Source: Actinomycetota bacterium (GTDB lineage Bacteria > Actinomycetota > Actinomycetes > S36-B12 > CAIYMF01). Taken from it: a DNA stretch of 64,000 bases. The notes beneath the pieces were generated by a model, which was not told the DNA's origin, did not search any database, and was given only the letters and a program-made list of their open reading frames with translations. The stretch lies in NCBI GenBank assembly GCA_020161245.1, contig JAIUOK010000023.1, forward strand, positions 1-64,000, given 5' to 3'. Below are positions 1 to 64,000 of this stretch, piece by piece (the first letter of the stretch is position 1; each line of letters opens with the position of its first letter). The position numbers and the translations under genes are program-made.

Positions 1-1
1 G

Positions 2-199
2 CTGGTGGCTCGCCGCCCGCTGAGCGCCACGGCTCCGGCGATGTGGCTCACCGTCCTCGCGCCCAGGGCAGCCGGGGTGGGCGACTCCGCCGTGACGACG
101 TCCGCGAGCCTGAGCTCGACGCGCGCGCACCTGCGCATCACGACGACGGCAGGCTCCTGGGTCGTCGACGTCAGCCGCACGTCGGCCGCGACCAGCTGA
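2..199 (+). CDS. possible 3' end of an unidentified gene entering from the left edge
   Basis: An open plus-strand frame runs from the left edge to a TGA at 197-199. Nearly every third codon position is G or C, as in real genes here. The opposite strand is also open with high GC at third positions, so the strand is not certain. If real, it would be the C-terminal 65 residues of a protein converging on the hemerythrin gene. No motif is recognisable and no function is proposed. Confidence 0.25.
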   Translation: MVARRPLSATAPAMWLTVLAPRAAGVGDSAVTTSASLSSTRAHLRITTTAGSWVVDVSRTSAATS

Positions 200-226
200 C
201 CTCGCACTCCATCTGCCGGCCGTGGC

Positions 227-733
227 TCAGGCCGGGAGGTGCTCCTCGACGTACTCCTCCGGGTCGAGGTCGCGGGGGCCGACGCCGTCGTGGTTCTCCG
301 CCTCGTACGACAGCAGCGCGACGGCGGTCTCGTGCCGCAGATCGAGGTCGGCGTAGCGGCGGAAGTCGGCGAGGTCGTCGCGCTCCTCCTCCGCCATGTG
401 GTCGCTGTTGGCCTTCTCGGCCGCGACGACGGCGTCCCACCAGGCCGTCGTCCCCGGCTCGTGCCGGCGCGACTCCGCAATGGCATCGCGGATCTCGCCG
501 TGGTCCTTGATCGCATCCTCGGTCTCGTCGGCGGCCTCCTCGCCGCGGACCTCGAGCAGCATCGGGTAGAAGTGCTCCTCCTCGGCCGCGGCATGGACCT
601 CGAGCACGCGCGCGAGATCCCCCCACAGCGTCGCCACACGCGCTGTGTCGCTGTCGCCGCGCAGCTCGTGCAGGGCGAGGAAGAGGCGCCGCTGCTCGGC
701 GTGCTGGTCGAGGATGACGTCGGTGACGTCCAC
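227..733 (-). CDS. hemerythrin-like (HHE) domain protein
   Basis: A 168-residue protein whose whole length looks like one four-helix HHE cation-binding domain. It starts VTDVILDQHAEQRRLF, then has HAAAEEEHFYP near residue 50, DHGEIRD near 75 and NSDHMAEEE near 105; these His and Glu residues are the usual di-iron ligands. The family binds a di-iron centre and is linked to oxygen, NO or iron handling in the cytoplasm. The GTG start at 733 was chosen because AGGAG lies six bases upstream and homology begins there; open frame continues upstream but looks non-coding. It is a single gene convergent with whatever lies at the left edge. The substrate cannot be told from sequence. Confidence 0.85.
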   Translation of the reverse strand: MDVTDVILDQHAEQRRLFLALHELRGDSDTARVATLWGDLARVLEVHAAAEEEHFYPMLLEVRGEEAADETEDAIKDHGEIRDAIAESRRHEPGTTAWWDAVVAAEKANSDHMAEEERDDLADFRRYADLDLRHETAVALLSYEAENHDGVGPRDLDPEEYVEEHLPA

Positions 734-971
734 GTCTGCTCCTGGCGGCGGGGGGTCGGGGTAGGCCCGCGCGGAGGTGTCCGGTACCCGTTCGCGGCGG
801 CGGCGAACCCTCTCGCGCCACCCGTGTGGCTCAACCCACAGTCCCGCAGCGCGGTCCTGGGCCGGCTTCGTGAACGAGCGTTGAGGGTCGCGAGAGCGGG
901 AGTATGTGGCCCCGCGCCAGCGTGGACGGCGCGGGGACGAGGACGTCCCCCTCGGGGGAACGGGGAGCGGT

Positions 972-1253
972 ATGAGCGACGTCGAGGTATCGGCGGCCAT
1001 CAAGGTGCGCTTCGCCGGCGCCGGGCCGGAGGCCGTCGACCTCGCCGCGCAGCTGGCGGCGCGCGGCTTCGAGGTGCAGTGGAGCGAGGTCGGCGAGGCG
1101 CGCGCTGCGTTCACGGCCACCGCCGACCGCTACGTCGCCATCCCCGGCGACGAGGCGCTCGACCTCCTCCCGTGGGCGCTCGGCGGTCGGTCGGTGAGCA
1201 GCCTCGGACGCCCCGACCCGGTCCAGGAGCACGCGGGCGCCACCGCGTCCTGA
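972..1253 (+). CDS. small hypothetical protein
   Basis: A 93-residue, acidic and alanine-rich protein of unknown function. The ATG at 972 follows GGGGAG at good spacing. The sequence suggests a small alpha/beta fold (AIKVRFAG, then VDLAAQLAARGFEVQW), but no family is recognised. It is soluble, with no signal peptide or membrane segment. It lies 180 bases upstream of cheA on the same strand, and the sigma-28-type promoter lies between them, so it is probably not part of the chemotaxis operon. The tail after about residue 75 is low complexity. Confidence 0.55.
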   Translation: MSDVEVSAAIKVRFAGAGPEAVDLAAQLAARGFEVQWSEVGEARAAFTATADRYVAIPGDEALDLLPWALGGRSVSSLGRPDPVQEHAGATAS

Positions 1254-1346
1254 GGCCCCGTCGAGCCGGCCGGCGAGCCTGCCGCGCGCTCGTCTTGCGC
1301 CCTCGGTGAGCCAGCGACAGCGGGGCTCGACCTGGCGCCGGAATCC

Positions 1347-1372
1347 CTCAGCCGCCCCAGGGGGCGGCCGAT
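1347..1372 (+). promoter_or_regulatory. sigma-28 (FliA) type promoter of the chemotaxis operon
   Basis: CTCAG at 1347-1351, a 15-base spacer and GCCGAT at 1367-1372, 60 bases before the cheA start. The same two boxes with the same spacing precede seven other motility transcription units in this window. The -10 box matches the known GCCGATAA element of the FliA/SigD/WhiG family. Confidence 0.8.
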
Positions 1373-1432
1373 GGGAGCGCGTAGACCCCGGCGGGACGGA
1401 AGCCCGGGGCACTCTGGCAGCGAGGTACGCGC

Positions 1433-3748
1433 ATGAGCGACGCGCCCGTGTTCGCCGACGGTCTCGACGAGATCGCCCAGGAGTTCCTGGTCGAGAGCTA
1501 CGAGAACCTCGACGAGCTCGATCGAGCACTGGTGGCGCTGGAGAAGGAGCCCAACTCCCGGCCCCTCCTCGCGTCGATCTTCCGCACGATCCACACCATC
1601 AAGGGCACCAGCGGCTTCCTGGCGTTCAACGGCCTCGAGCGCGTGACCCACGTCGGCGAGAACGTGCTGTCGCGTCTGCGCGACGGCCACCTCGAGCTGA
1701 CGCCGGAGATCGCCACGGTGCTCCTGCAGATGGTCGACGTCGTGCGCGCGCTGCTCGGCACGATCGAGCAGACCGGCGCCGAGGGCGACGTCGACACGGC
1801 AGCGGTGGAGGCGGCGCTCGCGCGCGTCCTCGACCCGCAGGCCGCCCCGGCCGAGCCCGAGGCCGCCGCCCCCGCGCCCGCCGAGGACGCCCCGGTCCTC
1901 GACGACACCGACGCCGCCGACGGCGCAGCCGACGAGGCCGACGGGCCTGCCGAGCTGCTCGCGAAGCCGGACGTCGAGGAGGAGACCCCCGTGCAGCAGG
2001 TCCTCGAGAAGGCCCCCGTCGCGCCGGCCGCGCCGGCGCCCGCGGCCGTCGAGCACGTCGACGCCCCCGCGCACCCCGAGGAGGGGGAGCAGCGCCGCAG
2101 CATCGCCGACTCGAGCATCCGCGTCGACGTCGGCCTGCTCGACCAGCTCATGCGCATGGTCGGCGAGCTCGTCCTCACCCGCAACCAGGTCGTGCAGTAC
2201 ACCGCCGACCTGCAGAACGTGGAGCTGCAGCGAGCCTCCCAGCGCCTCAACCTCATCGCCTCCGAGCTGCAGGAGGGCGTCATGAAGACGCGCATGCAGC
2301 CGATCGAGGGCGTGTGGTCGCGGCTGCCGCGCGTCGTGCGCGACCTCGGCGCGCAGTGCGGCAAGCAGGTCAAGCTGGTGATGGAGGGCCGGGAGACCGA
2401 GCTCGACCGCACCCTGCTCGAGGCCGTCAAGGACCCGCTGACCCACCTCGTACGCAACGCCGTCGACCACGGCCTCGAGACCCCGGCCGACCGCGTCGCC
2501 GCGGGCAAGCCGGCCGAGGGCACGCTCACGCTGAAGGCCTACCACGAGAGCGGCCAGGTCGTCGTCGAGGTCAGCGACGACGGGCGCGGCATGGATCCCG
2601 TCCGCATCGGCAACAAGGCCGTCGACAACGGTCTCGTGAGCCGCGAGCAGCTCGGCCGCATGGCCGAGCGCGAGGTCCTCGACCTCATCTTCCGCCCCGG
2701 CTTCTCCACCGCCGAGCAGGTCACCAACGTCTCGGGCCGCGGCGTCGGCATGGACGTCGTGCGCACCAACATCGAGAAGATCGGCGGCTCGGTCGACATC
2801 CAGAGCGTGCTCGGCGAGGGCTCCACGGTCCGCGTCCGCATCCCGCTCACCCTGGCGATCATCCCGGCGCTCGTCGTGCGCCAGGGCGGCGAGATGTACT
2901 GCATCCCGCAGGTGAGCCTGCTCGAGCTCGTCCGCATCGAGGGCGAGTCCGAGGGCGTCGGCCCCCAGATCGAGCACGTCGCCGGAGCGCCGGTCCACCG
3001 CCTGCGCGGCAACCTGCTCCCGCTGGTCTTCCTCTCCGAGCAGCTCGAGCTGGCGCGCGAGAGCCGCGAGGCGCTCAACATCGTCGTCCTGCAGAGCGAG
3101 GGCACGCAGTTCGGCCTCGTCGTCGAGGACGTCGTCGACACCCAGGAGATCGTGGTGCGGCCGCTGTCGCGCCAGATCAAGCACGTCGAGGGCTTCGCCG
3201 GCGCCACCATCACGGGCGACGGCCGGGTGGCGCTCATCCTCGACATCGCCGGCCTGTCGCAGCGCGCCAAGGCCGTCGGCGGGTCGCTGTCCGCGATGAG
3301 CATCGAGGAGCAGCTCTCGTCCGAGGACTGGGACGCCAACGGCCTCCTGGTCTGCCGCGTCGGCGAGGACCGCCGCGTCGCACTGCCGATGGGCGACATC
3401 GCGCGCCTCGAGGAGTTCTCCGACGGCGACATCGAGCACGCCGGCGACACCCAGGTCGTGCAGTACCGCGGCGAGCTGATGAAGCTCGTCCACGTCGGGT
3501 CGCTGCTCGGCCTCGCCGGCCAGATGCACGCCGACCGCTACTCCGTGGTGGTGCACCGCCACGACGGCGAGCAGCCGCTCGGGTTCGTCGTCGAGGAGAT
3601 CCTCGACGTCATCGAGCAGGAGCTGCAGCTCAGCGACGTCGGCACCCGCGGCGGGCTGCAGGGCTCTGCGGTGCTGCAGGGCTTCGTCACCGACATCGTC
3701 GACATCCCGGCCCTCGTGGCCGCCGCCCGCGGAGGCATGTATGTCTGA
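1433..3748 (+). CDS. cheA: chemotaxis histidine kinase CheA with two CheW-like domains
   Basis: A 771-residue cytoplasmic kinase that phosphorylates CheY and CheB on signals from chemoreceptors. An N-terminal HPt domain carries the phospho-accepting His54 in HTIKGTSGF. An acidic Pro/Ala linker occupies about 140-220. The dimerisation helices start near 225. The ATPase domain shows an N box (LVRNAVDHG, near 340), G1 (DDGRGMD, near 385) and G2 (GVGMDVV, near 440). A first CheW-like (P5) domain spans about 475-610. A second, shorter CheW-like domain follows at about 630-765 (LPMGDIARLEEF, YRGELMKLVHV). Most CheA proteins have only one. The P2 CheY-binding domain is not obvious. It is the first gene of the operon and overlaps cheW by eight bases. 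Confidence 0.97.
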   Translation: MSDAPVFADGLDEIAQEFLVESYENLDELDRALVALEKEPNSRPLLASIFRTIHTIKGTSGFLAFNGLERVTHVGENVLSRLRDGHLELTPEIATVLLQMVDVVRALLGTIEQTGAEGDVDTAAVEAALARVLDPQAAPAEPEAAAPAPAEDAPVLDDTDAADGAADEADGPAELLAKPDVEEETPVQQVLEKAPVAPAAPAPAAVEHVDAPAHPEEGEQRRSIADSSIRVDVGLLDQLMRMVGELVLTRNQVVQYTADLQNVELQRASQRLNLIASELQEGVMKTRMQPIEGVWSRLPRVVRDLGAQCGKQVKLVMEGRETELDRTLLEAVKDPLTHLVRNAVDHGLETPADRVAAGKPAEGTLTLKAYHESGQVVVEVSDDGRGMDPVRIGNKAVDNGLVSREQLGRMAEREVLDLIFRPGFSTAEQVTNVSGRGVGMDVVRTNIEKIGGSVDIQSVLGEGSTVRVRIPLTLAIIPALVVRQGGEMYCIPQVSLLELVRIEGESEGVGPQIEHVAGAPVHRLRGNLLPLVFLSEQLELARESREALNIVVLQSEGTQFGLVVEDVVDTQEIVVRPLSRQIKHVEGFAGATITGDGRVALILDIAGLSQRAKAVGGSLSAMSIEEQLSSEDWDANGLLVCRVGEDRRVALPMGDIARLEEFSDGDIEHAGDTQVVQYRGELMKLVHVGSLLGLAGQMHADRYSVVVHRHDGEQPLGFVVEEILDVIEQELQLSDVGTRGGLQGSAVLQGFVTDIVDIPALVAAARGGMYV

Positions 3749-4208
3749 GCTCTCCCAGCTCGCCCAGCTGTGCACCTTCACCGTCGACGACCTCTACCTC
3801 GGGGTCGACGTCACCGAGGTGCAGGAGGTCATCCGCTACCAGGCGATGACCGTCGTGCCGCTGGCGCCGCCGGTCGTGCGCGGCCTCATCAACCTGCGCG
3901 GACAGATCGTCACCGCGCTCGACCTTCGCTCGATGCTCGGCCTGCCCGAGGCGTCCAGCGACGAGCTGCCCGTCAACGTCGTCATCCGGGACGGCGCCGA
4001 CGAGGCCGTGAGCCTGCTGGTCGACCAGATCGGCGACGTCGTCGACGTCGACGAGATCGCGTTCGAGGACGTCCCGCCGACGCTCACCGGCCCCGCCCGC
4101 GAGCTCGTGCTCGGCGCCTACAAGCTGCCCGGCCGCCTGCTGCTCGTCCTCGACACCCGCAAGGTGCAGGACGTCCACCTGCGCGGCCTCGCCGCCGCCA
4201 GCGCCTGA
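3741..4208 (+). CDS. cheW: chemotaxis coupling protein CheW
   Basis: A 155-residue single-domain scaffold that links CheA to chemoreceptors. It shows the CheW fold throughout: CTFTVDDLYLGVDVTEVQEVI at the N-terminus, the signature VRGLINLRGQIVTALDL near 50-66 and LLVDQIGDVVDV near 92. The ATG at 3741 overlaps the end of cheA, which suggests coupled translation. No methyl-accepting receptor is encoded in this window, so its receptor partners must lie elsewhere. Confidence 0.96.
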   Translation: MSELSQLAQLCTFTVDDLYLGVDVTEVQEVIRYQAMTVVPLAPPVVRGLINLRGQIVTALDLRSMLGLPEASSDELPVNVVIRDGADEAVSLLVDQIGDVVDVDEIAFEDVPPTLTGPARELVLGAYKLPGRLLLVLDTRKVQDVHLRGLAAASA

Positions 4209-4270
4209 CCGCGCACCGCCCGCACAACCACCCGCCCACCGACCGACCGAGAGACCAGGAGGAGCAGACC

Positions 4271-5602
4271 GTGGACCCGATCCGCGTGCTCGTGGTGGAC
4301 GACACCGCCGTCGTCCGCCGCCTGGTCACGGACGTGCTGCAGGAGGCCGAGGGCATCGAGGTCGCCGGCACGGCGTCCAACGGCCGTCACGCCCTGCAGC
4401 AGATCGGCCTGCTCCGCCCCGACGTCGTCACCCTCGACGTCGAGATGCCGGTGATGGACGGTCTGACGACCCTCGCCGAGCTGCGCCACCGCTGGCCGGA
4501 CCTGCCGGTCATCATGTTCAGCACGCTCACCGCGCGCGGCGCCTCGGCCACCCTCGACGCGCTGTCCCTGGGCGCGAACGACTACGTGACCAAGCCGTCG
4601 GCCACCCGCAACCGCGAGGCGGCCCTCGAGGCGGTCCGCGACTCCCTGCTGCCGCTGGTCCACCTGTGGGGGCACCGCAAGCACCGTGCGACGCCGGGCG
4701 CACTGCCGGTGCCCGGCCGTGCCGTGGGCCCGCGCCCCGCGGGCGGCCGCCCCGCCCCCGGTCCCGCCGTCGGCCCGAAGCCGCCGGCACCGCCCGCCGC
4801 TCCCGCAGCACCGTCGTCGGCCGCGCCCACAGCCCCGTCCGCCCCTGCGCGCCCGGGCTCCCTCGCGCCGCGCAGCGGGACGCCGTCGCCCTCCCGGCCG
4901 GCCGCGCACGTCGCGCGTCCCGCCAGCACCGCCCCGGCCGGCGCAGCGGCAGCTGCCGCGCGCACGGTCCCGCGGTCCCCAGTCCCGCTCGACCGCCGCC
5001 CCCCGCTCGGTGTCGTCATCGGCATCAGCACAGGCGGCCCTCAGGCGCTGCAGCGCGTCATCCCCATGCTGCCGCGCACGCTGTCCGTGCCCGTCGTCGT
5101 CGTCCAGCACATGCCGCCGGTGTTCACCCGGCTGCTCGCCGAGCGCCTCGACGCCTCCTGCGTCGTGCCTGTGCGCGAGAGCGAGGACGGCATGGTGGTC
5201 GAGGCGGGCCACGTGTACATCGCGGCTGGCGGGTGCCACACCCGCATCGCGATGGAGGCAGGCGTCCTCGTGCTCCGGCTCGACGACGCCCCACCGGAGA
5301 ACTCCTGCCGGCCTGCCGTCGACTTCACCATGAGGTCGGCCCATGCCGTGTGGGGCTCCCGCACCCTCGCCGTCGTCATGACGGGGATGGGTCAGGACGG
5401 CCTCGAAGGGGCGCGCCTGCTGCGCGCCGCCGGCGGGTCCGTGTTCGTGCAGGACGAGCCGTCCTCGGTGGTCTGGGGCATGCCCGGCGCCATCGAGAAG
5501 GACGGCATCGCGGAGCGAGTCCTGCCGCTCGACGACATCGCCGGCGCGATCGTCATGGCCACCGACCGCTCATTCGATCTCTCCAGGACGGGGACGCGAT
5601 GA
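4271..5602 (+). CDS. cheB: chemotaxis response regulator protein-glutamate methylesterase CheB
   Basis: A 443-residue two-domain enzyme that removes methyl groups from chemoreceptors when phosphorylated by CheA. The receiver domain (about 1-120) has the acidic pair VVDDT and phospho-acceptor Asp56 in LDVEMPVMDG. A Pro/Ala-rich linker of about 115 residues follows, longer than usual. The C-terminal methylesterase domain has the catalytic triad Ser253 (GISTGGPQ), His280 (VQHMPP) and Asp376 (TGMGQDG). The GTG at 4271 is preceded by a strong AGGAGGAG; frame upstream of it is non-coding. Its stop overlaps the cheR start (ATGA). Confidence 0.95.
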   Translation: MDPIRVLVVDDTAVVRRLVTDVLQEAEGIEVAGTASNGRHALQQIGLLRPDVVTLDVEMPVMDGLTTLAELRHRWPDLPVIMFSTLTARGASATLDALSLGANDYVTKPSATRNREAALEAVRDSLLPLVHLWGHRKHRATPGALPVPGRAVGPRPAGGRPAPGPAVGPKPPAPPAAPAAPSSAAPTAPSAPARPGSLAPRSGTPSPSRPAAHVARPASTAPAGAAAAAARTVPRSPVPLDRRPPLGVVIGISTGGPQALQRVIPMLPRTLSVPVVVVQHMPPVFTRLLAERLDASCVVPVRESEDGMVVEAGHVYIAAGGCHTRIAMEAGVLVLRLDDAPPENSCRPAVDFTMRSAHAVWGSRTLAVVMTGMGQDGLEGARLLRAAGGSVFVQDEPSSVVWGMPGAIEKDGIAERVLPLDDIAGAIVMATDRSFDLSRTGTR

Positions 5603-6444
5603 CAGCGACCACCACTGCTACCGCTCCGCCTTCACCGGCGGACCTCGCGACGATCAGCACGTACGTCGAGTCGAGGTCGGCGATCCTCTGCCCAGCGGAC
5701 AAGCACTACCTGTTCGAGGCGCGGCTGCGCCCGGTCATGCGCAAGCACGGCCTGGCGGATCTGCGCGATCTGGCCTCCAAGCTGCGGATGAACGCCAACC
5801 CGTCGCTCGGTGAGGACGTCGTCGATGCGATGACGACGAACGAGACGTCGTGGTTCCGCGACATCCACCCGTTCGAGTCGCTCCGTACGACGATCCTGCC
5901 CGAGCTCATGGCGGCCAAGCACAACCGCAGCCTCACCATCTGGAGCGCCGCGAGCTCGACAGGCCAGGAGCTCTACAGCCTGGCCATGATGATCGACCTG
6001 CAGATGCCCGAGCTGCACGGGTGGGACGTGCGTCTGCACGGCACCGACCTGTCGCGCGAGGTCATCGCGCAGGCCAAGGCCGGCCGCTACTCCGCCCTTG
6101 AGGTGAATCGCGGTCTGCCCGCCCAGTACCTCGCCCGCTACATGGTGCGCGACGGCGCGCACTACGTGGTGAGCGAGAACCTGCGCCGCAAGGCGAGCTG
6201 GGACCGCCTCAACTTCGTCGCGCCGTGGCCCCCGCTGCCGCGGTTCGACGTCGTGCTCTGCCGCAACGTCCTCATCTACTTCGACATGGACGTCAGGGCG
6301 AAGATCCTCCGCAAGATCCGGGACACGATCGTGCCCGGCGGCTACCTGCTGCTCGGCAGCTCCGAGACGTCGATCGGCGACGTCGAGGGCTTCCAGCGAC
6401 TCGTTATCGGTCGCACGACCGTCTACCGGAAGGAGCATCGCTGA
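5599..6444 (+). CDS. cheR: chemotaxis protein methyltransferase CheR
   Basis: A 281-residue S-adenosylmethionine-dependent methyltransferase that methylates glutamates of chemoreceptors, opposing CheB. An N-terminal helical domain includes TNETSWFRD near residue 80. The catalytic domain follows, with the SAM-binding motif IWSAASSTGQELYSLA and the conserved FDVVLCRNVLIYF near 220 and LLLGSSET near 255. No C-terminal receptor-tethering pentapeptide motif or TPR is present. The start overlaps the cheB stop by four bases. Confidence 0.95.
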   Translation: MTATTTATAPPSPADLATISTYVESRSAILCPADKHYLFEARLRPVMRKHGLADLRDLASKLRMNANPSLGEDVVDAMTTNETSWFRDIHPFESLRTTILPELMAAKHNRSLTIWSAASSTGQELYSLAMMIDLQMPELHGWDVRLHGTDLSREVIAQAKAGRYSALEVNRGLPAQYLARYMVRDGAHYVVSENLRRKASWDRLNFVAPWPPLPRFDVVLCRNVLIYFDMDVRAKILRKIRDTIVPGGYLLLGSSETSIGDVEGFQRLVIGRTTVYRKEHR

Positions 6445-6821
6445 TGCTTGCCATGGTCATCGACGACTCCCGCGCGATGCGTTCGATCCTTCGACGCATC
6501 GTCACGGAGCTCGGGTTCGAGTGCGTCGAGGCGGCTGACGGCCAGGACGCCCTCGACAAGATGAGCGAGGGCCCGGTCCCCGACCTCGCCCTCATCGACT
6601 GGAACATGCCGGTGCTGGACGGGCTGTCGTTCGTCACGTCGGTGCGGGAGAACCGCGACTGGCGCGACGTCACGCTGATGATGGTGACCACCGAGGGGGA
6701 GCACGCGCAGATCGTCCGCGCCCTCGCCGCCGGTGCTCACGAGTACGTCATCAAGCCGTTCACGCCCGACGCCATCCAGGAGAAGCTCCAGCTGCTCGGG
6801 CTGGTGGGGGTGGAGGCGTGA
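6444..6821 (+). CDS. cheY: CheY-like single-domain response regulator (first copy)
   Basis: A 125-residue receiver domain with no output domain. It has the Asp7-Asp8 acidic pair, phospho-acceptor Asp52 in LIDWNMPVLDG, Thr82/Thr83 in VTTEG and Lys104 in VIKPF, so all catalytic positions are intact. CheY proteins bind the flagellar switch FliM when phosphorylated. A second CheY follows two genes later; which one drives the motor cannot be told. It overlaps the cheR stop and the start of the cheX-like gene (TGATG), so translation is probably coupled. Confidence 0.93.
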   Translation: MLAMVIDDSRAMRSILRRIVTELGFECVEAADGQDALDKMSEGPVPDLALIDWNMPVLDGLSFVTSVRENRDWRDVTLMMVTTEGEHAQIVRALAAGAHEYVIKPFTPDAIQEKLQLLGLVGVEA

Positions 6822-7261
6822 TGAGTGTCCTCGCACTCGCTCCTGAGGAGTTCAAGTGCATCGTCGACGAGGTGTGGGCGTCCCTGCTGGTGCCCGTGCC
6901 CGTCGACGCCGACCAGGTCAACGGCGAGGCCGCCACGTTCGTGGCCGGCTTCGTCGAGATCCAGGGCGGCTGGGTCGGCCGGGTGAGCGTCGAGACGACC
7001 GACCGCGGCGCCGTCGCGATCGCGTCCCAGATGCTCATGGTCCCGACCGACGAGCTGACCCAGGCCGATCTCGTCGACGCGGTCGGCGAGCTCGCCAACA
7101 TCGTCGGCGGCTCGGTGAAGTCGTGCGTCGAGGGTCACTCGACGCTCTCGTTGCCGGCCGTCGTGCCGGTGCAGGAGATCGGCGACCACGAGGCGCAGCT
7201 CGAGGTCGTGTCCCAGTGGCAGGAGCACCCGCTCCGCGTCCGCGTGCTCGCGGTGGCGTGA
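6821..7261 (+). CDS. cheX: CheX/CheC-family phosphatase of CheY-P
   Basis: A 146-residue protein. The segment DLVDAVGELANIVGGSVKS near residues 83-101 contains the E-x2-N phosphatase signature (Glu90, Asn93) followed by the glycine turn seen in CheX and CheC. These proteins dephosphorylate CheY-P and set adaptation timing. Only one such signature is present, which favours CheX over two-site CheC. The ATG at 6821 was preferred to the adjacent GTG at 6818. It lies between the two cheY copies, as expected for a CheY phosphatase. Confidence 0.8.
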   Translation: MSVLALAPEEFKCIVDEVWASLLVPVPVDADQVNGEAATFVAGFVEIQGGWVGRVSVETTDRGAVAIASQMLMVPTDELTQADLVDAVGELANIVGGSVKSCVEGHSTLSLPAVVPVQEIGDHEAQLEVVSQWQEHPLRVRVLAVA

Positions 7262-7274
7262 AGGTAGGTCTGCC

Positions 7275-7637
7275 ATGAAGGTCCTGATCGTCGACGACAG
7301 CCGGGTGATGCGGCAGATCGTGACGCGCACGCTGCGCCAGGCCGGGTACACCGAGCTCGACCTCGTCGAGGCGTCGAACGGTCTGGAGGCCTACGACGTG
7401 GTCCAGAAGGAGAGCCCGGATCTCGTGCTCTGCGACTGGAACATGCCCGAGATGAACGGCTACGACCTGCTCAAGAGCCTGCGCGGCCGGGGGCACGAGG
7501 TGCCCTTCGGCTTCGTCACCTCCGAGAGCACGCACGAGATGCGCGACAAGGCGACGACGGCCGGCGCGCTGTTCCTCGTCGCCAAGCCGTTCACCCCCGA
7601 AGACTTCAAGGAGGCGCTCTCGCCCGTCCTGGGCTAG
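7275..7637 (+). CDS. cheY: CheY-like single-domain response regulator (second copy)
   Basis: A 120-residue receiver domain close to canonical CheY: IVDDSRVMR at the N-terminus, phospho-acceptor Asp54 in LCDWNMPEMNG, Thr82/Ser83 in VTSES and Lys104 in VAKPF. It differs clearly from the copy at 6444, so the pair is an old duplication or separate acquisition. Two CheY proteins commonly split the work into motor binding and phosphate sink. The start follows the cheX-like gene by 13 bases with an AGGT-type ribosome site. Confidence 0.94.
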   Translation: MKVLIVDDSRVMRQIVTRTLRQAGYTELDLVEASNGLEAYDVVQKESPDLVLCDWNMPEMNGYDLLKSLRGRGHEVPFGFVTSESTHEMRDKATTAGALFLVAKPFTPEDFKEALSPVLG

Positions 7638-7655
7638 AGCGCGAGAGGAACTGCC

Positions 7656-8141
7656 ATGACCACCGTTGTCCTTCCCAGCCCGAAGGATGTCCGCGACATG
7701 TTCGAGGGTCTCCTCGGACGCGGGGTCGAGGTCGGCCCTGGCGAGCCCGTGCTCGTGTCGCAGACGACGTGGGCCGCCGTCGGCGCCTACGTCGAGGACA
7801 ACCTCTCGCTCTCGGCCGTCGTGGCGGCGGATGTGCCGCTCGCGGCGTACGCCGGCGCCGCGTTGGGCCTGCTCCCGCTCGGCGGGGCCCAGGACTCGAT
7901 CGGCCTCGGCACCGTCGACGGCGCGATGTGGGAGAACTTCGCCGAGCTGCTGCAGATCGGCGTGTCCCTGCTCAACCACGACGGCGCGCCCCATGTCCGT
8001 CTCTACGAGACGTTCCCGCCCGGCGAGCTGCCCGACGTCGACGTCCTCGAGCTCATGCGCGGCATGGGACGCCGCGTCGACCTGCACGTGGCCATCGCCG
8101 GCTACGGCGGCGGCTCGCTGTCGATCGTGCGCCGTATCTGA
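7656..8141 (+). CDS. uncharacterised chemotaxis-operon protein, possibly CheX-like without catalytic Asn
   Basis: A 161-residue soluble protein, the last gene of the chemotaxis operon. No family is recognised with confidence. The segment VDGAMWENFAELLQIGVSLLN (about 87-107) resembles in spacing and hydrophobicity the ELANIVGGSVKS helix of the CheX-like protein encoded two genes upstream, but with Gln where the catalytic Asn should be. A beta-rich C-terminus (VDLHVAIAGYGGGSLSIV) also fits the CheC/CheX/FliY fold. It may be a non-catalytic partner of the phosphatase or switch. AGAGGAA precedes the ATG. The hairpin at 8235-8270 ends the operon. Confidence 0.8.
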   Translation: MTTVVLPSPKDVRDMFEGLLGRGVEVGPGEPVLVSQTTWAAVGAYVEDNLSLSAVVAADVPLAAYAGAALGLLPLGGAQDSIGLGTVDGAMWENFAELLQIGVSLLNHDGAPHVRLYETFPPGELPDVDVLELMRGMGRRVDLHVAIAGYGGGSLSIVRRI

Positions 8142-8234
8142 CGCATCGCCTCCGACGCGCCCGCGTCGGACCACGAGCCCGGGCCCGCCCGTCGGGCCTG
8201 GTCGGCGCCGCACCGTCCCGCGTGCGCCGTGCCT

Positions 8235-8270
8235 GAAGGGGCCGGAGGGATCCATCCCTCCGGCCCCTTC
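8235..8270. terminator. bidirectional hairpin terminator
   Basis: A perfect inverted repeat: 17-base arms (8235-8251 and 8254-8270) around two bases. It lies between the convergent ends of the chemotaxis operon (stop at 8141) and the AraC/GyrI gene (stop at 8283), so it can serve both. There is no long T run, as is common in high-GC genomes. Confidence 0.75.
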
Positions 8271-8282
8271 GTCATCCCACGC

Positions 8283-9161
8283 TCACGCCGGCTCGACCGG
8301 CAGCCACAGCTCGGACGTCGCGGTCTGCGCGGCGGCATCGAAGTCCAGCATCGCCACGATCTCGGGCCCGGGACGCAGCCGCCACGGCTGGGACGGGAAC
8401 CATTCCGTCGCCGTCGCGGCCCACGCCTCCTGGAGCGCGGCCGGGTACGGCCCCTCGGTGCGGAACACCGCCCAGGTGCCGGCCGGCACCTCGAGGGAGT
8501 CCAGCCCTTCGGGCCGGCCGGTCGTGGCCACCCCGTGCAGGTAGGTGAGCTCCGTGCCCTCGGCGGCGCCGGGCTCCAGGTCGTCGCAGACGGCGAGGAT
8601 CCCGGACGGCTCCGTGTCGTTCAGCGACCTCAGCCGCTTGGTCTCCTCGACAGGGATCGATGCGACGTGCTCGGCGATGTGCGGGTTCACCCCCTCGTAG
8701 ATCAGGGGCACGCGCGCGGCGTGGCCGACGAGGCGGACGGCGGGAAGCTCGACGATGCGGGTGTCCATCGGGCTCGCTCCTCTCACAGTGAGGTGGAAGG
8801 TGATGCGGGGCTGGGTGCGCAGCGGTCCGCCTTCGCGGCGTACATTGCCGGGCGAAACGCCGTGCACCGCCCGGAACGCGCGGCCGAACGCCTCGGTGGA
8901 GCCGTAGCCGTAGCGGACCGCGATGTCGAGCAGGTCGTCGTCGCGGCTCACGAGCTCGGCCGCCGCCAGGGCCATGCGGCGACGGCGGATGTACTCCGAG
9001 AGCGGCATGCCCGCCAGCGAGGAGAACATCCGACGGAGGTGGTACTCGGTCGTGCCGGACTGCCTCGCGAGCGCCTCGGCGTCCACCGCAACCGACGGGT
9101 CGGCCGCCAGCTGCGCCTCCACCGCATCGACCACCGTATTGAGCGCCCCGATCACGTCCAT
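8283..9161 (-). CDS. AraC-family regulator with C-terminal GyrI-like effector domain
   Basis: A 292-residue transcription factor. Residues about 5-105 form an AraC-type double helix-turn-helix (YHLRRMFSSLAGMPLSEYIRRRRM and DIAVRYGYGSTEAFGRAFRAVHGVSPG). Residues about 130-292 resemble the GyrI-like small-molecule-binding domain (MDTRIVELPAVRLVGHAARVPL, then GTWAVFRTEGPYPAALQEAWAATATEWFPSQPW). Such proteins (SbmC/Rob/BmrR type) sense lipophilic compounds. The ATG at 9161 has GAGGAGGTG directly upstream. It sits between chemotaxis and filament genes without an obvious flagellar role and may be a passenger. Confidence 0.88.
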   Translation of the reverse strand: MDVIGALNTVVDAVEAQLAADPSVAVDAEALARQSGTTEYHLRRMFSSLAGMPLSEYIRRRRMALAAAELVSRDDDLLDIAVRYGYGSTEAFGRAFRAVHGVSPGNVRREGGPLRTQPRITFHLTVRGASPMDTRIVELPAVRLVGHAARVPLIYEGVNPHIAEHVASIPVEETKRLRSLNDTEPSGILAVCDDLEPGAAEGTELTYLHGVATTGRPEGLDSLEVPAGTWAVFRTEGPYPAALQEAWAATATEWFPSQPWRLRPGPEIVAMLDFDAAAQTATSELWLPVEPA

Positions 9162-9298
9162 CACCTCCTCGCCGTCCAGTCTGGGCGACGGCGTGGGATG
9201 AGCACCCGATGATCCGTGCCCGGTCCGATCAGCGTGGCGCTCGCCCACGGCGGTGCGAAGTGAACGCGATGACACAGGAGCGCGATGACAGGGAGCGC

Positions 9299-9315
9299 CC
9301 GGCCCTGCGGGCCGG
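9299..9315 (-). terminator. hairpin downstream of the fliS/fliT-like genes
   Basis: A seven-base GC stem (CCGGCCC/GGGCCGG) with a TGC loop, about 100 bases beyond the fliT-like stop on the minus strand. It is a modest stem, so only a probable terminator of the filament gene group. Confidence 0.45.
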
Positions 9316-9414
9316 ATCCCCGGGCGCGAGAGGTCCCCTGCACGGGTCGGTGCCTCGGGCGCGTCCGGCGTCAGCCGCGGCTCCGACTGCCCGGAGAAGC
9401 CATAGCCAGTCGCG

Positions 9415-9735
9415 CTACAGGGCCTGGTCGAGGAAGACCGGGGGCGGGTTGCGATCGGTGCCGGACGCCGCGGTGGTCACCAGGTCGATCTGCGAGCGCA
9501 GCGACGACGTGGCCTCGGCGATCCGCGCGAGCGCGTCGTCCTGGCGCGTGAGCAGGTCGACGGCCCGGGGGACGAGGTGCGCCGGGATCCGGGTCGGCAC
9601 GACGGGGGCCTCCCAGGCCGACGACAGGGAGCCCAGCGTGGCGACGGTCTCGGGGCTTCCGCCGGCGAGGGCGGCCTCGAGCGCTTCGAGATCGCGCTCG
9701 AGGCCGTCCAGGACGACGCTCCACTCGGCATGCAC
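9415..9735 (-). CDS. FliT-like small flagellar protein (putative cap chaperone)
   Basis: A 106-residue, mostly helical protein directly after fliS, the position of fliT or an analogue. Its helices (VLDGLERDLEALEAALAG, VDLLTRQDDALARIAEATSSLRSQIDLV) and size fit FliT-type export chaperones, but sequence identity to FliT cannot be judged here, so the name is by position and shape. The GTG at 9735 has GGAG six bases upstream and lies 12 bases after the fliS stop. The C-terminal TDRNPPPVFLDQAL is disordered in character. Confidence 0.6.
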   Translation of the reverse strand: MHAEWSVVLDGLERDLEALEAALAGGSPETVATLGSLSSAWEAPVVPTRIPAHLVPRAVDLLTRQDDALARIAEATSSLRSQIDLVTTAASGTDRNPPPVFLDQAL

Positions 9736-9746
9736 GGCGGTCTCCG

Positions 9747-10274
9747 TCAGGCCGTGACCGAGAGGGGCGCACGCGTCGTCGGGGCGGGGCGCGCGGCGCG
9801 GACGTCGGCGAGGGCCACGGTGGCGGCCCCGGCGGCGTAGGCGGACACGGTCCCCGACGCGACAGGCGCGGTGGAGGAACCAGGGGTGCCGGCAGCTGCG
9901 GTCGGCCCCATCCCCGCGGCCTGGCGCCAGGCGTCGCGGAGCGGGACGACGTGCGAGCGGACCTCGGCGACGATGGCGGCGTCGCGGCGGACGTTCGCGG
10001 TGACCAGCTGCGTGTGCAGGTAGGTGTAGATGCTGGCCAGGGCCTGCCCGCCGGTCCACATCTCGGTGTCGAGCGAGGTGAGCAGCTCCATGACGATGTC
10101 CTGCGCGTGCACCAGGTCGGCGTGGGCGCTGCGTCCGGCGGCGAGCGACTCCTCCGCACGGTCGAGGTCGAGGACGAGGCGGTCGTAGAGCAGCACAAGG
10201 AGCTTCTGCGGCGACGCGGTCGTGAGCTTGGCGTCGGTGTAGGCCGAGGCAAGCGCGCCGGGGATGGTCGTCAT
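9747..10274 (-). CDS. fliS: flagellar export chaperone FliS
   Basis: A 175-residue protein. The first 115 residues are FliS: AYTDAKLTTASPQKLLVLLYDRLVLDLDRAE, then LTSLDTEMWTGGQALASIYTYLHTQLVTANV. FliS binds the C-terminal helix of flagellin in the cytoplasm and keeps it unpolymerised until export. The last 60 residues are a Pro/Ala/Ser-rich extension absent from most FliS. The ATG at 10274 has AGGAG five bases upstream. It lies downstream of fliC and fliD in the same orientation. Confidence 0.93.
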   Translation of the reverse strand: MTTIPGALASAYTDAKLTTASPQKLLVLLYDRLVLDLDRAEESLAAGRSAHADLVHAQDIVMELLTSLDTEMWTGGQALASIYTYLHTQLVTANVRRDAAIVAEVRSHVVPLRDAWRQAAGMGPTAAAGTPGSSTAPVASGTVSAYAAGAATVALADVRAARPAPTTRAPLSVTA

Positions 10275-10314
10275 CACTGCTCCTGGTGGTCGGGTCTCGG
10301 GCGGACCGGTGCGG

Positions 10315-11646
10315 TCAGCCCGAGCTCTTGCTCGAGCTCGAGCTCGACAGCGAGCCGAGCTGGCCGGACAGCCAGCTCGCCTGGTCGTTGAGCTTGGACA
10401 GCTGGGTGTTCAGGGCGGAGAACTGCGCGGTGAGCGCGGCCTTCTTGCGGGCGAGGCGGTCGTCCCACTCCGAGATGCTCGACGTCAGGGTCTTCACGGT
10501 GCTCTGCCGGCTGGAGATCGCGGTGGTGAGCGACCCGGTGCCGTAGTCGGTCGCCTTCTTGGCCACCGTCCCGACGCGCGTCGCCAGTGCGGTCATCGCT
10601 GCCACCGTCGCATCCGGGTCGGCCGCGGCCTTCTTGCTGAAGGCGGCGGAGTCGAAGGTCACCTTGCCGTAGCGGTCGAGCTGGATCCCGAAGTCGGCCA
10701 GGGTGCCGTTGCCCAGGACGCCGTTGGCCAGGTCCGAGGAGAGGGCCCGGGTCACCGACTCGCCGAGGAACGGGCCGCCGGCCTTGGTGGTCGTGTCGTA
10801 GGTCGACTTGCTGGTGATCGTGCCCAGCGCGGTGTTGAGCGCGCCGACCAGCGACTGGACCTGCGACGTCATGGTCGAGGTGTCGCGCCCCACGCTCACG
10901 GTGACGCCCGTCTCCGGCTTGGTCACCGTGAAGGTGAGGCCGGGGAGCACATCGGTGAACGTGTTCGTGGAGGAGCTCACGACGTCGGTGTCGACGCTGC
11001 CGATCTTGATGACGGCATCGGCTCCCTGCGTGGCCACTGCGGCGGTGCCCAGCGCGGGGTCGAGCCCGGCGACGGTGAACGCTGCCCCGGATCCCGACTC
11101 GCTGGCCGAGAGCGACAGCCGGTAGGCGTCGTCGGAGATCTTGACCGCGATCGCCTTGACCCCCAGCGGGGCCGAGGCGTTGATGGTCGACACCAGCTCG
11201 CTCATGGTGGTGGCGGCGCTGAGGTCGATCGTCGAGGTCGTGCCGTCGGCCCGGGTGAAGGTCACCGGCCCGTTGGTGAGGGCCTGGGCCGAGGAGACCG
11301 CGCCGCTGAGCAGGGTGCGGTGGGTCGCCGCCGTGGAGAGCACGTCGAAGGTCATGGTGCCGGTCTGCGCCGAGGCCGAGGCGGTGGCGGCGACTGTCGA
11401 GCTCGAGGAGCTGGCGGTCTGCGTGTCCCACGTCGTCTTCGGCGAGTAGAGGCTGCCGACGATCTTCTCCGCGGCCGTGCGGATGGCGAGCACCTGCGTG
11501 TTGAGCGTCTGCAGGGCCGTGAGCCTGGTCTGCTCGGCCGACTGCTTGTTCTTCAGCAGGGTCTGCGTGTTGCCCTCGACCGACATCAGCTGCGAGACCA
11601 GCGTCCCGACGTTGATGGTGCCGATGCCGTCGATCGCGTTCGCCAT
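10315..11646 (-). CDS. fliD: flagellar filament capping protein FliD (HAP2)
   Basis: A 443-residue hook-associated protein 2, exported by the flagellar secretion system to form the cap under which flagellin polymerises. It shows the N-terminal FliD_N region (GIGTINVGTLVSQLMSVEGNT, TRLTALQTLNTQVLAIRTAAEKIVGSLY), a central Thr/Ser/Ala-rich domain, and FliD_C (FGIQLDRYGKVTFDSAAF near 325, then WDDRLARKKAALTAQFSALNTQLSKLNDQASWLSGQL). It has no signal peptide. AAGGAG precedes the ATG. A strong hairpin separates it from fliC upstream. Confidence 0.93.
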   Translation of the reverse strand: MANAIDGIGTINVGTLVSQLMSVEGNTQTLLKNKQSAEQTRLTALQTLNTQVLAIRTAAEKIVGSLYSPKTTWDTQTASSSSSTVAATASASAQTGTMTFDVLSTAATHRTLLSGAVSSAQALTNGPVTFTRADGTTSTIDLSAATTMSELVSTINASAPLGVKAIAVKISDDAYRLSLSASESGSGAAFTVAGLDPALGTAAVATQGADAVIKIGSVDTDVVSSSTNTFTDVLPGLTFTVTKPETGVTVSVGRDTSTMTSQVQSLVGALNTALGTITSKSTYDTTTKAGGPFLGESVTRALSSDLANGVLGNGTLADFGIQLDRYGKVTFDSAAFSKKAAADPDATVAAMTALATRVGTVAKKATDYGTGSLTTAISSRQSTVKTLTSSISEWDDRLARKKAALTAQFSALNTQLSKLNDQASWLSGQLGSLSSSSSSKSSG

Positions 11647-11704
11647 GCCGGCGCTCCTTCCGCAGAGAGCGGCCCGCGCGCGTCAGCGGGGGCCGGTCCG
11701 GCGG

Positions 11705-11735
11705 CCTCGGGGGGCGGCAGCGCCGCCCCCCGAGG
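11705..11735 (-). terminator. hairpin between fliC and fliD
   Basis: A perfect 14-base GC-rich stem (11705-11718 with 11722-11735) with a three-base loop, 19 bases after the flagellin stop. It would end or attenuate the abundant fliC message before fliD. No separate sigma-28-type promoter was found for fliD. Confidence 0.75.
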
Positions 11736-11753
11736 TCATGCCGTTCGCGTCTA

Positions 11754-12545
11754 TCAGCCGAGGAGCTTCAGGACGCTCTGGGGGGCCTGCGTCGCCTGCG
11801 AGAGCATGGCGGTGCCGGCCTGGCTCAGGATCTGCGAGCGGGTGAAGTTCACCATCTCCGACGCCATGTCGGTGTCGCGGATCCGGCTCTCCGACGCGGA
11901 CAGGTTCTCGACCGCGACGTTGAGGTTGTTGATGGTGTGCTCGAACCGGTTCTGCACCGCACCGAGGTTCGCACGCGAGGTGGAGATGTCGGTGATGGCG
12001 CCCTGGACGTCGTCAGCCGCCGTGGCCGAGGTGATGTCGAGCGCGGACACGTCCACGGTCTCGAGCGTCACGTCGATCGTGTCGGACGACGAGTAGCCGA
12101 CCTGGAAGGACAGCGGGCTGTTGGCCGAGTCGAACAGGCCGACGCCGTTGAACTTGGTGTTGTCGGTGATGCGGCCGATCTCGGTCTTCAGGGTGTCGAA
12201 CTCGTTCTTGAGCGCGGCCTTCGAGTCGGTGTTGTTGACACCGTTGTTGTACTGCACGCCCAGCTCGTTCATGCGCTGGAGCATCGAGTGGACCTCGGCG
12301 AGGGCACCCTCAGCGGTCTGGACGAGCGAGACGCCGTCCTGGGCGTTGCGGGTCGCGACCTTCAGACCGCCGACCTGCGAGCGCAGGCCCTCGGAGATGG
12401 CCAGACCAGCAGCGTCGTCAGCGGCGCGGTTGATGCGGAAGCCGCTCGAGAGCTTCTCGAGGGACTTCGACATCTGACCCGACGTCACCGACAGGTTGCG
12501 GTAGGCGTTGAGAGCCTCGATGTTCTGGTTGATACGGAGACCCAT
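11754..12545 (-). CDS. fliC: flagellin
   Basis: A 263-residue flagellin, the polymerising subunit of the filament. It has the conserved N-terminal D0/D1 segment (MGLRINQNIEALNAYRNLSVT, EKLSSGFRINRAADDAAGLAISEGLRSQ) and C-terminal D1/D0 (SRANLGAVQNRFEHTINNL, SESRIRDTDMASEMVNFTRSQILSQAGTAMLSQA). The middle is short, so surface domains D2/D3 are essentially missing and the filament should be thin and plain. The ATG at 12545 has AGGAGG eight bases upstream. It is monocistronic or followed by attenuated fliD. Regulation is likely by sigma-28 at the promoter and by CsrA/FliW at the leader. Confidence 0.97.
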   Translation of the reverse strand: MGLRINQNIEALNAYRNLSVTSGQMSKSLEKLSSGFRINRAADDAAGLAISEGLRSQVGGLKVATRNAQDGVSLVQTAEGALAEVHSMLQRMNELGVQYNNGVNNTDSKAALKNEFDTLKTEIGRITDNTKFNGVGLFDSANSPLSFQVGYSSSDTIDVTLETVDVSALDITSATAADDVQGAITDISTSRANLGAVQNRFEHTINNLNVAVENLSASESRIRDTDMASEMVNFTRSQILSQAGTAMLSQATQAPQSVLKLLG

Positions 12546-12577
12546 GACGTTTCCTCCTTGATTCAGGTCTCGGACGT

Positions 12578-12593
12578 AGCCCATCCGTGGGCT
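12578..12593 (-). promoter_or_regulatory. candidate CsrA-binding hairpin in the fliC leader
   Basis: The minus-strand leader contains AGCCCA-CGGA-TGGGCT, a perfect six-base stem presenting GGA in the loop. If the closing pairs open, the loop reads ACGGAT, close to the known CsrA target (A/C)ANGGAT. A second GGA lies in the ribosome-binding site AAGGAGG about 20 bases downstream. Two such sites around the Shine-Dalgarno are what CsrA needs to repress flagellin in Bacillus. fliW and csrA are encoded 4.5 kb away. Confidence 0.6.
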
Positions 12594-12604
12594 GCACGTC
12601 CCTC

Positions 12605-12630
12605 ATCGGCGTCATGCCGGTGGGGCTGAG
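12605..12630 (-). promoter_or_regulatory. sigma-28 (FliA) type promoter of fliC
   Basis: On the minus strand CTCAG (12630-12626), 15 bases, GCCGAT (12610-12605). The predicted start of transcription near 12597 gives a leader of about 50 bases that holds the CsrA-type hairpin. Confidence 0.85.
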
Positions 12631-12709
12631 GGTTTTTCCCGCCCTGTGGTTCCGTCCCAGGCGGTGCGGCTCGCGCCGCGCATTCAGTTGTGTGCTGGTG
12701 GGCCGGCGC

Positions 12710-13585
12710 TCAGGCGCTGGCGACGACGCGGGCGGCGCCGCCCTGCGGCGGGATCTGGCGCAGGCTGGCGGCCTGGGCCACCGCTGCGAAGTAGGCGGTG
12801 CGACGGCGGTCGACGCAGCCGCCGGGGCGGTCGGACGCCGCGACCTGGTCGGGCTCGAGCGAGGCGTTCATACCGTCGCGGACGAGCTCGAGGGCCTGGG
12901 CGCGCATCTGCGAGACGCGGGACTCCGTGACGTCGAGGACCTCGGCGATGTCGGCCATCGGGCGGCCCTGCAGGTAGTACATGTCGACGACGACGCGCAG
13001 GCGCTCCGGCAGCTCGGCCACCGCGGCGCGCAGGTACCGCACCTGCTCGTTCTTGAGCAGCTCGGCCTCGGGGGTGGGCTCGTCGTGGGGGAGCGCGGCC
13101 TCGAGCGACTCCGGCGAGGGGGCGGCGTCGAGCGACAGCACGGTGGTGCGGTGCAGGTCGTCCTGGATGCCGTCGAGCTCGGCGACGGTGATGCCGAGGT
13201 GCTCGGCGACCTCCGCCGGCGTCGGGGTGCGGCCCAGCATGGCTGAGAGGGCCTCGACCGCCTCGTCGCGCTGGCGGCCGGCCTGGCGCACCGAGCGGCT
13301 CGACCAGCTGCGGCTTCGCAGCTCGTCGACGATCGCGCCGCGGATGCGGGTGCTGGCGTAGCGCTTGAACGGGACGCCGCGGGACTCGTCGAACGCCGTC
13401 GCCGCCTGCACCAGGCCGAGCAGGCCGGCGGAGTGCAGGTCGCCGAGGTCGACGTGGCGGGGGAGCCGCACGGCGATCTCGCGGACGATGTAGCCCACCA
13501 GCGGCATGTGGCTGGTGACGAGCTCGTGGCTGTCGGTCGGCATCGCGGTCATGGGACGAGGTTGACGCGCTCCCATGCCCGCCAC
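12710..13585 (-). CDS. fliA: RNA polymerase sigma-28 factor for flagellar genes (FliA/WhiG type)
   Basis: A 291-residue sigma factor. Region 2 is DLGDLHSAGLLGLVQAATAFDES... PFKRYASTRIRGAIVDELR near 47-90. Region 3 follows (RTPTPAEVAEHLGITVAELDGI). Region 4 is LPERLRVVVDMYYLQGRPMADIAEVLDVTESRVSQMRAQALE near 193-235. Missing region 1 and this arrangement are typical of FliA/SigD/WhiG, which reads GCCGATAA-type -10 boxes like those found throughout this island. A tail of about 50 residues after region 4 is unusual. No flgM anti-sigma gene is visible here. The start could also be the ATG at 13552. Confidence 0.93.
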   Translation of the reverse strand: MAGMGARQPRPMTAMPTDSHELVTSHMPLVGYIVREIAVRLPRHVDLGDLHSAGLLGLVQAATAFDESRGVPFKRYASTRIRGAIVDELRSRSWSSRSVRQAGRQRDEAVEALSAMLGRTPTPAEVAEHLGITVAELDGIQDDLHRTTVLSLDAAPSPESLEAALPHDEPTPEAELLKNEQVRYLRAAVAELPERLRVVVDMYYLQGRPMADIAEVLDVTESRVSQMRAQALELVRDGMNASLEPDQVAASDRPGGCVDRRRTAYFAAVAQAASLRQIPPQGGAARVVASA

Positions 13586-13843
13586 CTAACCCGCTGAGCC
13601 CTTTTTCATCGGCTGCGGCGACTCCTGAAGTCCTTGAGCAGCAAGCGTTTTCAGAGACGAGAAGTGACGCTCGACGGTGCTGCCGGGCAGGCTCGAGAGG
13701 TTCCGTGCAGGTTGGTGAGGAACCTGCGACGCCACGTTGAGCAGACCGAGAGGAACGGGTCCCTGGACCGGGGGACCGCTGTGACGCGCTGTCACGTCCC
13801 GCGCGCGGAACGCAGACGCGACCTGACGCAGCGCCACGAACCG

Positions 13844-13869
13844 CTCAGATCGACCGGTCACGGGCCGAT
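13844..13869 (+). promoter_or_regulatory. sigma-28 (FliA) type promoter of flgN-flgK-flgL-fliW-csrA
   Basis: CTCAG (13844-13848), 15 bases, GCCGAT (13864-13869), 77 bases before the first gene. It lies in the 361-base divergent stretch between fliA and this operon. The rest of that stretch shows no gene, and no promoter with the same spacing is seen for fliA itself. Confidence 0.85.
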
Positions 13870-13946
13870 GGGCAGGTGTCGGGCCGCCGAGGCCCGTCCG
13901 CACGATGCTCCGACCGACACGACGCCGACCGACCGGAGGCCACGCG

Positions 13947-14438
13947 ATGGACTTCGCGCTGCTGTCCCGCCTCCTGTGGCGCGAGCGGGACCTGCTCGAC
14001 ACCCTCCTGTTCAAGCTGCATGTCCAGAACCTGCTGCTCACCTCGGGCGATCCCGAGTGGCTGCCGCGGGCCAGCCGCGAGATCGAGGCTGTCCTCGAGC
14101 GGGTGGGCGAGATCGAGCTCGAGCGCGCCGTGGAGTTCACCCGCGCCGCCGCCGAGCTGGGCCTCGACCCCGACCCGAGCCTGCGCGCACTCGCCGGTGC
14201 CGCGCCCGAGCCCTGGGGCTACGTCCTCGAGGAGCACCACGGCGCGTTCGTGATGCTCGCGGCGCGCATCCAGGCCTCCGCCGACTCCAACAAGGAGCTC
14301 ACCGCCGCTGCTGCGCGCGCCACTGAGCAGGTGCTGGCCAGCCTCGACGGCGCCAGCTCCGCTCCCCAGGCGTACGCGCCGTCGGGCCACCTGCGCCTCG
14401 ACGTGCGCCGGGCCGCGCTGGTGGACGAGGAGATCTGA
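13947..14438 (+). CDS. FlgN-like chaperone for hook-associated proteins
   Basis: A 163-residue helical protein immediately before flgK and flgL, the usual place of flgN. Helices such as LLSRLLWRERDLLDTLLFKLHVQNLLL and EIEAVLERVGEIELERAVEFTRAAAELGL fit the FlgN fold (long antiparallel coiled coil that keeps FlgK and FlgL export-ready). Assignment rests on position and helical pattern. The ATG at 13947 has CGGAGG eight bases upstream. Three bases separate it from flgK. Confidence 0.72.
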   Translation: MDFALLSRLLWRERDLLDTLLFKLHVQNLLLTSGDPEWLPRASREIEAVLERVGEIELERAVEFTRAAAELGLDPDPSLRALAGAAPEPWGYVLEEHHGAFVMLAARIQASADSNKELTAAAARATEQVLASLDGASSAPQAYAPSGHLRLDVRRAALVDEEI

Positions 14439-14440
14439 CG

Positions 14441-15820
14441 ATGGGCACGTTCGACGGCCTGTCGGTCGCGCTGTCCGCCCTCCAGGCGCAGCGCCGGATG
14501 CTCGACGTCGCCGGGCAGAACATCGCCAACGTCAACACCCCGGGCTACACCCGGCAGCGGGTGAACCTCCAGGCCGTCGGCGCCTCCACGATCAAGGGCG
14601 TGTGGACAGGCTCGTCCAACTCCCTCGGCGGCGTCCAGGCCGTGGGCATCGAGCGGCTGCGCGACGCCTTCCTCGAGGTGCGCGGTCAGGCGGCCCACGG
14701 CGCCCAGGGCGAGGCGGACGCCACGCAGGGCGTGCTCGCGCAGATCGAGCAGATGTTCCCGGAGCCCTCCTCCGACGGCCTGGGGGAGCAGCTCTCGCAG
14801 CTGTGGTCGGCCTTCCAGGACGTCGCCAACCAGCCGGCCGATATCGGCACCCGCACCGCCCTGCTGCAGCGGGCGTCCGCGGTCAGCGACTGGCTCAACG
14901 CCGCGGCGCAGCAGCTGACGACGCTGTCGGTCGGAGCCGCGTCGGAGGCCCGGTCCAGCGTCGACGAGGTCAACTCGCTGGCGCAGCAGGTCGCCGACCT
15001 CAACCTGGCGATCGGCGACGCCCAGCACTCGGGCCTGTCGTTCAACGACCTCGCCGACAAGCGCGACCTCCTCACCCTGCGGCTGGCCGACCTCGTCGGC
15101 GGCCAGGCCGGCATCGGCCCGGACGGCGCTGCACGGGTGATGATCGGCGGCACCCCGCTGGTGGCGGGCACCACCGTCCGCCCGATGCAGCTCACCGGCG
15201 GCGGCGCCACCCTCCAGCTCACCTGGGCCCAGGACGGCAGCGCCGTCCAGCTCACCGGCGGCGAGGTCAAGGGCCTCGTCTCCGCCGTGGCGGGCGCCAT
15301 CCCCTCGTGGTCGGCCCGGCTCGACGCGGTCGCGTCGACGCTCGCCGCCCAGACCAACGCGGTGCACTCGGCCGCCTACGACCTCGACGGCAACCTCGGC
15401 GGCCCCCTGTTCTCGGGCACCACCGCCGCCACCATCGGCGTCGCCGTCACCGACCCGCGCAAGGTCGCGGCGTCCCAGGTGGCCCCCGGACCGGGCGGCC
15501 CCTCGCTCGACGCGGGCGCGGCCCAGGCCATGGCGGCGCAGGGCGCAGCCCCGGCCGGTGCCGACGTCGTGTACCGCGGGCTCGTCGGCGACCTCGGGCT
15601 CGCCGTCGCGCACGCCGCCAGCAGCTCGGCCACCCAGCAGGCCGTGACCGACAGCATCGACACCGCCCGCGAGTCCGGCGCCGGCGTCGACATCGACGAG
15701 GAGATGGCCAACGTCGTGCAGTACCAGCGGTCCTACGAGGCAGCGGCCCGGGTGCTGACCGCCGTCGACGCCGTCCTCGACCAGCTGATCAACCGCACCG
15801 GCCTGGTCGGGAGGCAGTGA
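14441..15820 (+). CDS. flgK: flagellar hook-associated protein FlgK (HAP1)
   Basis: A 459-residue junction protein between hook and filament, exported by the flagellar system. The N-terminal rod-type signature LDVAGQNIANVNTPGYTRQRVNLQAV (about 21-46) and the C-terminal GVDIDEEMANVVQYQRSYEAAARVLTAVDAVLDQLINRTG are diagnostic. A conserved FlgK core (GLSFNDLADKRDLLTLRLADLVGG) lies near 195-218. It overlaps flgL by one base. Confidence 0.96.
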   Translation: MGTFDGLSVALSALQAQRRMLDVAGQNIANVNTPGYTRQRVNLQAVGASTIKGVWTGSSNSLGGVQAVGIERLRDAFLEVRGQAAHGAQGEADATQGVLAQIEQMFPEPSSDGLGEQLSQLWSAFQDVANQPADIGTRTALLQRASAVSDWLNAAAQQLTTLSVGAASEARSSVDEVNSLAQQVADLNLAIGDAQHSGLSFNDLADKRDLLTLRLADLVGGQAGIGPDGAARVMIGGTPLVAGTTVRPMQLTGGGATLQLTWAQDGSAVQLTGGEVKGLVSAVAGAIPSWSARLDAVASTLAAQTNAVHSAAYDLDGNLGGPLFSGTTAATIGVAVTDPRKVAASQVAPGPGGPSLDAGAAQAMAAQGAAPAGADVVYRGLVGDLGLAVAHAASSSATQQAVTDSIDTARESGAGVDIDEEMANVVQYQRSYEAAARVLTAVDAVLDQLINRTGLVGRQ

Positions 15821-16710
15821 TGCAGGCAGCCATGCGCGTGACCTCGCTGATGATGAGCTGCCAGTCGATGGCGGGCCTCGAGGCCAACCAGCAGCGGCTC
15901 GCGGAGATCCAGCGCCGCATGACCACCGGCAAGACCATCGGGCGTCCCAGCGACGACCCGGCGGGTACGGCGTCGGCCCTGCGGATCCGCTCGGAGCTGG
16001 CCCAGAACAAGCAGTACTCCCGGGCGATCGAGGACGGCAAGGCCTGGATCGACGCCAGCGACAGCACGCTGTCGAGCATGGCGGTGCAGGTGCGGCGGGC
16101 CCGCGAGCTGGTGCAGCAGGGCATCAACGGCACGTCGTCCCAGCAGTCCCGCGACGCGATGGCTACCGAGCTCGAGGGCATCCGCGACAGCCTCATCGGC
16201 CTGGCCAACACCACGTACCTGGGCCGGCCGATCTTCGGCGGCACGACGTCGGGCCAGCAGGCCTACGATCCGGCGACCGGCGCCTACCTGGGCGACGGCG
16301 GCACCGTCGCCCGCCAGATCGGCACGACGGCGTCGAGCCGGATCGACGTCACCGGCCCTGAGGCGTTCGGTCCGGCGGGTGCCGACCTGTTCACGGCGCT
16401 CAGCACGGCGATCACCGACCTGCGGACGGCGCCCGCCAACCTCGCCAACGACCTCGACGCGCTCGCGGCTGCGGGCACGAGGCTGACCACGGCCCAGACC
16501 GACCTCGGCGCCCGGTTCAACCGGCTCGACGCCGCAGCGACCCGGATCGAGGCGACCACGGGCGACCTGACGGCCTCCCTGTCGGGCATCGAGGACATCG
16601 ATCTCGCCCGCACGATCTACGACCTGAACGTGGCCCAGCTGTCCTACCAGAGCGCGCTGCAGGCCACGGCGAAGGTGATCCAGCCCTCTCTCCTGGACTT
16701 CCTGCGATGA
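15820..16710 (+). CDS. flgL: flagellar hook-associated protein FlgL (HAP3)
   Basis: A 296-residue flagellin-like junction protein. The N-terminus has the flagellin/FlgL helix (LAEIQRRMTTGKTIGRPSDDPAGTASALRIRSELAQNKQYSRAI) and the C-terminus ends in the matching helix (IDLARTIYDLNVAQLSYQSALQATAKVIQPSLLDFLR). The GRPSDDPAG turn and LGRPIFGG are typical of FlgL. It starts one base inside the flgK stop with GGGAGG upstream. Confidence 0.95.
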   Translation: MQAAMRVTSLMMSCQSMAGLEANQQRLAEIQRRMTTGKTIGRPSDDPAGTASALRIRSELAQNKQYSRAIEDGKAWIDASDSTLSSMAVQVRRARELVQQGINGTSSQQSRDAMATELEGIRDSLIGLANTTYLGRPIFGGTTSGQQAYDPATGAYLGDGGTVARQIGTTASSRIDVTGPEAFGPAGADLFTALSTAITDLRTAPANLANDLDALAAAGTRLTTAQTDLGARFNRLDAAATRIEATTGDLTASLSGIEDIDLARTIYDLNVAQLSYQSALQATAKVIQPSLLDFLR

Positions 16711-16742
16711 TGGGCGCCGTTGTGAGTGGAGGGGGCGTCGCT

Positions 16743-17165
16743 GTGACGACCGAGGTGGACCTGCCGGTCCTGGAGTTCGCGGAGGGGATCCCCGGGTTCC
16801 CGGCCGCGCGGCGCTTCGTGCTCGTGCGCCTCGACGACGCCGGGCTGGTGCTCGACCTGCAGAGCCTCGACGACGACGCCGCGCGCTTCGTCGTCGTGCC
16901 GTCGGTCGCGTTCTTCCCCGACTACGCCCCCGAGATCGACGACGTCACCGCGCGCCGGCTGGGCCTCGCGGGCGACAGCTCCCTCGGCGCGGACGACGGC
17001 ACGGAGCCGCTGGTGCTCCTCGTCGTGACCGTGGGCGCTACGCTCACGGAGTCGACGGCGAACCTCATGGCGCCGATCGTCGTGAACACCGCCGCGCAGG
17101 TGGCGGCCCAGGTCGTGCTCGACGACCCGGGCCTCCCGCTGCGGGCACCGTTGACCGTGGCCTGA
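16743..17165 (+). CDS. fliW: flagellar assembly factor FliW
   Basis: A 140-residue cytoplasmic protein. [21 protein letters not shown] at the N-terminus and [23 protein letters not shown] near 110-130 are FliW signatures. FliW binds free flagellin; when flagellin is exported, FliW is released and instead binds and blocks CsrA, which lifts repression of flagellin translation. The GTG at 16743 is preferred because GGAGGGG lies eight bases before it and homology begins there; an in-frame ATG at 16707 overlaps the flgL stop and cannot be excluded. It is followed by csrA, as in most FliW-bearing genomes. Confidence 0.92.
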
Positions 17166-17196
17166 TGCCGGCGCAGGGCGCCGAGGGGAGCGCGCG

Positions 17197-17445
17197 TTGC
17201 TGGTCCTGAGCCGCAGGGTGGGCGAGTCCATCGTCATCGGGTCCGACGTCGTCGTGACCGTGCTCGAGGTGCGCGGCGACATCATCCGCATCGGCGTGGA
17301 CGCCCCCCGCGAGGTGACCGTCCACCGGTCCGAGGTCTACGAGCAGATCGAGGCGGCCAACCGCGCCGCCGCAGCACCCGACGCAGCCGCCGTCTCGGCG
17401 CTCACCGCCGCGCTGTCCCAGCGTCCCGGCGCATCGTCGTCCTGA
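17197..17445 (+). CDS. csrA: carbon storage / translation regulator CsrA
   Basis: An 82-residue RNA-binding protein. The first 60 residues are Csr[51 protein letters not shown]. It binds GGA motifs in leader RNAs and blocks ribosomes; the likely target here is fliC. The start is TTG at 17197, preceded by GGGGAG at six bases, and matches the usual CsrA N-terminus. The last 22 residues are an Ala-rich tail. It is the last gene of the flgN operon and is closed by a 24-base perfect hairpin. Confidence 0.96.
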
Positions 17446-17460
17446 GCGGCCCCGAACCCA

Positions 17461-17512
17461 CGGACTGGTAGTCGGATCGCGCGCTCAGGCGCGCGATCCG
17501 ACTACCAGTCCG
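17461..17512. terminator. 24-base perfect hairpin, bidirectional terminator
   Basis: Two perfectly complementary 24-base arms (17461-17484, 17489-17512) around a TCAG loop. It lies between the convergent ends of csrA (17445) and the small membrane gene (17518). The arm is unusually long for a terminator. Confidence 0.8.
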
Positions 17513-17517
17513 TCGTG

Positions 17518-17814
17518 TCAGGCGGGGAGGACCTCGTCGCTGGCGATGATCGTCGGCGACGGGCGCTCGCCGGCGGGCAGCGTGGTGATCGTGGTGGCGC
17601 CGTCGGACTCCGACCCGGCGTGGTCGTGCTGCGCCCGGTACATCGCCACGAGGCCGCTCACGAACGACAGGCCGGCCCCGGCCACCACGACGGCCAGCAC
17701 GAACCGCAGCAGGGCCGCGGCGACGTCGGCCGACGGGTCGTTGAAGGCGTCGATGAGCGTGGGTGCCGACAGGGCGAGCCCGAGCACGAGCGAGCCGGGG
17801 GTGATGAGCCTCAT
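17518..17814 (-). CDS. small two-helix membrane protein in the flhA-flhF unit
   Basis: A 98-residue hypothetical protein with two hydrophobic segments (LITPGSLVLGLALSAPTLI near 3-21 and AALLRFVLAVVVAGAGLSFVSGLVAMY near 33-59) and a soluble acidic/Thr-rich C-terminus. Its ATG overlaps the flhF stop, so it is translated with flhF and may serve flagellar placement or assembly. No family is recognised. Confidence 0.75.
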   Translation of the reverse strand: MRLITPGSLVLGLALSAPTLIDAFNDPSADVAAALLRFVLAVVVAGAGLSFVSGLVAMYRAQHDHAGSESDGATTITTLPAGERPSPTIIASDEVLPA

Positions 17815-19361
17815 GAGGTCCTCCGTCGGTCAACCGCCGCGGCATCGGACGGCGCGGCAGCAGCAGGGGCGCCAGCAGGGGCGGCAGGGATCGTGCCCGC
17901 AGGCCGACCGTCGATCATGGCGACCGGGACGCCGAGCCGGTGGATCGAGCCCGGGTCGCTGGTGAGCGCGGCCGAGTGCACGGCGAGGGCCTCGAGCTGG
18001 GGCAGCACGGCCAGCCAGCGCACGAGGTCCTCGGAGCGCCGGGTGGCGTCCACGACCGCCCAGACGGCGGTGGGGGCGATGGCCTCGACGACGTCGGCGG
18101 TCCAGTCGCAGCCCGCAGGGTCGGCGACGAGCGACAGCGGGGTGTCGACGACGACGATGCCGGGCGTGCGCTCCATGCCGAGCTGCGCGCCGACCAGCCG
18201 GGCCGACGGCACGTCGCGGGCGATCTCGACGTCGTCGACGCCGACCACGCCGGCGTCGTAGGACACCAGCCGGACCCGCGAGCGGGGGATCCGCAGCGAG
18301 GCGGCCATGGTGGTCGCGGTGTCCCACGCCGACGCGGCGTCGCCCAGGATCACCAGCACCTCGCCCGCGCGCCGCGGCGGACGCGGTGCGGGCACGCTGA
18401 CGTCGACGCCGGGCAGCGCGGTGACGCTGGCCATCGGCGCGGCGGGCTCAGAGGCGGCCGGCCGAGGGGCCACGGCGGCCGCCGCGGCCTCGGCCAGCGG
18501 TGTGTCGCCAGGGGCAGCGGGGGACTGGTGGACCGTGGGCTCGAGCGCCGGAGACGAGGCGGTCTCCGCGAGGCTGGCGAGGCCGGCCCGGGCGACGATG
18601 CCGGCGAGCGTGGCGGGATCGACGCGTGGCGAGGAGGGCGCCTGCGGCGGAGCCTGCTCCGCAGCGCGGACCGCCGCCGCCTCCGCGAGGGCGTCCTGCT
18701 GCACCTGCAGCCAGCCCACGAGGTCCGACAGGGGCGTGGGCTCGTCGTTCGCGACGGCGGCGTCGCGGCCGACGCGGGTCAGCGGGAACGGCGTGACGCC
18801 GGACGCGCGGCTCGCCTCCTCCAGCACCGGGGTCTCACCGGGCACCACCGGGTCGGTGAGCGCCGCGGGCACGAGGGAGGGGGAGCGCCGCGACGGGGCA
18901 CCCCGGTCCGCGGCGGTATCGGCGCGGTCGGCGACGGCGAGCAGCTGGTCGACGGGCAGCAGCGCCGCGGCGGCAGCAGCCTCGCCGCGGACGACGGAGC
19001 CGACAGCCGCCACCGGCGCGCTGCCGCCGACGGGAGCCAGCGGCTCGATGCGGGCGCCGGTCGAGGGCGCCGTCGGACGGGCGGGGATGGTCGGGCGGAC
19101 GGGCACGGACGGCGCCGCGGCCTCCGGTCCCTCGCCGAAGCTCTCGACCAGCGCCGCGACGTCGTCGGCCTGGGCCGCGATCGCGGTGCCGGCGACGGCG
19201 TCCTCGTCGACCTCGACCGTCACCTCGAAGCGCTGCTTGGCGAAGAATCCGCCGACGCCGCCGGAGCGGACCTTCTCGGCGTGCACGATGCGGGCCTGCG
19301 GCCCGTACTGCTCCTGGACCTGCTCGAGCAGCGCCCGGATGTCGGGACCCTCAAGAAGCAT
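17811..19361 (-). CDS. flhF: FlhF-like protein with a degenerate GTPase domain
   Basis: A 516-residue protein. The N-terminus (MLLEGPDIRALLEQVQEQYGPQARIVHAEKV, then FFAKQRFEVTVEV) matches the FlhF basic domain, and it follows flhA as FlhF normally does. A long Ala/Pro/Glu-rich linker occupies about 80-330. The C-terminal 180 residues keep the SRP-GTPase outline but not its motifs. The P-loop expected as GPTGVGKTT is GDAASAWDTAT, with no Lys; VDTAGR is VDTPLS; no TKxD motif is seen. It should therefore not hydrolyse GTP. FlhF normally places the basal body. The ATG at 19361 is preferred to a TTG at 19373; it overlaps flhA. Confidence 0.75.
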   Translation of the reverse strand: MLLEGPDIRALLEQVQEQYGPQARIVHAEKVRSGGVGGFFAKQRFEVTVEVDEDAVAGTAIAAQADDVAALVESFGEGPEAAAPSVPVRPTIPARPTAPSTGARIEPLAPVGGSAPVAAVGSVVRGEAAAAAALLPVDQLLAVADRADTAADRGAPSRRSPSLVPAALTDPVVPGETPVLEEASRASGVTPFPLTRVGRDAAVANDEPTPLSDLVGWLQVQQDALAEAAAVRAAEQAPPQAPSSPRVDPATLAGIVARAGLASLAETASSPALEPTVHQSPAAPGDTPLAEAAAAAVAPRPAASEPAAPMASVTALPGVDVSVPAPRPPRRAGEVLVILGDAASAWDTATTMAASLRIPRSRVRLVSYDAGVVGVDDVEIARDVPSARLVGAQLGMERTPGIVVVDTPLSLVADPAGCDWTADVVEAIAPTAVWAVVDATRRSEDLVRWLAVLPQLEALAVHSAALTSDPGSIHRLGVPVAMIDGRPAGTIPAAPAGAPAAAAPSDAAAVDRRRTS

Positions 19362-21417
19362 GCGCGTGGACAAGGCTCACCACTCCCTGGGTGTGGACGT
19401 CGATCGGGCCGCCGAGCTCGGCGTAGGACAGGACGGCGAGCCGGGGCAGCTCGCCGTGGATCAGGCGGTGCATCGGTGCCCGCAGCGGGCCGGAGCACAC
19501 GAGGACGGGCGACAGCCCCGCCTGCTCGGCCTGCTCGACCAGGCGCGCCAGCTCGCGGAGCACGGCGCCGAGGGTGCTGCCGTCGGCGGCGATGACGTCG
19601 CCGCCCTCGGCGGGCCGCAGCGACTGCAGGAGGTCCTGCTCGAGCAGCGGGTCGAAGGTGAGGGCGTGCAGGGCGCCGCCGGTCGCGAGCGACGCGCAGA
19701 TCGCCGGGCCGAGGACCGCGCGCGCCGCCTCGACGAGCTGGTCGGTGGTCTGCCCGCCTGCAGCCCGGCCGCGGGCCGAGAGCGCCTCGAAGATCCGGCC
19801 GAGGTCGCGGATCGGCACGCGCTCGTCGAGCAGCCCCTGCAGCACCCGCTGGATCTCGCCGAGGGTGAGCAGCGTCGGGGTGAGCTCCTCGACCACCGAC
19901 GGGTGGCTGGAGCGCAGGGCCTCCACGAGCGTGCGGACGTCCTCGCGCGAGAGCAGCGCGCCGGCGTTCTGGCGCACGATCTCGGCGAGGTGCGTGATGA
20001 CCACGGACGAGCGGTCGACCACCGTGTGACCCGAGAGCTCCGCCTGGTGCTGGTACGCACCCGGGACCCATCGGGCCGGCAGGCCGAACACCGGCTCGCG
20101 GGTGTCGGTGCCCGGGAGGCCTGCGAGGCCGTCGCCGATCACCAGGACGTGGCCGGGAGGGGCCTCGCCGCGGCCGAGCTCCACACCGTGCAGGCGGATG
20201 CGGTAGGTCGACAGCGGCAGCTCGAGGTCGTCGCGGGTGCGGACGGGCGGCAGCACGACACCGAGCTCGAGGGCCATCTTGCGGCGCAGCGCCTTCACGC
20301 GGCCTAGCAGGTCGCCGCCGTTGCTGGCGTCGACGAGGTCGACCATGTCGTAGGCCAGCTCCAGCTCGACCGGGTCGACGCGCATCTCGGCGAGCAGCGC
20401 CTCGGCCGAGTCCGGGGCCGGGCCGCTGGCGGCGGCGGCCTCGGCTGCCTCGAGCGCCTGGCGCTCGTGGCGGACGTCGACCGCGTGCTGCAGGCGGGTC
20501 GAGATGAAGACCAGCAGACCGCCGACGGCGACGAACGGGACCTTCGGCAGGCCGGGCATGAGCGCGAGCGCCATGATCCCGGCGCCGGCGATCTGCAGCG
20601 CGCGCTTCTGGCCGGCGAACTGCGTGACGACGTCGGAGCCCATGTCGCCCTCGGTCGTCGCACGGGTCACGATGAGACCGGTGGCGACGGAGAGCATGAG
20701 CGCGGGGATCTGCGAGACCAGGCCGTCGCCGACCGTGAGCAGCGAGTACGTGGAGACGGCGTCCGCGGGCGACATGCCCTTCTGCAGGATGCCGATCGCC
20801 ATGCCGCCGACGAGGTTGATGACCGTGATGATGATCGCCGCGATCGCGTCGCCCTTGACGAACTTCGAGCCGCCGTCCATCGCGCCGTAGAAGTCGGCCT
20901 CGGCGGCGACGTCGGCGCGGCGGCGGCGTGCCTCGTCGTCGTCGATGAGGCCGGCGTTGAGGTCGGCGTCGATGGCCATCTGCTTGCCGGGCATGGCGTC
21001 GAGGGTGAACCGGGCACCCACCTCGGCGACGCGCTCGGCGCCCTTCGTCACCACGATGAACTGGATGACGATGAGGATCATGAAGATCACGAGGCCGACG
21101 ACGAGCGACCCGCCGATCACGAAGTGGCCGAAGGCCTCGACGACGCCGCCCGCGTAGCCGTTGACCAGCACCTGGCGGGTCACGCTGATGTTGAGGCCGA
21201 GCCGGAACAGCGTTGCGACCAGCAGCAGGGCGGGGAACACCGCGAAGTCGAGCGGGCGGCGCACGTACATCGCGGCCAGCAGGATCGACAGCGCCGCGGC
21301 GATGTTGACGGTGATGAGGACGTCGAGGACCACCGGAGGCAGCGGCACGATCATCATGACGATGATCCCGACCACGGCGACCGGGACGGCGAACTGGCTG
21401 AGCCTCCGGTTGGGCAC
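19351..21417 (-). CDS. flhA: flagellar type III export gate protein FlhA
   Basis: A 688-residue inner-membrane protein, the largest part of the export gate; its cytoplasmic ring receives chaperone-cargo complexes. About eight membrane segments occupy the first 320 residues (FAVPVAVVGIIVMMIVPLPPVVLDVLITVNIAAALSILL, then RPLDFAVFPALLLVATLFRLGLNISVTRQVL). The FHIPEP-type loop GAERVAEVGARFTLDAMPGKQMAIDADLNAG is present. The cytoplasmic domain begins near 325. The GTG at 21417 has AGGA five bases upstream; a longer frame to 21501 would overlap the promoter -10 box and is rejected. Confidence 0.96.
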   Translation of the reverse strand: MPNRRLSQFAVPVAVVGIIVMMIVPLPPVVLDVLITVNIAAALSILLAAMYVRRPLDFAVFPALLLVATLFRLGLNISVTRQVLVNGYAGGVVEAFGHFVIGGSLVVGLVIFMILIVIQFIVVTKGAERVAEVGARFTLDAMPGKQMAIDADLNAGLIDDDEARRRRADVAAEADFYGAMDGGSKFVKGDAIAAIIITVINLVGGMAIGILQKGMSPADAVSTYSLLTVGDGLVSQIPALMLSVATGLIVTRATTEGDMGSDVVTQFAGQKRALQIAGAGIMALALMPGLPKVPFVAVGGLLVFISTRLQHAVDVRHERQALEAAEAAAASGPAPDSAEALLAEMRVDPVELELAYDMVDLVDASNGGDLLGRVKALRRKMALELGVVLPPVRTRDDLELPLSTYRIRLHGVELGRGEAPPGHVLVIGDGLAGLPGTDTREPVFGLPARWVPGAYQHQAELSGHTVVDRSSVVITHLAEIVRQNAGALLSREDVRTLVEALRSSHPSVVEELTPTLLTLGEIQRVLQGLLDERVPIRDLGRIFEALSARGRAAGGQTTDQLVEAARAVLGPAICASLATGGALHALTFDPLLEQDLLQSLRPAEGGDVIAADGSTLGAVLRELARLVEQAEQAGLSPVLVCSGPLRAPMHRLIHGELPRLAVLSYAELGGPIDVHTQGVVSLVHAHAS

Positions 21418-21499
21418 GCGGATCCTTCGACCGGTGGGGTCGTCCGACCCCGACACCGTCCGTCCGTGGGTGCTGGCGCGCCGTCCTGGCACTCTCACC

Positions 21500-21525
21500 A
21501 TCGGACGCGCGCCTCACGCCCTGAG
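21500..21525 (-). promoter_or_regulatory. sigma-28 (FliA) type promoter of flhA-flhF
   Basis: On the minus strand CTCAG (21525-21521), 15 bases, TCCGAT (21505-21500). It lies between flhB and flhA. The predicted transcription start is about 75 bases before the chosen flhA GTG. Confidence 0.78.
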
Positions 21526-21563
21526 GGTTCCCTTGCTCAGCAGCGGCTCAAGCCCTGACGGTC

Positions 21564-22661
21564 TCAGCGTGCGAGCGCCAGGCTCCGGTTGCGGTGCAGG
21601 CCGGCGGCGGCGCCACGGGCGCGCAGGCCCATCACGAAGGCCAGCACGTGCGCCACGGCCGTGTAGAGGTCGGCGGGGATCTCCTCGCCGACGTCGCAGG
21701 CCTTGTAGAGCGCTCGGGCCAGCGGGATGTCCTCGACCATGGGGATGCGGTTCTCGGTGGCGAGCTCGCGCATCCGCGCGGCGATCGCGCCGGCGCCCTT
21801 GGCGACCACGCGGGGGGCGCCGAGGCCCTGGGTGTACTTGAGGGCTACCGCCACGTGCGTGGGGTTGACCATGACGACATCGGCGGTGGCGATGTCGGCC
21901 ATCATCCGGTTGCGGGCGATCATCATGGCGCGCCGGCGCAGGCTGGCCTTGACCATCGGGTCGCCTTCGGCCTGCTTCATCTCGTCCTTGATGTCCTTGC
22001 GGGACATGGCCATCTGCTTGTTCACGCGCCGACGGGCGACGAAGAAGTCGGCGACGCCGAGCAGCAGCGCGGCCACCGCGACGATCCGCACCGTCGACAG
22101 CGCCGACGCGCCGACCGTCGCGAGGGTCGCGCCGAGCGGCAGCGACCCCGAGGCCATCACCAGCGTCGTCAGCGTCATGACCGCCTGGTAGGACAGCCAG
22201 CCCACTACGGCCGTCTTGAGCAGCGATTTGACCAGCTCCCAGGCCCCCTGCGCCCCGAACATGCGCTTGAAGCCCTGGAGCGGGGAGATACGGGCGAACT
22301 TGGGCTTGAGCCGGGTGCCGTACGGGCGGGTGCCGCCCTGGGCGACGCCGGCGGCCACCGCGGCCACCATGACGACGGCCAGCAGGGGAAGGCAGGCCAG
22401 CGCGGCGCCCGTCGCGGCGTCGGTCGCGATGGGCAGCACGGTCTCCATCGACGGCTCGGACATCACGTCGGGCAGCCGGTCGAACAGTGCGCGCAGCGAC
22501 TCCGAGACGCCGGACGCCACCCCGGGCAGCACGAACGTGACCGCGAGGACCCCGGCCCACGCGGCGAGGTCGGGCGAGCGGGGGACCTGCCCCTGCTTGC
22601 GCCCTTCCTTGAGCCGTTTCGGTGTGGGTTTCTCGGTGCGGTCGGCACCTCCGTCGGCCAT
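21564..22661 (-). CDS. flhB: flagellar export switch protein FlhB
   Basis: A 365-residue protein that switches export from hook to filament substrates. It begins with the usual EKPTPKRLKEGRKQGQVPRS, has four membrane segments to about residue 210, then RRRVNKQMAMSRKDIKDEMKQAEGDP and the autocleavage site NPTH (VVMVNPTHVAVAL) near residue 270. The C-terminal cytoplasmic domain is intact (ENRIPMVEDIPLARALYKACDVGEEIP), with a short basic tail. It is the last gene of the fliM unit, three bases after fliR. Confidence 0.96.
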   Translation of the reverse strand: MADGGADRTEKPTPKRLKEGRKQGQVPRSPDLAAWAGVLAVTFVLPGVASGVSESLRALFDRLPDVMSEPSMETVLPIATDAATGAALACLPLLAVVMVAAVAAGVAQGGTRPYGTRLKPKFARISPLQGFKRMFGAQGAWELVKSLLKTAVVGWLSYQAVMTLTTLVMASGSLPLGATLATVGASALSTVRIVAVAALLLGVADFFVARRRVNKQMAMSRKDIKDEMKQAEGDPMVKASLRRRAMMIARNRMMADIATADVVMVNPTHVAVALKYTQGLGAPRVVAKGAGAIAARMRELATENRIPMVEDIPLARALYKACDVGEEIPADLYTAVAHVLAFVMGLRARGAAAGLHRNRSLALAR

Positions 22662-22664
22662 GCG

Positions 22665-23438
22665 TCACCCCCCGCCCGCGATGGCGCCCATGGCGTCGAC
22701 GGCCTGCTGGGAGAGCCCGAGCAGCGCCGGCGGCAGCATCGGCAGCGCGAGGGCGACGAGGCCCAGCGTGAGGCCGATCTTGAGCGGGAAGCCGAGGGAG
22801 AAGGCGTTGAGCGCCGGCGCCACCCGCGTCATGAGGCCGAGGGCGACGTCGGCGAGGAACGAGACGCCGATGAGCGGCCCTGCGATCTGCAGCGCCGAGA
22901 GGAACATCGTGGTGAGCACCGTCGTCAGCGTGCCGGTGGCCTGCTCGAGGTCGAGCGAGCCGTCGATGGGCAGCACGGCGAAGGTGGAGGCGAACCCCTG
23001 CAGGATCAGCAGGTGGGCGCCGGTCACGAGCAGGAGGGCGGCGCCGAGCAGCTGGTAGACGCGGCCCATCACCGACGACTGCTGCATGAGCATCGGGTCG
23101 TAGGCCTGCGAGACCGAGAAGCCGCCGAACAGGTCGATGAGGCTGCCCGCCGACTGCACCGCGGAGATGAGGCCGAGCACGGCGAGTCCGAGCGCGCCGC
23201 CGATGAGCACGTTCTCGAGCACCGCCCAGACCAGCCCGCCCGCGCCGAGCGGGATCGGCCCGGACGCCGACACCGCCATCGGCGTCATGGGCAGGGCCAG
23301 GGCGACGGCGAGGAGCACGCGCACGCGCGCTGGGACCATGCGGCCCCCGAGCACCGGGGCGATCCAGAGGAACGTCCCGACCCGGATGGAGACCAGCAGC
23401 ATCCCGACCAGCTGCGCGGTGGTGACGGCGGTGACCAT
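22665..23438 (-). CDS. fliR: flagellar export apparatus protein FliR
   Basis: A 257-residue membrane protein of the export gate (FliP5-FliQ4-FliR1). About six hydrophobic segments span its length. LVGMLLVSIRVGTFLWIAPVLGGRMVPARVRVLLAVALAL at the N-terminus and the mid-protein ENVLIGGALGLAVLGLISAVQSAGSLIDLFGGFSVSQAYDP are typical of FliR. Ten bases separate it from fliQ. Confidence 0.95.
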   Translation of the reverse strand: MVTAVTTAQLVGMLLVSIRVGTFLWIAPVLGGRMVPARVRVLLAVALALPMTPMAVSASGPIPLGAGGLVWAVLENVLIGGALGLAVLGLISAVQSAGSLIDLFGGFSVSQAYDPMLMQQSSVMGRVYQLLGAALLLVTGAHLLILQGFASTFAVLPIDGSLDLEQATGTLTTVLTTMFLSALQIAGPLIGVSFLADVALGLMTRVAPALNAFSLGFPLKIGLTLGLVALALPMLPPALLGLSQQAVDAMGAIAGGG

Positions 23439-23448
23439 GGTGCGCCGC

Positions 23449-23721
23449 TCAGCCGCCCAGAAGCGTGGGCAGCATGTCGAACGCCTGGTGGGTGAAGCTG
23501 ACGAGCTCGTGCAGCATCCAGTTGCCGCACACCACGAGCGCGATCGCGACGGCGATGATCTTGGGAACGAACGACAGCGTCGAGTCCTGCAGGCTCGTGA
23601 CGGCCTGCAGCAGCGAGATGCCGAAGCCGACGAGCAGGGCGGTGAGCAGGACGGGGGCCGACAGCTTCGCCGTCGCGATCATCATCTGGACGGCCAGCTC
23701 GGTCAGCGCGGTATCGGTCAT
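23449..23721 (-). CDS. fliQ: flagellar export apparatus protein FliQ
   Basis: A 90-residue protein with two membrane helices (AKLSAPVLLTALLVGFGISLLQAVTSLQDSTLSFVPKIIAVAIALVVCGNWML). The length and the central LQAVTSLQDSTLSFVPK loop are diagnostic of FliQ. It forms the export gate with FliP and FliR. It lies seven bases after fliP. Confidence 0.95.
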   Translation of the reverse strand: MTDTALTELAVQMMIATAKLSAPVLLTALLVGFGISLLQAVTSLQDSTLSFVPKIIAVAIALVVCGNWMLHELVSFTHQAFDMLPTLLGG

Positions 23722-23727
23722 GGCGGG

Positions 23728-24516
23728 CTACCCGTAGCTCGTGACGAGGGAGGTGACGACGAGGCCCCAGCCGTCCACGAGGACGAACAGCAGCAGCTTG
23801 AACGGCAGGGAGATCATGACCGGGGGCAGCATCATCATGCCGACGCCCATGAGACCGGCGCTGACGACCATGTCGATCACCAGGAACGGCACGAAGATGA
23901 CGAACCCGATGATGAAGGCCGACCGCAGCTCGGAGAGGACGAAGGCCGGGATCAGCGTCGTCATCGACACGTCGGACTTCGTCGCGGGCGGGTCCTCCTT
24001 GGACACCTTGACCATGAGGGCGAGCTCCTCGGGCCGGGTGTTGTCGAGCATGAACTTCGAGACCGGGACCTTCGCGACGTCGACCGCCTGGGAGAAGGTG
24101 AGATCGCCGGCGAGGTAGGGCTGCAGCGCGTCGTCGTTGACCGCCGAGACCACCGGGCCCATGACGAACAGGCTGAGGAACAGCGCGAGGCCGGCGAGCA
24201 CCTGGTTGGGCGGCACGCCCTGCAGGCCGAGGGCGTTGCGGGTGAGCGAGAGCACCACGATGATCTTGGTGAAGCTCGTCATCATGAGCAGGATCGCCGG
24301 CGCCACGGCCAGGACCGTCAGCGCGAGCAGCATGACGACGGAGCTGTTGGGCCCTTGGCCGTCGGTGCCCGGAAGCTGGATGTTGACCGTCGACCCGCTC
24401 GAGGCGGAGGGCGACGGCGACGGCGTCGCGGTGGTGGCCCAGGAGGGCCCCGCACCCACGAGCAGCAGCCCGAGGGAGACGACCACCGCGGCGATGCCGC
24501 GGTGAAGCAGAGTCAC
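23728..24516 (-). CDS. fliP: flagellar export apparatus protein FliP
   Basis: A 262-residue membrane protein with an N-terminal signal sequence (GIAAVVVSLGLLLVGAGPSWA), as usual for FliP. Conserved FliP blocks follow: LLLMMTSFTKIIVVLSLTRNALGLQGVPPNQVLAGLALFL and ELRSAFIIGFVIFVPFLVIDMVVSAGLMGVGMMMLPPVMISLPFKLLLFVLVDGW. The GTG at 24516 overlaps the fliO stop (GTGA). Confidence 0.96.
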   Translation of the reverse strand: MTLLHRGIAAVVVSLGLLLVGAGPSWATTATPSPSPSASSGSTVNIQLPGTDGQGPNSSVVMLLALTVLAVAPAILLMMTSFTKIIVVLSLTRNALGLQGVPPNQVLAGLALFLSLFVMGPVVSAVNDDALQPYLAGDLTFSQAVDVAKVPVSKFMLDNTRPEELALMVKVSKEDPPATKSDVSMTTLIPAFVLSELRSAFIIGFVIFVPFLVIDMVVSAGLMGVGMMMLPPVMISLPFKLLLFVLVDGWGLVVTSLVTSYG

Positions 24517-24962
24517 GTCCGGACGGTCCTCTCGCGCAGCGCCGACGCGGTCTGGCGCCACGTGCTGGGCGCGAGTACCGAACCGGCGAGCGCGGACGGC
24601 TTCCCTGCCGGGGCCGCAACTCGATGACGGGAACGCGGCACCGGGGCCGGCTCGAGCGCTCGGCCGTCGGCCGAGATCTCGATCGGGGTGCGCACCTCTG
24701 CTACCGCTTCCTGCGGCAGCTCCATCTCTCCGAGGACGGAGATCGCATGCTCGGTCACGCCGACCACGAGGCCCTTGTCGCCGGTGCGCAGCACGACGAC
24801 GGACGCGTGGCGCCCGACCGCCGTGCGCGAGAGCACCTCGAGCGAGGCGGCGCTGCGGCCCGACGTCGTCCGTCCTTTGAGGGCCTTGTTGAGGCCCCAC
24901 ATCATGGCGAGGACGACGAGCAGCGAGAACACCACCCGCACGACGAGCATGGCCTGGTCCAC
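24513..24962 (-). CDS. fliO: flagellar biosynthesis protein FliO
   Basis: A 149-residue protein with one N-terminal membrane helix (AMLVVRVVFSLLVVLAMMWGLNKAL) and a small cytoplasmic domain (LEVLSRTAVGRHASVVVLRTGDKGLVVGVTEHAISVLGEM) matching FliO. FliO helps assemble the FliP ring. The GTG at 24962 has GAGG five bases upstream; an ATG four codons later is possible. The C-terminal 50 residues are a disordered basic tail. Confidence 0.88.
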   Translation of the reverse strand: MDQAMLVVRVVFSLLVVLAMMWGLNKALKGRTTSGRSAASLEVLSRTAVGRHASVVVLRTGDKGLVVGVTEHAISVLGEMELPQEAVAEVRTPIEISADGRALEPAPVPRSRHRVAAPAGKPSALAGSVLAPSTWRQTASALRERTVRT

Positions 24963-24969
24963 AGCAGCC

Positions 24970-25833
24970 TCAGCCCTGGCCGCCGACGATCTCGGTGACC
25001 CGGAAGCCGAAGTCCTCGTCGATGACGACGACCTCGCCGTGGGCGAGCAGCGTGCCGTTGACGAACAGGTCGACCGGTGCGCCGGCGGCGCGGTCGAGCT
25101 CGACCACGTGGCCCGGCGTGAGGTTGAGCAGCTCGCCGACCGACAGGCGGGTGCGGCCGATCTCGACCGTCACCTCCATCTGCACGTGGGTGAGCTGGTC
25201 GAGGCGGGTGGCCACCGGCCCGTGCCCGGTCGCGCCGGAGGGGACGCTGCTGCGGAACCCCGGAGCGGGTGCCTCGGTGGCGGCAGCGGCGGGCGCGGCA
25301 GCGGACGCCGGGGCGGCGTGCGCGGAGGCGACGGCGTCCACGGCCGCGTCGACCTCGGCCACGACGTCGTCGACCGACGGCTCGGGCTCGGGCTCAGGTT
25401 CCGGCGCGGGCAGGCGGAGCGCGATCGCCGCGACGACGGTGCCGTCGACGAGGAGCGGCACCGCGACGTCGGCGGAGGCATCGGACGGGTCGCCCTCGGC
25501 CGCGTCGCCGAACCGGCAGCCGAGCGACTCGGCGGCGGCGCGCAGGGCGCGGACGCGGTTCGACAGCGCCGTGAGGCCGCCCATGTCGCGGTCGTCGAGC
25601 ACGGGGTCGAGCGCGGGTGCCGACAGCAGCACCAGCTCGCCGGTGATGGCGCCGCCGACCGGCAGCACCGCCGACAGCGAGGCGGGTGCACCGAGCGCGT
25701 CGGCGATGCCGAGGACGGGCTCGCCGGCCTCCGGGGCGGCGGGCAGCCCGAGGGCGGCGGCGGCCGCCTCGGCGGCCTGGGCGAGCGCCGGGGCGAGCTG
25801 GGCGAGGCCCGGGTCGGTCGTCTGCTCGAGCAT
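24970..25833 (-). CDS. fliN: long flagellar switch protein FliN
   Basis: A 287-residue switch protein. The C-terminal 80 residues are a FliN/SpoA domain (LDQLTHVQMEVTVEIGRTRLSVGELLNLTPGHVVELDRAAGAPVDLFVNGTLLAHGEVVVIDEDFGFRVTEIV). The N-terminal 160 residues (SAVLPVGGAITGELVLLSAPALDPVL, then VPLLVDGTVVAAIALRLP) resemble a reduced CheC/FliY-like domain without the E-x2-N phosphatase motif. A Glu/Pro and Ala-rich linker joins them. This gives a FliY-like layout. Its ATG overlaps the fliM stop (TGATG). Confidence 0.92.
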   Translation of the reverse strand: MLEQTTDPGLAQLAPALAQAAEAAAAALGLPAAPEAGEPVLGIADALGAPASLSAVLPVGGAITGELVLLSAPALDPVLDDRDMGGLTALSNRVRALRAAAESLGCRFGDAAEGDPSDASADVAVPLLVDGTVVAAIALRLPAPEPEPEPEPSVDDVVAEVDAAVDAVASAHAAPASAAAPAAAATEAPAPGFRSSVPSGATGHGPVATRLDQLTHVQMEVTVEIGRTRLSVGELLNLTPGHVVELDRAAGAPVDLFVNGTLLAHGEVVVIDEDFGFRVTEIVGGQG

Positions 25834-26738
25834 CAGCTCTCCTCCGACGAGTGCACGATGAGACAGGCGGCCCGGTTGCCCTCGCTGCCGGGGACGGCAT
25901 GGGCGAAGGTGAGACCGGCGCTGGTGACGGACAGGGGCTCGGCCACGGGGTGGCCGAGACGGACGACGTCGCCCGGCTTGAGGCTGACGATGTCGGCCAT
26001 GCGGACGAGGGTGGGGCCGAGCACGAGCGCCACCTCGACGGGCGCCTCCTCGAGCCGGCCGGTGACCGCGGCGCGGGCGGCCTCGCGGACGGCGCGGTCG
26101 CGGCCCTGCAGCGTGCTCTGGAGCGACTTCTCGACGGCGGCGAAGATCTCGCCGAAGGGCAGCGCCAGTGTCGCGAGGCAGCTCTGAGCACCCACCGTCA
26201 GCTCGAAGGAGGCCACGACGAAGGAGTCCGAGGGGCTGGCGGCCTGCGCGAACTGGGGGCTGGTCTCGATGGCTGCGACCGTGGCCTTGAGCGGCAGGAC
26301 GTCCTCGAAGGCGTAGAGCAGCTCGCCGAGCGCCCGCTCCCACACCGAGAGCAGCAGGGTCTGCTCGATCTCGGAGAACGCGCGGGCGGGCTGGTCCTCG
26401 CGGCCAGGGCCGCCGAGCAGGTGGTCCACGATCGTCATGGAGACGGGCACGGAGACGTCGAGCAGGCCCGGGCCGGTGAGCGGGTCGAGCTGCAGGATCA
26501 TCAGCGTCGTTGGCTGCTCGAGGCTGGAGATGTACTCGTCGTAGGCGAGCTGGGCGATCGAGGAGCACTCGATGTGGCAGTTGGCCCGCAGCTGCGTGGT
26601 GAGCAGCGTCGTCCACTGCTTGGAGAGGGTGTCGAAGGCGAGCTCGAGCACGCGCAGGTGCTCGCGCGACAGCTTGGTCGGGCGGCGGAAGTCATAGACA
26701 CGGATATCCCGTGCGTCGATGCCGGCCGCAGTGCTCAC
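25833..26738 (-). CDS. fliM: flagellar motor switch protein FliM
   Basis: A 301-residue C-ring protein. It has the FliM core IRVYDFRRPTKLSREHLRVLELAFDTLSKQWTTLL, the CheC-like middle domain (LQLDPLTGPGLLDVSVPVSMTIVDHLLGGPG) and the C-terminal SpoA domain (VALVLGPTLVRMADIVSLKPGDVVRLGHP). The N-terminal CheY-P-binding peptide (LSQxEIDxLL) of enteric FliM is not present before the core. The GTG at 26738 is chosen because the promoter -10 box covers the codons upstream; transcription should begin about there, so the mRNA may be leaderless. Confidence 0.93.
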   Translation of the reverse strand: MSTAAGIDARDIRVYDFRRPTKLSREHLRVLELAFDTLSKQWTTLLTTQLRANCHIECSSIAQLAYDEYISSLEQPTTLMILQLDPLTGPGLLDVSVPVSMTIVDHLLGGPGREDQPARAFSEIEQTLLLSVWERALGELLYAFEDVLPLKATVAAIETSPQFAQAASPSDSFVVASFELTVGAQSCLATLALPFGEIFAAVEKSLQSTLQGRDRAVREAARAAVTGRLEEAPVEVALVLGPTLVRMADIVSLKPGDVVRLGHPVAEPLSVTSAGLTFAHAVPGSEGNRAACLIVHSSEES

Positions 26739-26747
26739 GTCTGGCCC

Positions 26748-26773
26748 ATCGACCGGGCCCCCGTCCATCTGAG
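26748..26773 (-). promoter_or_regulatory. sigma-28 (FliA) type promoter of the fliM-flhB unit
   Basis: On the minus strand CTCAG (26773-26769), 15 bases, GTCGAT (26753-26748). The box ends ten bases before the chosen fliM GTG, so the transcript would have almost no leader. Confidence 0.78.
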
Positions 26774-26918
26774 GAGAACAGGGCGCAGGAGGGCGCGGAG
26801 CGGCCGACCGGGTGAGCGATGCTCAACGTCCCCTCTCGGGGACCTCGTGGCCGGGTCAGCCCGGCCGGTTCAGGACGCCTCCGTGCGTCCTCCGACGGGC
26901 TCGCGCCCGCCGGTGTCG

Positions 26919-26940
26919 CGGCGCCGTTCCCTCGGCGCCG
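26919..26940 (-). terminator. hairpin after fliL
   Basis: Eight-base arms CGGCGCCG at 26919-26926 and 26933-26940 with a TTCCCT loop, ten bases beyond the fliL stop on the minus strand. It separates the mot unit from the fliM promoter. Confidence 0.6.
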
Positions 26941-26949
26941 GCCGTCGCG

Positions 26950-27393
26950 CTACTGCATGACGAACTCCGTGAAGTACACGTCCATGACGTGCTTCTCGTA
27001 GGACTCGACGACCTTCTCGACGAGCTGCTTCTTGTACTCGGCGCGGACCTCGGCGTCGCCGAGCTTCTCCATGTCCTGGCCGCTGAAGATCTCGATCGCG
27101 CTGTCGAGCGCCTCGGAGCCGTCCATGTGCTTGACGTCGCCGTCCTTAGTGGCCTGGAGCGCCATCCCGAGCTTGAGGAAGTGGCCCTGGGCCAGGTTCA
27201 CGTAGATCGGGTCGAGGACGAGGACCTCTCCCTTCTCCACCACGGGGGCCGCCGCCTCTGCGGTGGCGGCGTCCTTGGGCTTGAGCAGGAAGAAGTACGC
27301 GGCAGCCGCGACGACGAGCGCGAGCGCCACCATCACGAGCAGTTTCGACTTGCCCTTCTTGGGGGCCTCGGCAGGGGTGACGGTCTCAGCCAT
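26950..27393 (-). CDS. fliL: flagellar basal body-associated protein FliL
   Basis: A 147-residue membrane protein that surrounds or tunes the stator. A short cytoplasmic N-terminus, one helix (KLLVMVALALVVAAAAYFFLL, about 17-37), then a FliL periplasmic-type domain (VLDPIYVNLAQGHFLKLGMALQAT, RAEYKKQLVEKVVESYEKHVMDVYFTEFVMQ). It overlaps the motB stop region by eight bases and is the last gene of the flbD-motA-motB-fliL unit. Confidence 0.93.
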   Translation of the reverse strand: MAETVTPAEAPKKGKSKLLVMVALALVVAAAAYFFLLKPKDAATAEAAAPVVEKGEVLVLDPIYVNLAQGHFLKLGMALQATKDGDVKHMDGSEALDSAIEIFSGQDMEKLGDAEVRAEYKKQLVEKVVESYEKHVMDVYFTEFVMQ

Positions 27394-28297
27394 TGGAGCT
27401 CTTCTTCCCGTTGGACGATCCGGCCTCGGCCGTGATCAGGTCGAGCAGCGCCTGCTGCTCGCCGGACAGCGAGCTGAGCACGACGATGGCGACGCGGCGA
27501 TTGAGGGTGAGTGCGCGCGGGTCGCTCGGGTCGACCAGCGGGCGGGTGTCGGCGTACCCGGTGACGGACAGGCGCTTGGGGGGCATGCCCTGCGCCACCA
27601 GGAGTCGTGCCACCGAGCTCGCGCGGGCTGACGACAGCTCCCACTCGCTCGGGTAGTTCTGGGGATGGGCGACGGCCTGGTTGGTGTGGCCCTCGACCGC
27701 GACGTCGTGCTTGGACTCGGCCAGCGCCGGCGCGATCGCGGTGACGAGGTCGATCCCGTCCTGCTGCAGCTGGGCGCTGTCGGCCGGGAAGACCATGTCG
27801 TCGACGATGACCGACACCGTCAGGCCGCGCTGGTCGCGGGTGAGCACGACCTTCTTGGCCAGCCCGGCCTTCTTGAGCGCGGACTCGATGAGCTTCTGGG
27901 CGTTCTCGAGATCCTGGTTGTCGCGCTGCTTGGCCTCGACGGCGGCCACGGCCTCGGGGTTGCCGCCGAGGCCCTTGGCCACGGAGCTGACCAGCGAGGG
28001 GATCGCGTCGACCGCCACCACAGGGGCGGCGTCGGTCACCGGCTTGGCGGCCGCCGCCATGGGGAGGACGGAGTCGGCGCCGTTGGTGATCGACACGGGC
28101 TGGCCGAAACCGGACGCCATGCCGGTCGCGAGCTCCATGAACTTCTTCTGGTCGACCTGGCTGATCGCGAAGAGCACGATGAACAGCACCATGAGCAGCG
28201 TGAGCATGTCGGCGTAGGTGACCAGCCACCGCTCGTGGTTGACGTGCTCCTCGTGGTGCTCGGCCTTCTTGCGCCGGCGACCGTGGCCGCCGGACAT
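27386..28297 (-). CDS. motB: flagellar stator protein MotB
   Basis: A 303-residue stator subunit. A basic N-terminus is followed by a membrane helix with the proton-binding Asp30 (WLVTYADMLTLLMVLFIVLFA), a linker with plug region, and an OmpA-like peptidoglycan-binding domain (about 170-290: MVFPADSAQLQQDG, VAVEGHTNQAV, SSARASSVARLLVAQGMPPKRLSVTGYADTRPLVD, NRRVAIVV). The Asp context suggests a proton motor. The start overlaps the motA stop. Confidence 0.96.
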   Translation of the reverse strand: MSGGHGRRRKKAEHHEEHVNHERWLVTYADMLTLLMVLFIVLFAISQVDQKKFMELATGMASGFGQPVSITNGADSVLPMAAAAKPVTDAAPVVAVDAIPSLVSSVAKGLGGNPEAVAAVEAKQRDNQDLENAQKLIESALKKAGLAKKVVLTRDQRGLTVSVIVDDMVFPADSAQLQQDGIDLVTAIAPALAESKHDVAVEGHTNQAVAHPQNYPSEWELSSARASSVARLLVAQGMPPKRLSVTGYADTRPLVDPSDPRALTLNRRVAIVVLSSLSGEQQALLDLITAEAGSSNGKKSSNG

Positions 28298-29067
28298 CAG
28301 GCGGCCTTCTTCTCGGAGGCGGGCGACGGCGGGAGGAGGGCGCGCAGCTTCTGGTCGACCATGCGCGGGTTGGCGCCGGCCTGGATGGCGAGGACGCCCT
28401 CGACGATCATCTCGTTGCGCTGGTGCTCGGCCTCGTTGACGGCCTTGAGCTTGGAGCCCATGGGCAGCCACAGGACGTTGGCGGACAGCACGCCCCACAG
28501 GGTCGCGATGAACGCGCCGGCGATCAGGTGGCCGAGCTCGCCCGGGTTCTCGAGGTTGCCCAGCACGTTCACGAGGCCCATGACGGTGCCGATGATGCCG
28601 ATGGTGGGCGCGTAGCCGCCCATGGACTCGAACAGCTTGCCCGCGGCCTGGCCGCGCTTGAACGTGGCGGCCACCTCGGCCTCGAGCACCTCGGCGAGGG
28701 CGTCGGGGTCGGTGCCGTCGATCGCGAGCTCGAGGCCGCGCTTGAGCAGCGGCTCCTCGATGGTCTGCACCTGCGACTCCAGGGCGAGCAGACCCTCGCG
28801 GCGTGCCGTCTCGGCCGCCTTGACGATCGTCTCGACGAGCTGGTCGGGCTTGGACTCCTTGCCGATGAAGGCGTTCTTGGCCGACTTGATGGCACGCAGG
28901 AAGTCCGGCTTGGTCATGCCGGCCATGCCGACGCCGAAGGTGCCGACGAAGACCAGCAGGAGCGAGGGGATGAGGAACAGCGCCGCCGGGCTGCCGCCCT
29001 CCATGATCATCGCGGCGAAGATCGCGATGAAGGCGAGGAGGACGCCGACGATGGTGAGCGGATCCAT
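28297..29067 (-). CDS. motA: flagellar stator protein MotA
   Basis: A 256-residue membrane protein with four helices and the large cytoplasmic loop that contacts FliG. Recognisable blocks are GGSPAALFLIPSLLLVFVGTFGVGMAG, LESQVQTIEEPLLKRGLELAIDGTDPDAL and YAPTIGIIGTVMGLVNVLGNLENPGELGHLIAGAFIATLWGVLSANVLWLPMGSKLK. GAGGAA lies upstream and the ATG overlaps the flbD stop. Confidence 0.96.
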   Translation of the reverse strand: MDPLTIVGVLLAFIAIFAAMIMEGGSPAALFLIPSLLLVFVGTFGVGMAGMTKPDFLRAIKSAKNAFIGKESKPDQLVETIVKAAETARREGLLALESQVQTIEEPLLKRGLELAIDGTDPDALAEVLEAEVAATFKRGQAAGKLFESMGGYAPTIGIIGTVMGLVNVLGNLENPGELGHLIAGAFIATLWGVLSANVLWLPMGSKLKAVNEAEHQRNEMIVEGVLAIQAGANPRMVDQKLRALLPPSPASEKKAA

Positions 29068-29381
29068 CAGGGGTTCCTCCGCATCGGGATGACCTCGCCG
29101 GCCTGGTCGTCGGCGTCGGCCTCGGCGCTGCGGCGCGCCTCGTGGCGGGACTCGTACGGCGTCGCGGGCACGGGCGGTGCGGCCTGCACGGCGGCGACCT
29201 CGGCGAGCACTGCGGCGCGGGCGTGCTGCATGCGCTCGATGACGACGTGCAGCGGCTCCTCGACGAGGTAGTGCTTGCCGTCGACGAGGGTGATGACGGT
29301 GTCGGGAGTGGCCTCGGCACGTTCGATCAGGTCCGGGTTCAACGCGAAGGTCGCCCCGTTGAGGCGCGTCAGCATGATCAC
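29067..29381 (-). CDS. flbD: FlbD-family flagellar protein
   Basis: A 104-residue protein whose first 55 residues (MLTRLNGATFALNPDLIERAEATPDTVITLVDGKHYLVEEPLHVVIERM) match the small FlbD family found beside motA in many Gram-positive and spirochaete flagellar operons. Its function is poorly known; it is not the Caulobacter NtrC-type FlbD. The GTG at 29381 is chosen because AGGA lies eight bases upstream; an ATG two codons later is possible. The C-terminal half is a disordered extension. It is the first gene of the mot unit. Confidence 0.85.
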   Translation of the reverse strand: MIMLTRLNGATFALNPDLIERAEATPDTVITLVDGKHYLVEEPLHVVIERMQHARAAVLAEVAAVQAAPPVPATPYESRHEARRSAEADADDQAGEVIPMRRNP

Positions 29382-29462
29382 GAGAACCGTCCTTGGTCGT
29401 ACGCGGTGCGGGCCGCCCTCCGGCGGACCCCGTCGACGCCGTCCGTGGCGTCCACGTATCCC

Positions 29463-29488
29463 ATCGGTGGGACACCTCCGGATCTGAG
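29463..29488 (-). promoter_or_regulatory. sigma-28 (FliA) type promoter of flbD-motA-motB-fliL
   Basis: On the minus strand CTCAG (29488-29484), 15 bases, ACCGAT (29468-29463), about 80 bases before flbD and just beyond the terminator of the flgB-flgE unit. Confidence 0.8.
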
Positions 29489-29499
29489 CCCTTCGACGC

Positions 29500-29537
29500 G
29501 ACGAGGGCCCGTGCACCGGGGTGCACGGGCCCTCGTC
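29500..29537 (-). terminator. hairpin terminator after flgE
   Basis: Perfect 17-base arms (29500-29516 and 29521-29537) with a CGGG loop, 13 bases after the flgE stop. It ends the long flgB-to-flgE transcript and insulates the adjacent flbD promoter. Confidence 0.8.
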
Positions 29538-29550
29538 ATGGCAGCGCTGA

Positions 29551-30738
29551 TCAGCGCTTGAGGTTGACCAGGTCCTGCAGGACCTCGTCGGACGCGGTGA
29601 TGATGCGCGAGTTCGCCTGGAAGCCGCGCTGGGCGACGATCAGGTTGGTGAACTCGGCGGCCAGGTCGACGTTCGACCCCTCGAGGGCGCCGCCCACCAT
29701 GAGGCCGCGGCCGCCGGTGCCGGCGGTGCCGATCTGGGCCGGGCCGGAGTTCAGGCTCGACGAGAACGACGTGTTGCCGACCTTCTCCAGGCCCGCGGGG
29801 TTGCTGAACGACGCGATCGCCAGCTGCGCCAGCGGGAGCTTGGTGCCGTTGGAGAAGAAGCCGACGACGGTGCCGTCCGACGTGATGTTGAACGACTGCA
29901 GGTTGCCCATCGGGAAGCCGTCCTGGCTCAGCGCCGCGAACGACTGGCCGGTGCCGAACTGCGTGACGCCGGCGACGTCGAGGCTGATCGCCTGGCCGTT
30001 GACCGTGAGCGCGATCGGCGTGGCCGACGCCATGGTGCCGTCGGCGGCGTTGAACGTCACGGTCGAGGCAGCGGGCGTGGCGCCGGGGACGCTGAGGCTC
30101 CAGGTGTCGGTCGCGGTCTTGGTCATCGTGAACGTGAGCGGCACCTCCTTGCCCTGGCCGTCGAAGGCGGTCATGGTCGCGGTGAACGCGTCGCCGACGG
30201 CGGCCTGGGCCGGCAGGTTGCCGCCGAGGCTCATCGTGGTGGTCGCCGACGGCGGGTAGACCGTGCCCATGGGGAGCGCGATCTGGCCCGGGGCCACTGC
30301 GGTGTTGACCACGCCGTTGGTGGCGGTCCAGCCCTGGACCAGCGCGCCGTCCGGCGTCATGAGCCGGCCCGACGCGTCGAGGGTGAACGAGCCCGCCCGC
30401 GTGTACATCTGCTGGCCGTCGGCGTTGGTGACGAAGAAGCCGTCGCCCTGGATCATCAGGTCGAGGCTGCGGCCGGTGAGCTGGGTGGAGCCCTGCGCGA
30501 AGTTGGTCGTGGTCGCGGCGAGCTTGACGCCGAGGCCGACCTGCACGGGGTTCATGCCGCCGGACGTCGCCTGCGGGTCGGTGGCGCCGCGCAGCGTCTG
30601 CGAGAGCGTGTCCTCGAAGACGGTGCTGGCGGACTTGTAGCCGACCGTGTTGACGTTGGCGATGTTGTTGCCGGTGACGTCGAGCATCGTCTGGTGGGCG
30701 CGCAGGCCGCTGATGCCGGAGTTGAGAGAACGCAGCAT
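29551..30738 (-). CDS. flgE: flagellar hook protein FlgE (FlgE/F/G family)
   Basis: A 395-residue axial protein. The N-terminus MLRSLNSGISGLRAHQTMLDVTGNNIANVNTVGYK and the C-terminus GSNVDLAAEFTNLIVAQRGFQANSRIITASDEVLQDLVNLKR are diagnostic of the FlgE/FlgF/FlgG family; the length, central domain and position after flgD favour the hook protein. LDLMIQGDGFFVTNADGQQMYTRAGSFTLDASGRLMTPDG is the shared core. GGAGG precedes the ATG. No flgF or flgG lies in this window, so this protein may also take part of the distal rod role. Confidence 0.93.
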   Translation of the reverse strand: MLRSLNSGISGLRAHQTMLDVTGNNIANVNTVGYKSASTVFEDTLSQTLRGATDPQATSGGMNPVQVGLGVKLAATTTNFAQGSTQLTGRSLDLMIQGDGFFVTNADGQQMYTRAGSFTLDASGRLMTPDGALVQGWTATNGVVNTAVAPGQIALPMGTVYPPSATTTMSLGGNLPAQAAVGDAFTATMTAFDGQGKEVPLTFTMTKTATDTWSLSVPGATPAASTVTFNAADGTMASATPIALTVNGQAISLDVAGVTQFGTGQSFAALSQDGFPMGNLQSFNITSDGTVVGFFSNGTKLPLAQLAIASFSNPAGLEKVGNTSFSSSLNSGPAQIGTAGTGGRGLMVGGALEGSNVDLAAEFTNLIVAQRGFQANSRIITASDEVLQDLVNLKR

Positions 30739-30861
30739 GGTGTGGATGCCTCCTGGATCAGTGCGGAAGTTCCGCGGTTCGGGGGTCGTGCGGTGCCCGG
30801 GTTCGTCCCGCGGCGGTTCCGCTGGTGGGGGAGGTGGCATCCATGCCGGTGAGGGTGGTGC

Positions 30862-31320
30862 TCACGCCGTCGATCCGTCGGGCGTGGTGATCTGGGTGAC
30901 GGAGGAGAGGGGCACCTCTGCTCCGCCGATGACGAGCACGGGACCGGTGGCGAGCAGCTTCGCCGCCGTCACCGTCCCGGTCTTCGTCGCGCTGCCGTCG
31001 GTGTAGGTGACCTGCGCACCGACGAGCTGGCCGGCCTGCAGCGCACGCTGCGAGGCGAGGACGTCGGCGTTCGACGAGGCGAGCGACGTGAGCTTCTCGA
31101 CCATCGTGAACTGCGCGGTCTGGGCCAGGAACTCCGTGCCGGAGGCCGGGTTCGTGGGGTCCTGGTACTTCAGCTGGGCCACGAGCAGCTTGAGGAAGGC
31201 GTCGCTCCCCATGCCGGTGCCGTTGTCGACCTGGCTGGACGCGCCCTTGGACGCGGTGGACGGGGTCCCCATCGGCCCGGAGGCGGGCGCGGTGGCGTAC
31301 TGGATGGGCTGGACGGGCAT
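30862..31320 (-). CDS. flgD: flagellar hook assembly (capping) protein FlgD
   Basis: A 152-residue protein. The conserved N-terminal FlgD segment is SDAFLKLLVAQLKYQDPTNPASGTEFLAQTAQFTMVEKL (about 44-82). The C-terminal part is short (VTYTDGSATKTGTVTAAKLLATGPVLVIGGAEVPLSSVTQI) and lacks the full Tudor/FnIII domains of enteric FlgD. FlgD caps the growing hook. AGGAG lies upstream of the ATG; 10 bases separate it from fliK. Confidence 0.93.
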   Translation of the reverse strand: MPVQPIQYATAPASGPMGTPSTASKGASSQVDNGTGMGSDAFLKLLVAQLKYQDPTNPASGTEFLAQTAQFTMVEKLTSLASSNADVLASQRALQAGQLVGAQVTYTDGSATKTGTVTAAKLLATGPVLVIGGAEVPLSSVTQITTPDGSTA

Positions 31321-31330
31321 CGTCGGCTCC

Positions 31331-33184
31331 TCAGGCGAGCAGGTCGAGGCGGTCGGTGCGGGTGCCGGGTGCCGTCCGTGGCGTGGCGGGGGTGCGGGTC
31401 GTGCTGGTCGTGGCGCCGGCGAGGGCGTCGGTGCGGGCCGGAGCCGGCGCGGCGGGCTGGCGGGCGTCGTCGCGAGCCGCCTGGCCGCCGGTCGTGAAGC
31501 CCTCGGACACGTCCGCGCTGCCGAGCTGCAGCCCCGCCTGCTCGAGCCCGCGGCGCAGGTCGGGCAGGGCCTCGCGCAGTACGTCGGCGGTCGCGGCGCT
31601 GGCGCCGGCGAGCTGCAGCGAGACGGTGCCGTCGCCGACCTGCAGCCGGACGCGGACCGGGCCGAGGTGCTCGGGGTCGAGGATGAGCGTGGCCTCGTGC
31701 GTCCCCGCGCCCAGCGACCGGAAGCTGCGCACATGGGTGCGGATCTGCTCGGCGACATGCGCCGGAAGCGTCGCGGCAGCGGCCCCGGCGTCCGACGCCG
31801 CCGCCGTTGCCGGGCCTGCCAGCGCAGCCGCGGGCGCGGCGGGCGCAGCGAGCATCGACGGGTCTGCGACGGGCGCTGCTGAGGGATCAACGGGCTCGGC
31901 GGCGCCCGAGGACGTGGGTGCAGCGGCGGCTACCGGGGCCGCCGGAGCCGCGGTTCCGGCGCCGGGCTGGGTCGCCGTGACCGACGACGCGCCTGCGGGG
32001 GCAGCCGGCGCTGCGGGGAGGGCCGGGTCGGCCGGACCGGCCCCCGCGGTCGGCGCGGTCGGCGCCGTCGCGGCGTCGGGCTGACGGCTGGAACCGGCTG
32101 CGGCAGCGGGGATCTCGGACGATCCGGCCGGGGCGGCGGCAGCAGCGGCCGGGCGTGCGCCTTCCGACCCAGCTGCGGGCTGCGCCTCGATCGACGACGC
32201 GTCGCGGCCCGCCGGGGTGGCCGGGGTGGCCGGGGTGGCCGGGGTGGCCGGGGTGGCCGGGGTGGCCGGGGTGGCCGGGGTGGCCTGGCCGCCGTGCACC
32301 TGCTCGACGTCGGAGACGCGCACCGCCGGGGCGGGGACGGCCGGAGTCGCGGCGACGGCCGGAGTCGCGGGTGCTGCGGATCCCGCGGCCATCACCGCGG
32401 CCGCGGCTGCCGGCATGGGCTCGGACGGGGTGGCCGGTGCGGGCCAGGCAGGCTGCTGCGGCGCCGCATCGGCGGGCGCCGGCGCGAGGGATGCGTCGGC
32501 GAAGGGCGGTACGGCGGCGAGCAGGGGTGCGTCGGTGCGGTCGTCGTCCGAGGCAGGAACCGATGCCGCGGCCGCGTGCGCGCGGAGGGACATGCCCTCG
32601 GCGGCCTCGGGGCGGGCCGGGTGCGCGGGGTGCTCCGGGTGCTCCGGGTGGGCCGGGTGCTGGGGGTGCTGAGCGTGCGCTGCGTGCTGCAGGCGCTCCG
32701 CAGGTCCGGTGCCGACCCGCGGCTCCCCTGCGCCGTCGTCGTCGGCCGGCGTCTCGGCGCGGGCGCGGTCCGTCGCAGGGGCCTGCGCGTCGTCGCTCGG
32801 GGTGGCCGGCGCCTCGCCGGCCACGGGAGCCTCCACGGTGTCCGCGACCGCGGCCGGCGCGGCAGGCGCGGCAGGCGCGGCAGGCGTGGCAGGCGTGGCA
32901 GGCGTGGCAGGGGGAGCCGGTGTCGCGGGCTGGGCCGGCGTCGTCCCGGCCTCGAGCGCGGGCTGAGCAGGCGCGGCCGGCTGGGCGGACTGGGCGGACT
33001 GGGCCGGCATAGCCGGCTGGGCCGCGGCGACGGCCGACTCCAGCGCCTCGGCGAAACCCGTGGCGCCCGCGGGCATGACGGCGGGGGAGGCGGACGATAC
33101 CGCTGCGGTGTCGCCGGTCGCGCTGCCCTGTGTCGTCGGCACCGACGGGATCGTCGGCAGGGCGGGGGTGAGCATCACAGTCAC
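31331..33184 (-). CDS. fliK: flagellar hook-length control protein FliK, very Ala/Pro-rich
   Basis: A 617-residue hook ruler. Only the C-terminal domain is conserved (VRSFRSLGAGTHEATLILDPEHLGPVRVRLQVGDGTVSLQLAGASAATADVLREALPDLRRGLEQAGLQLGSADV, about 490-565), which is the Flg_hook domain that contacts FlhB. The preceding 480 residues are low-complexity Ala/Pro/Thr with perfect tandem repeats (ATP x8, APA/TPA x6, HP-rich), consistent with an extended ruler. The GTG at 33184 overlaps the fliJ stop; an ATG at 33175 is an alternative. Confidence 0.88.
   Translation of the reverse strand: MTVMLTPALPTIPSVPTTQGSATGDTAAVSSASPAVMPAGATGFAEALESAVAAAQPAMPAQSAQSAQPAAPAQPALEAGTTPAQPATPAPPATPATPATPAAPAAPAAPAAVADTVEAPVAGEAPATPSDDAQAPATDRARAETPADDDGAGEPRVGTGPAERLQHAAHAQHPQHPAHPEHPEHPAHPARPEAAEGMSLRAHAAAASVPASDDDRTDAPLLAAVPPFADASLAPAPADAAPQQPAWPAPATPSEPMPAAAAAVMAAGSAAPATPAVAATPAVPAPAVRVSDVEQVHGGQATPATPATPATPATPATPATPATPAGRDASSIEAQPAAGSEGARPAAAAAAPAGSSEIPAAAAGSSRQPDAATAPTAPTAGAGPADPALPAAPAAPAGASSVTATQPGAGTAAPAAPVAAAAPTSSGAAEPVDPSAAPVADPSMLAAPAAPAAALAGPATAAASDAGAAAATLPAHVAEQIRTHVRSFRSLGAGTHEATLILDPEHLGPVRVRLQVGDGTVSLQLAGASAATADVLREALPDLRRGLEQAGLQLGSADVSEGFTTGGQAARDDARQPAAPAPARTDALAGATTSTTRTPATPRTAPGTRTDRLDLLA
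32214..32285 (-). repeat. 8 perfect tandem copies of a 9-base unit inside fliK
   Basis: The unit GGGGTGGCC (plus strand) is repeated eight times without a mismatch and encodes Ala-Thr-Pro repeats on the minus strand. The nine-base period keeps frame when copies are gained or lost, so this is a candidate length-variable site. Confidence 0.95.
32856..32909 (-). repeat. 6 tandem copies of a second 9-base unit inside fliK
   Basis: GGCGCGGCA three times followed by GGCGTGGCA three times; encodes Ala-Pro-Ala and Thr-Pro-Ala repeats. One base separates the two repeat types, suggesting stepwise duplication. Confidence 0.92.
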
Positions 33185-33627
33185 GGCGTGCCGTCCTCGG
33201 GGGAGATCTGGTGGCGTCCGTGCCGGGAGGTGACGAGGTCGTCGGTCTCGCGCTGCTCGAGAGCAGCGCGGTGGTCGTCGTCGAGCTGGCGCGCGCGGTC
33301 GACGAGGCTGTCCATGCCCTCGCGGTCGCGGTCGGCGGAGATCCAGGCATCGCGGGCCGCGGCGGTGGCCGCTGCGCGGGCGAGCGCCTCCTGGCGCGCG
33401 GTGATGACGAGCGCGGCCATCGCATGCTGGGCGGCCATGACCGACCGGAACTCGCGGGTGGTCAGGTGCTCGTGCACCGGTAGCGCGTCGATGGCCTCCT
33501 CGAGGTCGCGCACGCGCCGGTCGGCCTGCGCCTGCTCGGCACTGGCCTCGCCGAGACGGGTGCGCGCCTTGCGCTCGCCGAGCTCGCGCAGGCGCAGGAG
33601 GAGGTCGAGCTGGCCGATGCGGCTCAT
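33181..33627 (-). CDS. fliJ: flagellar export protein FliJ
   Basis: A 148-residue, almost wholly helical coiled-coil protein (LDLLLRLRELGERKARTRLGEASAEQAQADRRVRDLEEAIDALP, LVDRARQLDDDHRAALEQRETDDLV), the central stalk of the FliI ATPase and chaperone escort. Name rests on length, heptad pattern and position between fliI and fliK. The ATG overlaps the fliI stop (ATGA). Confidence 0.88.
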   Translation of the reverse strand: MSRIGQLDLLLRLRELGERKARTRLGEASAEQAQADRRVRDLEEAIDALPVHEHLTTREFRSVMAAQHAMAALVITARQEALARAAATAAARDAWISADRDREGMDSLVDRARQLDDDHRAALEQRETDDLVTSRHGRHQISPEDGTP

Positions 33628-34928
33628 AGCCCACCCACCAGCTCGTGCAGCCGGGCCCACGCGTCGTCGAGGCCCGCGTGCTCGTGCACGGTCTGCTGGA
33701 GGAAGGCGTCGATGCGGGGCGCGAGAGCGCGCGCCAGGTCGACGTCGGGGTCGGTGCCGGGGACGTACGCGCCCACGTCGATGAGCAGCTTGGCCTCGCG
33801 GTGCGCGGCCATGAGCCGGCGCAGGGTGGCGGCGTCGCGCTGCTGCTCGGGGGTGGTGACGGTGCCGGCGAGGCGCGAGACCGAGCCGAGCACGTCCACC
33901 GCTGGGTAGTGGTGGGCGTTGGCCAGACCGCGGTCGAGCACGATGTGCCCGTCGAGGATCGACCGCGTGGTGTCGCCGATGGGGTCCTGGATGTCGTCGC
34001 CCTCGACGAGCACGGTGTAGATGCCGGTGATCGTGCCGGTCTCGCCGGGTCCGGTGCGCTCGAGGAGTCGGGGGAGCATGGCGAACGCCGACGGCGGGTA
34101 GCCGCGGGTCGCGGGCGGCTCGCCGGCGGACAGGCCGACCTCGCGCTGCGCCATGGCCGTGCGGGTGACCGAGTCCATGAACAGCAGCACGTCGAGGCCC
34201 TGGTCTCGGAAGTCCTCGGCGATGCGCGTCGCGGCGAACGCTGCGCGCAGGCGCACGACCGGCGGCTCGTCCGACGTCGCGACCACGACGACCGAACGGG
34301 CCAGGCCCTCGGCCCCGAGGTCGTTCTCGAGGAACTCGCGCACCTCGCGTCCGCGCTCGCCGACGAGCGCGGCGACGACGACGTCGGCGGTCGTGCCCCG
34401 GGCGATCATCGACAGCAGCGTCGACTTGCCCACGCCGGAGCCGGCCATGATGCCGATGCGCTGGCCGCGGCCCACGGGGGTGAGGGTGTCGAGGGCGCGC
34501 ACGCCGAGTCCCATCTGCTCGGTGATGAGCTGGCGCCGCATGGCGTGGGGTGCCGCGTTCTCGATGGGGACGCGCGGCAGGTGGTCGAGCGACGGGCCGC
34601 CGTCGACCGGGCGGCCGAGGCCGTCGAGCACCCGGCCGAGCAGCGCCGGGCCGACCGGCACGGTGAGCGGGCGGCCGGTCGCGCGGGCGGGGACGCCCGG
34701 GCCCAAGCCGTTGGTGGGCCCGAGCGGCATGCAGGCGAGGCGCCCGCTGTCGGCGCCGACGACCTCGGCGGGCAGGACGCCGCCCGCGCGCCCGAGCGCG
34801 ACGACGTCGCCAACGGCGGCGTCGATCCCCTCGACCCAGGCGGTGAGCCCGGTGACGGAGGTGACCGAGCCGTGCACGTCGGGGCGGACGGCGTCGGCGG
34901 CGCGGGTGCGCAGGGCGGCGAGGGTCAC
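33624..34928 (-). CDS. fliI: flagellum-specific export ATPase FliI
   Basis: A 434-residue F1-beta-like ATPase that energises export. Walker A is GSGVGKST (163-170) and Walker B is LDVLLFMDSVTR; the export-type LSAGEPPATRGYPPSAFAMLPRLLERTG follows. An N-terminal beta-barrel spans about 15-85. The GTG at 34928 overlaps the fliH stop (GTGA). Confidence 0.97.
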   Translation of the reverse strand: MTLAALRTRAADAVRPDVHGSVTSVTGLTAWVEGIDAAVGDVVALGRAGGVLPAEVVGADSGRLACMPLGPTNGLGPGVPARATGRPLTVPVGPALLGRVLDGLGRPVDGGPSLDHLPRVPIENAAPHAMRRQLITEQMGLGVRALDTLTPVGRGQRIGIMAGSGVGKSTLLSMIARGTTADVVVAALVGERGREVREFLENDLGAEGLARSVVVVATSDEPPVVRLRAAFAATRIAEDFRDQGLDVLLFMDSVTRTAMAQREVGLSAGEPPATRGYPPSAFAMLPRLLERTGPGETGTITGIYTVLVEGDDIQDPIGDTTRSILDGHIVLDRGLANAHHYPAVDVLGSVSRLAGTVTTPEQQRDAATLRRLMAAHREAKLLIDVGAYVPGTDPDVDLARALAPRIDAFLQQTVHEHAGLDDAWARLHELVGGL

Positions 34929-35662
34929 AGTGCGCCCTCCCCGCCGAGCAGGGCGGCGCGCAGGCGGTCGCGTGCAGCGTCGAGCGTGGCGTCGATGTGG
35001 CGGGCGCCGCTGTCGGCGACGGCGCTGCCTGCCGGGACCGAGACGTCGGCGACGACATGGACCTCGCGGTGCGCGACCGCGGCGATGTCGACGCCGGCGT
35101 CGCGCAGGGCGGTCACGTCGACGGGGTTGAGGTGGAGGCGGAGGGCGCTGCCGCGCGCTGCCTCGCCCGCGGCACGGCGGATCGCTCCCACCACGTGCAG
35201 GCGGTCGGCCTGGAGCTCCTGGCCGAGGAGCGCCTCGACGAGGTCGTGGACCAGCGGGCCCAGCTCCGCACCGACGGCGTCGTAGGCCGGGACGGCGCGG
35301 GTCTCGAGGTGCTCGGCGGCGGCGACCAGCGCGGCGGTGGCGGAGTCGAGGCGCTCGAGCGCGGCGGCGAGGGCGGCCTCATCGGTGCGGCGCCGGCGCT
35401 CGGCCTCCTCGGCCGCGGCGGCGCGCCCCTCGACCAGTCCGAGGGCGTAGCCGGCGTCCCAGCCCTCGGTGTGCCCGCGCTCCGCGGCGTCGCGGGCGGC
35501 GTCCTCGACCACGGCCACGAGCCGCGGGTCGACCACGCGCGCGTCCGGGCGCAGCTGGCGCAGCAGGTCGGTGCCGCGCAGGTGCGCGTCGAGGCGCGCG
35601 GGTGCGACGCGGCCGGCCTCCTCGGCCGTGAGCACGCGGGCCTCAGGCGACGAAAGCGTCAT
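34925..35662 (-). CDS. fliH: flagellar assembly protein FliH
   Basis: A 245-residue regulator and tether of FliI. A GYALGLVEGRAAAAEEAERRRR segment near 70-92 is a FliH/YscL-type glycine-and-helix region, followed by a helical and alpha/beta C-domain (LVHDLVEALLGQELQADRLHVVGAIRRAAGEA, LRLHLNPVDVTALRDAG). It overlaps fliG by 20 bases. Confidence 0.88.
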   Translation of the reverse strand: MTLSSPEARVLTAEEAGRVAPARLDAHLRGTDLLRQLRPDARVVDPRLVAVVEDAARDAAERGHTEGWDAGYALGLVEGRAAAAEEAERRRRTDEAALAAALERLDSATAALVAAAEHLETRAVPAYDAVGAELGPLVHDLVEALLGQELQADRLHVVGAIRRAAGEAARGSALRLHLNPVDVTALRDAGVDIAAVAHREVHVVADVSVPAGSAVADSGARHIDATLDAARDRLRAALLGGEGAL

Positions 35663-36671
35663 CGTCGCCCCTCTGGATCACGATCTGGCCGGAGTCCTCG
35701 AGGCGGCGGATGATCCGCACGATCTTGGCCTGGGCCTCCTCGACGGTGGACATGCGCACGGGCCCGAGCAGGTCGATCTCCTCGGCGAGGTTCTCGGCGG
35801 CGCGGGTCGACAGGTTGCCGGTGACCTTGGCGCGCACATCGGCGCGGACACCCTTGAGAGCGACGGCGAGGTCGTTGCTGTCGACCTCGCGCAGCACGAC
35901 CTGAACGGAGCGGTCGTCGAGGGTGATGATGTCCTCGAACATGAACATCATCGCCCGGACCTGCTCGGCCATAGGCGCGTCGATCGACTCGAGGCCCTCG
36001 AGGATGAGGCGCTCCGTGGCGCGGTCCGAGCGGTTCATGATCTCGACCAGCGGGTCGAGGCCGCCGACGGTCGACATCTCCTGCGGCTGAAGAATGCTCG
36101 ACATCCGGCGGTGCAGCACGGTCTCGACGCGCTTGACGATGTCGGGCGAGGTGCGGTCCATCGAGGCGATGCGGTGGGCGACGTCGGCCTGCAGCTCGGG
36201 GGCGAGGTTCGACAGCACGATGGAGGCCTGCTGCGGGTCGAGGTGGGCGAGGACCAGCGCGATGGTCTGCGGGTGCTCGTCCTGCAGGAAGCTGAGCAGC
36301 TGGCGCACGTCGGTGCGGCGCAGGAACTGGAACGGCAGCTCCGAGATCGCGGCCTCGAGCCGGCCCATGACCTCGCGGGCGGCGTCGTAGCCGAGGCCCG
36401 CCTCGAGCAGCTCGCGGGCGTAGGACATGCCGCCGTGCGCGGCGAGGGACCGCGCGGTCACGGTGTGGGAGAACTCCTCGACCACGGCTTCGGCCACGCC
36501 GGCATCGACGTGCTCGAGGCGCGCGATCTCGGCGACGAGCTCCTCCATCTCGGCCGGCGGCATCTCCGAGAGGATGCGCGCGGCGGCCTCCTGGCCGAGC
36601 TGCACGAGCAGGATCGCGGCCTTGCGCAGGCCGGTCAGCTCCTCGGTCTTGGTGGTCATGGTCTGGGTCAC
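35643..36671 (-). CDS. fliG: flagellar motor switch protein FliG
   Basis: A 342-residue rotor protein that binds FliF, FliM and MotA. Conserved blocks: GLRKAAILLVQLGQEAAARIL, the EHPQTIALVLAHLDPQQASIVLSNL motif near 132-156, and the C-terminal torque domain FEDIITLDDRSVQVVLREVDSNDLAVALKGV with DLLGPVRMSTVEEAQAKIVRIIRRLEDSGQI. The GTG at 36671 overlaps the fliF stop; an ATG four codons in is possible. Confidence 0.97.
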   Translation of the reverse strand: MTQTMTTKTEELTGLRKAAILLVQLGQEAAARILSEMPPAEMEELVAEIARLEHVDAGVAEAVVEEFSHTVTARSLAAHGGMSYARELLEAGLGYDAAREVMGRLEAAISELPFQFLRRTDVRQLLSFLQDEHPQTIALVLAHLDPQQASIVLSNLAPELQADVAHRIASMDRTSPDIVKRVETVLHRRMSSILQPQEMSTVGGLDPLVEIMNRSDRATERLILEGLESIDAPMAEQVRAMMFMFEDIITLDDRSVQVVLREVDSNDLAVALKGVRADVRAKVTGNLSTRAAENLAEEIDLLGPVRMSTVEEAQAKIVRIIRRLEDSGQIVIQRGDDDAFVA

Positions 36672-38266
36672 CGACCGCTCGCGATCCAGCCGCGGAGCAG
36701 CTGGGCGACCTCGTCGGGCTGGGTGGCCACGAGCTCGTGGATGTCGGACTTCTGCTTCTCGATGGCCTTCGGCTCGTCGGCGGGGAGGACGACGGCGTCG
36801 AGCGGTGCGGCGTCGGAGCCACGGGTGATGGCGAGCGGCTGCGGCGCGAAGCCGAGGGCGCCGAGCTCCTCGGCGTCGAGCAGCTGGCGCTTCTGCTTCC
36901 GCGAGGAGAGGAAGGCGAGCACGATCACGATGAGGACGAGCAGGATGATCCCGGCCTTCTTCACCAGGTCGAACAGCATCGTCTTGCTCTCGGCGTCCGC
37001 GGCGGCGGCCTCGGCCGCGGCGGCGGCGTCAGTGGCGCTGGTGTCGAACTTCATCGGCGTGACCTGGATGGCGTCGCCGCGGGTGGCGTCGAAGCCGACC
37101 GCGTTGGCCACGGCGGTCGTGAGGGCCGTGGTGTCGACGGAGCCTGCGGCCCCGTTGACGAGCACGGAGACGGTGAGGCGCTTGACCGAGCCGGGTGCAC
37201 CGGTGCGCTGCTCGATGATGCTGTTGACCAGGTTGTCCTGGGTGTTGGTCGTCTTCTGGTACTGGTTGCCGCTGCCCGTCGTCGAGCCGGCGGTGGTGCC
37301 GGTGCCGGTGCCCGCGGTGGTGGTGCCGTTGCCGACGCCGACGATGCCGCCGGGGACCGCGCCGCTGCCGGTGAAGGTCTCCGTGCTGTTGGTCTGCGAC
37401 GACGGCGGGATCGTCTTCGGGTACTCGTACGACGTGTCGGTGCGCGTCCACTGGTCGAAGTCGAGCGCGGCGTTGACGCGGACGGCGACGTTGCCGACGC
37501 CGAGCGCCTTCTCCAGCAGCGACTGGGCGTTGACCTCGAGGGCGCCCTCGACCGCCCGCTGGGCGCGGATCTGCGAGCTCGCCGAGCTGCCGCCGCCCGT
37601 GCCCGTCGTCGAGAGCAGCGCGCCGCTCGAGTCGGTGATGGTGACGTTGGCCGTGGTGAGCTGCGGGACCGACGAAGCGACCAGGTTCTGGATGGCGGTG
37701 ACCTGCTCGTCGCTGAGCTCGGTGCCGGCGCCCATGGTGACCATGACGGCCGCGGTGGGCTTGTCGGAGTCCTGCGTGAAGACGCTCTTCTCCGGGAGCG
37801 CGAGGTGCACCGACGCCGCCTTGACGCCGTCGATGGCCTCGATGGTCTTGGCGAGCTCGCCCTCGAGGGCGCGCTGGTAGGTCACGTTCTGCATGAACTC
37901 CGAGGTCGTGATGCCCTGCTGGTCGAGCAGCGCGTAGCCGCCGCCGGTGTTGGCGGGCAGCCCCTGGGAGCTCATGGCGAGACGGGTCGCGTAGACCTTG
38001 TCCTGCGGCACGAGGATCGTCGTGCCACCGTCCTGCAGCTCGTACGCGGTGCCGGTGGTGTCGAGCTGCTGCACGACGGCGGCGGCGTCCTCGGTGGAGA
38101 GGTTGCTGTAGAGCGGCGAGAGCGACGGCGCGCTCCAGCGCATGAACGCGAACGCGGCCAGGACGAGACCCGCGACACCGATGACGATGACACCGATCTG
38201 CCCCGGCGTGAAGCCGGCCATCGCGGAGCGGGCACGGCGCAGGCCGTCCTGGACGATCGCGCTCAC
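36668..38266 (-). CDS. fliF: flagellar MS-ring protein FliF
   Basis: A 532-residue membrane ring protein. Helix 1 ([19 protein letters not shown], about 24-42), the YscJ-like ring-building domains ([42 protein letters not shown]), a Gly/Thr-rich loop with TGTGTT-type repeats near 300-340, helix 2 ([17 protein letters not shown], near 440) and a FliG-binding tail ([22 protein letters not shown]). The GTG start overlaps the fliE stop. Confidence 0.96.
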
Positions 38267-38586
38267 AGCGGCATCCTCATGATCTCGTTGAAGGCCTCGA
38301 TCGCCTTGTTGCGCACGGCGACGGTCATCTGGGTCGTCAGCGACGCCTCGCTGGCGGCGATGAGGTAGTCGTGGGCGTTGGTCAGGGTGCCGGTCGCCGC
38401 CTGGACGGCGAGGTCGTCGGCCTTGGCCTGCACGGCGCTGAGGTTGTCGACGGCGCCGGCGAGCGAGGTGGCGAAGCCGCCGCCCTGCGGCGAGGCAACG
38501 CGGGAGGCGCCCGTGATGCCGCCGGCCGCGCCTGCCGGGCCGATCGGCCCGACCGGCGGGACGACGCCGATTCCGGTGATGCTCAT
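38263..38586 (-). CDS. fliE: flagellar hook-basal body complex protein FliE
   Basis: A 107-residue protein joining the MS ring to the rod. The C-terminal 70 residues are FliE ([70 protein letters not shown]). It lies between flgC and fliF with four-base overlaps on both sides. Confidence 0.95.
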
Positions 38587-38996
38587 GCGTTCCTGCCGAT
38601 CTGCAGCGCCGTCTGGTACGCCTGCGTCGCGCGCTCGACCACGGCGAGGTTGGCCTGGTAGCCGCGCTGCGCCTGGATGAGCTGGGTCATCTGGTCGCCG
38701 AGGTCGATATCCGGGCGGCGCACATAGCCATCGGTGTCGGCGAGGGGGTTGTCGGGCTCGTAGACCACGCGGCCCTCGGCGTTGCCGAGGGCGATCCCCG
38801 TGACGTTCACGCCCTTCGGGTCCCCGGCGGCGAAGCCGTCGGCCGACTGGGCGACGACGTAGCGGGCCTGGAATGCCGACTCCGACGTCGAGCGCACCGT
38901 GTTGATGTTGGCGATGTTGTCCGACACGCAGTCGAGCCAGACCCGGTTGAGGTTGGTGCCCGAGCCGGCGATGGAGAAGACGTCGAACAGGCCCAT
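38583..38996 (-). CDS. flgC: flagellar basal-body rod protein FlgC
   Basis: A 137-residue proximal rod protein. N-terminal rod signature [28 protein letters not shown] and C-terminal [47 protein letters not shown]. The ATG at 38996 overlaps the flgB stop with GGAG upstream. Confidence 0.96.
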
Positions 38997-39355
38997 CACG
39001 AGCTCCTCAGGACGTCGCGGATGACACCCATGCGCCCGTCGACGGCGCGCACGGCCAGCGAGTACTGCAGGTTCGTCTTCTGCTGCAGGAGCGTCTCGCG
39101 CTCGAGGCTGACGTTGTTGCCGTCCTCGCGGGCCGGGTCGTCGGTCCACGCCTGGCTGATGGTGCCGGACAGCGACGAGGGGTCGAGGTAGGGGTTGGAG
39201 CCGAGGGCGGCGTCGAGCGCCGACTCGAACTCGACGCTGCGGGCGCGGTAGCCGGGCGTCTGGATGTTCGCGACGTTGTCGGCGGAGATGCGCAGCCGCT
39301 GCTGGAGGCCGTCCAGCGCGACGTCGACCGCCGGGATGACGAGCCGGTCGTCCAT
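38996..39355 (-). CDS. flgB: flagellar basal-body rod protein FlgB
   Basis: A 119-residue proximal rod protein, first gene of the eleven-gene flgB-to-flgE unit. It has the rod signature [27 protein letters not shown] (about 21-47) and the FlgB C-terminus [43 protein letters not shown] lies upstream of the ATG at 39355, and the promoter is about 85 bases upstream. Confidence 0.96.
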
Positions 39356-39438
39356 GGAGTCAGTGCTCCTCGACTCCGCCTGAGGCGGACCGGGCCTGTT
39401 CCGTGGCGATCCTGGTGAGCATCCTGCTCGTGGAGCCC

Positions 39439-39464
39439 ATCGGTCCCGGGCGCCCGCTCCTGAG
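39439..39464 (-). promoter_or_regulatory. sigma-28 (FliA) type promoter of the flgB-to-flgE unit
   Basis: On the minus strand CTCAG (39464-39460), 15 bases, ACCGAT (39444-39439). No other promoter is evident in the 145 bases between flgB and the hydrolase gene. Confidence 0.8.
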
Positions 39465-39499
39465 CGGCCCTACCTCTCGGCTCGCTCACGATGCGGCGG

Positions 39500-40606
39500 T
39501 CAGGCCCCGGGGAACCGGTCGTACCACGCCTGGAAGGCGGCGTTGATGCGCGCGTACGCCTGCGGGGCCGACTGCTCGAGGTGCCCGGCCCATCCGGAAT
39601 GGCCCAGGCCCCACGACGACCAGTCGGTGCCGCCCTTGGTCATGCGGTAGACCGCCGACGCCGCCTTGACGGGGTCGTAGACGTCGGTGGCGCTGATGCT
39701 GCGGCCGAGGTGGATGTCGTTGAGCTGGAAGAGCCCGTGGTCGCGCGTTCCGTTGGAGTTCACCGGGCTCAGCGCACCGGGCCGCCCGTGCGACTCGCGC
39801 ATGGCCACCGCCCACGCGGTGCGCAGGCCCTCGCCGGAGAAGCCGGCGTCCTGCAGGACCGACACCAGCTGCTGCGCGGAGAGCTGCGCCTTCGGGTCCC
39901 TCACGGACGACGCCGCGCCCACGGCCGAGGCGGCGCCGACGCTGGAGGCGGCGTACGCGGACACGGCGGCGGCCCCCAGCACCTCGCTCGGCGCGCGGGC
40001 GACACCGTCGCCCTCCGGCGCGATGCGGCGGATCCGGACCAGGTGCGCCGTGTCGACGTCGGCGATGCGCGTGTCGGCGCGGCGGTTCGCCGCCTCGACC
40101 ATCTTCCCGTCCCCGAGGTAGATGGCCACGTGGTTGATCCCGAGCGGCGACGGGTCGTTGCGGTGCCCGCCGGGCTCGTGGAAGAACAGCAGGTCGCCGG
40201 GCTTGGCGTCGGCGAGCGAGTCGACGGGCGTGCCCTGCTTGACCTGCTCCCAGGAGACCTCGGGGATGTCGATACCGAACTGCTCGGCCACCCAGTGCGT
40301 GAAACCCGCGCAGTCCCAGCCCTTCGGCGACCTGCCGCCGGCGACGTAAGGCACGCCGGTGAAGCGCTTGGCCCAGGCGGCCAGGTCGTCGCCGTCCGCG
40401 CCCGAGGCCCTGCCGCGGCTGCCGGCCGCCCAGCCGACGGAGCCGGAGGAGCCGTCGGCCCCCTGCACGACGTCGGCCAGGGCGGTGGCGAAGTCGGTGC
40501 TCGAGGACGACGTCGTCGACGCGGCCACGGGCGGCGCGAACACCCCGAGGGCGTAGGCACGGCTCTGGATCGTGGCGATGCGCGACGTGACGTCGGCGAA
40601 GGACAC
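39500..40606 (-). CDS. two-domain flagellar peptidoglycan hydrolase: NlpC/P60 endopeptidase plus lysozyme-like domain
   Basis: A 368-residue protein. Residues about 75-190 form an NlpC/P60 domain with catalytic Cys99 (KGWDCAGFTHW) and His159 (GINHVAIYLG). Residues about 240-365 form a lysozyme/transglycosylase-like domain (LRTAWAVAMRESHGRPGALSPVNSNGTRDHGLFQLND) with a candidate catalytic Glu271. There is no signal peptide or membrane helix; the N-terminus (FADVTSRIATIQSRAYALG) is amphipathic and looks like those of flagellar rod/hook export substrates. With its sigma-28-type promoter and position beside flgB this suggests a flagellar-secreted enzyme that opens the wall for the rod, in place of FlgJ. 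The export route is inference. Confidence 0.9.
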   Translation of the reverse strand: MSFADVTSRIATIQSRAYALGVFAPPVAASTTSSSSTDFATALADVVQGADGSSGSVGWAAGSRGRASGADGDDLAAWAKRFTGVPYVAGGRSPKGWDCAGFTHWVAEQFGIDIPEVSWEQVKQGTPVDSLADAKPGDLLFFHEPGGHRNDPSPLGINHVAIYLGDGKMVEAANRRADTRIADVDTAHLVRIRRIAPEGDGVARAPSEVLGAAAVSAYAASSVGAASAVGAASSVRDPKAQLSAQQLVSVLQDAGFSGEGLRTAWAVAMRESHGRPGALSPVNSNGTRDHGLFQLNDIHLGRSISATDVYDPVKAASAVYRMTKGGTDWSSWGLGHSGWAGHLEQSAPQAYARINAAFQAWYDRFPGA

Positions 40607-40663
40607 GCGGGCTCCAGCGGAGGTCGTGCGCGTCCGTGCGCCGAGATTCTTCCGCGTGCCCAG

Positions 40664-40689
40664 ATCGGCCCTGATGCAGGCGACCTGAG
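40664..40689 (-). promoter_or_regulatory. sigma-28 (FliA) type promoter of the peptidoglycan hydrolase gene
   Basis: On the minus strand CTCAG (40689-40685), 15 bases, GCCGAT (40669-40664), 57 bases before the gene start and directly beyond the EAL gene stop. Confidence 0.82.
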
Positions 40690-40701
40690 GGGTTCTGCCC
40701 G

Positions 40702-41934
40702 TCAGACCTGGGTGCGGGCCGGTGCCCCTGCGCCGTCAGCGGGCGCAAGGTCCGACGCCGGACCCGGGCGCCCGAAGTGCCAGCCCTGGCCGTGGTCGAC
40801 GCCGAGCGCGCGCAGCGCGTCCGCCTCGCGGGCGTCCTCGATGCCCTCTGCGACCACCGTCGCGCCCGCCGTGTGCCCGAAGTCGACGAGCGAGCGGACC
40901 AGGGTGCTCAGCACCGGGTCGTCGCACACCCCGTGCACCAGGGAGCGGTCGAGCTTGATGACGTCGGGATGGGCCAGCACGATGTGCCGCAACGACGAGA
41001 AGCCGGCCCCGACGTCGTCGACGGCGAGCCGCATCCCCGCGTGGCGCAACGGCTCGATGGCCTCGGACAGCTCGTCGTAGTCGTCGACGGGGTCGTGCTC
41101 GGACAGCTCGAGCAGCACCCGCGGCGCGTCGAGCGCCGACAGCGTGTCGATCACCTGCGGGAGCTGCAGCGTCGCGGGGGAGAGGTTCATGGCGACATAG
41201 CCGCCGATCTCGTCGAGGTGCTCCGCGGCCCGCATGAGCGCCAGCAGCTCGAGCTCGTGCCCGAGGCCGACGCTGTGGGCCTGGGCGAACACGACGTCCG
41301 GGGTCAGCCCCCACTCGGCGGGGAACCGGCTCAGCGCCTCCGCGCCCACGCGCCGACCCGTAACGAGGTCGACGATCGGCTGCACCACCACGACGGGGCC
41401 GCCGCGCTCGATGACCGGCAGGATGCGGTCCTCGATCTCGGAGCGGCGCTCGTGCTCGACGACCTCGGGCTCGAGCACGACCGCAGCAGCGCGGGCGAGC
41501 ACCTCCATGAGCGCCTGGTCGCGCTTGGTCAGCGCCTTGTCGGTCGTGAGGCCGGCAGCGCAGAACGTCCCGTAGAGGCGGCCGTCGGACAGACGCACGG
41601 GCACCGACACGTAGCTGCGGATGCGCGGCATGCGTGCTGCGGGGAGCTTCATCCCGGCGTCGTGGCGGGTGAGGTCGGGGATGACCGGGGGCAGCTCGCC
41701 GTCGAGGATGGCCTGGCACAGCGAGGTCGCCTGCACCTGCGTGGCGCCCTCGCGGAACAGCAGCGACGCCGGCCCGGATGCTTCGACCACCTCGATGTGC
41801 TGCGTGGTGCCGTCGAGCCGCGACAGGAACGCCACCGACAGCCCGAGCGCCTGGCGCGCGGTCGCCAGCAGCTCGGCCACCTGGCGGTCGGTGCCGGAAC
41901 GGCCCGGCCGCTCGCGGCGTGTGAGAAGGGCCAC
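40702..41934 (-). CDS. GAF-EAL cyclic-di-GMP phosphodiesterase
   Basis: A 410-residue cytoplasmic protein. An N-terminal GAF sensor domain covers about 15-155 and an EAL domain about 175-395. The EAL catalytic positions are present: Glu199 (GAEALSRF), Asn250 (AMNLSP), Glu276 (LLELSE), Asp306/Asp307 (AVDDVGAGFSS), Lys327 (IKLDRSLV) and Glu363 (VAEGIEDA). It should hydrolyse c-di-GMP to pGpG, which favours motility. No GGDEF partner is nearby. The GTG at 41934 lies right after a sigma-28-like -10 box, so the message may be leaderless. Confidence 0.93.
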   Translation of the reverse strand: MALLTRRERPGRSGTDRQVAELLATARQALGLSVAFLSRLDGTTQHIEVVEASGPASLLFREGATQVQATSLCQAILDGELPPVIPDLTRHDAGMKLPAARMPRIRSYVSVPVRLSDGRLYGTFCAAGLTTDKALTKRDQALMEVLARAAAVVLEPEVVEHERRSEIEDRILPVIERGGPVVVVQPIVDLVTGRRVGAEALSRFPAEWGLTPDVVFAQAHSVGLGHELELLALMRAAEHLDEIGGYVAMNLSPATLQLPQVIDTLSALDAPRVLLELSEHDPVDDYDELSEAIEPLRHAGMRLAVDDVGAGFSSLRHIVLAHPDVIKLDRSLVHGVCDDPVLSTLVRSLVDFGHTAGATVVAEGIEDAREADALRALGVDHGQGWHFGRPGPASDLAPADGAGAPARTQV

Positions 41935-41942
41935 GTCACTTC

Positions 41943-41968
41943 TTCGGCAGACACGCGGGCTCCTTGAG
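41943..41968 (-). promoter_or_regulatory. variant sigma-28-like promoter of the EAL gene
   Basis: On the minus strand CTCAA (41968-41964), 15 bases, GCCGAA (41948-41943). It differs from the island consensus at the last base of each box but keeps the spacing. Its predicted start of transcription coincides with the GTG of the EAL gene. Confidence 0.45.
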
Positions 41969-42175
41969 CGTCCGGCCAGGGTCGCCTTACCGGCGGATCC
42001 GGCCCGTCACGCACGGTGCCGGCACGGGGTCGTTCTGTACCGGGGGACGGGATAGCGACAGGATGGGAGCGGTTGCCGTGACACAGCGTGAAACAGCCTC
42101 TGGTTGAACGTTGTCGCAGGTGGGAGGCGGTGCGACGGTTCCGGGACGGGACTGCGACCAAGAGTTCACACGGAT

Positions 42176-42219
42176 GTTGCAGCAACGACTCGCAACGGGC
42201 GCAACACGCGGGCTAGCGT
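42176..42219 (+). promoter_or_regulatory. phased GCAAC repeats before a -10-like box
   Basis: In the 360-base divergent stretch 41935-42294, GTTGC-A-GCAAC forms a palindrome at 42176-42186 and GCAAC recurs at 42192 and 42201, spaced about one helical turn apart. TAGCGT (42214-42219) could be a -10 hexamer for the small gene at 42295. The pattern suggests binding of a regulator to a set of half-sites. The rest of the stretch shows no gene. Confidence 0.4.
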
Positions 42220-42294
42220 GGCGATACCAGCCCGAGAGGCCCCGCCGAGGTGGACGGCGGACCAGCCGGATCGGTGCGGACACGGGAGGCCTCG

Positions 42295-42537
42295 ATGACC
42301 TTCGACGTCGGCTCTGTCGACCACGAGCACGCCTTCTTCGCCCACGAGGACCCGCGCTACCTCATCTGCGCCTGCGGGCAGTACGCCGTCCGCTGCCGCG
42401 ACATGATCGGGCAGGCCTCGGTGCGGCTCATCGACCCGCCGACGCCGGTGCTGCGCGCCCCGCTGCGCCCGGTGCCCTCGGCGCGCGACACCGACGTGCG
42501 TGTGGTGCAGACCGAACCGGTGGCGCTGCCGGCCTGA
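42295..42537 (+). CDS. small hypothetical protein with Cys/His cluster
   Basis: An 80-residue protein of unknown function. The first half has HEHAFFAHEDPRYLICACGQYAVRCRD (about 10-36), a cluster of three His and three Cys that could bind a metal. The second half is Pro/Arg-rich and probably disordered. GGGAGG lies upstream of the ATG at 42295. Confidence 0.65.
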   Translation: MTFDVGSVDHEHAFFAHEDPRYLICACGQYAVRCRDMIGQASVRLIDPPTPVLRAPLRPVPSARDTDVRVVQTEPVALPA

Positions 42538-42549
42538 CCCGGCACGGCG

Positions 42550-42837
42550 TCAGGGCGCCTCGGGCGGCACCGCGCGCGGGCCCGACTTCGGCCGGCGCAG
42601 CCCCGCCGCGGTCAGCCGCTCCACCAGCTCGCGCGAGCTGACCAGCTGCGCACCCGCCTCGAGCGCCGCCGGGTGCAGCTGCTCGGGGATGTCGTAGTGG
42701 TCGCGCTCGAAGCCGCGCCGCGGGACGCCGAGGCGCTCGGCGAAGGCATGCAGCTCGTCGTAGGAGACGTCGCTGACCATGTGCCCCCACCACCGCTCGC
42801 GGTGCCACCACCGCGGTGCGTCGATGAGGATGGCCAC
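42550..42837 (-). CDS. DUF4031 family protein
   Basis: A 95-residue protein. MAILIDAPRWWHRERWWGHMVSDVSYDELHAFAERLGVPRRGFERDHYDIPE is characteristic of the DUF4031 family, common and uncharacterised in Actinobacteria. It is conserved in Trp, His and Asp, which hints at a metal or nucleotide site, but no function is known. It has a GTG start at 42837 and is convergent with the small Cys/His gene. Confidence 0.85.
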   Translation of the reverse strand: MAILIDAPRWWHRERWWGHMVSDVSYDELHAFAERLGVPRRGFERDHYDIPEQLHPAALEAGAQLVSSRELVERLTAAGLRRPKSGPRAVPPEAP

Positions 42838-42869
42838 CCGCGCAGGCTACGACGCGCGTGGTGCCGACG

Positions 42870-44255
42870 TCAGTCGCAGACGTTGTCGGCGGCGGTGCGC
42901 GGAGTGGCCGACGACGACGGCGAGGCCGCGACGACCGTGACCTTCTTCGCCGTCGTGTAGCCCGTGCCGACCGTGATCTCGAACGTCTGGCCGAGGCCCT
43001 CGACCGCCACGAGCTTCGCCCCCGGGAGCGACGCCGACACGGTCTTGAGCGACTCGTCCCAGCGCGGGTCGTAGCGGATCACCGTCTGCTCGCCGACGAG
43101 TGCATCGGCGTTGCCCGGGGCGCCGGCGACCTTGAACCCGACAGCGGCGAGGTCGTCGGCTGCCGTGGCGGCCAGACCCTTGACCTCGGTGCCGTTGAGG
43201 ACGGTCACGCGGATGGAGCCGGGCGCGACTGTGGCCTTGGGGGCGCTGCTCTTCTTGGGGATGATCGGCTGGTCGGCGGCGATCGCCGCGAACAGCGCCT
43301 TCGAGCCCTGCTTGTCCCAGGTGAGGACGTCGCCGAGGTCCGGGTCGCGCAGGTTCTGCCCGAGCGGGACCGTCGTCATCGCGATCCGGCTCGGGCTGAT
43401 GCCCTTGAACCGGTCGACGAGGTCGAGCATCTGGTCTGTGCCCAGCGAGTCGTCGGTCTTGAGGCTGCCGGCGACCGCGGACATGAACGAGTCGAGGCGC
43501 ACGGGGTTGGTGAGCGTCCCGGCCGACAGCGCCTTGGCGGCCATGGCGGCGACGAACTTCTGCTGGCGCTTCATCCGGCCGATGTCGGCGGTGGGGTCGA
43601 TGTAGCGGGCGCGGACGTAGGCGAGCGCCTGGGCGCCCTTCACCGTCTGCTTCCCGGCGGGCAGGTCGAGGCCGGAGTTCTTGTCCTTCGTCGCCTTGGG
43701 CAGGCACACGTCGACGCCGTCGAGGGCGTCGACCATGGTGAGGAAGCCGGCGAAGTTGATCTCGGCGTAGTGGTCGATCGTGAGGCCGGTCATCTTCTCG
43801 ACCGTGTCGACCATGAGCTTGGCGCCGCCGAGGGAGTACGCGGCGTTGAGCTTCGCGGCCCGGCCGTCGTGGTGCTTGCCCTTGTCGTCGGTCCACGCCG
43901 GGATCTGGGCGAGGGTGTCGCGCGGCAGCGAGACGACCGAGATGTCCTGGCCGTCGCCGGACAGGTGCACCAGCATCATCGTGTCGGTGTGCATGCCGTA
44001 GTCGTCGTAGCCGAGGGTGAGCTTCTTCTTCTCGGCCTTGGACAGGCCGGCCCGGTCGTCGCTGGCGACGACGAGCATCGTCAGCGGCTCGCCGTCCTCG
44101 AGCGCCCCGCCCGCGGTGCCGGCGTCGACCTTGCTGATCTGGCCCGCGTAGCGGTTGACCGCCGCCCAGCCGACCCCGGAGGTCAGCAGGACGCCGGCCG
44201 ACGCCACGGCGGCGGCGACGCGCAGGCCGCGTCGCGGCGCGCTCGTACGGCTCAT
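42870..44255 (-). CDS. LytR-CpsA-Psr (LCP) family glycopolymer transferase
   Basis: A 461-residue membrane-anchored protein. N-terminal helix (LRVAAAVASAGVLLTSGVGWAAV, about 11-33), then an LCP domain (about 70-300) with DTMMLVHLSGDGQDISVVSLPRDTLAQIP, GRAAKLNAAYSLGGAKLMVDTVEKMTGL and AYVRARYIDPTADIGRMKRQQKF, and a C-terminal LytR_C domain (IRVTVLNGTEVKGLAATAADDLAAVGF). LCP enzymes transfer lipid-linked wall polymers to peptidoglycan outside the membrane. The Arg and Asp residues that bind polyprenyl phosphate are present. The ATG at 44255 lies just before the membrane helix. Confidence 0.93.
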   Translation of the reverse strand: MSRTSAPRRGLRVAAAVASAGVLLTSGVGWAAVNRYAGQISKVDAGTAGGALEDGEPLTMLVVASDDRAGLSKAEKKKLTLGYDDYGMHTDTMMLVHLSGDGQDISVVSLPRDTLAQIPAWTDDKGKHHDGRAAKLNAAYSLGGAKLMVDTVEKMTGLTIDHYAEINFAGFLTMVDALDGVDVCLPKATKDKNSGLDLPAGKQTVKGAQALAYVRARYIDPTADIGRMKRQQKFVAAMAAKALSAGTLTNPVRLDSFMSAVAGSLKTDDSLGTDQMLDLVDRFKGISPSRIAMTTVPLGQNLRDPDLGDVLTWDKQGSKALFAAIAADQPIIPKKSSAPKATVAPGSIRVTVLNGTEVKGLAATAADDLAAVGFKVAGAPGNADALVGEQTVIRYDPRWDESLKTVSASLPGAKLVAVEGLGQTFEITVGTGYTTAKKVTVVAASPSSSATPRTAADNVCD

Positions 44256-44400
44256 CAGGGCAGCTGGTCCTTCGTCCGGTCGGCGGACCCGGTGCGGATC
44301 CGCTCCACGGTACGACGCACGGGAGGCGCCTCCGGTGCCGCAACGCCGGGCCTTCGTGGCGCTCGTCACAGGGAGCCCGCTCGCTAGGGTTCGACCTGCC

Positions 44401-45408
44401 ATGACCAGCAGCCACACGGACCTCCCCGGCGTCTCCGTCGTCGTCCCCGTGCTCGACGAGGAGCGCCACCTCGAGGCCGCCGTCGGCCGCCTGCTCGGCC
44501 AGGACTACACGGGGCCGCTCGAGGTGGTGCTCGCGCTCGGGCCCAGCCGGGATGGCACCGACGAGGTGGCGCAGCGGCTCGCGGCGGCCGATCCGCGGCT
44601 GCGCCTCGTGGCCAACCCGACCGGCCGCACGCCCGCGGGGCTCAACCTCGCGATCCGCGAGGCCCGCTACGACGTCATCGTGCGCTGCGACGGCCATGCG
44701 CTCGTGCCCGAGGACTACGTCGCCACGGCCGTGGAGGCGCTCGCCCGGACCGGTGCCGACAACGTCGGCGGCTTGATGGCCGCCGAGGGTGTGACGCCGT
44801 TCGAGCGGGCAGTGGCGTGCGCGATGACGTCGAAGCTCGGCGTCGGGTCGGCGTCGTTCCACGTCGGCGGCGAGGAGGGGCCCGCCCCGACCGTCTACCT
44901 CGGGGCGTTCCGCCGCGACGCGCTCGACCGCGTCGGGGGCTACGACGAGTCGATGGTGCGGGCGCAGGACTGGGAGATGAACCACCGGATCATCTCCTCG
45001 GGCGGCCTCATCTGGTTCACGCCGCGGATGCGCGTCACGTACCGGCCTCGCAGCACCGTCCAGGCGCTCGCCCGGCAGTACCTCGAGTACGGCCGCTGGC
45101 GCCGCGAGGTCGTGCGCCGCTACCCCGAGACGCTGTCGGCCCGCTACCTCGCGGCGCCGGTCGCCGTCGTCGGCGTCGCGGCCGGCACGGCCGCCGGACT
45201 GGTGGCAGCGGCGGGCGGACCGTCCTGGCTGCGGGCCGGGTGGCTCGCGCCGCTGGGCTATGCGGCCATCGTCGCCGTGGGCGGCGCGGCCGCGGCGCGC
45301 AACGAGGGGCCGGAGGTGATGGTGCGCATGCCGGTGGTGCTCGCGACCATGCACGGCTCCTGGGGCACCGGCTTCCTGACGAGCCGGCGCAGCACGACGT
45401 CGGGCTAG
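44401..45408 (+). CDS. family 2 glycosyltransferase with C-terminal membrane segments
   Basis: A 335-residue GT-A enzyme. VSVVVPVLDEERHLEAAVGRLLGQDYTGPLEVVLALGPSRDGT opens the fold and VRCDGHALVPEDYV carries the metal-binding acidic pair as CDGH. VYLGAFRRDALDRVGGYDESMVRAQDWEMNHRI is the acceptor-side motif. Two hydrophobic segments follow residue 255. ATG follows a TAGGGT box by ten bases, so the leader may be very short. It is upstream of the UDP-GlcNAc epimerase and probably builds the same wall or capsule polymer. Confidence 0.88.
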   Translation: MTSSHTDLPGVSVVVPVLDEERHLEAAVGRLLGQDYTGPLEVVLALGPSRDGTDEVAQRLAAADPRLRLVANPTGRTPAGLNLAIREARYDVIVRCDGHALVPEDYVATAVEALARTGADNVGGLMAAEGVTPFERAVACAMTSKLGVGSASFHVGGEEGPAPTVYLGAFRRDALDRVGGYDESMVRAQDWEMNHRIISSGGLIWFTPRMRVTYRPRSTVQALARQYLEYGRWRREVVRRYPETLSARYLAAPVAVVGVAAGTAAGLVAAAGGPSWLRAGWLAPLGYAAIVAVGGAAAARNEGPEVMVRMPVVLATMHGSWGTGFLTSRRSTTSG

Positions 45409-45452
45409 GGTCGTCCCGGGCGCTGCGCCCGCAGGCTGGAGGAGAGAACGCG

Positions 45453-46601
45453 GTGTACACGATCATGCCCGTCTACGGGACCCGTCCCGAGGCGATCAAG
45501 ATGGCGCCGCTGCTCGGGGCGCTCGAGGCCGACGAGCGCTTCCGGTCCTACGTCGTGGCGACGGGCCAGCACCGCGAGATGCTCGACCAGGTCAACCGGC
45601 TGTTCGGCATCGAGCCGCAGACCGACCTCGACATCTTCCAGCGGGGCCAGACCCTGGACACCGTCACCGTCCGCACGATGGAGCGGCTGACCGCGGTGCT
45701 CGAGGAGGTCGTGCCGGACGCCGTCGTCGTCCAGGGCGACACCACGTCGGCGTTCGTCGCCGGTCTCGCCGCGTTCTACAAGAAGATCCCGGTCTTCCAC
45801 CTCGAGGCCGGCCTGCGCACCGACGACATCTACAACCCGTTCCCCGAGGAGGCCAACCGCCGCCTCGTCGCGCGCATCGCGTCGCTGCACCTCGCGCCGA
45901 CGTCGACCAGCCGCGACAACCTGCTGCGCGAGGGTGTCCCGGCCGACGACATCGTCGTCACCGGCAACACCGTGATCGACGCGCTCATGTCGATCGTCGA
46001 CCGGCCGACCGCCTTCGACGACGAGCGGGTGGCCGACGCCGTCGCGTCCGACCGCCGCCTGGTCCTCATCACCGCGCACCGCCGGGAGTCGTGGGGCGAG
46101 CCGATGGAGGCCATCGGCCGCGCCGTCGGCCGGCTGGCCGACCTGCACCCCGACGTGCTGTTCCTGCTGCCGCTGCACGGCAATCCGGCGGTCCAGGCTG
46201 CTCTGCTGCCCCCGGTGCAGGACAAGGCCAACGTCGTCACGTGCCCGTCGCTGGAGTACGCGCAGTTCGCGGCGGCGATGAAGCGCGCCGACGTCGTGCT
46301 CACCGACTCCGGCGGCGTGCAGGAGGAGGCGCCGTCGCTGGGCAAGCCGGTACTGGTCACGCGCACGAACACCGAGCGGCCGGAGGCGGTGTCGGCCGGC
46401 ACGGTGAAGCTGATCGGTACCGACGAGGACCGCATCGTCCACGAGGTGACGGTGCTGCTCACCGACCCGGAGGCCTACGCAGTGATGGCCGAGGCCGTGA
46501 ACCCGTACGGCGACGGCGAGGCCGGTGCGCGGTCGATCGCAGCCATCCGCCAGTTCTTCGGCATCGGCGAGCGCCTCCCGGACTTCGACCCGTCGGTCTG
46601 A
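45453..46601 (+). CDS. wecB: UDP-N-acetylglucosamine 2-epimerase (non-hydrolysing)
   Basis: A 382-residue cytoplasmic enzyme converting UDP-GlcNAc to UDP-ManNAc. Signatures: PVYGTRPEAIKMAPLL near 5-20, VVATGQHREMLDQV, VQGDTTSAF, HLEAGLRTDDIYNPFPEEANR, TAHRRESWGEP and VLTDSGGVQEEAPSLGKP. The GTG at 45453 has GGAGAG upstream. The UDP-ManNAc dehydrogenase lies next, convergent. Confidence 0.95.
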   Translation: MYTIMPVYGTRPEAIKMAPLLGALEADERFRSYVVATGQHREMLDQVNRLFGIEPQTDLDIFQRGQTLDTVTVRTMERLTAVLEEVVPDAVVVQGDTTSAFVAGLAAFYKKIPVFHLEAGLRTDDIYNPFPEEANRRLVARIASLHLAPTSTSRDNLLREGVPADDIVVTGNTVIDALMSIVDRPTAFDDERVADAVASDRRLVLITAHRRESWGEPMEAIGRAVGRLADLHPDVLFLLPLHGNPAVQAALLPPVQDKANVVTCPSLEYAQFAAAMKRADVVLTDSGGVQEEAPSLGKPVLVTRTNTERPEAVSAGTVKLIGTDEDRIVHEVTVLLTDPEAYAVMAEAVNPYGDGEAGARSIAAIRQFFGIGERLPDFDPSV

Positions 46602-46622
46602 CGGGCCGGGGCCGCTAGCGGG

Positions 46623-47852
46623 TCAGCGGTCGCGCCACTGGCCGCGGGTGTCGAGCACGGCCTTGCCCACGAGCGTCTCGGATGTCACCGCGGCGAACTC
46701 GTCGTGGTCGACCAGCAGCACGACGACGTCGGCCTGGGCCAGGGCGTCGTCGAGGCCGGCGAGCGAGACGTTGCCGAGCCCGGCCAGCGCCTTCGGGATC
46801 TCGTGCACGTTGGGCTCGACGACGACGAACTGCCGGTCGGCGGAACGGGTCACGAGCTCATGGGCGATCTCGAGCGCCGGGCTCTCGCGCAGGTCGTCGA
46901 TGTTCTTCTTGAACGCCAGGCCCAGCAGGGCCGCCGTGGCGCCCGGCTTGTCGGCCAGCAGCGCCTGCGCCCGCTCGAGCACCCACTCGGGCTTGTGGTC
47001 GTTGACCTCGCGCGCGGTCTTGATCAGGCGCGACTCCTCCGGCGCCGCCGCGACGATGAACCACGGGTCGACCGCGATGCAGTGGCCGCCGACGCCGGGG
47101 CCCGGGGTCAGGATGTTGACGCGCGGGTGGTGGTTGGCCAGCTCGATGGCGTGCCACACGTCGATGCCGAGGCGGTCGCTGATGAGCGACAGCTCGTTGG
47201 CGAAGGCGATGTTGACGTCGCGGAACGAGTTCTCGACGAGCTTGACGAACTCGGCGGTCTTCGCGTCGGTGGGGAGCAGCTCGCCGACGCAGAAGATGCG
47301 GTAGACGGCGGCGGCCTTCTCCGTCGCCTCCGGCGTGAGGCCGCCGATGATGCGGTCGTTCTCGCGCAGCTCGCGCAGCACCTGGCCGGGCAGAACCCGC
47401 TCCGGGCAGTGGGCGAACAGCACCGAGCCGGGCTCGAGGTCGGGCCGGGCCTCGTGCACCCACTGGGCCATGAGCTCGGTGGTGCCGGGCGGGCTGGTCG
47501 ACTCGAGGATGACGAGCTCGCCGCCGGACAGCGCCGCGGCGACGGACTTGCTGGCGCGCTCGACGTAGGAGAGGTCGGCGGAGCGGTCGGCCAGGAACGG
47601 CGTCGGCACGGCGATCATGTAGACGTCGGCGGCCGGCATCTCGGTGGTGGCGGTGAGCATGCCGTCGGCGACCGCCTTGGCCACGACGGCATCGAGGTCG
47701 GGCTCCACGATGTGGATCCGGCCCTCGTTGACCGCGTTGACGGCGGTGTCGTTCACGTCGACGCCGACCACGGGCACGCCCTGGGCCGCGATGGCCGCAG
47801 CGGTGGGCAGACCGATGTAGCCGAGGCCCACCACGGCGATCTTCTGGGTCAT
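46623..47852 (-). CDS. wecC: UDP-N-acetyl-D-mannosamine dehydrogenase
   Basis: A 409-residue UDP-sugar 6-dehydrogenase. NAD site VGLGYIGLPTAAAIAAQG (8-25), ESTSPPGTTE near 118-127, active Cys258 in GPGVGGHCIAVDP and LGLAFKKNIDDLRESPALEI. Beside wecB it most likely oxidises UDP-ManNAc to UDP-ManNAcA, a sugar of teichuronic-acid-like polymers. The ATG at 47852 has GGAG upstream. Confidence 0.93.
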   Translation of the reverse strand: MTQKIAVVGLGYIGLPTAAAIAAQGVPVVGVDVNDTAVNAVNEGRIHIVEPDLDAVVAKAVADGMLTATTEMPAADVYMIAVPTPFLADRSADLSYVERASKSVAAALSGGELVILESTSPPGTTELMAQWVHEARPDLEPGSVLFAHCPERVLPGQVLRELRENDRIIGGLTPEATEKAAAVYRIFCVGELLPTDAKTAEFVKLVENSFRDVNIAFANELSLISDRLGIDVWHAIELANHHPRVNILTPGPGVGGHCIAVDPWFIVAAAPEESRLIKTAREVNDHKPEWVLERAQALLADKPGATAALLGLAFKKNIDDLRESPALEIAHELVTRSADRQFVVVEPNVHEIPKALAGLGNVSLAGLDDALAQADVVVLLVDHDEFAAVTSETLVGKAVLDTRGQWRDR

Positions 47853-47943
47853 CCGACGTGCTCCTTCGTGCTCGATGGCTCCGGGCATCCTCTCAGGCGC
47901 AGCGCGGCCGCAGGACCGTTCCGCGCGGGCGCCGTGGCGCCTC

Positions 47944-48255
47944 TCACTCCCGGCCGCGCTCCACGGCGGCGGCCGTGCGCCGCTGCTCCTCGGTGAGCTC
48001 CACGACGCGGCGGGTCAGCTCGAGCACGGCGGGGGAGGGGTCCGCGGGCGGCGGCGCCGGGCGGCGCGACAGCGAGCGCCCCCACACCTCGACCCGGACC
48101 AGCAGGGCTGCGACGGCCAGGGCTGCGACGACCCAGGGGCCGCGCACCGGCCACACCTGCGACGCCAGCCAGCCGAGGGCGACGAGCACGGCGGCCACGA
48201 CGAGCGTGGCGGCCGCCTGCGCGGCGGGGCCGGGGACGCCGGACTGCCTGCTCAT
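47944..48255 (-). CDS. small membrane protein with C-terminal coiled coil
   Basis: A 103-residue hypothetical protein. Two membrane helices (AAATLVVAAVLVALGWLASQVW and WVVAALAVAALLVRVEVW) followed by a Pro linker and a helix PAVLELTRRVVELTEEQRRTAAAVERG. No family recognised. It is encoded upstream of wecC on the same strand and may belong to the polymer cluster. Confidence 0.75.
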   Translation of the reverse strand: MSRQSGVPGPAAQAAATLVVAAVLVALGWLASQVWPVRGPWVVAALAVAALLVRVEVWGRSLSRRPAPPPADPSPAVLELTRRVVELTEEQRRTAAAVERGRE

Positions 48256-48388
48256 GCCTCGGCTCCTCGGGGCGGCGCCCGCGCCGGGGCGCACGGGCTC
48301 GTGCGGAGGCCCGCGGTGGCGCTGCGGGCCTCCGGCATACTAGCCGTCGCCCGAGGCCCGACCCCGGCGCGACGAGGAGGTCCGGACC

Positions 48389-49591
48389 GTGCAGGACGCC
48401 GAGGTCCGCACCGGGGCGCCCGGCGCCGGCCGCCTCGTCGTGGCGTACGGCTTCGCCCCCTCCACCGACACCAGCGCGGTCGTGATGGCCAAGCGGGTGC
48501 TGGCCGACGGCGTGCCCGTCGACGTGGTGTCGCAGGACCTGTCGTCGGTGTCCGGCAGCGACCCCGGCCTGGCCGCGCTCGTCGCACCGCTCGTGCGCCG
48601 CCAGGTCGTGCTGGGCGGCGAGCCGGAGTACGGCGGCTGGGCGACGATCCGGCGGTTCGTGTCCGAGGGGCTCGACGCGGTCGCGCGGCTCGAGCTGGCG
48701 GCGGGCGGCGCGTACGCCGAGGTGCGCAGCCGGGCGATGTGGCCCGCGGCCCACTTCCTCGCCGCGCGGTACCGCCTGCTCACCCCGGACGCCGCGTGGA
48801 CGGCGGAGTTCTCCGACCCGCTGCTGCACACCGTGGCCGGGGAGCAGCGCCGCCGCAGGTTCGGCGACGACGACGTGGCCGAGGACCTCTGGCAGGCGGT
48901 GCGCTCCGCCGACCCGTCCCTGACGCGCCCGGACAACGTCTGGGAGATGGTCGAGCTGCTCCCGTACGCGGTCGCCGACTCGGTGGTGTTCACCAACGAG
49001 CTGCAGCGCGAGCACATGCTCGGGTACTGCCGGTCGCGCGCGCTCGCCGAGCGGGCCCGCGAGCGTTCGATCGTGTCGCCGCACCCGTCGCCGCCAGCGG
49101 CGGCGTACTCCCTGTCGTCAGCGGCGCTGGAGCGCGAGCCCGGCACCGTCGCGATCGGCTACTTCGGCGTCTTCTACCCGACGCGCGGGCTCACCGAGGT
49201 GTGGGACGCGCTGGCCGCCCTGCGCGAGGACGAGCGGGCGCGCCTGAGGCTGCACGTGTTCACCAGCGACCCGGCCGTGCTGGCCGAGCAGCTGCTCGGC
49301 ACCGGCCTCGAGGGCGTGGTGCTGCCGCGCGAGTACGTGCCCTACCTGGACTTCCTGCATCTCGCGACGCAGCTCGACGTGCTGCTCGTCGGCGATGCGC
49401 GCACCGCGGGCACGCACGACGTGAACCCGTACCTCCCGTCGAAGTGGAGCGACTACGCCGGGTCGGGCACGCCGGTGTGGGCGGTGTCGGAGCCGGGCTC
49501 GGTGCTCTCGGGCCTGCCCGCCACCTACGGCTCGTCGCTGGGCGACGTCGACGGCGCGGTGCGGGTGCTGCGGGAGATCCTGGCGCGCTAG
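48389..49591 (+). CDS. GT4-like glycosyltransferase
   Basis: A 400-residue protein. The C-terminal half looks like a GT-B nucleotide-sugar domain (IGYFGVFYPTRGLTEVWDALAAL near 252-275, LLVGDARTAGTHDVNPYLPSKWSDYAGSGTPVWAVSEPGS near 330-370). The PYLPSKWSDYAGSG segment is the sugar-nucleotide motif with Lys and an altered acidic site. The N-terminal half (LVVAYGFAPSTDTSAVVMAKRVL) fits the acceptor domain. The stop TAG is supplied by the CTAG at 49588-49591, the insertion site of the adjacent IS element; the coding sequence is intact. Confidence 0.85.
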   Translation: MQDAEVRTGAPGAGRLVVAYGFAPSTDTSAVVMAKRVLADGVPVDVVSQDLSSVSGSDPGLAALVAPLVRRQVVLGGEPEYGGWATIRRFVSEGLDAVARLELAAGGAYAEVRSRAMWPAAHFLAARYRLLTPDAAWTAEFSDPLLHTVAGEQRRRRFGDDDVAEDLWQAVRSADPSLTRPDNVWEMVELLPYAVADSVVFTNELQREHMLGYCRSRALAERARERSIVSPHPSPPAAAYSLSSAALEREPGTVAIGYFGVFYPTRGLTEVWDALAALREDERARLRLHVFTSDPAVLAEQLLGTGLEGVVLPREYVPYLDFLHLATQLDVLLVGDARTAGTHDVNPYLPSKWSDYAGSGTPVWAVSEPGSVLSGLPATYGSSLGDVDGAVRVLREILAR

Positions 49592-49618
49592 CTGTACTGA
49601 CCACGAACGTTGGTGATG
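49588..49618 (+). repeat. left target duplication and inverted repeat of the IS element
   Basis: CTAG (49588-49591) followed by a 27-base end repeat (49592-49618): CTGTACTGACC, seven variable bases, TTGGTGATG. The right end carries the same arrangement inverted. Confidence 0.85.
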
Positions 49619-50704
49619 GGTTTGGCCGCGTAGCGAGGACCTCCGAGTGGAGTGTGGAGCTGTCGAAGGCACCCACCCCGCACCGGAGGTCCTCGTGGTT
49701 CACGCTAACGCCCTGCTCACTCCTCGTGGGCGGCTCGCCCTCGCCCAGCTGATCGTCGATGAGGGCTGGCCGGCCCGTCGGGCCGCGGAACGGTTCCAGA
49801 CCTCCGCGCAGACCGCCGGGCGCTGGGCCCGCCGCTACCGGGAGCGGGACACCTCCCGCCCGGCGGTCGAGGCGATGGCCGACCGGTCGAGCCGGCCGCG
49901 GCGCTCGCCCGCGCAGACACCGGCACCGCTCGAGCGGCGGATCTGCCATCTGCGCCGCACCCGCGGCTGGGGACCCGCGCGGATCGGGCACTACCTCGGC
50001 ATGCAGCCCTCGACGGTGAACCGGGTCCTGCGCCGGCGCGGCATGCCGCGCCTTGCCGACGTGGACCTCGCCACCCGCCGCGCGGTCCGCGGTCCGGTCG
50101 TGCGCTACGAGCACGACCGGCCCGGTGCTCTGGTCCACGTCGACATCAAGAAGCTCGGGCGCATCCCCGACGGCGGCGGGCACCGCGTCCACGGCCGCCA
50201 GATCGGCGGCCGCAACTCCCGGCTGACCGCCACTATCCGCAAGAGCAAGCACCCGGTGATCGGCTACGACTACGTCCACACCGCGATCGACGACCACTCC
50301 CGGCTCGCCTACAGCGAGATCCTCCCCGACGAGCAGGCCACGACCGCGACCGCGTTCTGGGCGCGGGCGCTGGCCTGGTTCGCCGCCGCCGGCATCACCG
50401 TCGACGCCGTCCTCACCGACAACGGCTCCTGCTACCGGTCCAGGGAATGGGCCGCGCTCTGCGCCGCCGCCGGCGTCCGGCACCGACGCACCCGGCCCTA
50501 CCGGCCTCAGACCAACGGCAAGGTCGAACGGTTCAACCGCACCCTGCTCACCGAATGGGCCTACGCCCGCCCCTACCGCTCAGAGACGGCACGAGCCCGA
50601 GCCTTGCCAGCCTGGCTGCACATCTACAACCATCACCGCCACCACACCGCGCTCGGCGGCCAACCACCAGCGAGCCGCATCACCAACCTGTCAGGTCAGT
50701 ACAG
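49592..50704 (+). mobile_element. IS481-family insertion sequence, 1113 bases
   Basis: One transposase gene bounded by 27-base imperfect inverted repeats that share 20 or more positions. The element is flanked on both sides by CTAG, interpreted as a four-base target duplication. It separates the convergent genes for the GT4-like glycosyltransferase and the nucleotidyltransferase but disrupts neither. It appears intact and recent, since the ends and the reading frame are complete. Confidence 0.9.
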
Positions 50705-50708
50705 CTAG
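49695..50708 (+). CDS. IS481-family transposase
   Basis: A 337-residue DDE transposase. N-terminal helix-turn-helix LTPRGRLALAQLIVDEGWPARRAAERFQTSAQTAGRWARRY; catalytic core with the first Asp in ALVHVDIKKLGRI, the second in DAVLTDNGSCYRS and the Glu in RPYRPQTNGKVERFNRTLL. GTG at 49695 has GGAGG five bases upstream. The TAG stop (50706-50708) lies in the flanking CTAG outside the element, so the gene borrows its stop from the target site. Confidence 0.95.
   Translation: MVHANALLTPRGRLALAQLIVDEGWPARRAAERFQTSAQTAGRWARRYRERDTSRPAVEAMADRSSRPRRSPAQTPAPLERRICHLRRTRGWGPARIGHYLGMQPSTVNRVLRRRGMPRLADVDLATRRAVRGPVVRYEHDRPGALVHVDIKKLGRIPDGGGHRVHGRQIGGRNSRLTATIRKSKHPVIGYDYVHTAIDDHSRLAYSEILPDEQATTATAFWARALAWFAAAGITVDAVLTDNGSCYRSREWAALCAAAGVRHRRTRPYRPQTNGKVERFNRTLLTEWAYARPYRSETARARALPAWLHIYNHHRHHTALGGQPPASRITNLSGQYS
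50678..50708 (-). repeat. right inverted repeat and target duplication of the IS element
   Basis: 27-base inverted copy of the left end (50678-50704) followed by CTAG (50705-50708). CTAG here supplies the TAG stop of both the transposase (plus) and the nucleotidyltransferase (minus). Confidence 0.85.
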
Positions 50709-51397
50709 CCGCGCTGGTTGGCGCGCTCGAGGTCGCCCTCGAAGTCGACCTCGACCGCGAACAGGTCGGAGATGTCGACCGGCACGACCTTCAGGCCGTC
50801 GGACGCGATCGCGGTCTCGATGCCGCGCTCGAAGTAGTCCTGCTCGCCGCACGCGTCGAGGTGGGCGATGAGCACCGCCTTGTCCTGCGCGGCCACGTAG
50901 TTGATGCCGACGGCCTCGCCGAGCCCGTCCTCGACGGTCTTGGACAGCTCGGCCACGAAGCCCTCGGTGTCGACCGTGTACTTGACCTCCTCCTCCGCGA
51001 CCTGCGAGGTGTTCACGCAGACGAAGGAGCGGCCAGCGTCCATGTGCGGCCGCACGCGGCGCAGCACCTCGGCGTCGAACACGACGTCGCCGTTCATCCA
51101 CAGCACCCCGCCGTCGGACGACGCGCGCAGCGCCTTGAGCAGGCTCTTGGAGGTGTTGGTCTGGTCGTAGGCCTCGTTGTAGACGAACAGGGCGTCCGGG
51201 AAGGCCTCGAGGATGAGCTCGAGCTTGAAGCCGACCACGACTGTGACCCTCGCCTCGTCGCCGAACGCGGCGCGGACGTTGTCCATCTGCTGGGCCATGA
51301 TGCTGCGGCCGTCGGCGAGGGGCGTGAGCGGCTTGGGCCAGGGGCGCCCGAGGCGGGTGCCCATGCCGGCGGCCAGGATCGTCACCTGCAGGGTCAT
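50705..51397 (-). CDS. nucleotidyltransferase (LicC-like NTP transferase)
   Basis: A 230-residue enzyme with the GT-A pyrophosphorylase signature ILAAGMGTRLGRPWPKPLTPL (7-27), YDQTNTSKSLLKAL near 78-91 and LWMNGDVVFD near 99-108 with the metal-binding Asp. The layout resembles phosphocholine or alditol-phosphate cytidylyltransferases. Two CDP-alcohol phosphotransferases lie in the same cluster, so it may make their CDP-activated substrate; the alcohol is unknown. Its stop codon is in the IS target CTAG and the protein looks complete. It is divergent from the ABC transporter. Confidence 0.85.
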   Translation of the reverse strand: MTLQVTILAAGMGTRLGRPWPKPLTPLADGRSIMAQQMDNVRAAFGDEARVTVVVGFKLELILEAFPDALFVYNEAYDQTNTSKSLLKALRASSDGGVLWMNGDVVFDAEVLRRVRPHMDAGRSFVCVNTSQVAEEEVKYTVDTEGFVAELSKTVEDGLGEAVGINYVAAQDKAVLIAHLDACGEQDYFERGIETAIASDGLKVVPVDISDLFAVEVDFEGDLERANQRG

Positions 51398-51506
51398 GGG
51401 TCCTCGGGTCGGTTCTCGCGCCGATGGTCGGGGCCCGGCGCCTCAGGTGCGAGAATGCTACCCGGCCCGCCGACCGCCGGGCTGCGAGAGAGGAGCCCGA
51501 GCCGCC

Positions 51507-52325
51507 GTGGTGACGCTGGCCGCCGATCCGGCATCGGATCGCGCTGCGACCCGTCGTCGCACGCTCGCCGTCCTCAACCTGCTGGTCCGCCGCGACCTCA
51601 AGCTGCGCTACGCCGGCGCCTGGCTCGGCTACGGCTGGACCATGCTCGAGCCGCTGCTCATGACGATGGTCTACGCCTTCGTCTTCGGCGTGCTGCTGCC
51701 GACGCGCGACTTCGCGGAGACGCCGTACGTCCTCTACCTCATCACCGGCGTGCTGGCCTGGAACTGGTTCAACACGGCGGTCAACGAGGGCATGACGGCG
51801 GTGTCGAGCGAGGCCAAGATCGTCCGCAGCGCCGACGTGCCGCGCTGGGTCTGGGTGGCCCGGACCTGCACGTCGACGATGATGATCTTCATCTTCGCGA
51901 TCCCGGTGATCGTGGTCTTCGTGCTCTGGTACCGCCACCCGGTCTCGTGGCTGATCATCCTGTTCCCGCTCGGCATCGTGCTGCAGTTCGCCTTCGCCTT
52001 CGGCATCGGCCTGCTGCTCTCGCCCCTCGCCGTGCTGGCCAGCGATGTGAAGCGCCTTGTCCGCGTGCTGCTGCGCGTGGGCTTCTACCTCACCCCTGTC
52101 CTCTACAGCCTCAACGCCGTGCACTCGCGGTTCGGCGACTACACCGCCCTCGCCAAGCTCAACCCCGTCGCCGGATCGATGTCGCTGTTCCGCGCGGGGC
52201 TGTGGTCCAACGACCTGTTCGCCTGGTACTTCTACGCGGCGCAGATCGTCATCACTCTGCTCACGCTCGGCCTCGGCTTCTGGGTGTTCAAGCGCCTCGA
52301 GGGCACCGTGCTCAAGGAGCTCTGA
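51507..52325 (+). CDS. ABC-2 type polysaccharide/teichoic acid exporter permease
   Basis: A 272-residue permease with six membrane segments and the ABC-2 signature (LLVRRDLKLRYAGAWLGYGWTMLEPLLMTMVYAFVFGVLL near the start; LYSLNAVHSRFGDYTALAKLNPVAGSMSLFRAGLW near the end). It is related to TagG/RfbA-type transporters that move lipid-linked polymers to the outer face. GTG at 51507 follows AGGAG by 11 bases; the ATPase starts two bases after its stop. Confidence 0.9.
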   Translation: MVTLAADPASDRAATRRRTLAVLNLLVRRDLKLRYAGAWLGYGWTMLEPLLMTMVYAFVFGVLLPTRDFAETPYVLYLITGVLAWNWFNTAVNEGMTAVSSEAKIVRSADVPRWVWVARTCTSTMMIFIFAIPVIVVFVLWYRHPVSWLIILFPLGIVLQFAFAFGIGLLLSPLAVLASDVKRLVRVLLRVGFYLTPVLYSLNAVHSRFGDYTALAKLNPVAGSMSLFRAGLWSNDLFAWYFYAAQIVITLLTLGLGFWVFKRLEGTVLKEL

Positions 52326-52327
52326 CC

Positions 52328-53071
52328 GTGGCCCCCGTCATCGAGGCGAACAACCTCGGCATCCGCTTCCACCGCAACCGCAAGCGGCGCATCTCCGTGC
52401 GGGAGATCCTGCTCAAGGGCAAGAACACCTCGCCCAGAGAGCAGTTCTGGGCGGTGCGCAACGCCACCTTCGCGGTGGAGAAGGGCGAGGCCGTGGGCCT
52501 CGTCGGCGCCAACGGGCATGGCAAGTCGACGCTGCTCAAGATGATCGCGGGCGTTCTGCTCCCCGACGAGGGCGACGTGACGGTGCGCGGAGGCGTCGCT
52601 CCGCTCATCGAGATCACCGGCGGCTTCCAGGGCCAGCTGAGCGCGCGCGAGAACGTCTACCTGATCGCCGGCCTGCACGGCATGAGCAAGAAGCAGGTCG
52701 ACGAGCGGTTCGACGAGATCATCGACTTCGCCGAGCTCCACAAGTTCATCGATACGCCCTTCCGGCACTTCTCCAGCGGCATGAAGGTGCGCCTGGCGTT
52801 CTCTGTCGTCACCGCGCTCGACGAGCCCATCGTCCTCGTCGACGAGGTGCTCGCGGTGGGCGACAGCAAGTTCAAGCAGAAGTGCTACAACCGGCTCGAC
52901 GAGATGATGGCCGGAGGCGACCGCACCATCTTCATGGTGTCGCACAGCGAGCGGAACCTGCGCCGCTTCTGCACCCGTGGCCTCTACGTCCGCCACGGCG
53001 AGATCGTCGCCGACGGCAGCATCGAGGACACCCTCGATGCCTACAACGCCTATATGGACACGGACGCCTGA
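52328..53071 (+). CDS. ABC transporter ATPase for wall polymer export (TagH/RfbB-like)
   Basis: A 247-residue ATPase. Walker A GANGHGKST (near 78-86), polysaccharide-exporter motif GGVAPLIEITGGFQGQLSARENVYL, signature FSSGMKVRLAFSVVT, Walker B VLVDEVLAVGDSKF and switch His in VSHSE. It has the extended N-terminus of the polysaccharide exporter group but no C-terminal polymer-binding domain. It forms the transporter with the preceding permease. Confidence 0.93.
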   Translation: MAPVIEANNLGIRFHRNRKRRISVREILLKGKNTSPREQFWAVRNATFAVEKGEAVGLVGANGHGKSTLLKMIAGVLLPDEGDVTVRGGVAPLIEITGGFQGQLSARENVYLIAGLHGMSKKQVDERFDEIIDFAELHKFIDTPFRHFSSGMKVRLAFSVVTALDEPIVLVDEVLAVGDSKFKQKCYNRLDEMMAGGDRTIFMVSHSERNLRRFCTRGLYVRHGEIVADGSIEDTLDAYNAYMDTDA

Positions 53072-53073
53072 GC

Positions 53074-54912
53074 GTGCCCGCCCAGCCCGTGCGCGCGCTG
53101 GTCGCCCCCGCGGCCGGCGCCGACGGCGTCCCTGACGCGCTCTCCGCTCCGCTGCGCGCCGCCGGGGCCGACGCCGTGGCGCTGGCCGGGCGGTCGCTGG
53201 ACGAGGGCCTGCGCGCGGCCGCCGACGAGCTCGACACAGGCCGTCGCACGATCGTGGTCGGCGCCGACGTCGTCGCGTCCACCGCGTCGCTGGGCCGGCT
53301 CGTCGACGACCTGTCGACCGGCACGGCACTGCTCGTCTCGCCCGCCCGTGCCGCGGCCTCCGGCGTGCGCGTGAGCCACCACGTCGTCGCCAGCGCGGCC
53401 TCCGACCACCACGAGGTCTCCGGCGCCACCACCGGCTCGCTCGGCGCGCTCGTCGTCCGGCCCGAGGACGCGGCGCCGGCGGCGGCGGCCCTGCGCGAGA
53501 TGGCCGACGTCGCCGAGGCCCATGGCTGGAGCGGCGACGTGGTCGACCACGCCGCCGTGGCGCTCGTGCGCCGGGAGATCGGCGTCCGCGCCGTCGAGGC
53601 GGTGGGTCCCTCGACGCGGTCGGCCGACCCTGCCGAGCGGGACGCAGTCGCAGCCCGCCTCGCAGCAGGCGACGACGACCGCGCCGCCCGCTCGGCCGGC
53701 AACCGCAGCGACGATGGCTTCTACTCCACCTTCGTGCTGCGCCGGCTGTCCAAGCCGCTGACCGGGCTGGCCATCCGGCTCGGCCTCTCGCCCAACGCGG
53801 TGTCGCTGCTGTCGCTGGCCATCGGACTGCTCGCCGCGGTGCTCTTCGCCTTCGGCAGCCTGCCCGCCACGGTCGCCGCCGCGCTGCTCCTGCAGCTCTC
53901 GATCGTCGTCGACTGCGTCGACGGCGAGGTCGCGCGGCGGACGCGGCGCTTCTCGACCCTGGGTGCGTGGCTCGATGCCTCGACCGACCGCGTCAAGGAG
54001 TTCGCCGTCTACGCCGGCCTCGCCGCCGGCTACGGCGGCGATCGCGGCATCTGGCTGCTGGCCGGCGTCGTCCTCGTCATGCAGACCGTGCGCCACATGT
54101 CCGATTACGACTTCGCCCGCGTGCTGCTGGCCCGGGAGACCTGGGTCGCGCCGCGGCCGCTCGACGACCCGTCCGACGGCGGGATCGCTTCCGCCGGAAC
54201 TGCTCTCGACCTCTCAGCGCGGGCGAGCGGCAGCAGCGCCGTGTACTGGGCGAAGAAGGCGATCCACATGCCGATCGGCGAGCGCTGGCTCGTCATCAGC
54301 GTCGGCTCGGTGCTCGTCGGGCCGTGGTGGACGCTCCTCGCGCTGCTGGTACTCGGGCTCGTCGCCATCGCGTACACGCTGGTAGGGCGCCTGCTGCGCG
54401 TGCGGCGCTGGCGCCATCCTGCGGAGCGGTCCGGCCGCGGCCTGCTCGTCCCGCAGCTCGACTTCGGGCCGCTGGCGTCGCTGCTGCTGCGCCGGGCCGA
54501 GGGCCGTCGGCCCGCGCTGGCCGGCCCGATGGGATGGGCCGTTCCGGCGCTCCTGCGCCTCGCCGAGCTCGGCCTCGTGCTGGTGGCCACCGCAGTCGTC
54601 GCGCCCGAGCGGCTCACCTGGGCCTACGCCCTGCTGTTCGTGCTGGCCTTCCACCACTACGACACGCTCTACCGGGCGCTCGGCGGCGAGGCTCCGCCGC
54701 GGTGGCTGGTGTGGGGCGGCCTGGGCTGCGACGGCCGCATCCTCGTCGTGCTGGTCGCCGCGCTGCTCGGGCCCGCTGCGCTCGCCGCCGTGCTCGTGGT
54801 CGGTACGGTGCTGCTCGCCGGGTGGTTCGTCGTGGTCGCCTCGGTCCAGTACGTGAGAGGCATGACCGGCGCGGCCCGAGCGGCCGGCCCGAGCGCGAGG
54901 AGCGCGGCGTGA
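53074..54912 (+). CDS. multi-domain CDP-alcohol phosphotransferase
   Basis: A 612-residue membrane protein. Residues 1-200 are soluble and resemble a worn nucleotidyltransferase-like domain (TGRRTIVVGADVVASTASLGRLVDDL). A CDP-alcohol phosphotransferase core follows near 225-400 with the complete motif DG-x2-AR-x8-G-x3-D-x3-D (DGEVARRTRRFSTLGAWLDASTD near 281-303). The C-terminal 200 residues hold further membrane segments, possibly the DUF5941 region known from actinobacterial homologues. The enzyme transfers a phospho-alcohol from CDP to an acceptor such as a lipid-linked sugar. GTG at 53074, two bases after the ATPase stop. Confidence 0.82.
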   Translation: MPAQPVRALVAPAAGADGVPDALSAPLRAAGADAVALAGRSLDEGLRAAADELDTGRRTIVVGADVVASTASLGRLVDDLSTGTALLVSPARAAASGVRVSHHVVASAASDHHEVSGATTGSLGALVVRPEDAAPAAAALREMADVAEAHGWSGDVVDHAAVALVRREIGVRAVEAVGPSTRSADPAERDAVAARLAAGDDDRAARSAGNRSDDGFYSTFVLRRLSKPLTGLAIRLGLSPNAVSLLSLAIGLLAAVLFAFGSLPATVAAALLLQLSIVVDCVDGEVARRTRRFSTLGAWLDASTDRVKEFAVYAGLAAGYGGDRGIWLLAGVVLVMQTVRHMSDYDFARVLLARETWVAPRPLDDPSDGGIASAGTALDLSARASGSSAVYWAKKAIHMPIGERWLVISVGSVLVGPWWTLLALLVLGLVAIAYTLVGRLLRVRRWRHPAERSGRGLLVPQLDFGPLASLLLRRAEGRRPALAGPMGWAVPALLRLAELGLVLVATAVVAPERLTWAYALLFVLAFHHYDTLYRALGGEAPPRWLVWGGLGCDGRILVVLVAALLGPAALAAVLVVGTVLLAGWFVVVASVQYVRGMTGAARAAGPSARSAA

Positions 54913-55730
54913 GCGACGAGCAGGCGCGGCCCGACCGGCCGACCATCGCCGAGCTGCGCGCGATCACGCAGCCGGAGTCGGTGCGCGGCCGGGCGGCGTC
55001 GGAGCACTGGGTGGCCGACGTCTACCTGCGCCGCTACTCGCCCTACCTCACCCGCCAGCTGCTGCGGACGGGGATCTCGGCCAACGGCGTCACCTGGATC
55101 ATGATCGCGACCGGTGCGAGCGCCGGGCTGGCGCTGCTCATCCCCGGCCTGCCCGGAGCGTTCCTCGCGCTGGCCCTCGGCCAGCTGCAGATGCTGTGGG
55201 ACTGCTGCGACGGCGAGGTGGCGCGCTGGCGCCAGACGTTCTCGCCCGCAGGGACCTTCCTCGACAAGGTGGGCCACTACACCGCCGAGTCGGTCATCCC
55301 GATCTGCCTGGGCATCCGCGCCCAGGGCGGCGTGGGGGAGGTGCTCGACAACGGGCCCGGATGGTACGCCTGGGCCGGCGCGGTGCTCGCCGTCCTCGTC
55401 ATGTTCAACAAGGCGCTCAACGACATGGTGCACGTGTCACGCGCCTTCGCCGGGCTGCCGCGGCTGCAGGACGTCGCCGGCGTGGGCGCCCCGCAGCGCA
55501 GCGGCCTGGCGCGGCTGCGCTCGGCGGCACGGTTCATCCCGCTGCACAGGATCTTCCACTCCGTCGAGATGACGATCCTGGCCTTCCTCGCTGCGATCGG
55601 CGACGCGCTGGCCGGCGGCCTGGCCGTGACCCGTGTGCTCGTCGTCGTCATGGCCGTCGGCGCGGTGCTCGTCACCGCGGGGCACCTGGCCGCGATCCTG
55701 TCGTCGTCGAAGCTGCGCGCCGCCGGCTGA
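54909..55730 (+). CDS. CDP-alcohol phosphotransferase family protein with altered motif
   Basis: A 273-residue protein with about six membrane segments. The motif near residues 101-123 reads DGEVARWRQTFSPAGTFLDKVGHY: the first three acidic positions are in place but the fourth Asp of DG-x2-AR-x8-G-x3-D-x3-D is His. That Asp is the expected catalytic base, so this is either a subfamily with other chemistry or a non-catalytic partner of the preceding enzyme. GTG overlaps the preceding stop (GTGA). Confidence 0.82.
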   Translation: MSDEQARPDRPTIAELRAITQPESVRGRAASEHWVADVYLRRYSPYLTRQLLRTGISANGVTWIMIATGASAGLALLIPGLPGAFLALALGQLQMLWDCCDGEVARWRQTFSPAGTFLDKVGHYTAESVIPICLGIRAQGGVGEVLDNGPGWYAWAGAVLAVLVMFNKALNDMVHVSRAFAGLPRLQDVAGVGAPQRSGLARLRSAARFIPLHRIFHSVEMTILAFLAAIGDALAGGLAVTRVLVVVMAVGAVLVTAGHLAAILSSSKLRAAG

Positions 55731-56596
55731 TGGCGGCTCCCGTGATCGGCGTCGTCGTGCTCACCATGGGTACGCGGCCCGACGACCTGCGCGCCGGGCT
55801 CGAGTCGGTGCTCGCTCAGGACGGCGTCGAGGTCGACGTCCTCGTGGTGGGCAACGGGTGGGACCCCGTCGGGCTGCCCGACGGTGTGCGCAGCCTGCAC
55901 CTGCCCGAGAACGTCGGGATCCCGGCCGGCCGCAACGCGGGCGTGCCGCACGTGCGCGGCGACCTGGTCTTCTTCCTCGACGACGACGCCCGGCTCGCCG
56001 ACCGCGGCACTCTCGCCGGGCTCGCCGCCCGCTTCGATGCCGACGCGCGGCTCGGGCTGGTGCAGCCGCGGGTCGACGACCCGGACGGGCGCACCCCGCC
56101 GGGGCGATGGGTGCCGCGGCTGCGCGCCGGCGACCACAGCCGGCCGGGGCCCGCCACCTCGCTGTGGGAGGGCGCAGTGATGGTGCGCCGCTCCGTTCTC
56201 GACTACGCCCACGGCTGGCCGGAGCCGTTCTTCTACGCCCACGAAGGCATCGAGCTGTGCTGGCGCACCTGGGACTCCGGGCACGTCGCCTGGTACGCCG
56301 GTGACGTCGGCGTGCTGCACCCGGTGATCGACCCGTTGCGCCACGACGACTTCTGGCACAAGAACGCCCGCAACCGCGTGTGGCTGGCCCGGCGCAACCT
56401 GCCGGTGGTGCTGATGCCGCTCTACACCGGCACGTGGGCCGCGATCACGGTTGCGCGCGTCCGCGACAGGTCCGCGCGCAAGGTGTGGTGGCAGGGCTTC
56501 CGCGACGGCTGGTCGCAGGACCCCGGCGGCCGTCAGCGGATGCGGTGGTCGACGGTAGTGGCGTTGACGAAGGCCGGCCGCCCGCCCGTCGTCTAG
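55730..56596 (+). CDS. family 2 glycosyltransferase
   Basis: A 288-residue GT-A enzyme. IGVVVLTMGTRPDDLRAGLESVLAQDGVEVDVLVVGNGWDP, GIPAGRNAGVPHVRGDLVFFLDDDARLAD (DDD metal site near 84-88) and EPFFYAHEGIELCWRTWDSGHVAWYAGDVGVLHP. It is similar in type to rhamnosyl-like transferases. It overlaps the preceding stop by one base and is the last gene of the exporter operon. Confidence 0.9.
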   Translation: MAAPVIGVVVLTMGTRPDDLRAGLESVLAQDGVEVDVLVVGNGWDPVGLPDGVRSLHLPENVGIPAGRNAGVPHVRGDLVFFLDDDARLADRGTLAGLAARFDADARLGLVQPRVDDPDGRTPPGRWVPRLRAGDHSRPGPATSLWEGAVMVRRSVLDYAHGWPEPFFYAHEGIELCWRTWDSGHVAWYAGDVGVLHPVIDPLRHDDFWHKNARNRVWLARRNLPVVLMPLYTGTWAAITVARVRDRSARKVWWQGFRDGWSQDPGGRQRMRWSTVVALTKAGRPPVV

Positions 56597-56605
56597 GCCG
56601 CAGGC

Positions 56606-58015
56606 TCAGGCGACGCAGGGGTTCTCGTCGGCGGTGCGCGTCTTGGTGCCCGACGAGCCGGACGACTTCACGACCGCGGCGCGGGCGCCGTCCCAGTCCG
56701 GGCCGATCGTGAGCACCAGGGTGCTGCCGCTGCCGGAGTCGTCACGGACCGTGGCCTTCGACGACCAGGCCAGCGTGCGCGCGGACTCGTCGTAGTCGGG
56801 GTCGTAGGTCACCGTCGTGACGGCGACGTCCTTCGGCGCGGTGGCGACGTTGACCACGACGAAGCCGAGGGCCTCGAGCTCCTTGGCCGCCTTGCGGGCG
56901 GCGCCGTCGACCCCGCTGCCGTTGAGGACCGAGACCTTGATCTTCGACGGCGCGGTCGTGAGCGCCTTCTCGCCGGGCGGCACGGTGACCTTGGGCGGGT
57001 ACTGCGTGTCGTTCTTCATCGACGCCCAGATGGCGTCGGCCTTGGTCTCGTCCCACGACACGGTGGCGCGGTCGCTGTTGAGGGTCCACGGCACCGTCAT
57101 GAAGGTGACCTTCGACGGCGACAGGCCCTGCAGCGAGAGCGCCATGTTCTTCATCGCCTCGAGGTTGCCGAGCTCCTTGTCGGTGGTGAGCGACTGGGTG
57201 ACGGCGTCGAGGACGTTGTAGAGCGTGGGCAGGTCGGTGAGCACGTTCTTCGACAGCGCCGTGCGCATGACCGACGAGAGGAAGATCTGCTGGCGGTCGA
57301 TGCGCTGGATGTCGCTGCCGTCGCCGAGGGTCTTGCGGGCCCGGGCGAAGGCCAGCGCCTGGTCGCCGTCGAGCACGTGCGTGCCCTTGGACAGCTTGAG
57401 GCCGCTCTTCTCGTCGTCGACCGGCTCGGCCAGGCAGACGGGCACGCCGCCGAGGGAGTCGACGACGGCCTTGAAGCCCTTGAAGTCGACCACGAGGAAG
57501 TGGTCGACGCGCACGCCGGTGAGCTTCTCGACGGCGCGGATCGTGCAGGCCGGGCCGCCGACGGCGAACGCCTCGTTGAACCGGCTGGTGGTCGTGCCCT
57601 GGCCCTTGCACTCGGGCCGCTCGACCATGGAGTCGCGGGGGATCGACACCGCGAGCGCGCGGCTGCGGTCGGCGGCGACGTGGAGCAGGATCGTGGTGTC
57701 GCTGTGGCCGTTGCCGGACGCGGTGTCGTTGGGGTCGCCGAACCCGCCGCCCTGGCCGGTGCGCGTGTCCGTGCCCATCACCAGGATGTTGAGCGGGGTC
57801 TGCTCGCCCTCGGCGACCGGCGACTGCGTCGGCCGGTCGGTGCCCAGCGAGGAGGCGACGTCGATGGTCTTGACGTTGCCCGACAGCTTGTTCAACCCTG
57901 CCCAGGCGACCGCGGAACCGGCGGTGGCGACGAGGGTGAGCATCGAGACGACGGCGGCGGCGATGCGGACAGCCGGTCGGCCCTGGCGTCGGGGCTGCGG
58001 CTCGGCGGTGCTCAC
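56606..58015 (-). CDS. second LytR-CpsA-Psr family glycopolymer transferase
   Basis: A 469-residue membrane-anchored protein: N-terminal helix (VRIAAAVVSMLTLVATAGSAVAWAGL), LCP domain (NILVMGTDTRTGQGGG, SDTTILLHVAADRSRALAVSIPRDSMVERPEC, FARARKTLGDGSDIQRIDRQQIFL) and LytR_C (IKVSVLNGSGVDGAARKAAKELEALGF). It attaches finished polymer to peptidoglycan. The GTG at 58015 follows a TACACT -10-like box by six bases, suggesting a leaderless message. It converges on the exporter operon, consistent with a shared product. Confidence 0.93.
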   Translation of the reverse strand: MSTAEPQPRRQGRPAVRIAAAVVSMLTLVATAGSAVAWAGLNKLSGNVKTIDVASSLGTDRPTQSPVAEGEQTPLNILVMGTDTRTGQGGGFGDPNDTASGNGHSDTTILLHVAADRSRALAVSIPRDSMVERPECKGQGTTTSRFNEAFAVGGPACTIRAVEKLTGVRVDHFLVVDFKGFKAVVDSLGGVPVCLAEPVDDEKSGLKLSKGTHVLDGDQALAFARARKTLGDGSDIQRIDRQQIFLSSVMRTALSKNVLTDLPTLYNVLDAVTQSLTTDKELGNLEAMKNMALSLQGLSPSKVTFMTVPWTLNSDRATVSWDETKADAIWASMKNDTQYPPKVTVPPGEKALTTAPSKIKVSVLNGSGVDGAARKAAKELEALGFVVVNVATAPKDVAVTTVTYDPDYDESARTLAWSSKATVRDDSGSGSTLVLTIGPDWDGARAAVVKSSGSSGTKTRTADENPCVA

Positions 58016-58041
58016 TGCACGAGTGTAAACGGCCGGTGACC

Positions 58042-58077
58042 GTCCGCTGTTCGGACAATTTCCGGACATTCCTGACA
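58042..58077. promoter_or_regulatory. CGGACA half-site array between the LCP and wall hydrolase genes
   Basis: GTCCG-N5-CGGAC forms an inverted repeat at 58042-58056; CGGACA recurs at 58052 and 58063, with CTGACA at 58072, spaced 9-11 bases. It lies in the 177-base divergent region and could be an operator serving both genes. No known regulator is matched. Confidence 0.4.
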
Positions 58078-58192
58078 TTTCGCCACGAAGCCGGGCGGAG
58101 GTGCTCAAGCATCCCGTGCGTCACCCCGATGGAGTCTCCAGAAGGCGTCCGCGAGGGCGCCGGCCTCCTCGTCCCCCCACGAAGGGCAGCCC

Positions 58193-61100
58193 GTGACCTC
58201 CGTCCGCACCCGCGACCGCCTGCTCGCCGCCGCGACCGCGGCCGCAGCTGTGACCGCCGTGCTGGTGGTGCCGGTGGTGACCGGTCCGTCGGCCGAGGTG
58301 CACCCCGTCCGTCCGTCGGTAGCCACGCTCGCGCTGACCGGGATCGATGCCGCCGCGCTCGCCGCGTCGCCGGTGCCGTCGCACGACGACGAGCACCACG
58401 CGGAGGATCTCGCCGTGACCGGCGGCGTCAGCGGCTCCGGCGTCCAGGAGGTCCGTGCCCCGGCCGCCGCGAAGCCGTCCGCGCAGGCGGCTGCCGCACC
58501 GGCGGTCCCCGCCGCCGAGGAGCCCGCCCCCTCCCCGCCGCTCGAGCCTGCCGCCGTCACCCGGCCCACCGACACGGAGCCCTTCACGCTGGTCGGCGTC
58601 GACTGGGAGGGTGCCGCGCCCGCCGGAACCGTGGTGCAGGTGCGCGTGCGCAACGACGGGGTCTGGAGCGACTGGCAGACCCTCGAGGTCGATGCCGAGC
58701 ACGGGCCGGACCCCGGCTCGGAGGAGGCGCAGCACGTCCGGACGGGCACCGACCCGCTGCTCGTCGAGGAGGGCTCCGACGGCGTCCAGGTGCGCGTCGA
58801 CACCCCCGGCGGCGTCCTGCCGGCCGACGCCCAGGTGTCGCTGGTCGACCCGAAGCAGTCCGAGGCCGACGCGCTCGTCTCTCCGACGCCGCTGTCGACG
58901 GCGGCTGCCGCCGGCGACCCGCTGCGGCCCGCGATCATCACGCGTGCGCAGTGGGGCGCCGACGAGTCGCTGCGCAGCCGCGGACCGATCTACACCGGAA
59001 CGATCCGGGCCGGGTTCCTGCACCACACAGCGTCGTCGACGAGCTACTCGCAGGACCAGGCCGCTGCGCAGGTCCGCGCCCTGTACGCCTACTTCACGCT
59101 GTCGCTGGGCTACTCCGACATCGCCTACAACTTCTTCGTCGACCGGTTCGGCCGCCTCTACGAGGGCCGCGCCGGCGGGATGGACCGCAACGTCCTCGGC
59201 GGCCACACGGCCGGCTTCAACGAGAACACCTTCGCCGTCGCCGCCATCGGCGACTTCGACACCACGAAGCCGAACGCGACCGACTACGCCGCGATCCAGG
59301 AGTCGGTGTCGAAGCTGTTCGCCTGGAAGTTCGCGCTCAACCACGCCGACCCCACGGCCAGCGCGACGCTGACCTCCAACAGCAGCGCCGGCACGTCGAA
59401 GTACTCCGCAGGAACGTCGGTCACGGTCCCCGCGGTGATGGGCCACCGCGACATCGGCTCGACAGCATGCCCCGGCCGCTACCTCGAGCCGATGGTCCCG
59501 GCCATCCGCACGCGGGCCAAGGCCCTCATGGGGGCCCAGCTGCTCGCGCCGTCGGTGTCGCCGGCGGTCCCGGCGTACGGCTCGGCCGGGACGTCGCTCA
59601 CGACCCGGACCACGGCGCCGGTGAGCTGGCGCCTCGACGTCTTCTCGCCGTGCCAGGACAACGCGATCCGCACGGTCACCGGCACCACGGCGTCGGCCGG
59701 CACCCTCAAGGTGGCCTGGGACCTGCGCACGAGCGGCGGCTACCGCGCCCGGCCCGCGGCCTACCGGATGGTGCTCTCGGCGTCGAAGGGCTCGCAGGTC
59801 GCCTACCCCGTCTCCAAGACCGTGGTCATCGGCGACTCGTCGGGCTCGCCGCTCGGGCCGTGCGCCACGGTCCAGCGCCTCGGCACCAGCGACCGCTACG
59901 CCGCGGCCGTGCAGGCCGCGCGCATCGCGGCGCCGTCGTCGCGCACGGTCGTGCTGACCTCCGGCGCCGATGCCGCGCTGCCTGAGGCACTGATCGCCGC
60001 TCCGCTGTCGTCGGTCAAGGGCGCCGCGCAGATGCTCGTCACCGCGACGTCGCTTCCCGCCGTCGTCAGCGCCGACATCCAGGCGCGCAGGGCGACGACG
60101 GCCTACATCGTCGGCAGCACGACGCAGGTGTCGACGACGGTCGAGGCCCAGCTCAAGCGCATCGGCGTGACCACCGTCGTGCGGCTCACCGGCGCCGACC
60201 GCGCCGCCACTGCTGCCGCCGTCGCGAAGACCATGGGCGTCAGGGGGACGGCCGTCGTCGTGTCCTTCGACACTGCCGCGAGCCGCGACCTGGCGACGGC
60301 CGCTGCCTCCACAGCCGCCGCCGTGCGCAAGCCCGTGCTCGTCGTGTCGGCCACCAAGGTCCCGGCGGCGACCGCGGCCGCCATCACCTCTCTCGGCATC
60401 ACCTCGACGACGGTCGTCGGCAGCACCGCGACGATCTCGGAGACCGTCCGCGCCGCCGTCAAGGGGGTGCGCACCACGGCCTCGACCGATGCTGCCACCT
60501 CCGAGGCGGTCGTGAAGAAGCTGGCCCCGCGCGCCGCCGCGGTGACGGCCCTGCCCGTGGGCGCGGGGTACGGTCGCGCGGTGTCCGCCAGCCTCCGCCG
60601 CCCCGTCGTGCTCGGCGCCGGCGGAACCGCCGGCCTCGCGCTCTGGCTTGCCGGCAGCGTGGCTGCGCAGGCGGTCGCGGTCGCGCCGACGTCGACGTGG
60701 AGCGACACCTCGCTGGGCGCCCTGGCCCGCGCTGTGGCACCGGCGTCCACGGGCACGGGCAGCACGCCCACGCCCACCCCGACGCCGACGCCGGCCCCCG
60801 CGCCGGGCCCGGCGATCCCGGCGTCGTTCGTCTTCAACGGAGCCGGCTTCGGCCACGGCGTCGGCATGCCGCAGTACGGCGCGTACGGCATGGCGGTCGA
60901 CGGCAGCACCGCCGAGGAGATCGTCACCCACTACTACTCCGGCACGACGGTCGCCCCCGTGGACGACCGCGCGAACATCCGCGTGAACCTGCTCTCGCGC
61001 CGGACGTCGGCGGTGTTCCGCTCGGAGGCCCTCGCCACCGGCGGCGGCGCGCTCAAGGTCACCGTGACCAACACCGTCAACGGCGTGAAGTCCACCGTGG

Positions 61101-62908
61101 CGAGCTTCGTGGGCGGCCCGACCGACACGTTCACGCTCAAGGCGGCGGGTGCCGGCAAGGTGACGCTGACGCGCACCCGCGGCACGACCACCACGACCGT
61201 CGGCACCGGCAACGGGGTGCAGGTCAACTGGGAGGGCACGCGCTACGCCGGCACCCTCGGCGCCTCCGCCACCGCCCTCAATGTGGCCACGTCGACCGCC
61301 GGCCTCTCGACCAGCGGCCATCGCTACCGCTACGGCTACCTGCTCGTCGGCTCCACCACGGCGTCGCCCTCGACGTTCGAGGTCGTCAACGCGCTGCGGC
61401 TCGGCGACGAGTACCTGCTCGGCATCGGCGAGGTGCCGTCGTCGTGGCCGGCTGCCGCGCTGCAGGCCCAGGTGCTCGCCGCGCGCTCCTACGCGCTGGT
61501 GAAGAACAAGACGCTGCGCGCCGCGTGCCTGTGCAACGTCGACGACGGCGGCGGCCCCTACTACGACCAGACGTTCGTGGGCTGGTCGAAGGAGTCGGGC
61601 GCGTCCGGCGCGGCCTGGCGCGCGGCGGTCAACGCGACGCTGCACACGACCACGTCGGGCACGGCCTCGACCACCAAGGGCGACGCGATCCTCTACAACG
61701 GCGCGGTGATCCAGGCCTTCTACTACGCATCGTCCGGCGGCCGCACGCAGAGCTCGCAGGAGGTCTGGGTCGCGACCCTGCCGTACCTGCAGAGCGTCAC
61801 CGACCCCTACAGCCTGCGCTCCAACGTGCCCTACTCCTCGTGGGCGCCGCGCGAGCGCACCCAGGCGCAGGTCGCCTCGGCCTTCGGGCTCAAGGACGTC
61901 GTGCGCATCGACCTCTCGGCCCGCACCGCCGGCGGCGGCGTCCGGACCGCTGTGGCCTACAGCTCGGCCGGTGCCAGCGCGTCGCTCACGGGGGAGTCGC
62001 TGCGCACGAAGCTGTCGCTGCCCGCGACGTGGGTGTGGCGCGCCGTCGAGACCCGCACCGGCGACGCGACGGCCATCGCCGCTGCCGTGGCCGCCCGGTC
62101 GTCGGCCGCCGATGTCGTGCTCGCACCGTCCAACTCGCCGGTCATGGTCGCCGTGGCCAGCAGCCTGGCGGCGCAGAAGGGCTGGCCGCTGCTGCTCACC
62201 TCGCCGTCGGCGGCGAGCGCCGCGGCCAAGGACGAGCTCGCCCGCCGCGGGGCGCTGCGCGCCACCACCGTCCACGCGGTCGGCACGGAGGCCAACCTGT
62301 CGGCCGCCGCGCTGGCGTCGTTCGACGCTGTGCCCGGCGTGACCGTCGCACGGGTGACCGGCGCGGACGCGTCGGCGGTCTCGGTCGCCGCGGCCCAGCT
62401 GGCGGGCTACGCGCCCGGCCGTCCCGCGATCGTCGTGTCGCGCACCGATGCGACCAGCGCCGCCTCCGCCAGCGGCATGGCCGCGGGCACGGACCGGCCG
62501 CTGCTCGTGGTGCCGGGCGGCACTGCTGCCTCCGACGTCGTGGCCGCCTACCTGGCCGACGAGCTCAAGCCGACATCGACCGTCGTCGTGGGCGCCACCA
62601 CGGCCGTCGACGACGCGGTGCTCGCCTCGCTGCCCGCCGCCAGCCGGATCGCCGGCTACGACGCGAGCAGCACCTCGGCGCGGACCGCCTCGGCGATGGG
62701 GGCCTCGCTCACGCGCCGCGTGGCGCTCGCGACGTCCGACGCGACGGGCGTCATCACCGCGATGGCCTCGGCGCCGGGCGCGCCCGTGATCGTGCTCGGC
62801 ACGTCGGTCAGCGCGACGACGAAGGTCGTGCTGCAGCGCGGCACGCACACGGTCGTCACCAACCCGACGATCGCCGCCGCCCTGCTGACCGCGGTGCGGC
62901 GGGCCTAG
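58193..62908 (+). CDS. giant secreted wall protein: amidase, SpoIID-like domain and cell-wall-binding-2-like blocks
   Basis: A 1571-residue exported protein. N-terminal signal-like segment (LLAAATAAAAVTAVLVVPVVTG, 9-30), an Ala/Pro-rich stretch, and a PGRP/amidase_2 domain at about 245-445 with zinc ligands His277/His278 (FLHHTASS), His418 and Cys426 (GHRDIGSTACPG). A cell-wall-binding-2-like block lies at about 560-850 (RLGTSDRYAAAVQAA). A PTPTPTP linker near 860 leads to a SpoIID/LytB-like domain at about 875-1240 (FNGAGFGHGVGMPQYGAYGMA; GIGEVPSSWPAAALQAQVLAARSYA with catalytic-type Glu near 1079). A second binding-like block spans about 1290-1571. It should cut stem peptides and glycan strands. 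Start chosen at the ATG/GTG region with signal peptide. Confidence 0.9.
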   Translation: MTSVRTRDRLLAAATAAAAVTAVLVVPVVTGPSAEVHPVRPSVATLALTGIDAAALAASPVPSHDDEHHAEDLAVTGGVSGSGVQEVRAPAAAKPSAQAAAAPAVPAAEEPAPSPPLEPAAVTRPTDTEPFTLVGVDWEGAAPAGTVVQVRVRNDGVWSDWQTLEVDAEHGPDPGSEEAQHVRTGTDPLLVEEGSDGVQVRVDTPGGVLPADAQVSLVDPKQSEADALVSPTPLSTAAAAGDPLRPAIITRAQWGADESLRSRGPIYTGTIRAGFLHHTASSTSYSQDQAAAQVRALYAYFTLSLGYSDIAYNFFVDRFGRLYEGRAGGMDRNVLGGHTAGFNENTFAVAAIGDFDTTKPNATDYAAIQESVSKLFAWKFALNHADPTASATLTSNSSAGTSKYSAGTSVTVPAVMGHRDIGSTACPGRYLEPMVPAIRTRAKALMGAQLLAPSVSPAVPAYGSAGTSLTTRTTAPVSWRLDVFSPCQDNAIRTVTGTTASAGTLKVAWDLRTSGGYRARPAAYRMVLSASKGSQVAYPVSKTVVIGDSSGSPLGPCATVQRLGTSDRYAAAVQAARIAAPSSRTVVLTSGADAALPEALIAAPLSSVKGAAQMLVTATSLPAVVSADIQARRATTAYIVGSTTQVSTTVEAQLKRIGVTTVVRLTGADRAATAAAVAKTMGVRGTAVVVSFDTAASRDLATAAASTAAAVRKPVLVVSATKVPAATAAAITSLGITSTTVVGSTATISETVRAAVKGVRTTASTDAATSEAVVKKLAPRAAAVTALPVGAGYGRAVSASLRRPVVLGAGGTAGLALWLAGSVAAQAVAVAPTSTWSDTSLGALARAVAPASTGTGSTPTPTPTPTPAPAPGPAIPASFVFNGAGFGHGVGMPQYGAYGMAVDGSTAEEIVTHYYSGTTVAPVDDRANIRVNLLSRRTSAVFRSEALATGGGALKVTVTNTVNGVKSTVASFVGGPTDTFTLKAAGAGKVTLTRTRGTTTTTVGTGNGVQVNWEGTRYAGTLGASATALNVATSTAGLSTSGHRYRYGYLLVGSTTASPSTFEVVNALRLGDEYLLGIGEVPSSWPAAALQAQVLAARSYALVKNKTLRAACLCNVDDGGGPYYDQTFVGWSKESGASGAAWRAAVNATLHTTTSGTASTTKGDAILYNGAVIQAFYYASSGGRTQSSQEVWVATLPYLQSVTDPYSLRSNVPYSSWAPRERTQAQVASAFGLKDVVRIDLSARTAGGGVRTAVAYSSAGASASLTGESLRTKLSLPATWVWRAVETRTGDATAIAAAVAARSSAADVVLAPSNSPVMVAVASSLAAQKGWPLLLTSPSAASAAAKDELARRGALRATTVHAVGTEANLSAAALASFDAVPGVTVARVTGADASAVSVAAAQLAGYAPGRPAIVVSRTDATSAASASGMAAGTDRPLLVVPGGTAASDVVAAYLADELKPTSTVVVGATTAVDDAVLASLPAASRIAGYDASSTSARTASAMGASLTRRVALATSDATGVITAMASAPGAPVIVLGTSVSATTKVVLQRGTHTVVTNPTIAAALLTAVRRA

Positions 62909-62911
62909 CGC

Positions 62912-63640
62912 CTACTGCAGGACGGCGTCGCACCGCTCCTGCTCGGCGACCCGCGCGACGTCGGCCGCCGGGTCGGTGAGCAGGACGACCGCCGCGTCGA
63001 GGGCGAGCGGCAGCGCCAGCAGCGCCAGCGCCTGGTGCTCCACCGGGGCCCCGGGCGCCAGCAGGATCCGCGACCCTGCGGCGGCGCCGACGTCGTGCCC
63101 GAGCGCCCCGGCCGCCTCGAGGGCCTGCGCCTGGGTCCAGCTCTGCGACCCCGCGCGCAGCCACGCGTCGTCGTCCGTCACAGGGTGGTAGGCGCTGAAC
63201 CGGTCGCCGTGGGCGCGGACCTCCACCGCGGCGTCGAGCACCCCTGCCGGCAGCGGGTGAGCGAACGGCATCCCGAACGGGTGCAGCGACGTCGCCAGCA
63301 TGAGCGGTGCCTGCGGCAGGTCGAGGCCGTCCGGGCCGACGACCGCGACCTCCGCCTCGGGGCTGCCGGTGCTGCCGCCGAACCAGGCGACGCCGCCGAC
63401 GAGGGCGCACGCGCCGAGCCAGACCGATGCCTGCCAGTGGACGGGCAGCGCCACCGCGACGACCTCCCCGGGCTGCAGGTCGGCGTCGTCGCGCAGCAGG
63501 TTCGCCGCCTTCGCCAGGCCGTTCTCGACGGTGCGGACCGACAGCTCGGTGCGCACGCCGTCGGGGCCGACATAGGTCACCAGGGGGCGGGCCGGGTCGC
63601 GGGAGAGGGCGGCGGCGAGCGCGTCGGGGACCGTCGTCAT
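62912..63640 (-). CDS. TIGR03089-family protein (AMP-binding-like)
   Basis: A 242-residue protein typical of Actinobacteria and annotated as TIGR03089 in relatives. It resembles the N-terminal part of acyl-CoA/AMP ligases (DPARPLVTYVGPDGVRTELSVRTVENGLAKAANLL, LQPGEVVAVALPVHWQASVWLGACALVGGVAWFG) but is too short to contain the P-loop and adenylate-forming core, so it is unlikely to be a complete ligase. It ends three bases from the wall hydrolase stop, convergent. Confidence 0.82.
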   Translation of the reverse strand: MTTVPDALAAALSRDPARPLVTYVGPDGVRTELSVRTVENGLAKAANLLRDDADLQPGEVVAVALPVHWQASVWLGACALVGGVAWFGGSTGSPEAEVAVVGPDGLDLPQAPLMLATSLHPFGMPFAHPLPAGVLDAAVEVRAHGDRFSAYHPVTDDDAWLRAGSQSWTQAQALEAAGALGHDVGAAAGSRILLAPGAPVEHQALALLALPLALDAAVVLLTDPAADVARVAEQERCDAVLQ

Positions 63641-63712
63641 GCCCCGACCCTGCCATGCCGGCGGGCAGGCGAGCGGGGGAGAGGGACGTCCGCGGTGTGC
63701 GAGAGTTGCCGC

Positions 63713-64000
63713 GTGCTGGAAGCAGTCCTCCTCGTCGGCGGCCAGGGCACGCGCCTGCGCCCGCTCACGGTCACCACGCCCAAGCCCATGCTCCCCGTCG
63801 CCGGCGTCCCGTGCACCGAGCACCAGATCGCGCGCGCCCGCGAGGCCGGCGTCACGCGCGTCGTGCTGGGCACGTCGTACAAGCCCGAGGTGTTCCTCGA
63901 CTACTTCGGCGACGGCTCGCGCTTCGGGGTGGAGCTGGTCTACGCCACCGAGGACGTCCCGCTGGGCACGGGCGGCGCCATCCGGCACGTGGCCGAGCAC
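63713..64000 (+). CDS. sugar-1-phosphate nucleotidyltransferase, cut by the right edge
   Basis: The first 96 residues of a GT-A pyrophosphorylase. EAVLLVGGQGTRLRPLTVTTPKPMLPVAGVPCTEHQI is the nucleotide-binding signature, followed by GVTRVVLGTSYKPEVFLDYFGDGSRFGVELVYATEDVPLGTGGAIRHVAEH. It most resembles mannose-1-phosphate guanylyltransferases of Actinobacteria. GTG at 63713 chosen from homology; the end lies outside the window. Confidence 0.88.
   Translation, partial: MLEAVLLVGGQGTRLRPLTVTTPKPMLPVAGVPCTEHQIARAREAGVTRVVLGTSYKPEVFLDYFGDGSRFGVELVYATEDVPLGTGGAIRHVAEH

Follow-up and report, generated by a model that had tools for sequence, protein, structure and literature searches.

A two-domain peptidoglycan hydrolase before flgB in an actinobacterial flagellar cluster, a candidate for opening the cell wall to the rod

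How does the flagellar rod of an actinobacterium pass the thick peptidoglycan, and is an enzyme encoded among the flagellar genes involved? A phylogenomic study of 2023 described the later actinobacterial classes as lacking FlgF, FlgG and FlgJ and named as open the assembly and rotation of the simple rod in thick peptidoglycan (PMC10746217); NlpC, SLT and hydrolases are not mentioned in its main text. For Bacillus subtilis it has been proposed that the rod searches for existing holes, the dedicated lyase is missing and may not be needed (PMC12153297). The DNA analysed here, a stretch of 64 kb referred to as the window in its whole length, raises this question by a peptidoglycan hydrolase gene in its flagellar cluster:

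39500..40606, minus strand: dual peptidoglycan hydrolase gene, 368 amino acids, GTG start, assigned by open reading frame and coding bias together with Pfam domains; heads the flgB operon region
40052..40357, minus strand: NlpC/P60 (C40) endopeptidase domain (Pfam), amino acids 84-185, with C99 (codon 40310-40312) and H159
39611..39853, minus strand: SLT_3 (PF18896) lysozyme-like domain (Pfam), amino acids 252-332, with E271 (codon 39794-39796)

With a GC3 of 0.97 the reading frame is a good coding ORF. An earlier note on this DNA had proposed the fusion of an NlpC/P60 endopeptidase and a lysozyme-like domain in one protein, and both domains were recovered by Pfam, NLPC_P60 (PF00877) with an E-value of 4.5e-18 and 65.6 bits (cut-off 23) and SLT_3 with 9.4e-18 and 64.9 bits (cut-off 27). 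The scan of the hydrolase yielded in addition SLT and a sub-threshold CHAP match, and nothing else. The catalytic residues C99 and E271 were located where the note had placed them. An alignment of 56 flagellar C40 domains showed C99 and H159 to be invariant; the third position of the C40 domain is occupied by E171 in the hydrolase and mostly by H or E in the relatives. E271 was invariant in six aligned SLT_3 domains. The C40 domain matched the structure 4hpe, which we take to be a CwlT / Tn916 Orf14-type enzyme of conjugative elements. A single-sequence structure model of the hydrolase had a pLDDT of 37 and was left out of the evidence. The absence of a Sec-type signal, likewise claimed before, agreed with the hydropathy of the N-terminus: on a crude score, which is not a signal-peptide predictor, the best 11-residue value in residues 1-45 was 1.69 versus 2.38-2.55 in four signal-peptide-bearing SLT_3 relatives, thus a Sec-like hydrophobic core was not present. 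The N-termini of five other NlpC/P60 genes in the genome were signal-peptide-like. A search of the genome contigs for related loci revealed one distant C40 locus only.

The hydrolase gene is followed on the same strand by flagellar genes, in the order flgB, flgC, fliE, fliF, fliG, fliH, fliI, fliJ, fliK, flgD and flgE:

38996..39355, minus strand: flgB, proximal rod protein (TIGR01396, 65.3 bits), next downstream of the hydrolase gene
38263..39000, minus strand: flgC and fliE, FliE by Pfam PF02049, flgC by position and similarity to the loci of the survey
33624..38266, minus strand: fliF, fliG, fliH and fliI, remainder of the operon
40664..40689, minus strand: FliA-type promoter CTCA-N16-GCCGAT, about 58 bp before the hydrolase start codon
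1347-1372: FliA-type site before cheA
12605-12630: FliA-type site before fliC
13844-13869: FliA-type site before flgN/flgK

A flagellar promoter and a place beside flgB had been noticed from the bare sequence; the FliA-type site and a distance of 144 bp between the hydrolase gene and flgB bear this out. Four FliA-type sites were present in the 64-kb window versus 0.73 expected, and all four preceded motility units, namely cheA, fliC, flgN/flgK and the hydrolase gene. Genome-wide the pattern occurred 44 times in 4.29 Mb versus 14 times for the reversed control, thus a lone FliA-type site carries little weight, and it is their clustering that counts. A sigma factor gene at 12710-13585 likely codes for FliA. 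Directly upstream of the hydrolase gene and on the same strand (40702-41934, minus strand) lies a gene for a GAF-EAL protein, likely a c-di-GMP phosphodiesterase, which may tie c-di-GMP to flagellar assembly. The FlgJ rod-binding domain PF10135 had no match in the whole genome, nor was it among the Pfam matches of the hydrolase.

A route out of the cell is suggested by the N-terminus, which consists of a short predicted helix, with RIATI at amino acids 9-13, and a low-complexity linker:

40541..40606, minus strand: N-terminal helix module, amino acids 1-22 (MSFADVTSRIATIQSRAYALGV), with '..RI..I' kept across the flagellar relatives
40478..40492, minus strand: gate-recognition-like motif FATAL, amino acids 39-43 (F39-x-x-x-L43), assigned by linker conservation and by a position as in the early substrates of the cluster

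Among the linkers of the flagellar relatives, 62 of 67 contained an F-x-x-x-hydrophobic motif, versus a mean of 14.7 after shuffling. In a set reduced to less than 60 % identity, this filter alone accounting for kinship, F-x-x-x-L/M was present in 38 of 41 linkers with 4.8 expected by shuffling. Spacings of +2, +3, +5, +6 and +7 were at chance in these 41 linkers, and +8 (10 of 41, expected 4.5) was slightly above chance and inside the shuffle range. Only two of 25 non-flagellar C40 proteins had the F-x-x-x-L/M spacing. The motif lay at a median of residue 38, in 54 of 61 cases at residue 30 or later. The linker around it was otherwise unconserved, so the short helix and the motif are the constant parts. 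Early substrates encoded in the same cluster presented the same pattern, FESAL in FlgB (residue 43), FATSL in FliE (38), FAEAL in FliK (about 37), FLKLL in FlgD (about 43) and FEDTL in FlgE (41), which places their motif starts at residues 37-43 versus 39 in the hydrolase. The gate recognition motif of Salmonella FlgD covers residues 36-40 (PMC8983047). Since F39-x-x-x-L43 matches this Salmonella motif, the sequence gives good support to the predicted export of the hydrolase through the flagellar gate. Export by this route had been suggested in the earlier note, and nothing speaks more strongly for it than the likeness, in type and in location, of the motif to those of the early substrates.

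The association with the flagellum was then seen in other genomes as well. FliF was present in only three of 59 related genomes (G004, G051 and G057), and exactly these carried a relative of the hydrolase immediately before flgB. The relatives in G051 and G057 have the C40 domain only (61 % identity over C40), the relative in G004 the SLT_3 domain only (59 % identity). The N-terminal module is retained in each of these proteins, its F-x-x-x-L motif lying at residues 50-54 or 54-58, and the hydrolase gene of G051 is preceded, at about 50 bp, by a FliA-type site (CTCA-N16-GCCGA). Promoter, gene position and the co-occurrence with FliF in three of three genomes thus uphold the link to the flagellum drawn in the earlier note. 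SLT_3 proteins of family f3 (L040-L044), from the same order, were considered as further flagellar homologues and ruled out: they bear signal peptides of the Sec type and a peptidoglycan-binding-like repeat, and FliF was not found in their genomes. The lysozyme domain of the hydrolase may therefore have been recruited from a Sec-type enzyme of this kind.

For a survey of the phylum, flagellated genomes were found by FlgB (52 of 395 in the class, 61 of 396 in the phylum) and their loci were fetched. A related hydrolase was encoded in the flagellar cluster at 72 of 79 actinobacterial loci. In the class, where 45 loci with flgB, fliI and flgE were counted, the window and its three relatives included, 43 had a hydrolase: 24 C40-SLT, 16 C40 only, and one each of SLT only, SLT_3 only and C40-SLT_3, the last being the window. 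In the other classes it was 29 of 34 loci, with three SLT-C40 and five C40-SLT proteins and the remainder C40-only or SLT-only; one locus had C40 and SLT as separate genes. Pfam confirmed the domains in ten surveyed hydrolases. The rarity of the two-domain design, implied by the earlier note, did not hold, as C40-SLT or SLT-C40 enzymes were encoded in 33 of 79 loci, window included; the occurrence of both orders in other flagellar loci rules out a unique design. The reverse order, SLT-C40, was observed in L127, L139 and L147, which points to more than one origin of the two-domain forms. The usual place of the hydrolase gene is between fliI and flgE, whereas in the taxonomic order of the source organism it precedes flgB; in the window the usual slot between fliI/fliJ and fliK (33163-33624) contained no hydrolase.

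No intact hydrolase was found between flgB and flgE in seven of the 79 loci (L093 in G200, L107 in G410, L130, L135, L144, L151 and L157), thus either flagella can do without the enzyme or its gene has another location; these loci are natural controls for the need for it. The SLT frame of L151 was broken. Beyond these seven, G620 had the same gap in the fetched region and a module-bearing copy elsewhere on the same contig. Second flgB-like genes outside flagellar clusters were observed at L083 and L115, in genomes of family f22 (G344, G399). In the C40 phylogeny, the hydrolase grouped with the proteins of G051 and G057 (L037, L038) with a support of 1.0; this group nested among the flagellar C40 domains, and of 25 non-flagellar C40 domains from related genomes 24 fell outside the flagellar ones, both with modest support. 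The hydrolase shares all traits of the actinobacterial flagellar family, namely module and motif, a C40 or lytic domain encoded in the cluster, and the C40 grouping. Judged by these sequence comparisons, the family is phylum-wide and modular, with a constant export-like module and swapped hydrolase domains.

We consider it probable that the hydrolase is an early flagellar export substrate, docked by helix and motif, which opens the peptidoglycan for rod and hook. The N-terminal helix and F39-x-x-x-L43 would dock the protein at the export gate (FlhB), and the hydrolase would leave the cell by way of the rod as it grows. Once outside, stem peptides would be cut by the C40 domain and glycan strands by the SLT_3 domain, and the thick peptidoglycan would be opened locally, near the rod tip, for rod and hook, a role like that of FlgJ. 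Export, enzymatic activity and the part played in wall penetration are inferred; the making of a hole for the rod, proposed in the earlier note, is plausible. A point against this explanation is that export would require the unfolding of an enzyme fold of about 300 residues. The absence of the enzyme between flgB and flgE at seven of 79 loci also speaks against it and would fit an enzyme that, after passage through the gate, remodels the wall at flagella already completed, or contributes to movement over surfaces, and makes no hole for the rod. The model for such a function is CwlQ, the SLT enzyme of the flagellar regulon in B. subtilis. CwlQ was reported as needed for swarming and dispensable for flagellar assembly, in a reference as cited by PMC12153297, and this likewise speaks against a hole-making enzyme. 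We regard a function of this type as unlikely, considering that the gene heads the rod-basal body operon in the window and in other genomes is flanked by genes of the basal body and the hook, and that the motif is of the early, not the late substrate type.

That the N-terminal module has a mainly structural function, as a FlgJ-like cap at the rod tip with the hydrolase domains riding along, is very improbable. The missing FlgJ rod-binding domain in the genome, the published absence of FlgF, FlgG and FlgJ from the later classes of Actinobacteria (PMC10746217) and the retention of the module whichever hydrolase comes after would be in line with a cap, but the module has about 45 residues with one predicted helix and the motif only, and similarity to rod proteins was not found, the single-sequence model being of low confidence. 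Least probable of all, and hardly to be expected, is an ordinary wall hydrolase with flagellar neighbours by chance, released by another route. It is true that the order contains SLT_3 relatives which are ordinary Sec-secreted enzymes, but conserved cluster position, promoter, FliF co-occurrence, the export-like motif and the lack of a signal-peptide core argue against chance. Returning to the gate-exported enzyme that opens the wall, a more far-reaching version is conceivable, though rather doubtful: Actinobacteria may have evolved their own replacement of FlgJ, a family in which varied hydrolase domains, in either order, were grafted onto a short export module that possibly binds the rod tip, and which drills the wall as the rod grows. 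In any case the family offers a concrete candidate for the penetration of the wall, present in most surveyed flagellar clusters of the phylum and with a recognisable export-like motif.

Peptidoglycan hydrolases that serve the flagellum are known already, in the form of FlgJ, SltF, LTaseBb and CwlQ. CwlQ resembles the hydrolase of the window as an SLT enzyme tied to the flagellar regulon of a thick-walled bacterium, and differs by its single SLT domain. The CwlT / Tn916 Orf14-type enzymes also unite lysozyme and NlpC/P60 in one protein that serves a trans-wall secretion machine, however with the order lysozyme-C40, a Sec-type export and a function in type IV secretion. SltF of Rhodobacter is Sec-exported. 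Together with LTaseBb (BB0259) of Borrelia, for which Sec export was proposed, SltF belongs to the dedicated flagellar lytic transglycosylases (PMC8517470). In contrast to the hydrolase of the window, both are single-domain enzymes partnered with FlgJ. FlgJ of Salmonella and other beta- and gammaproteobacteria leaves through the flagellar gate, as is predicted for the hydrolase of the window, and joins a rod-related part at the N-terminus to a peptidoglycan hydrolase at the C-terminus (PMC8517470; PMC4752226). It differs by the rod-cap domain PF10135 and one GH73 glucosaminidase, whereas the hydrolase combines C40 peptidase and SLT_3 behind a short N-terminal module only. GH73 was not detected in the hydrolase by the Pfam scan; lacking both defining domains, the hydrolase is not a FlgJ. 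A description of the actinobacterial family, of its export-like module or of the domain swapping was not found in the literature searched, mostly outside subscription journals, and within this literature the exchange of wall hydrolases as modules behind a single export tag is new for flagella. The other actinobacterial flagellar C40-SLT and SLT-C40 proteins share the N-terminal module, the C40 clade and the flagellar cluster with the hydrolase of the window, and differ by an SLT domain of PF01464 in place of SLT_3 and by their location between fliI and flgE.
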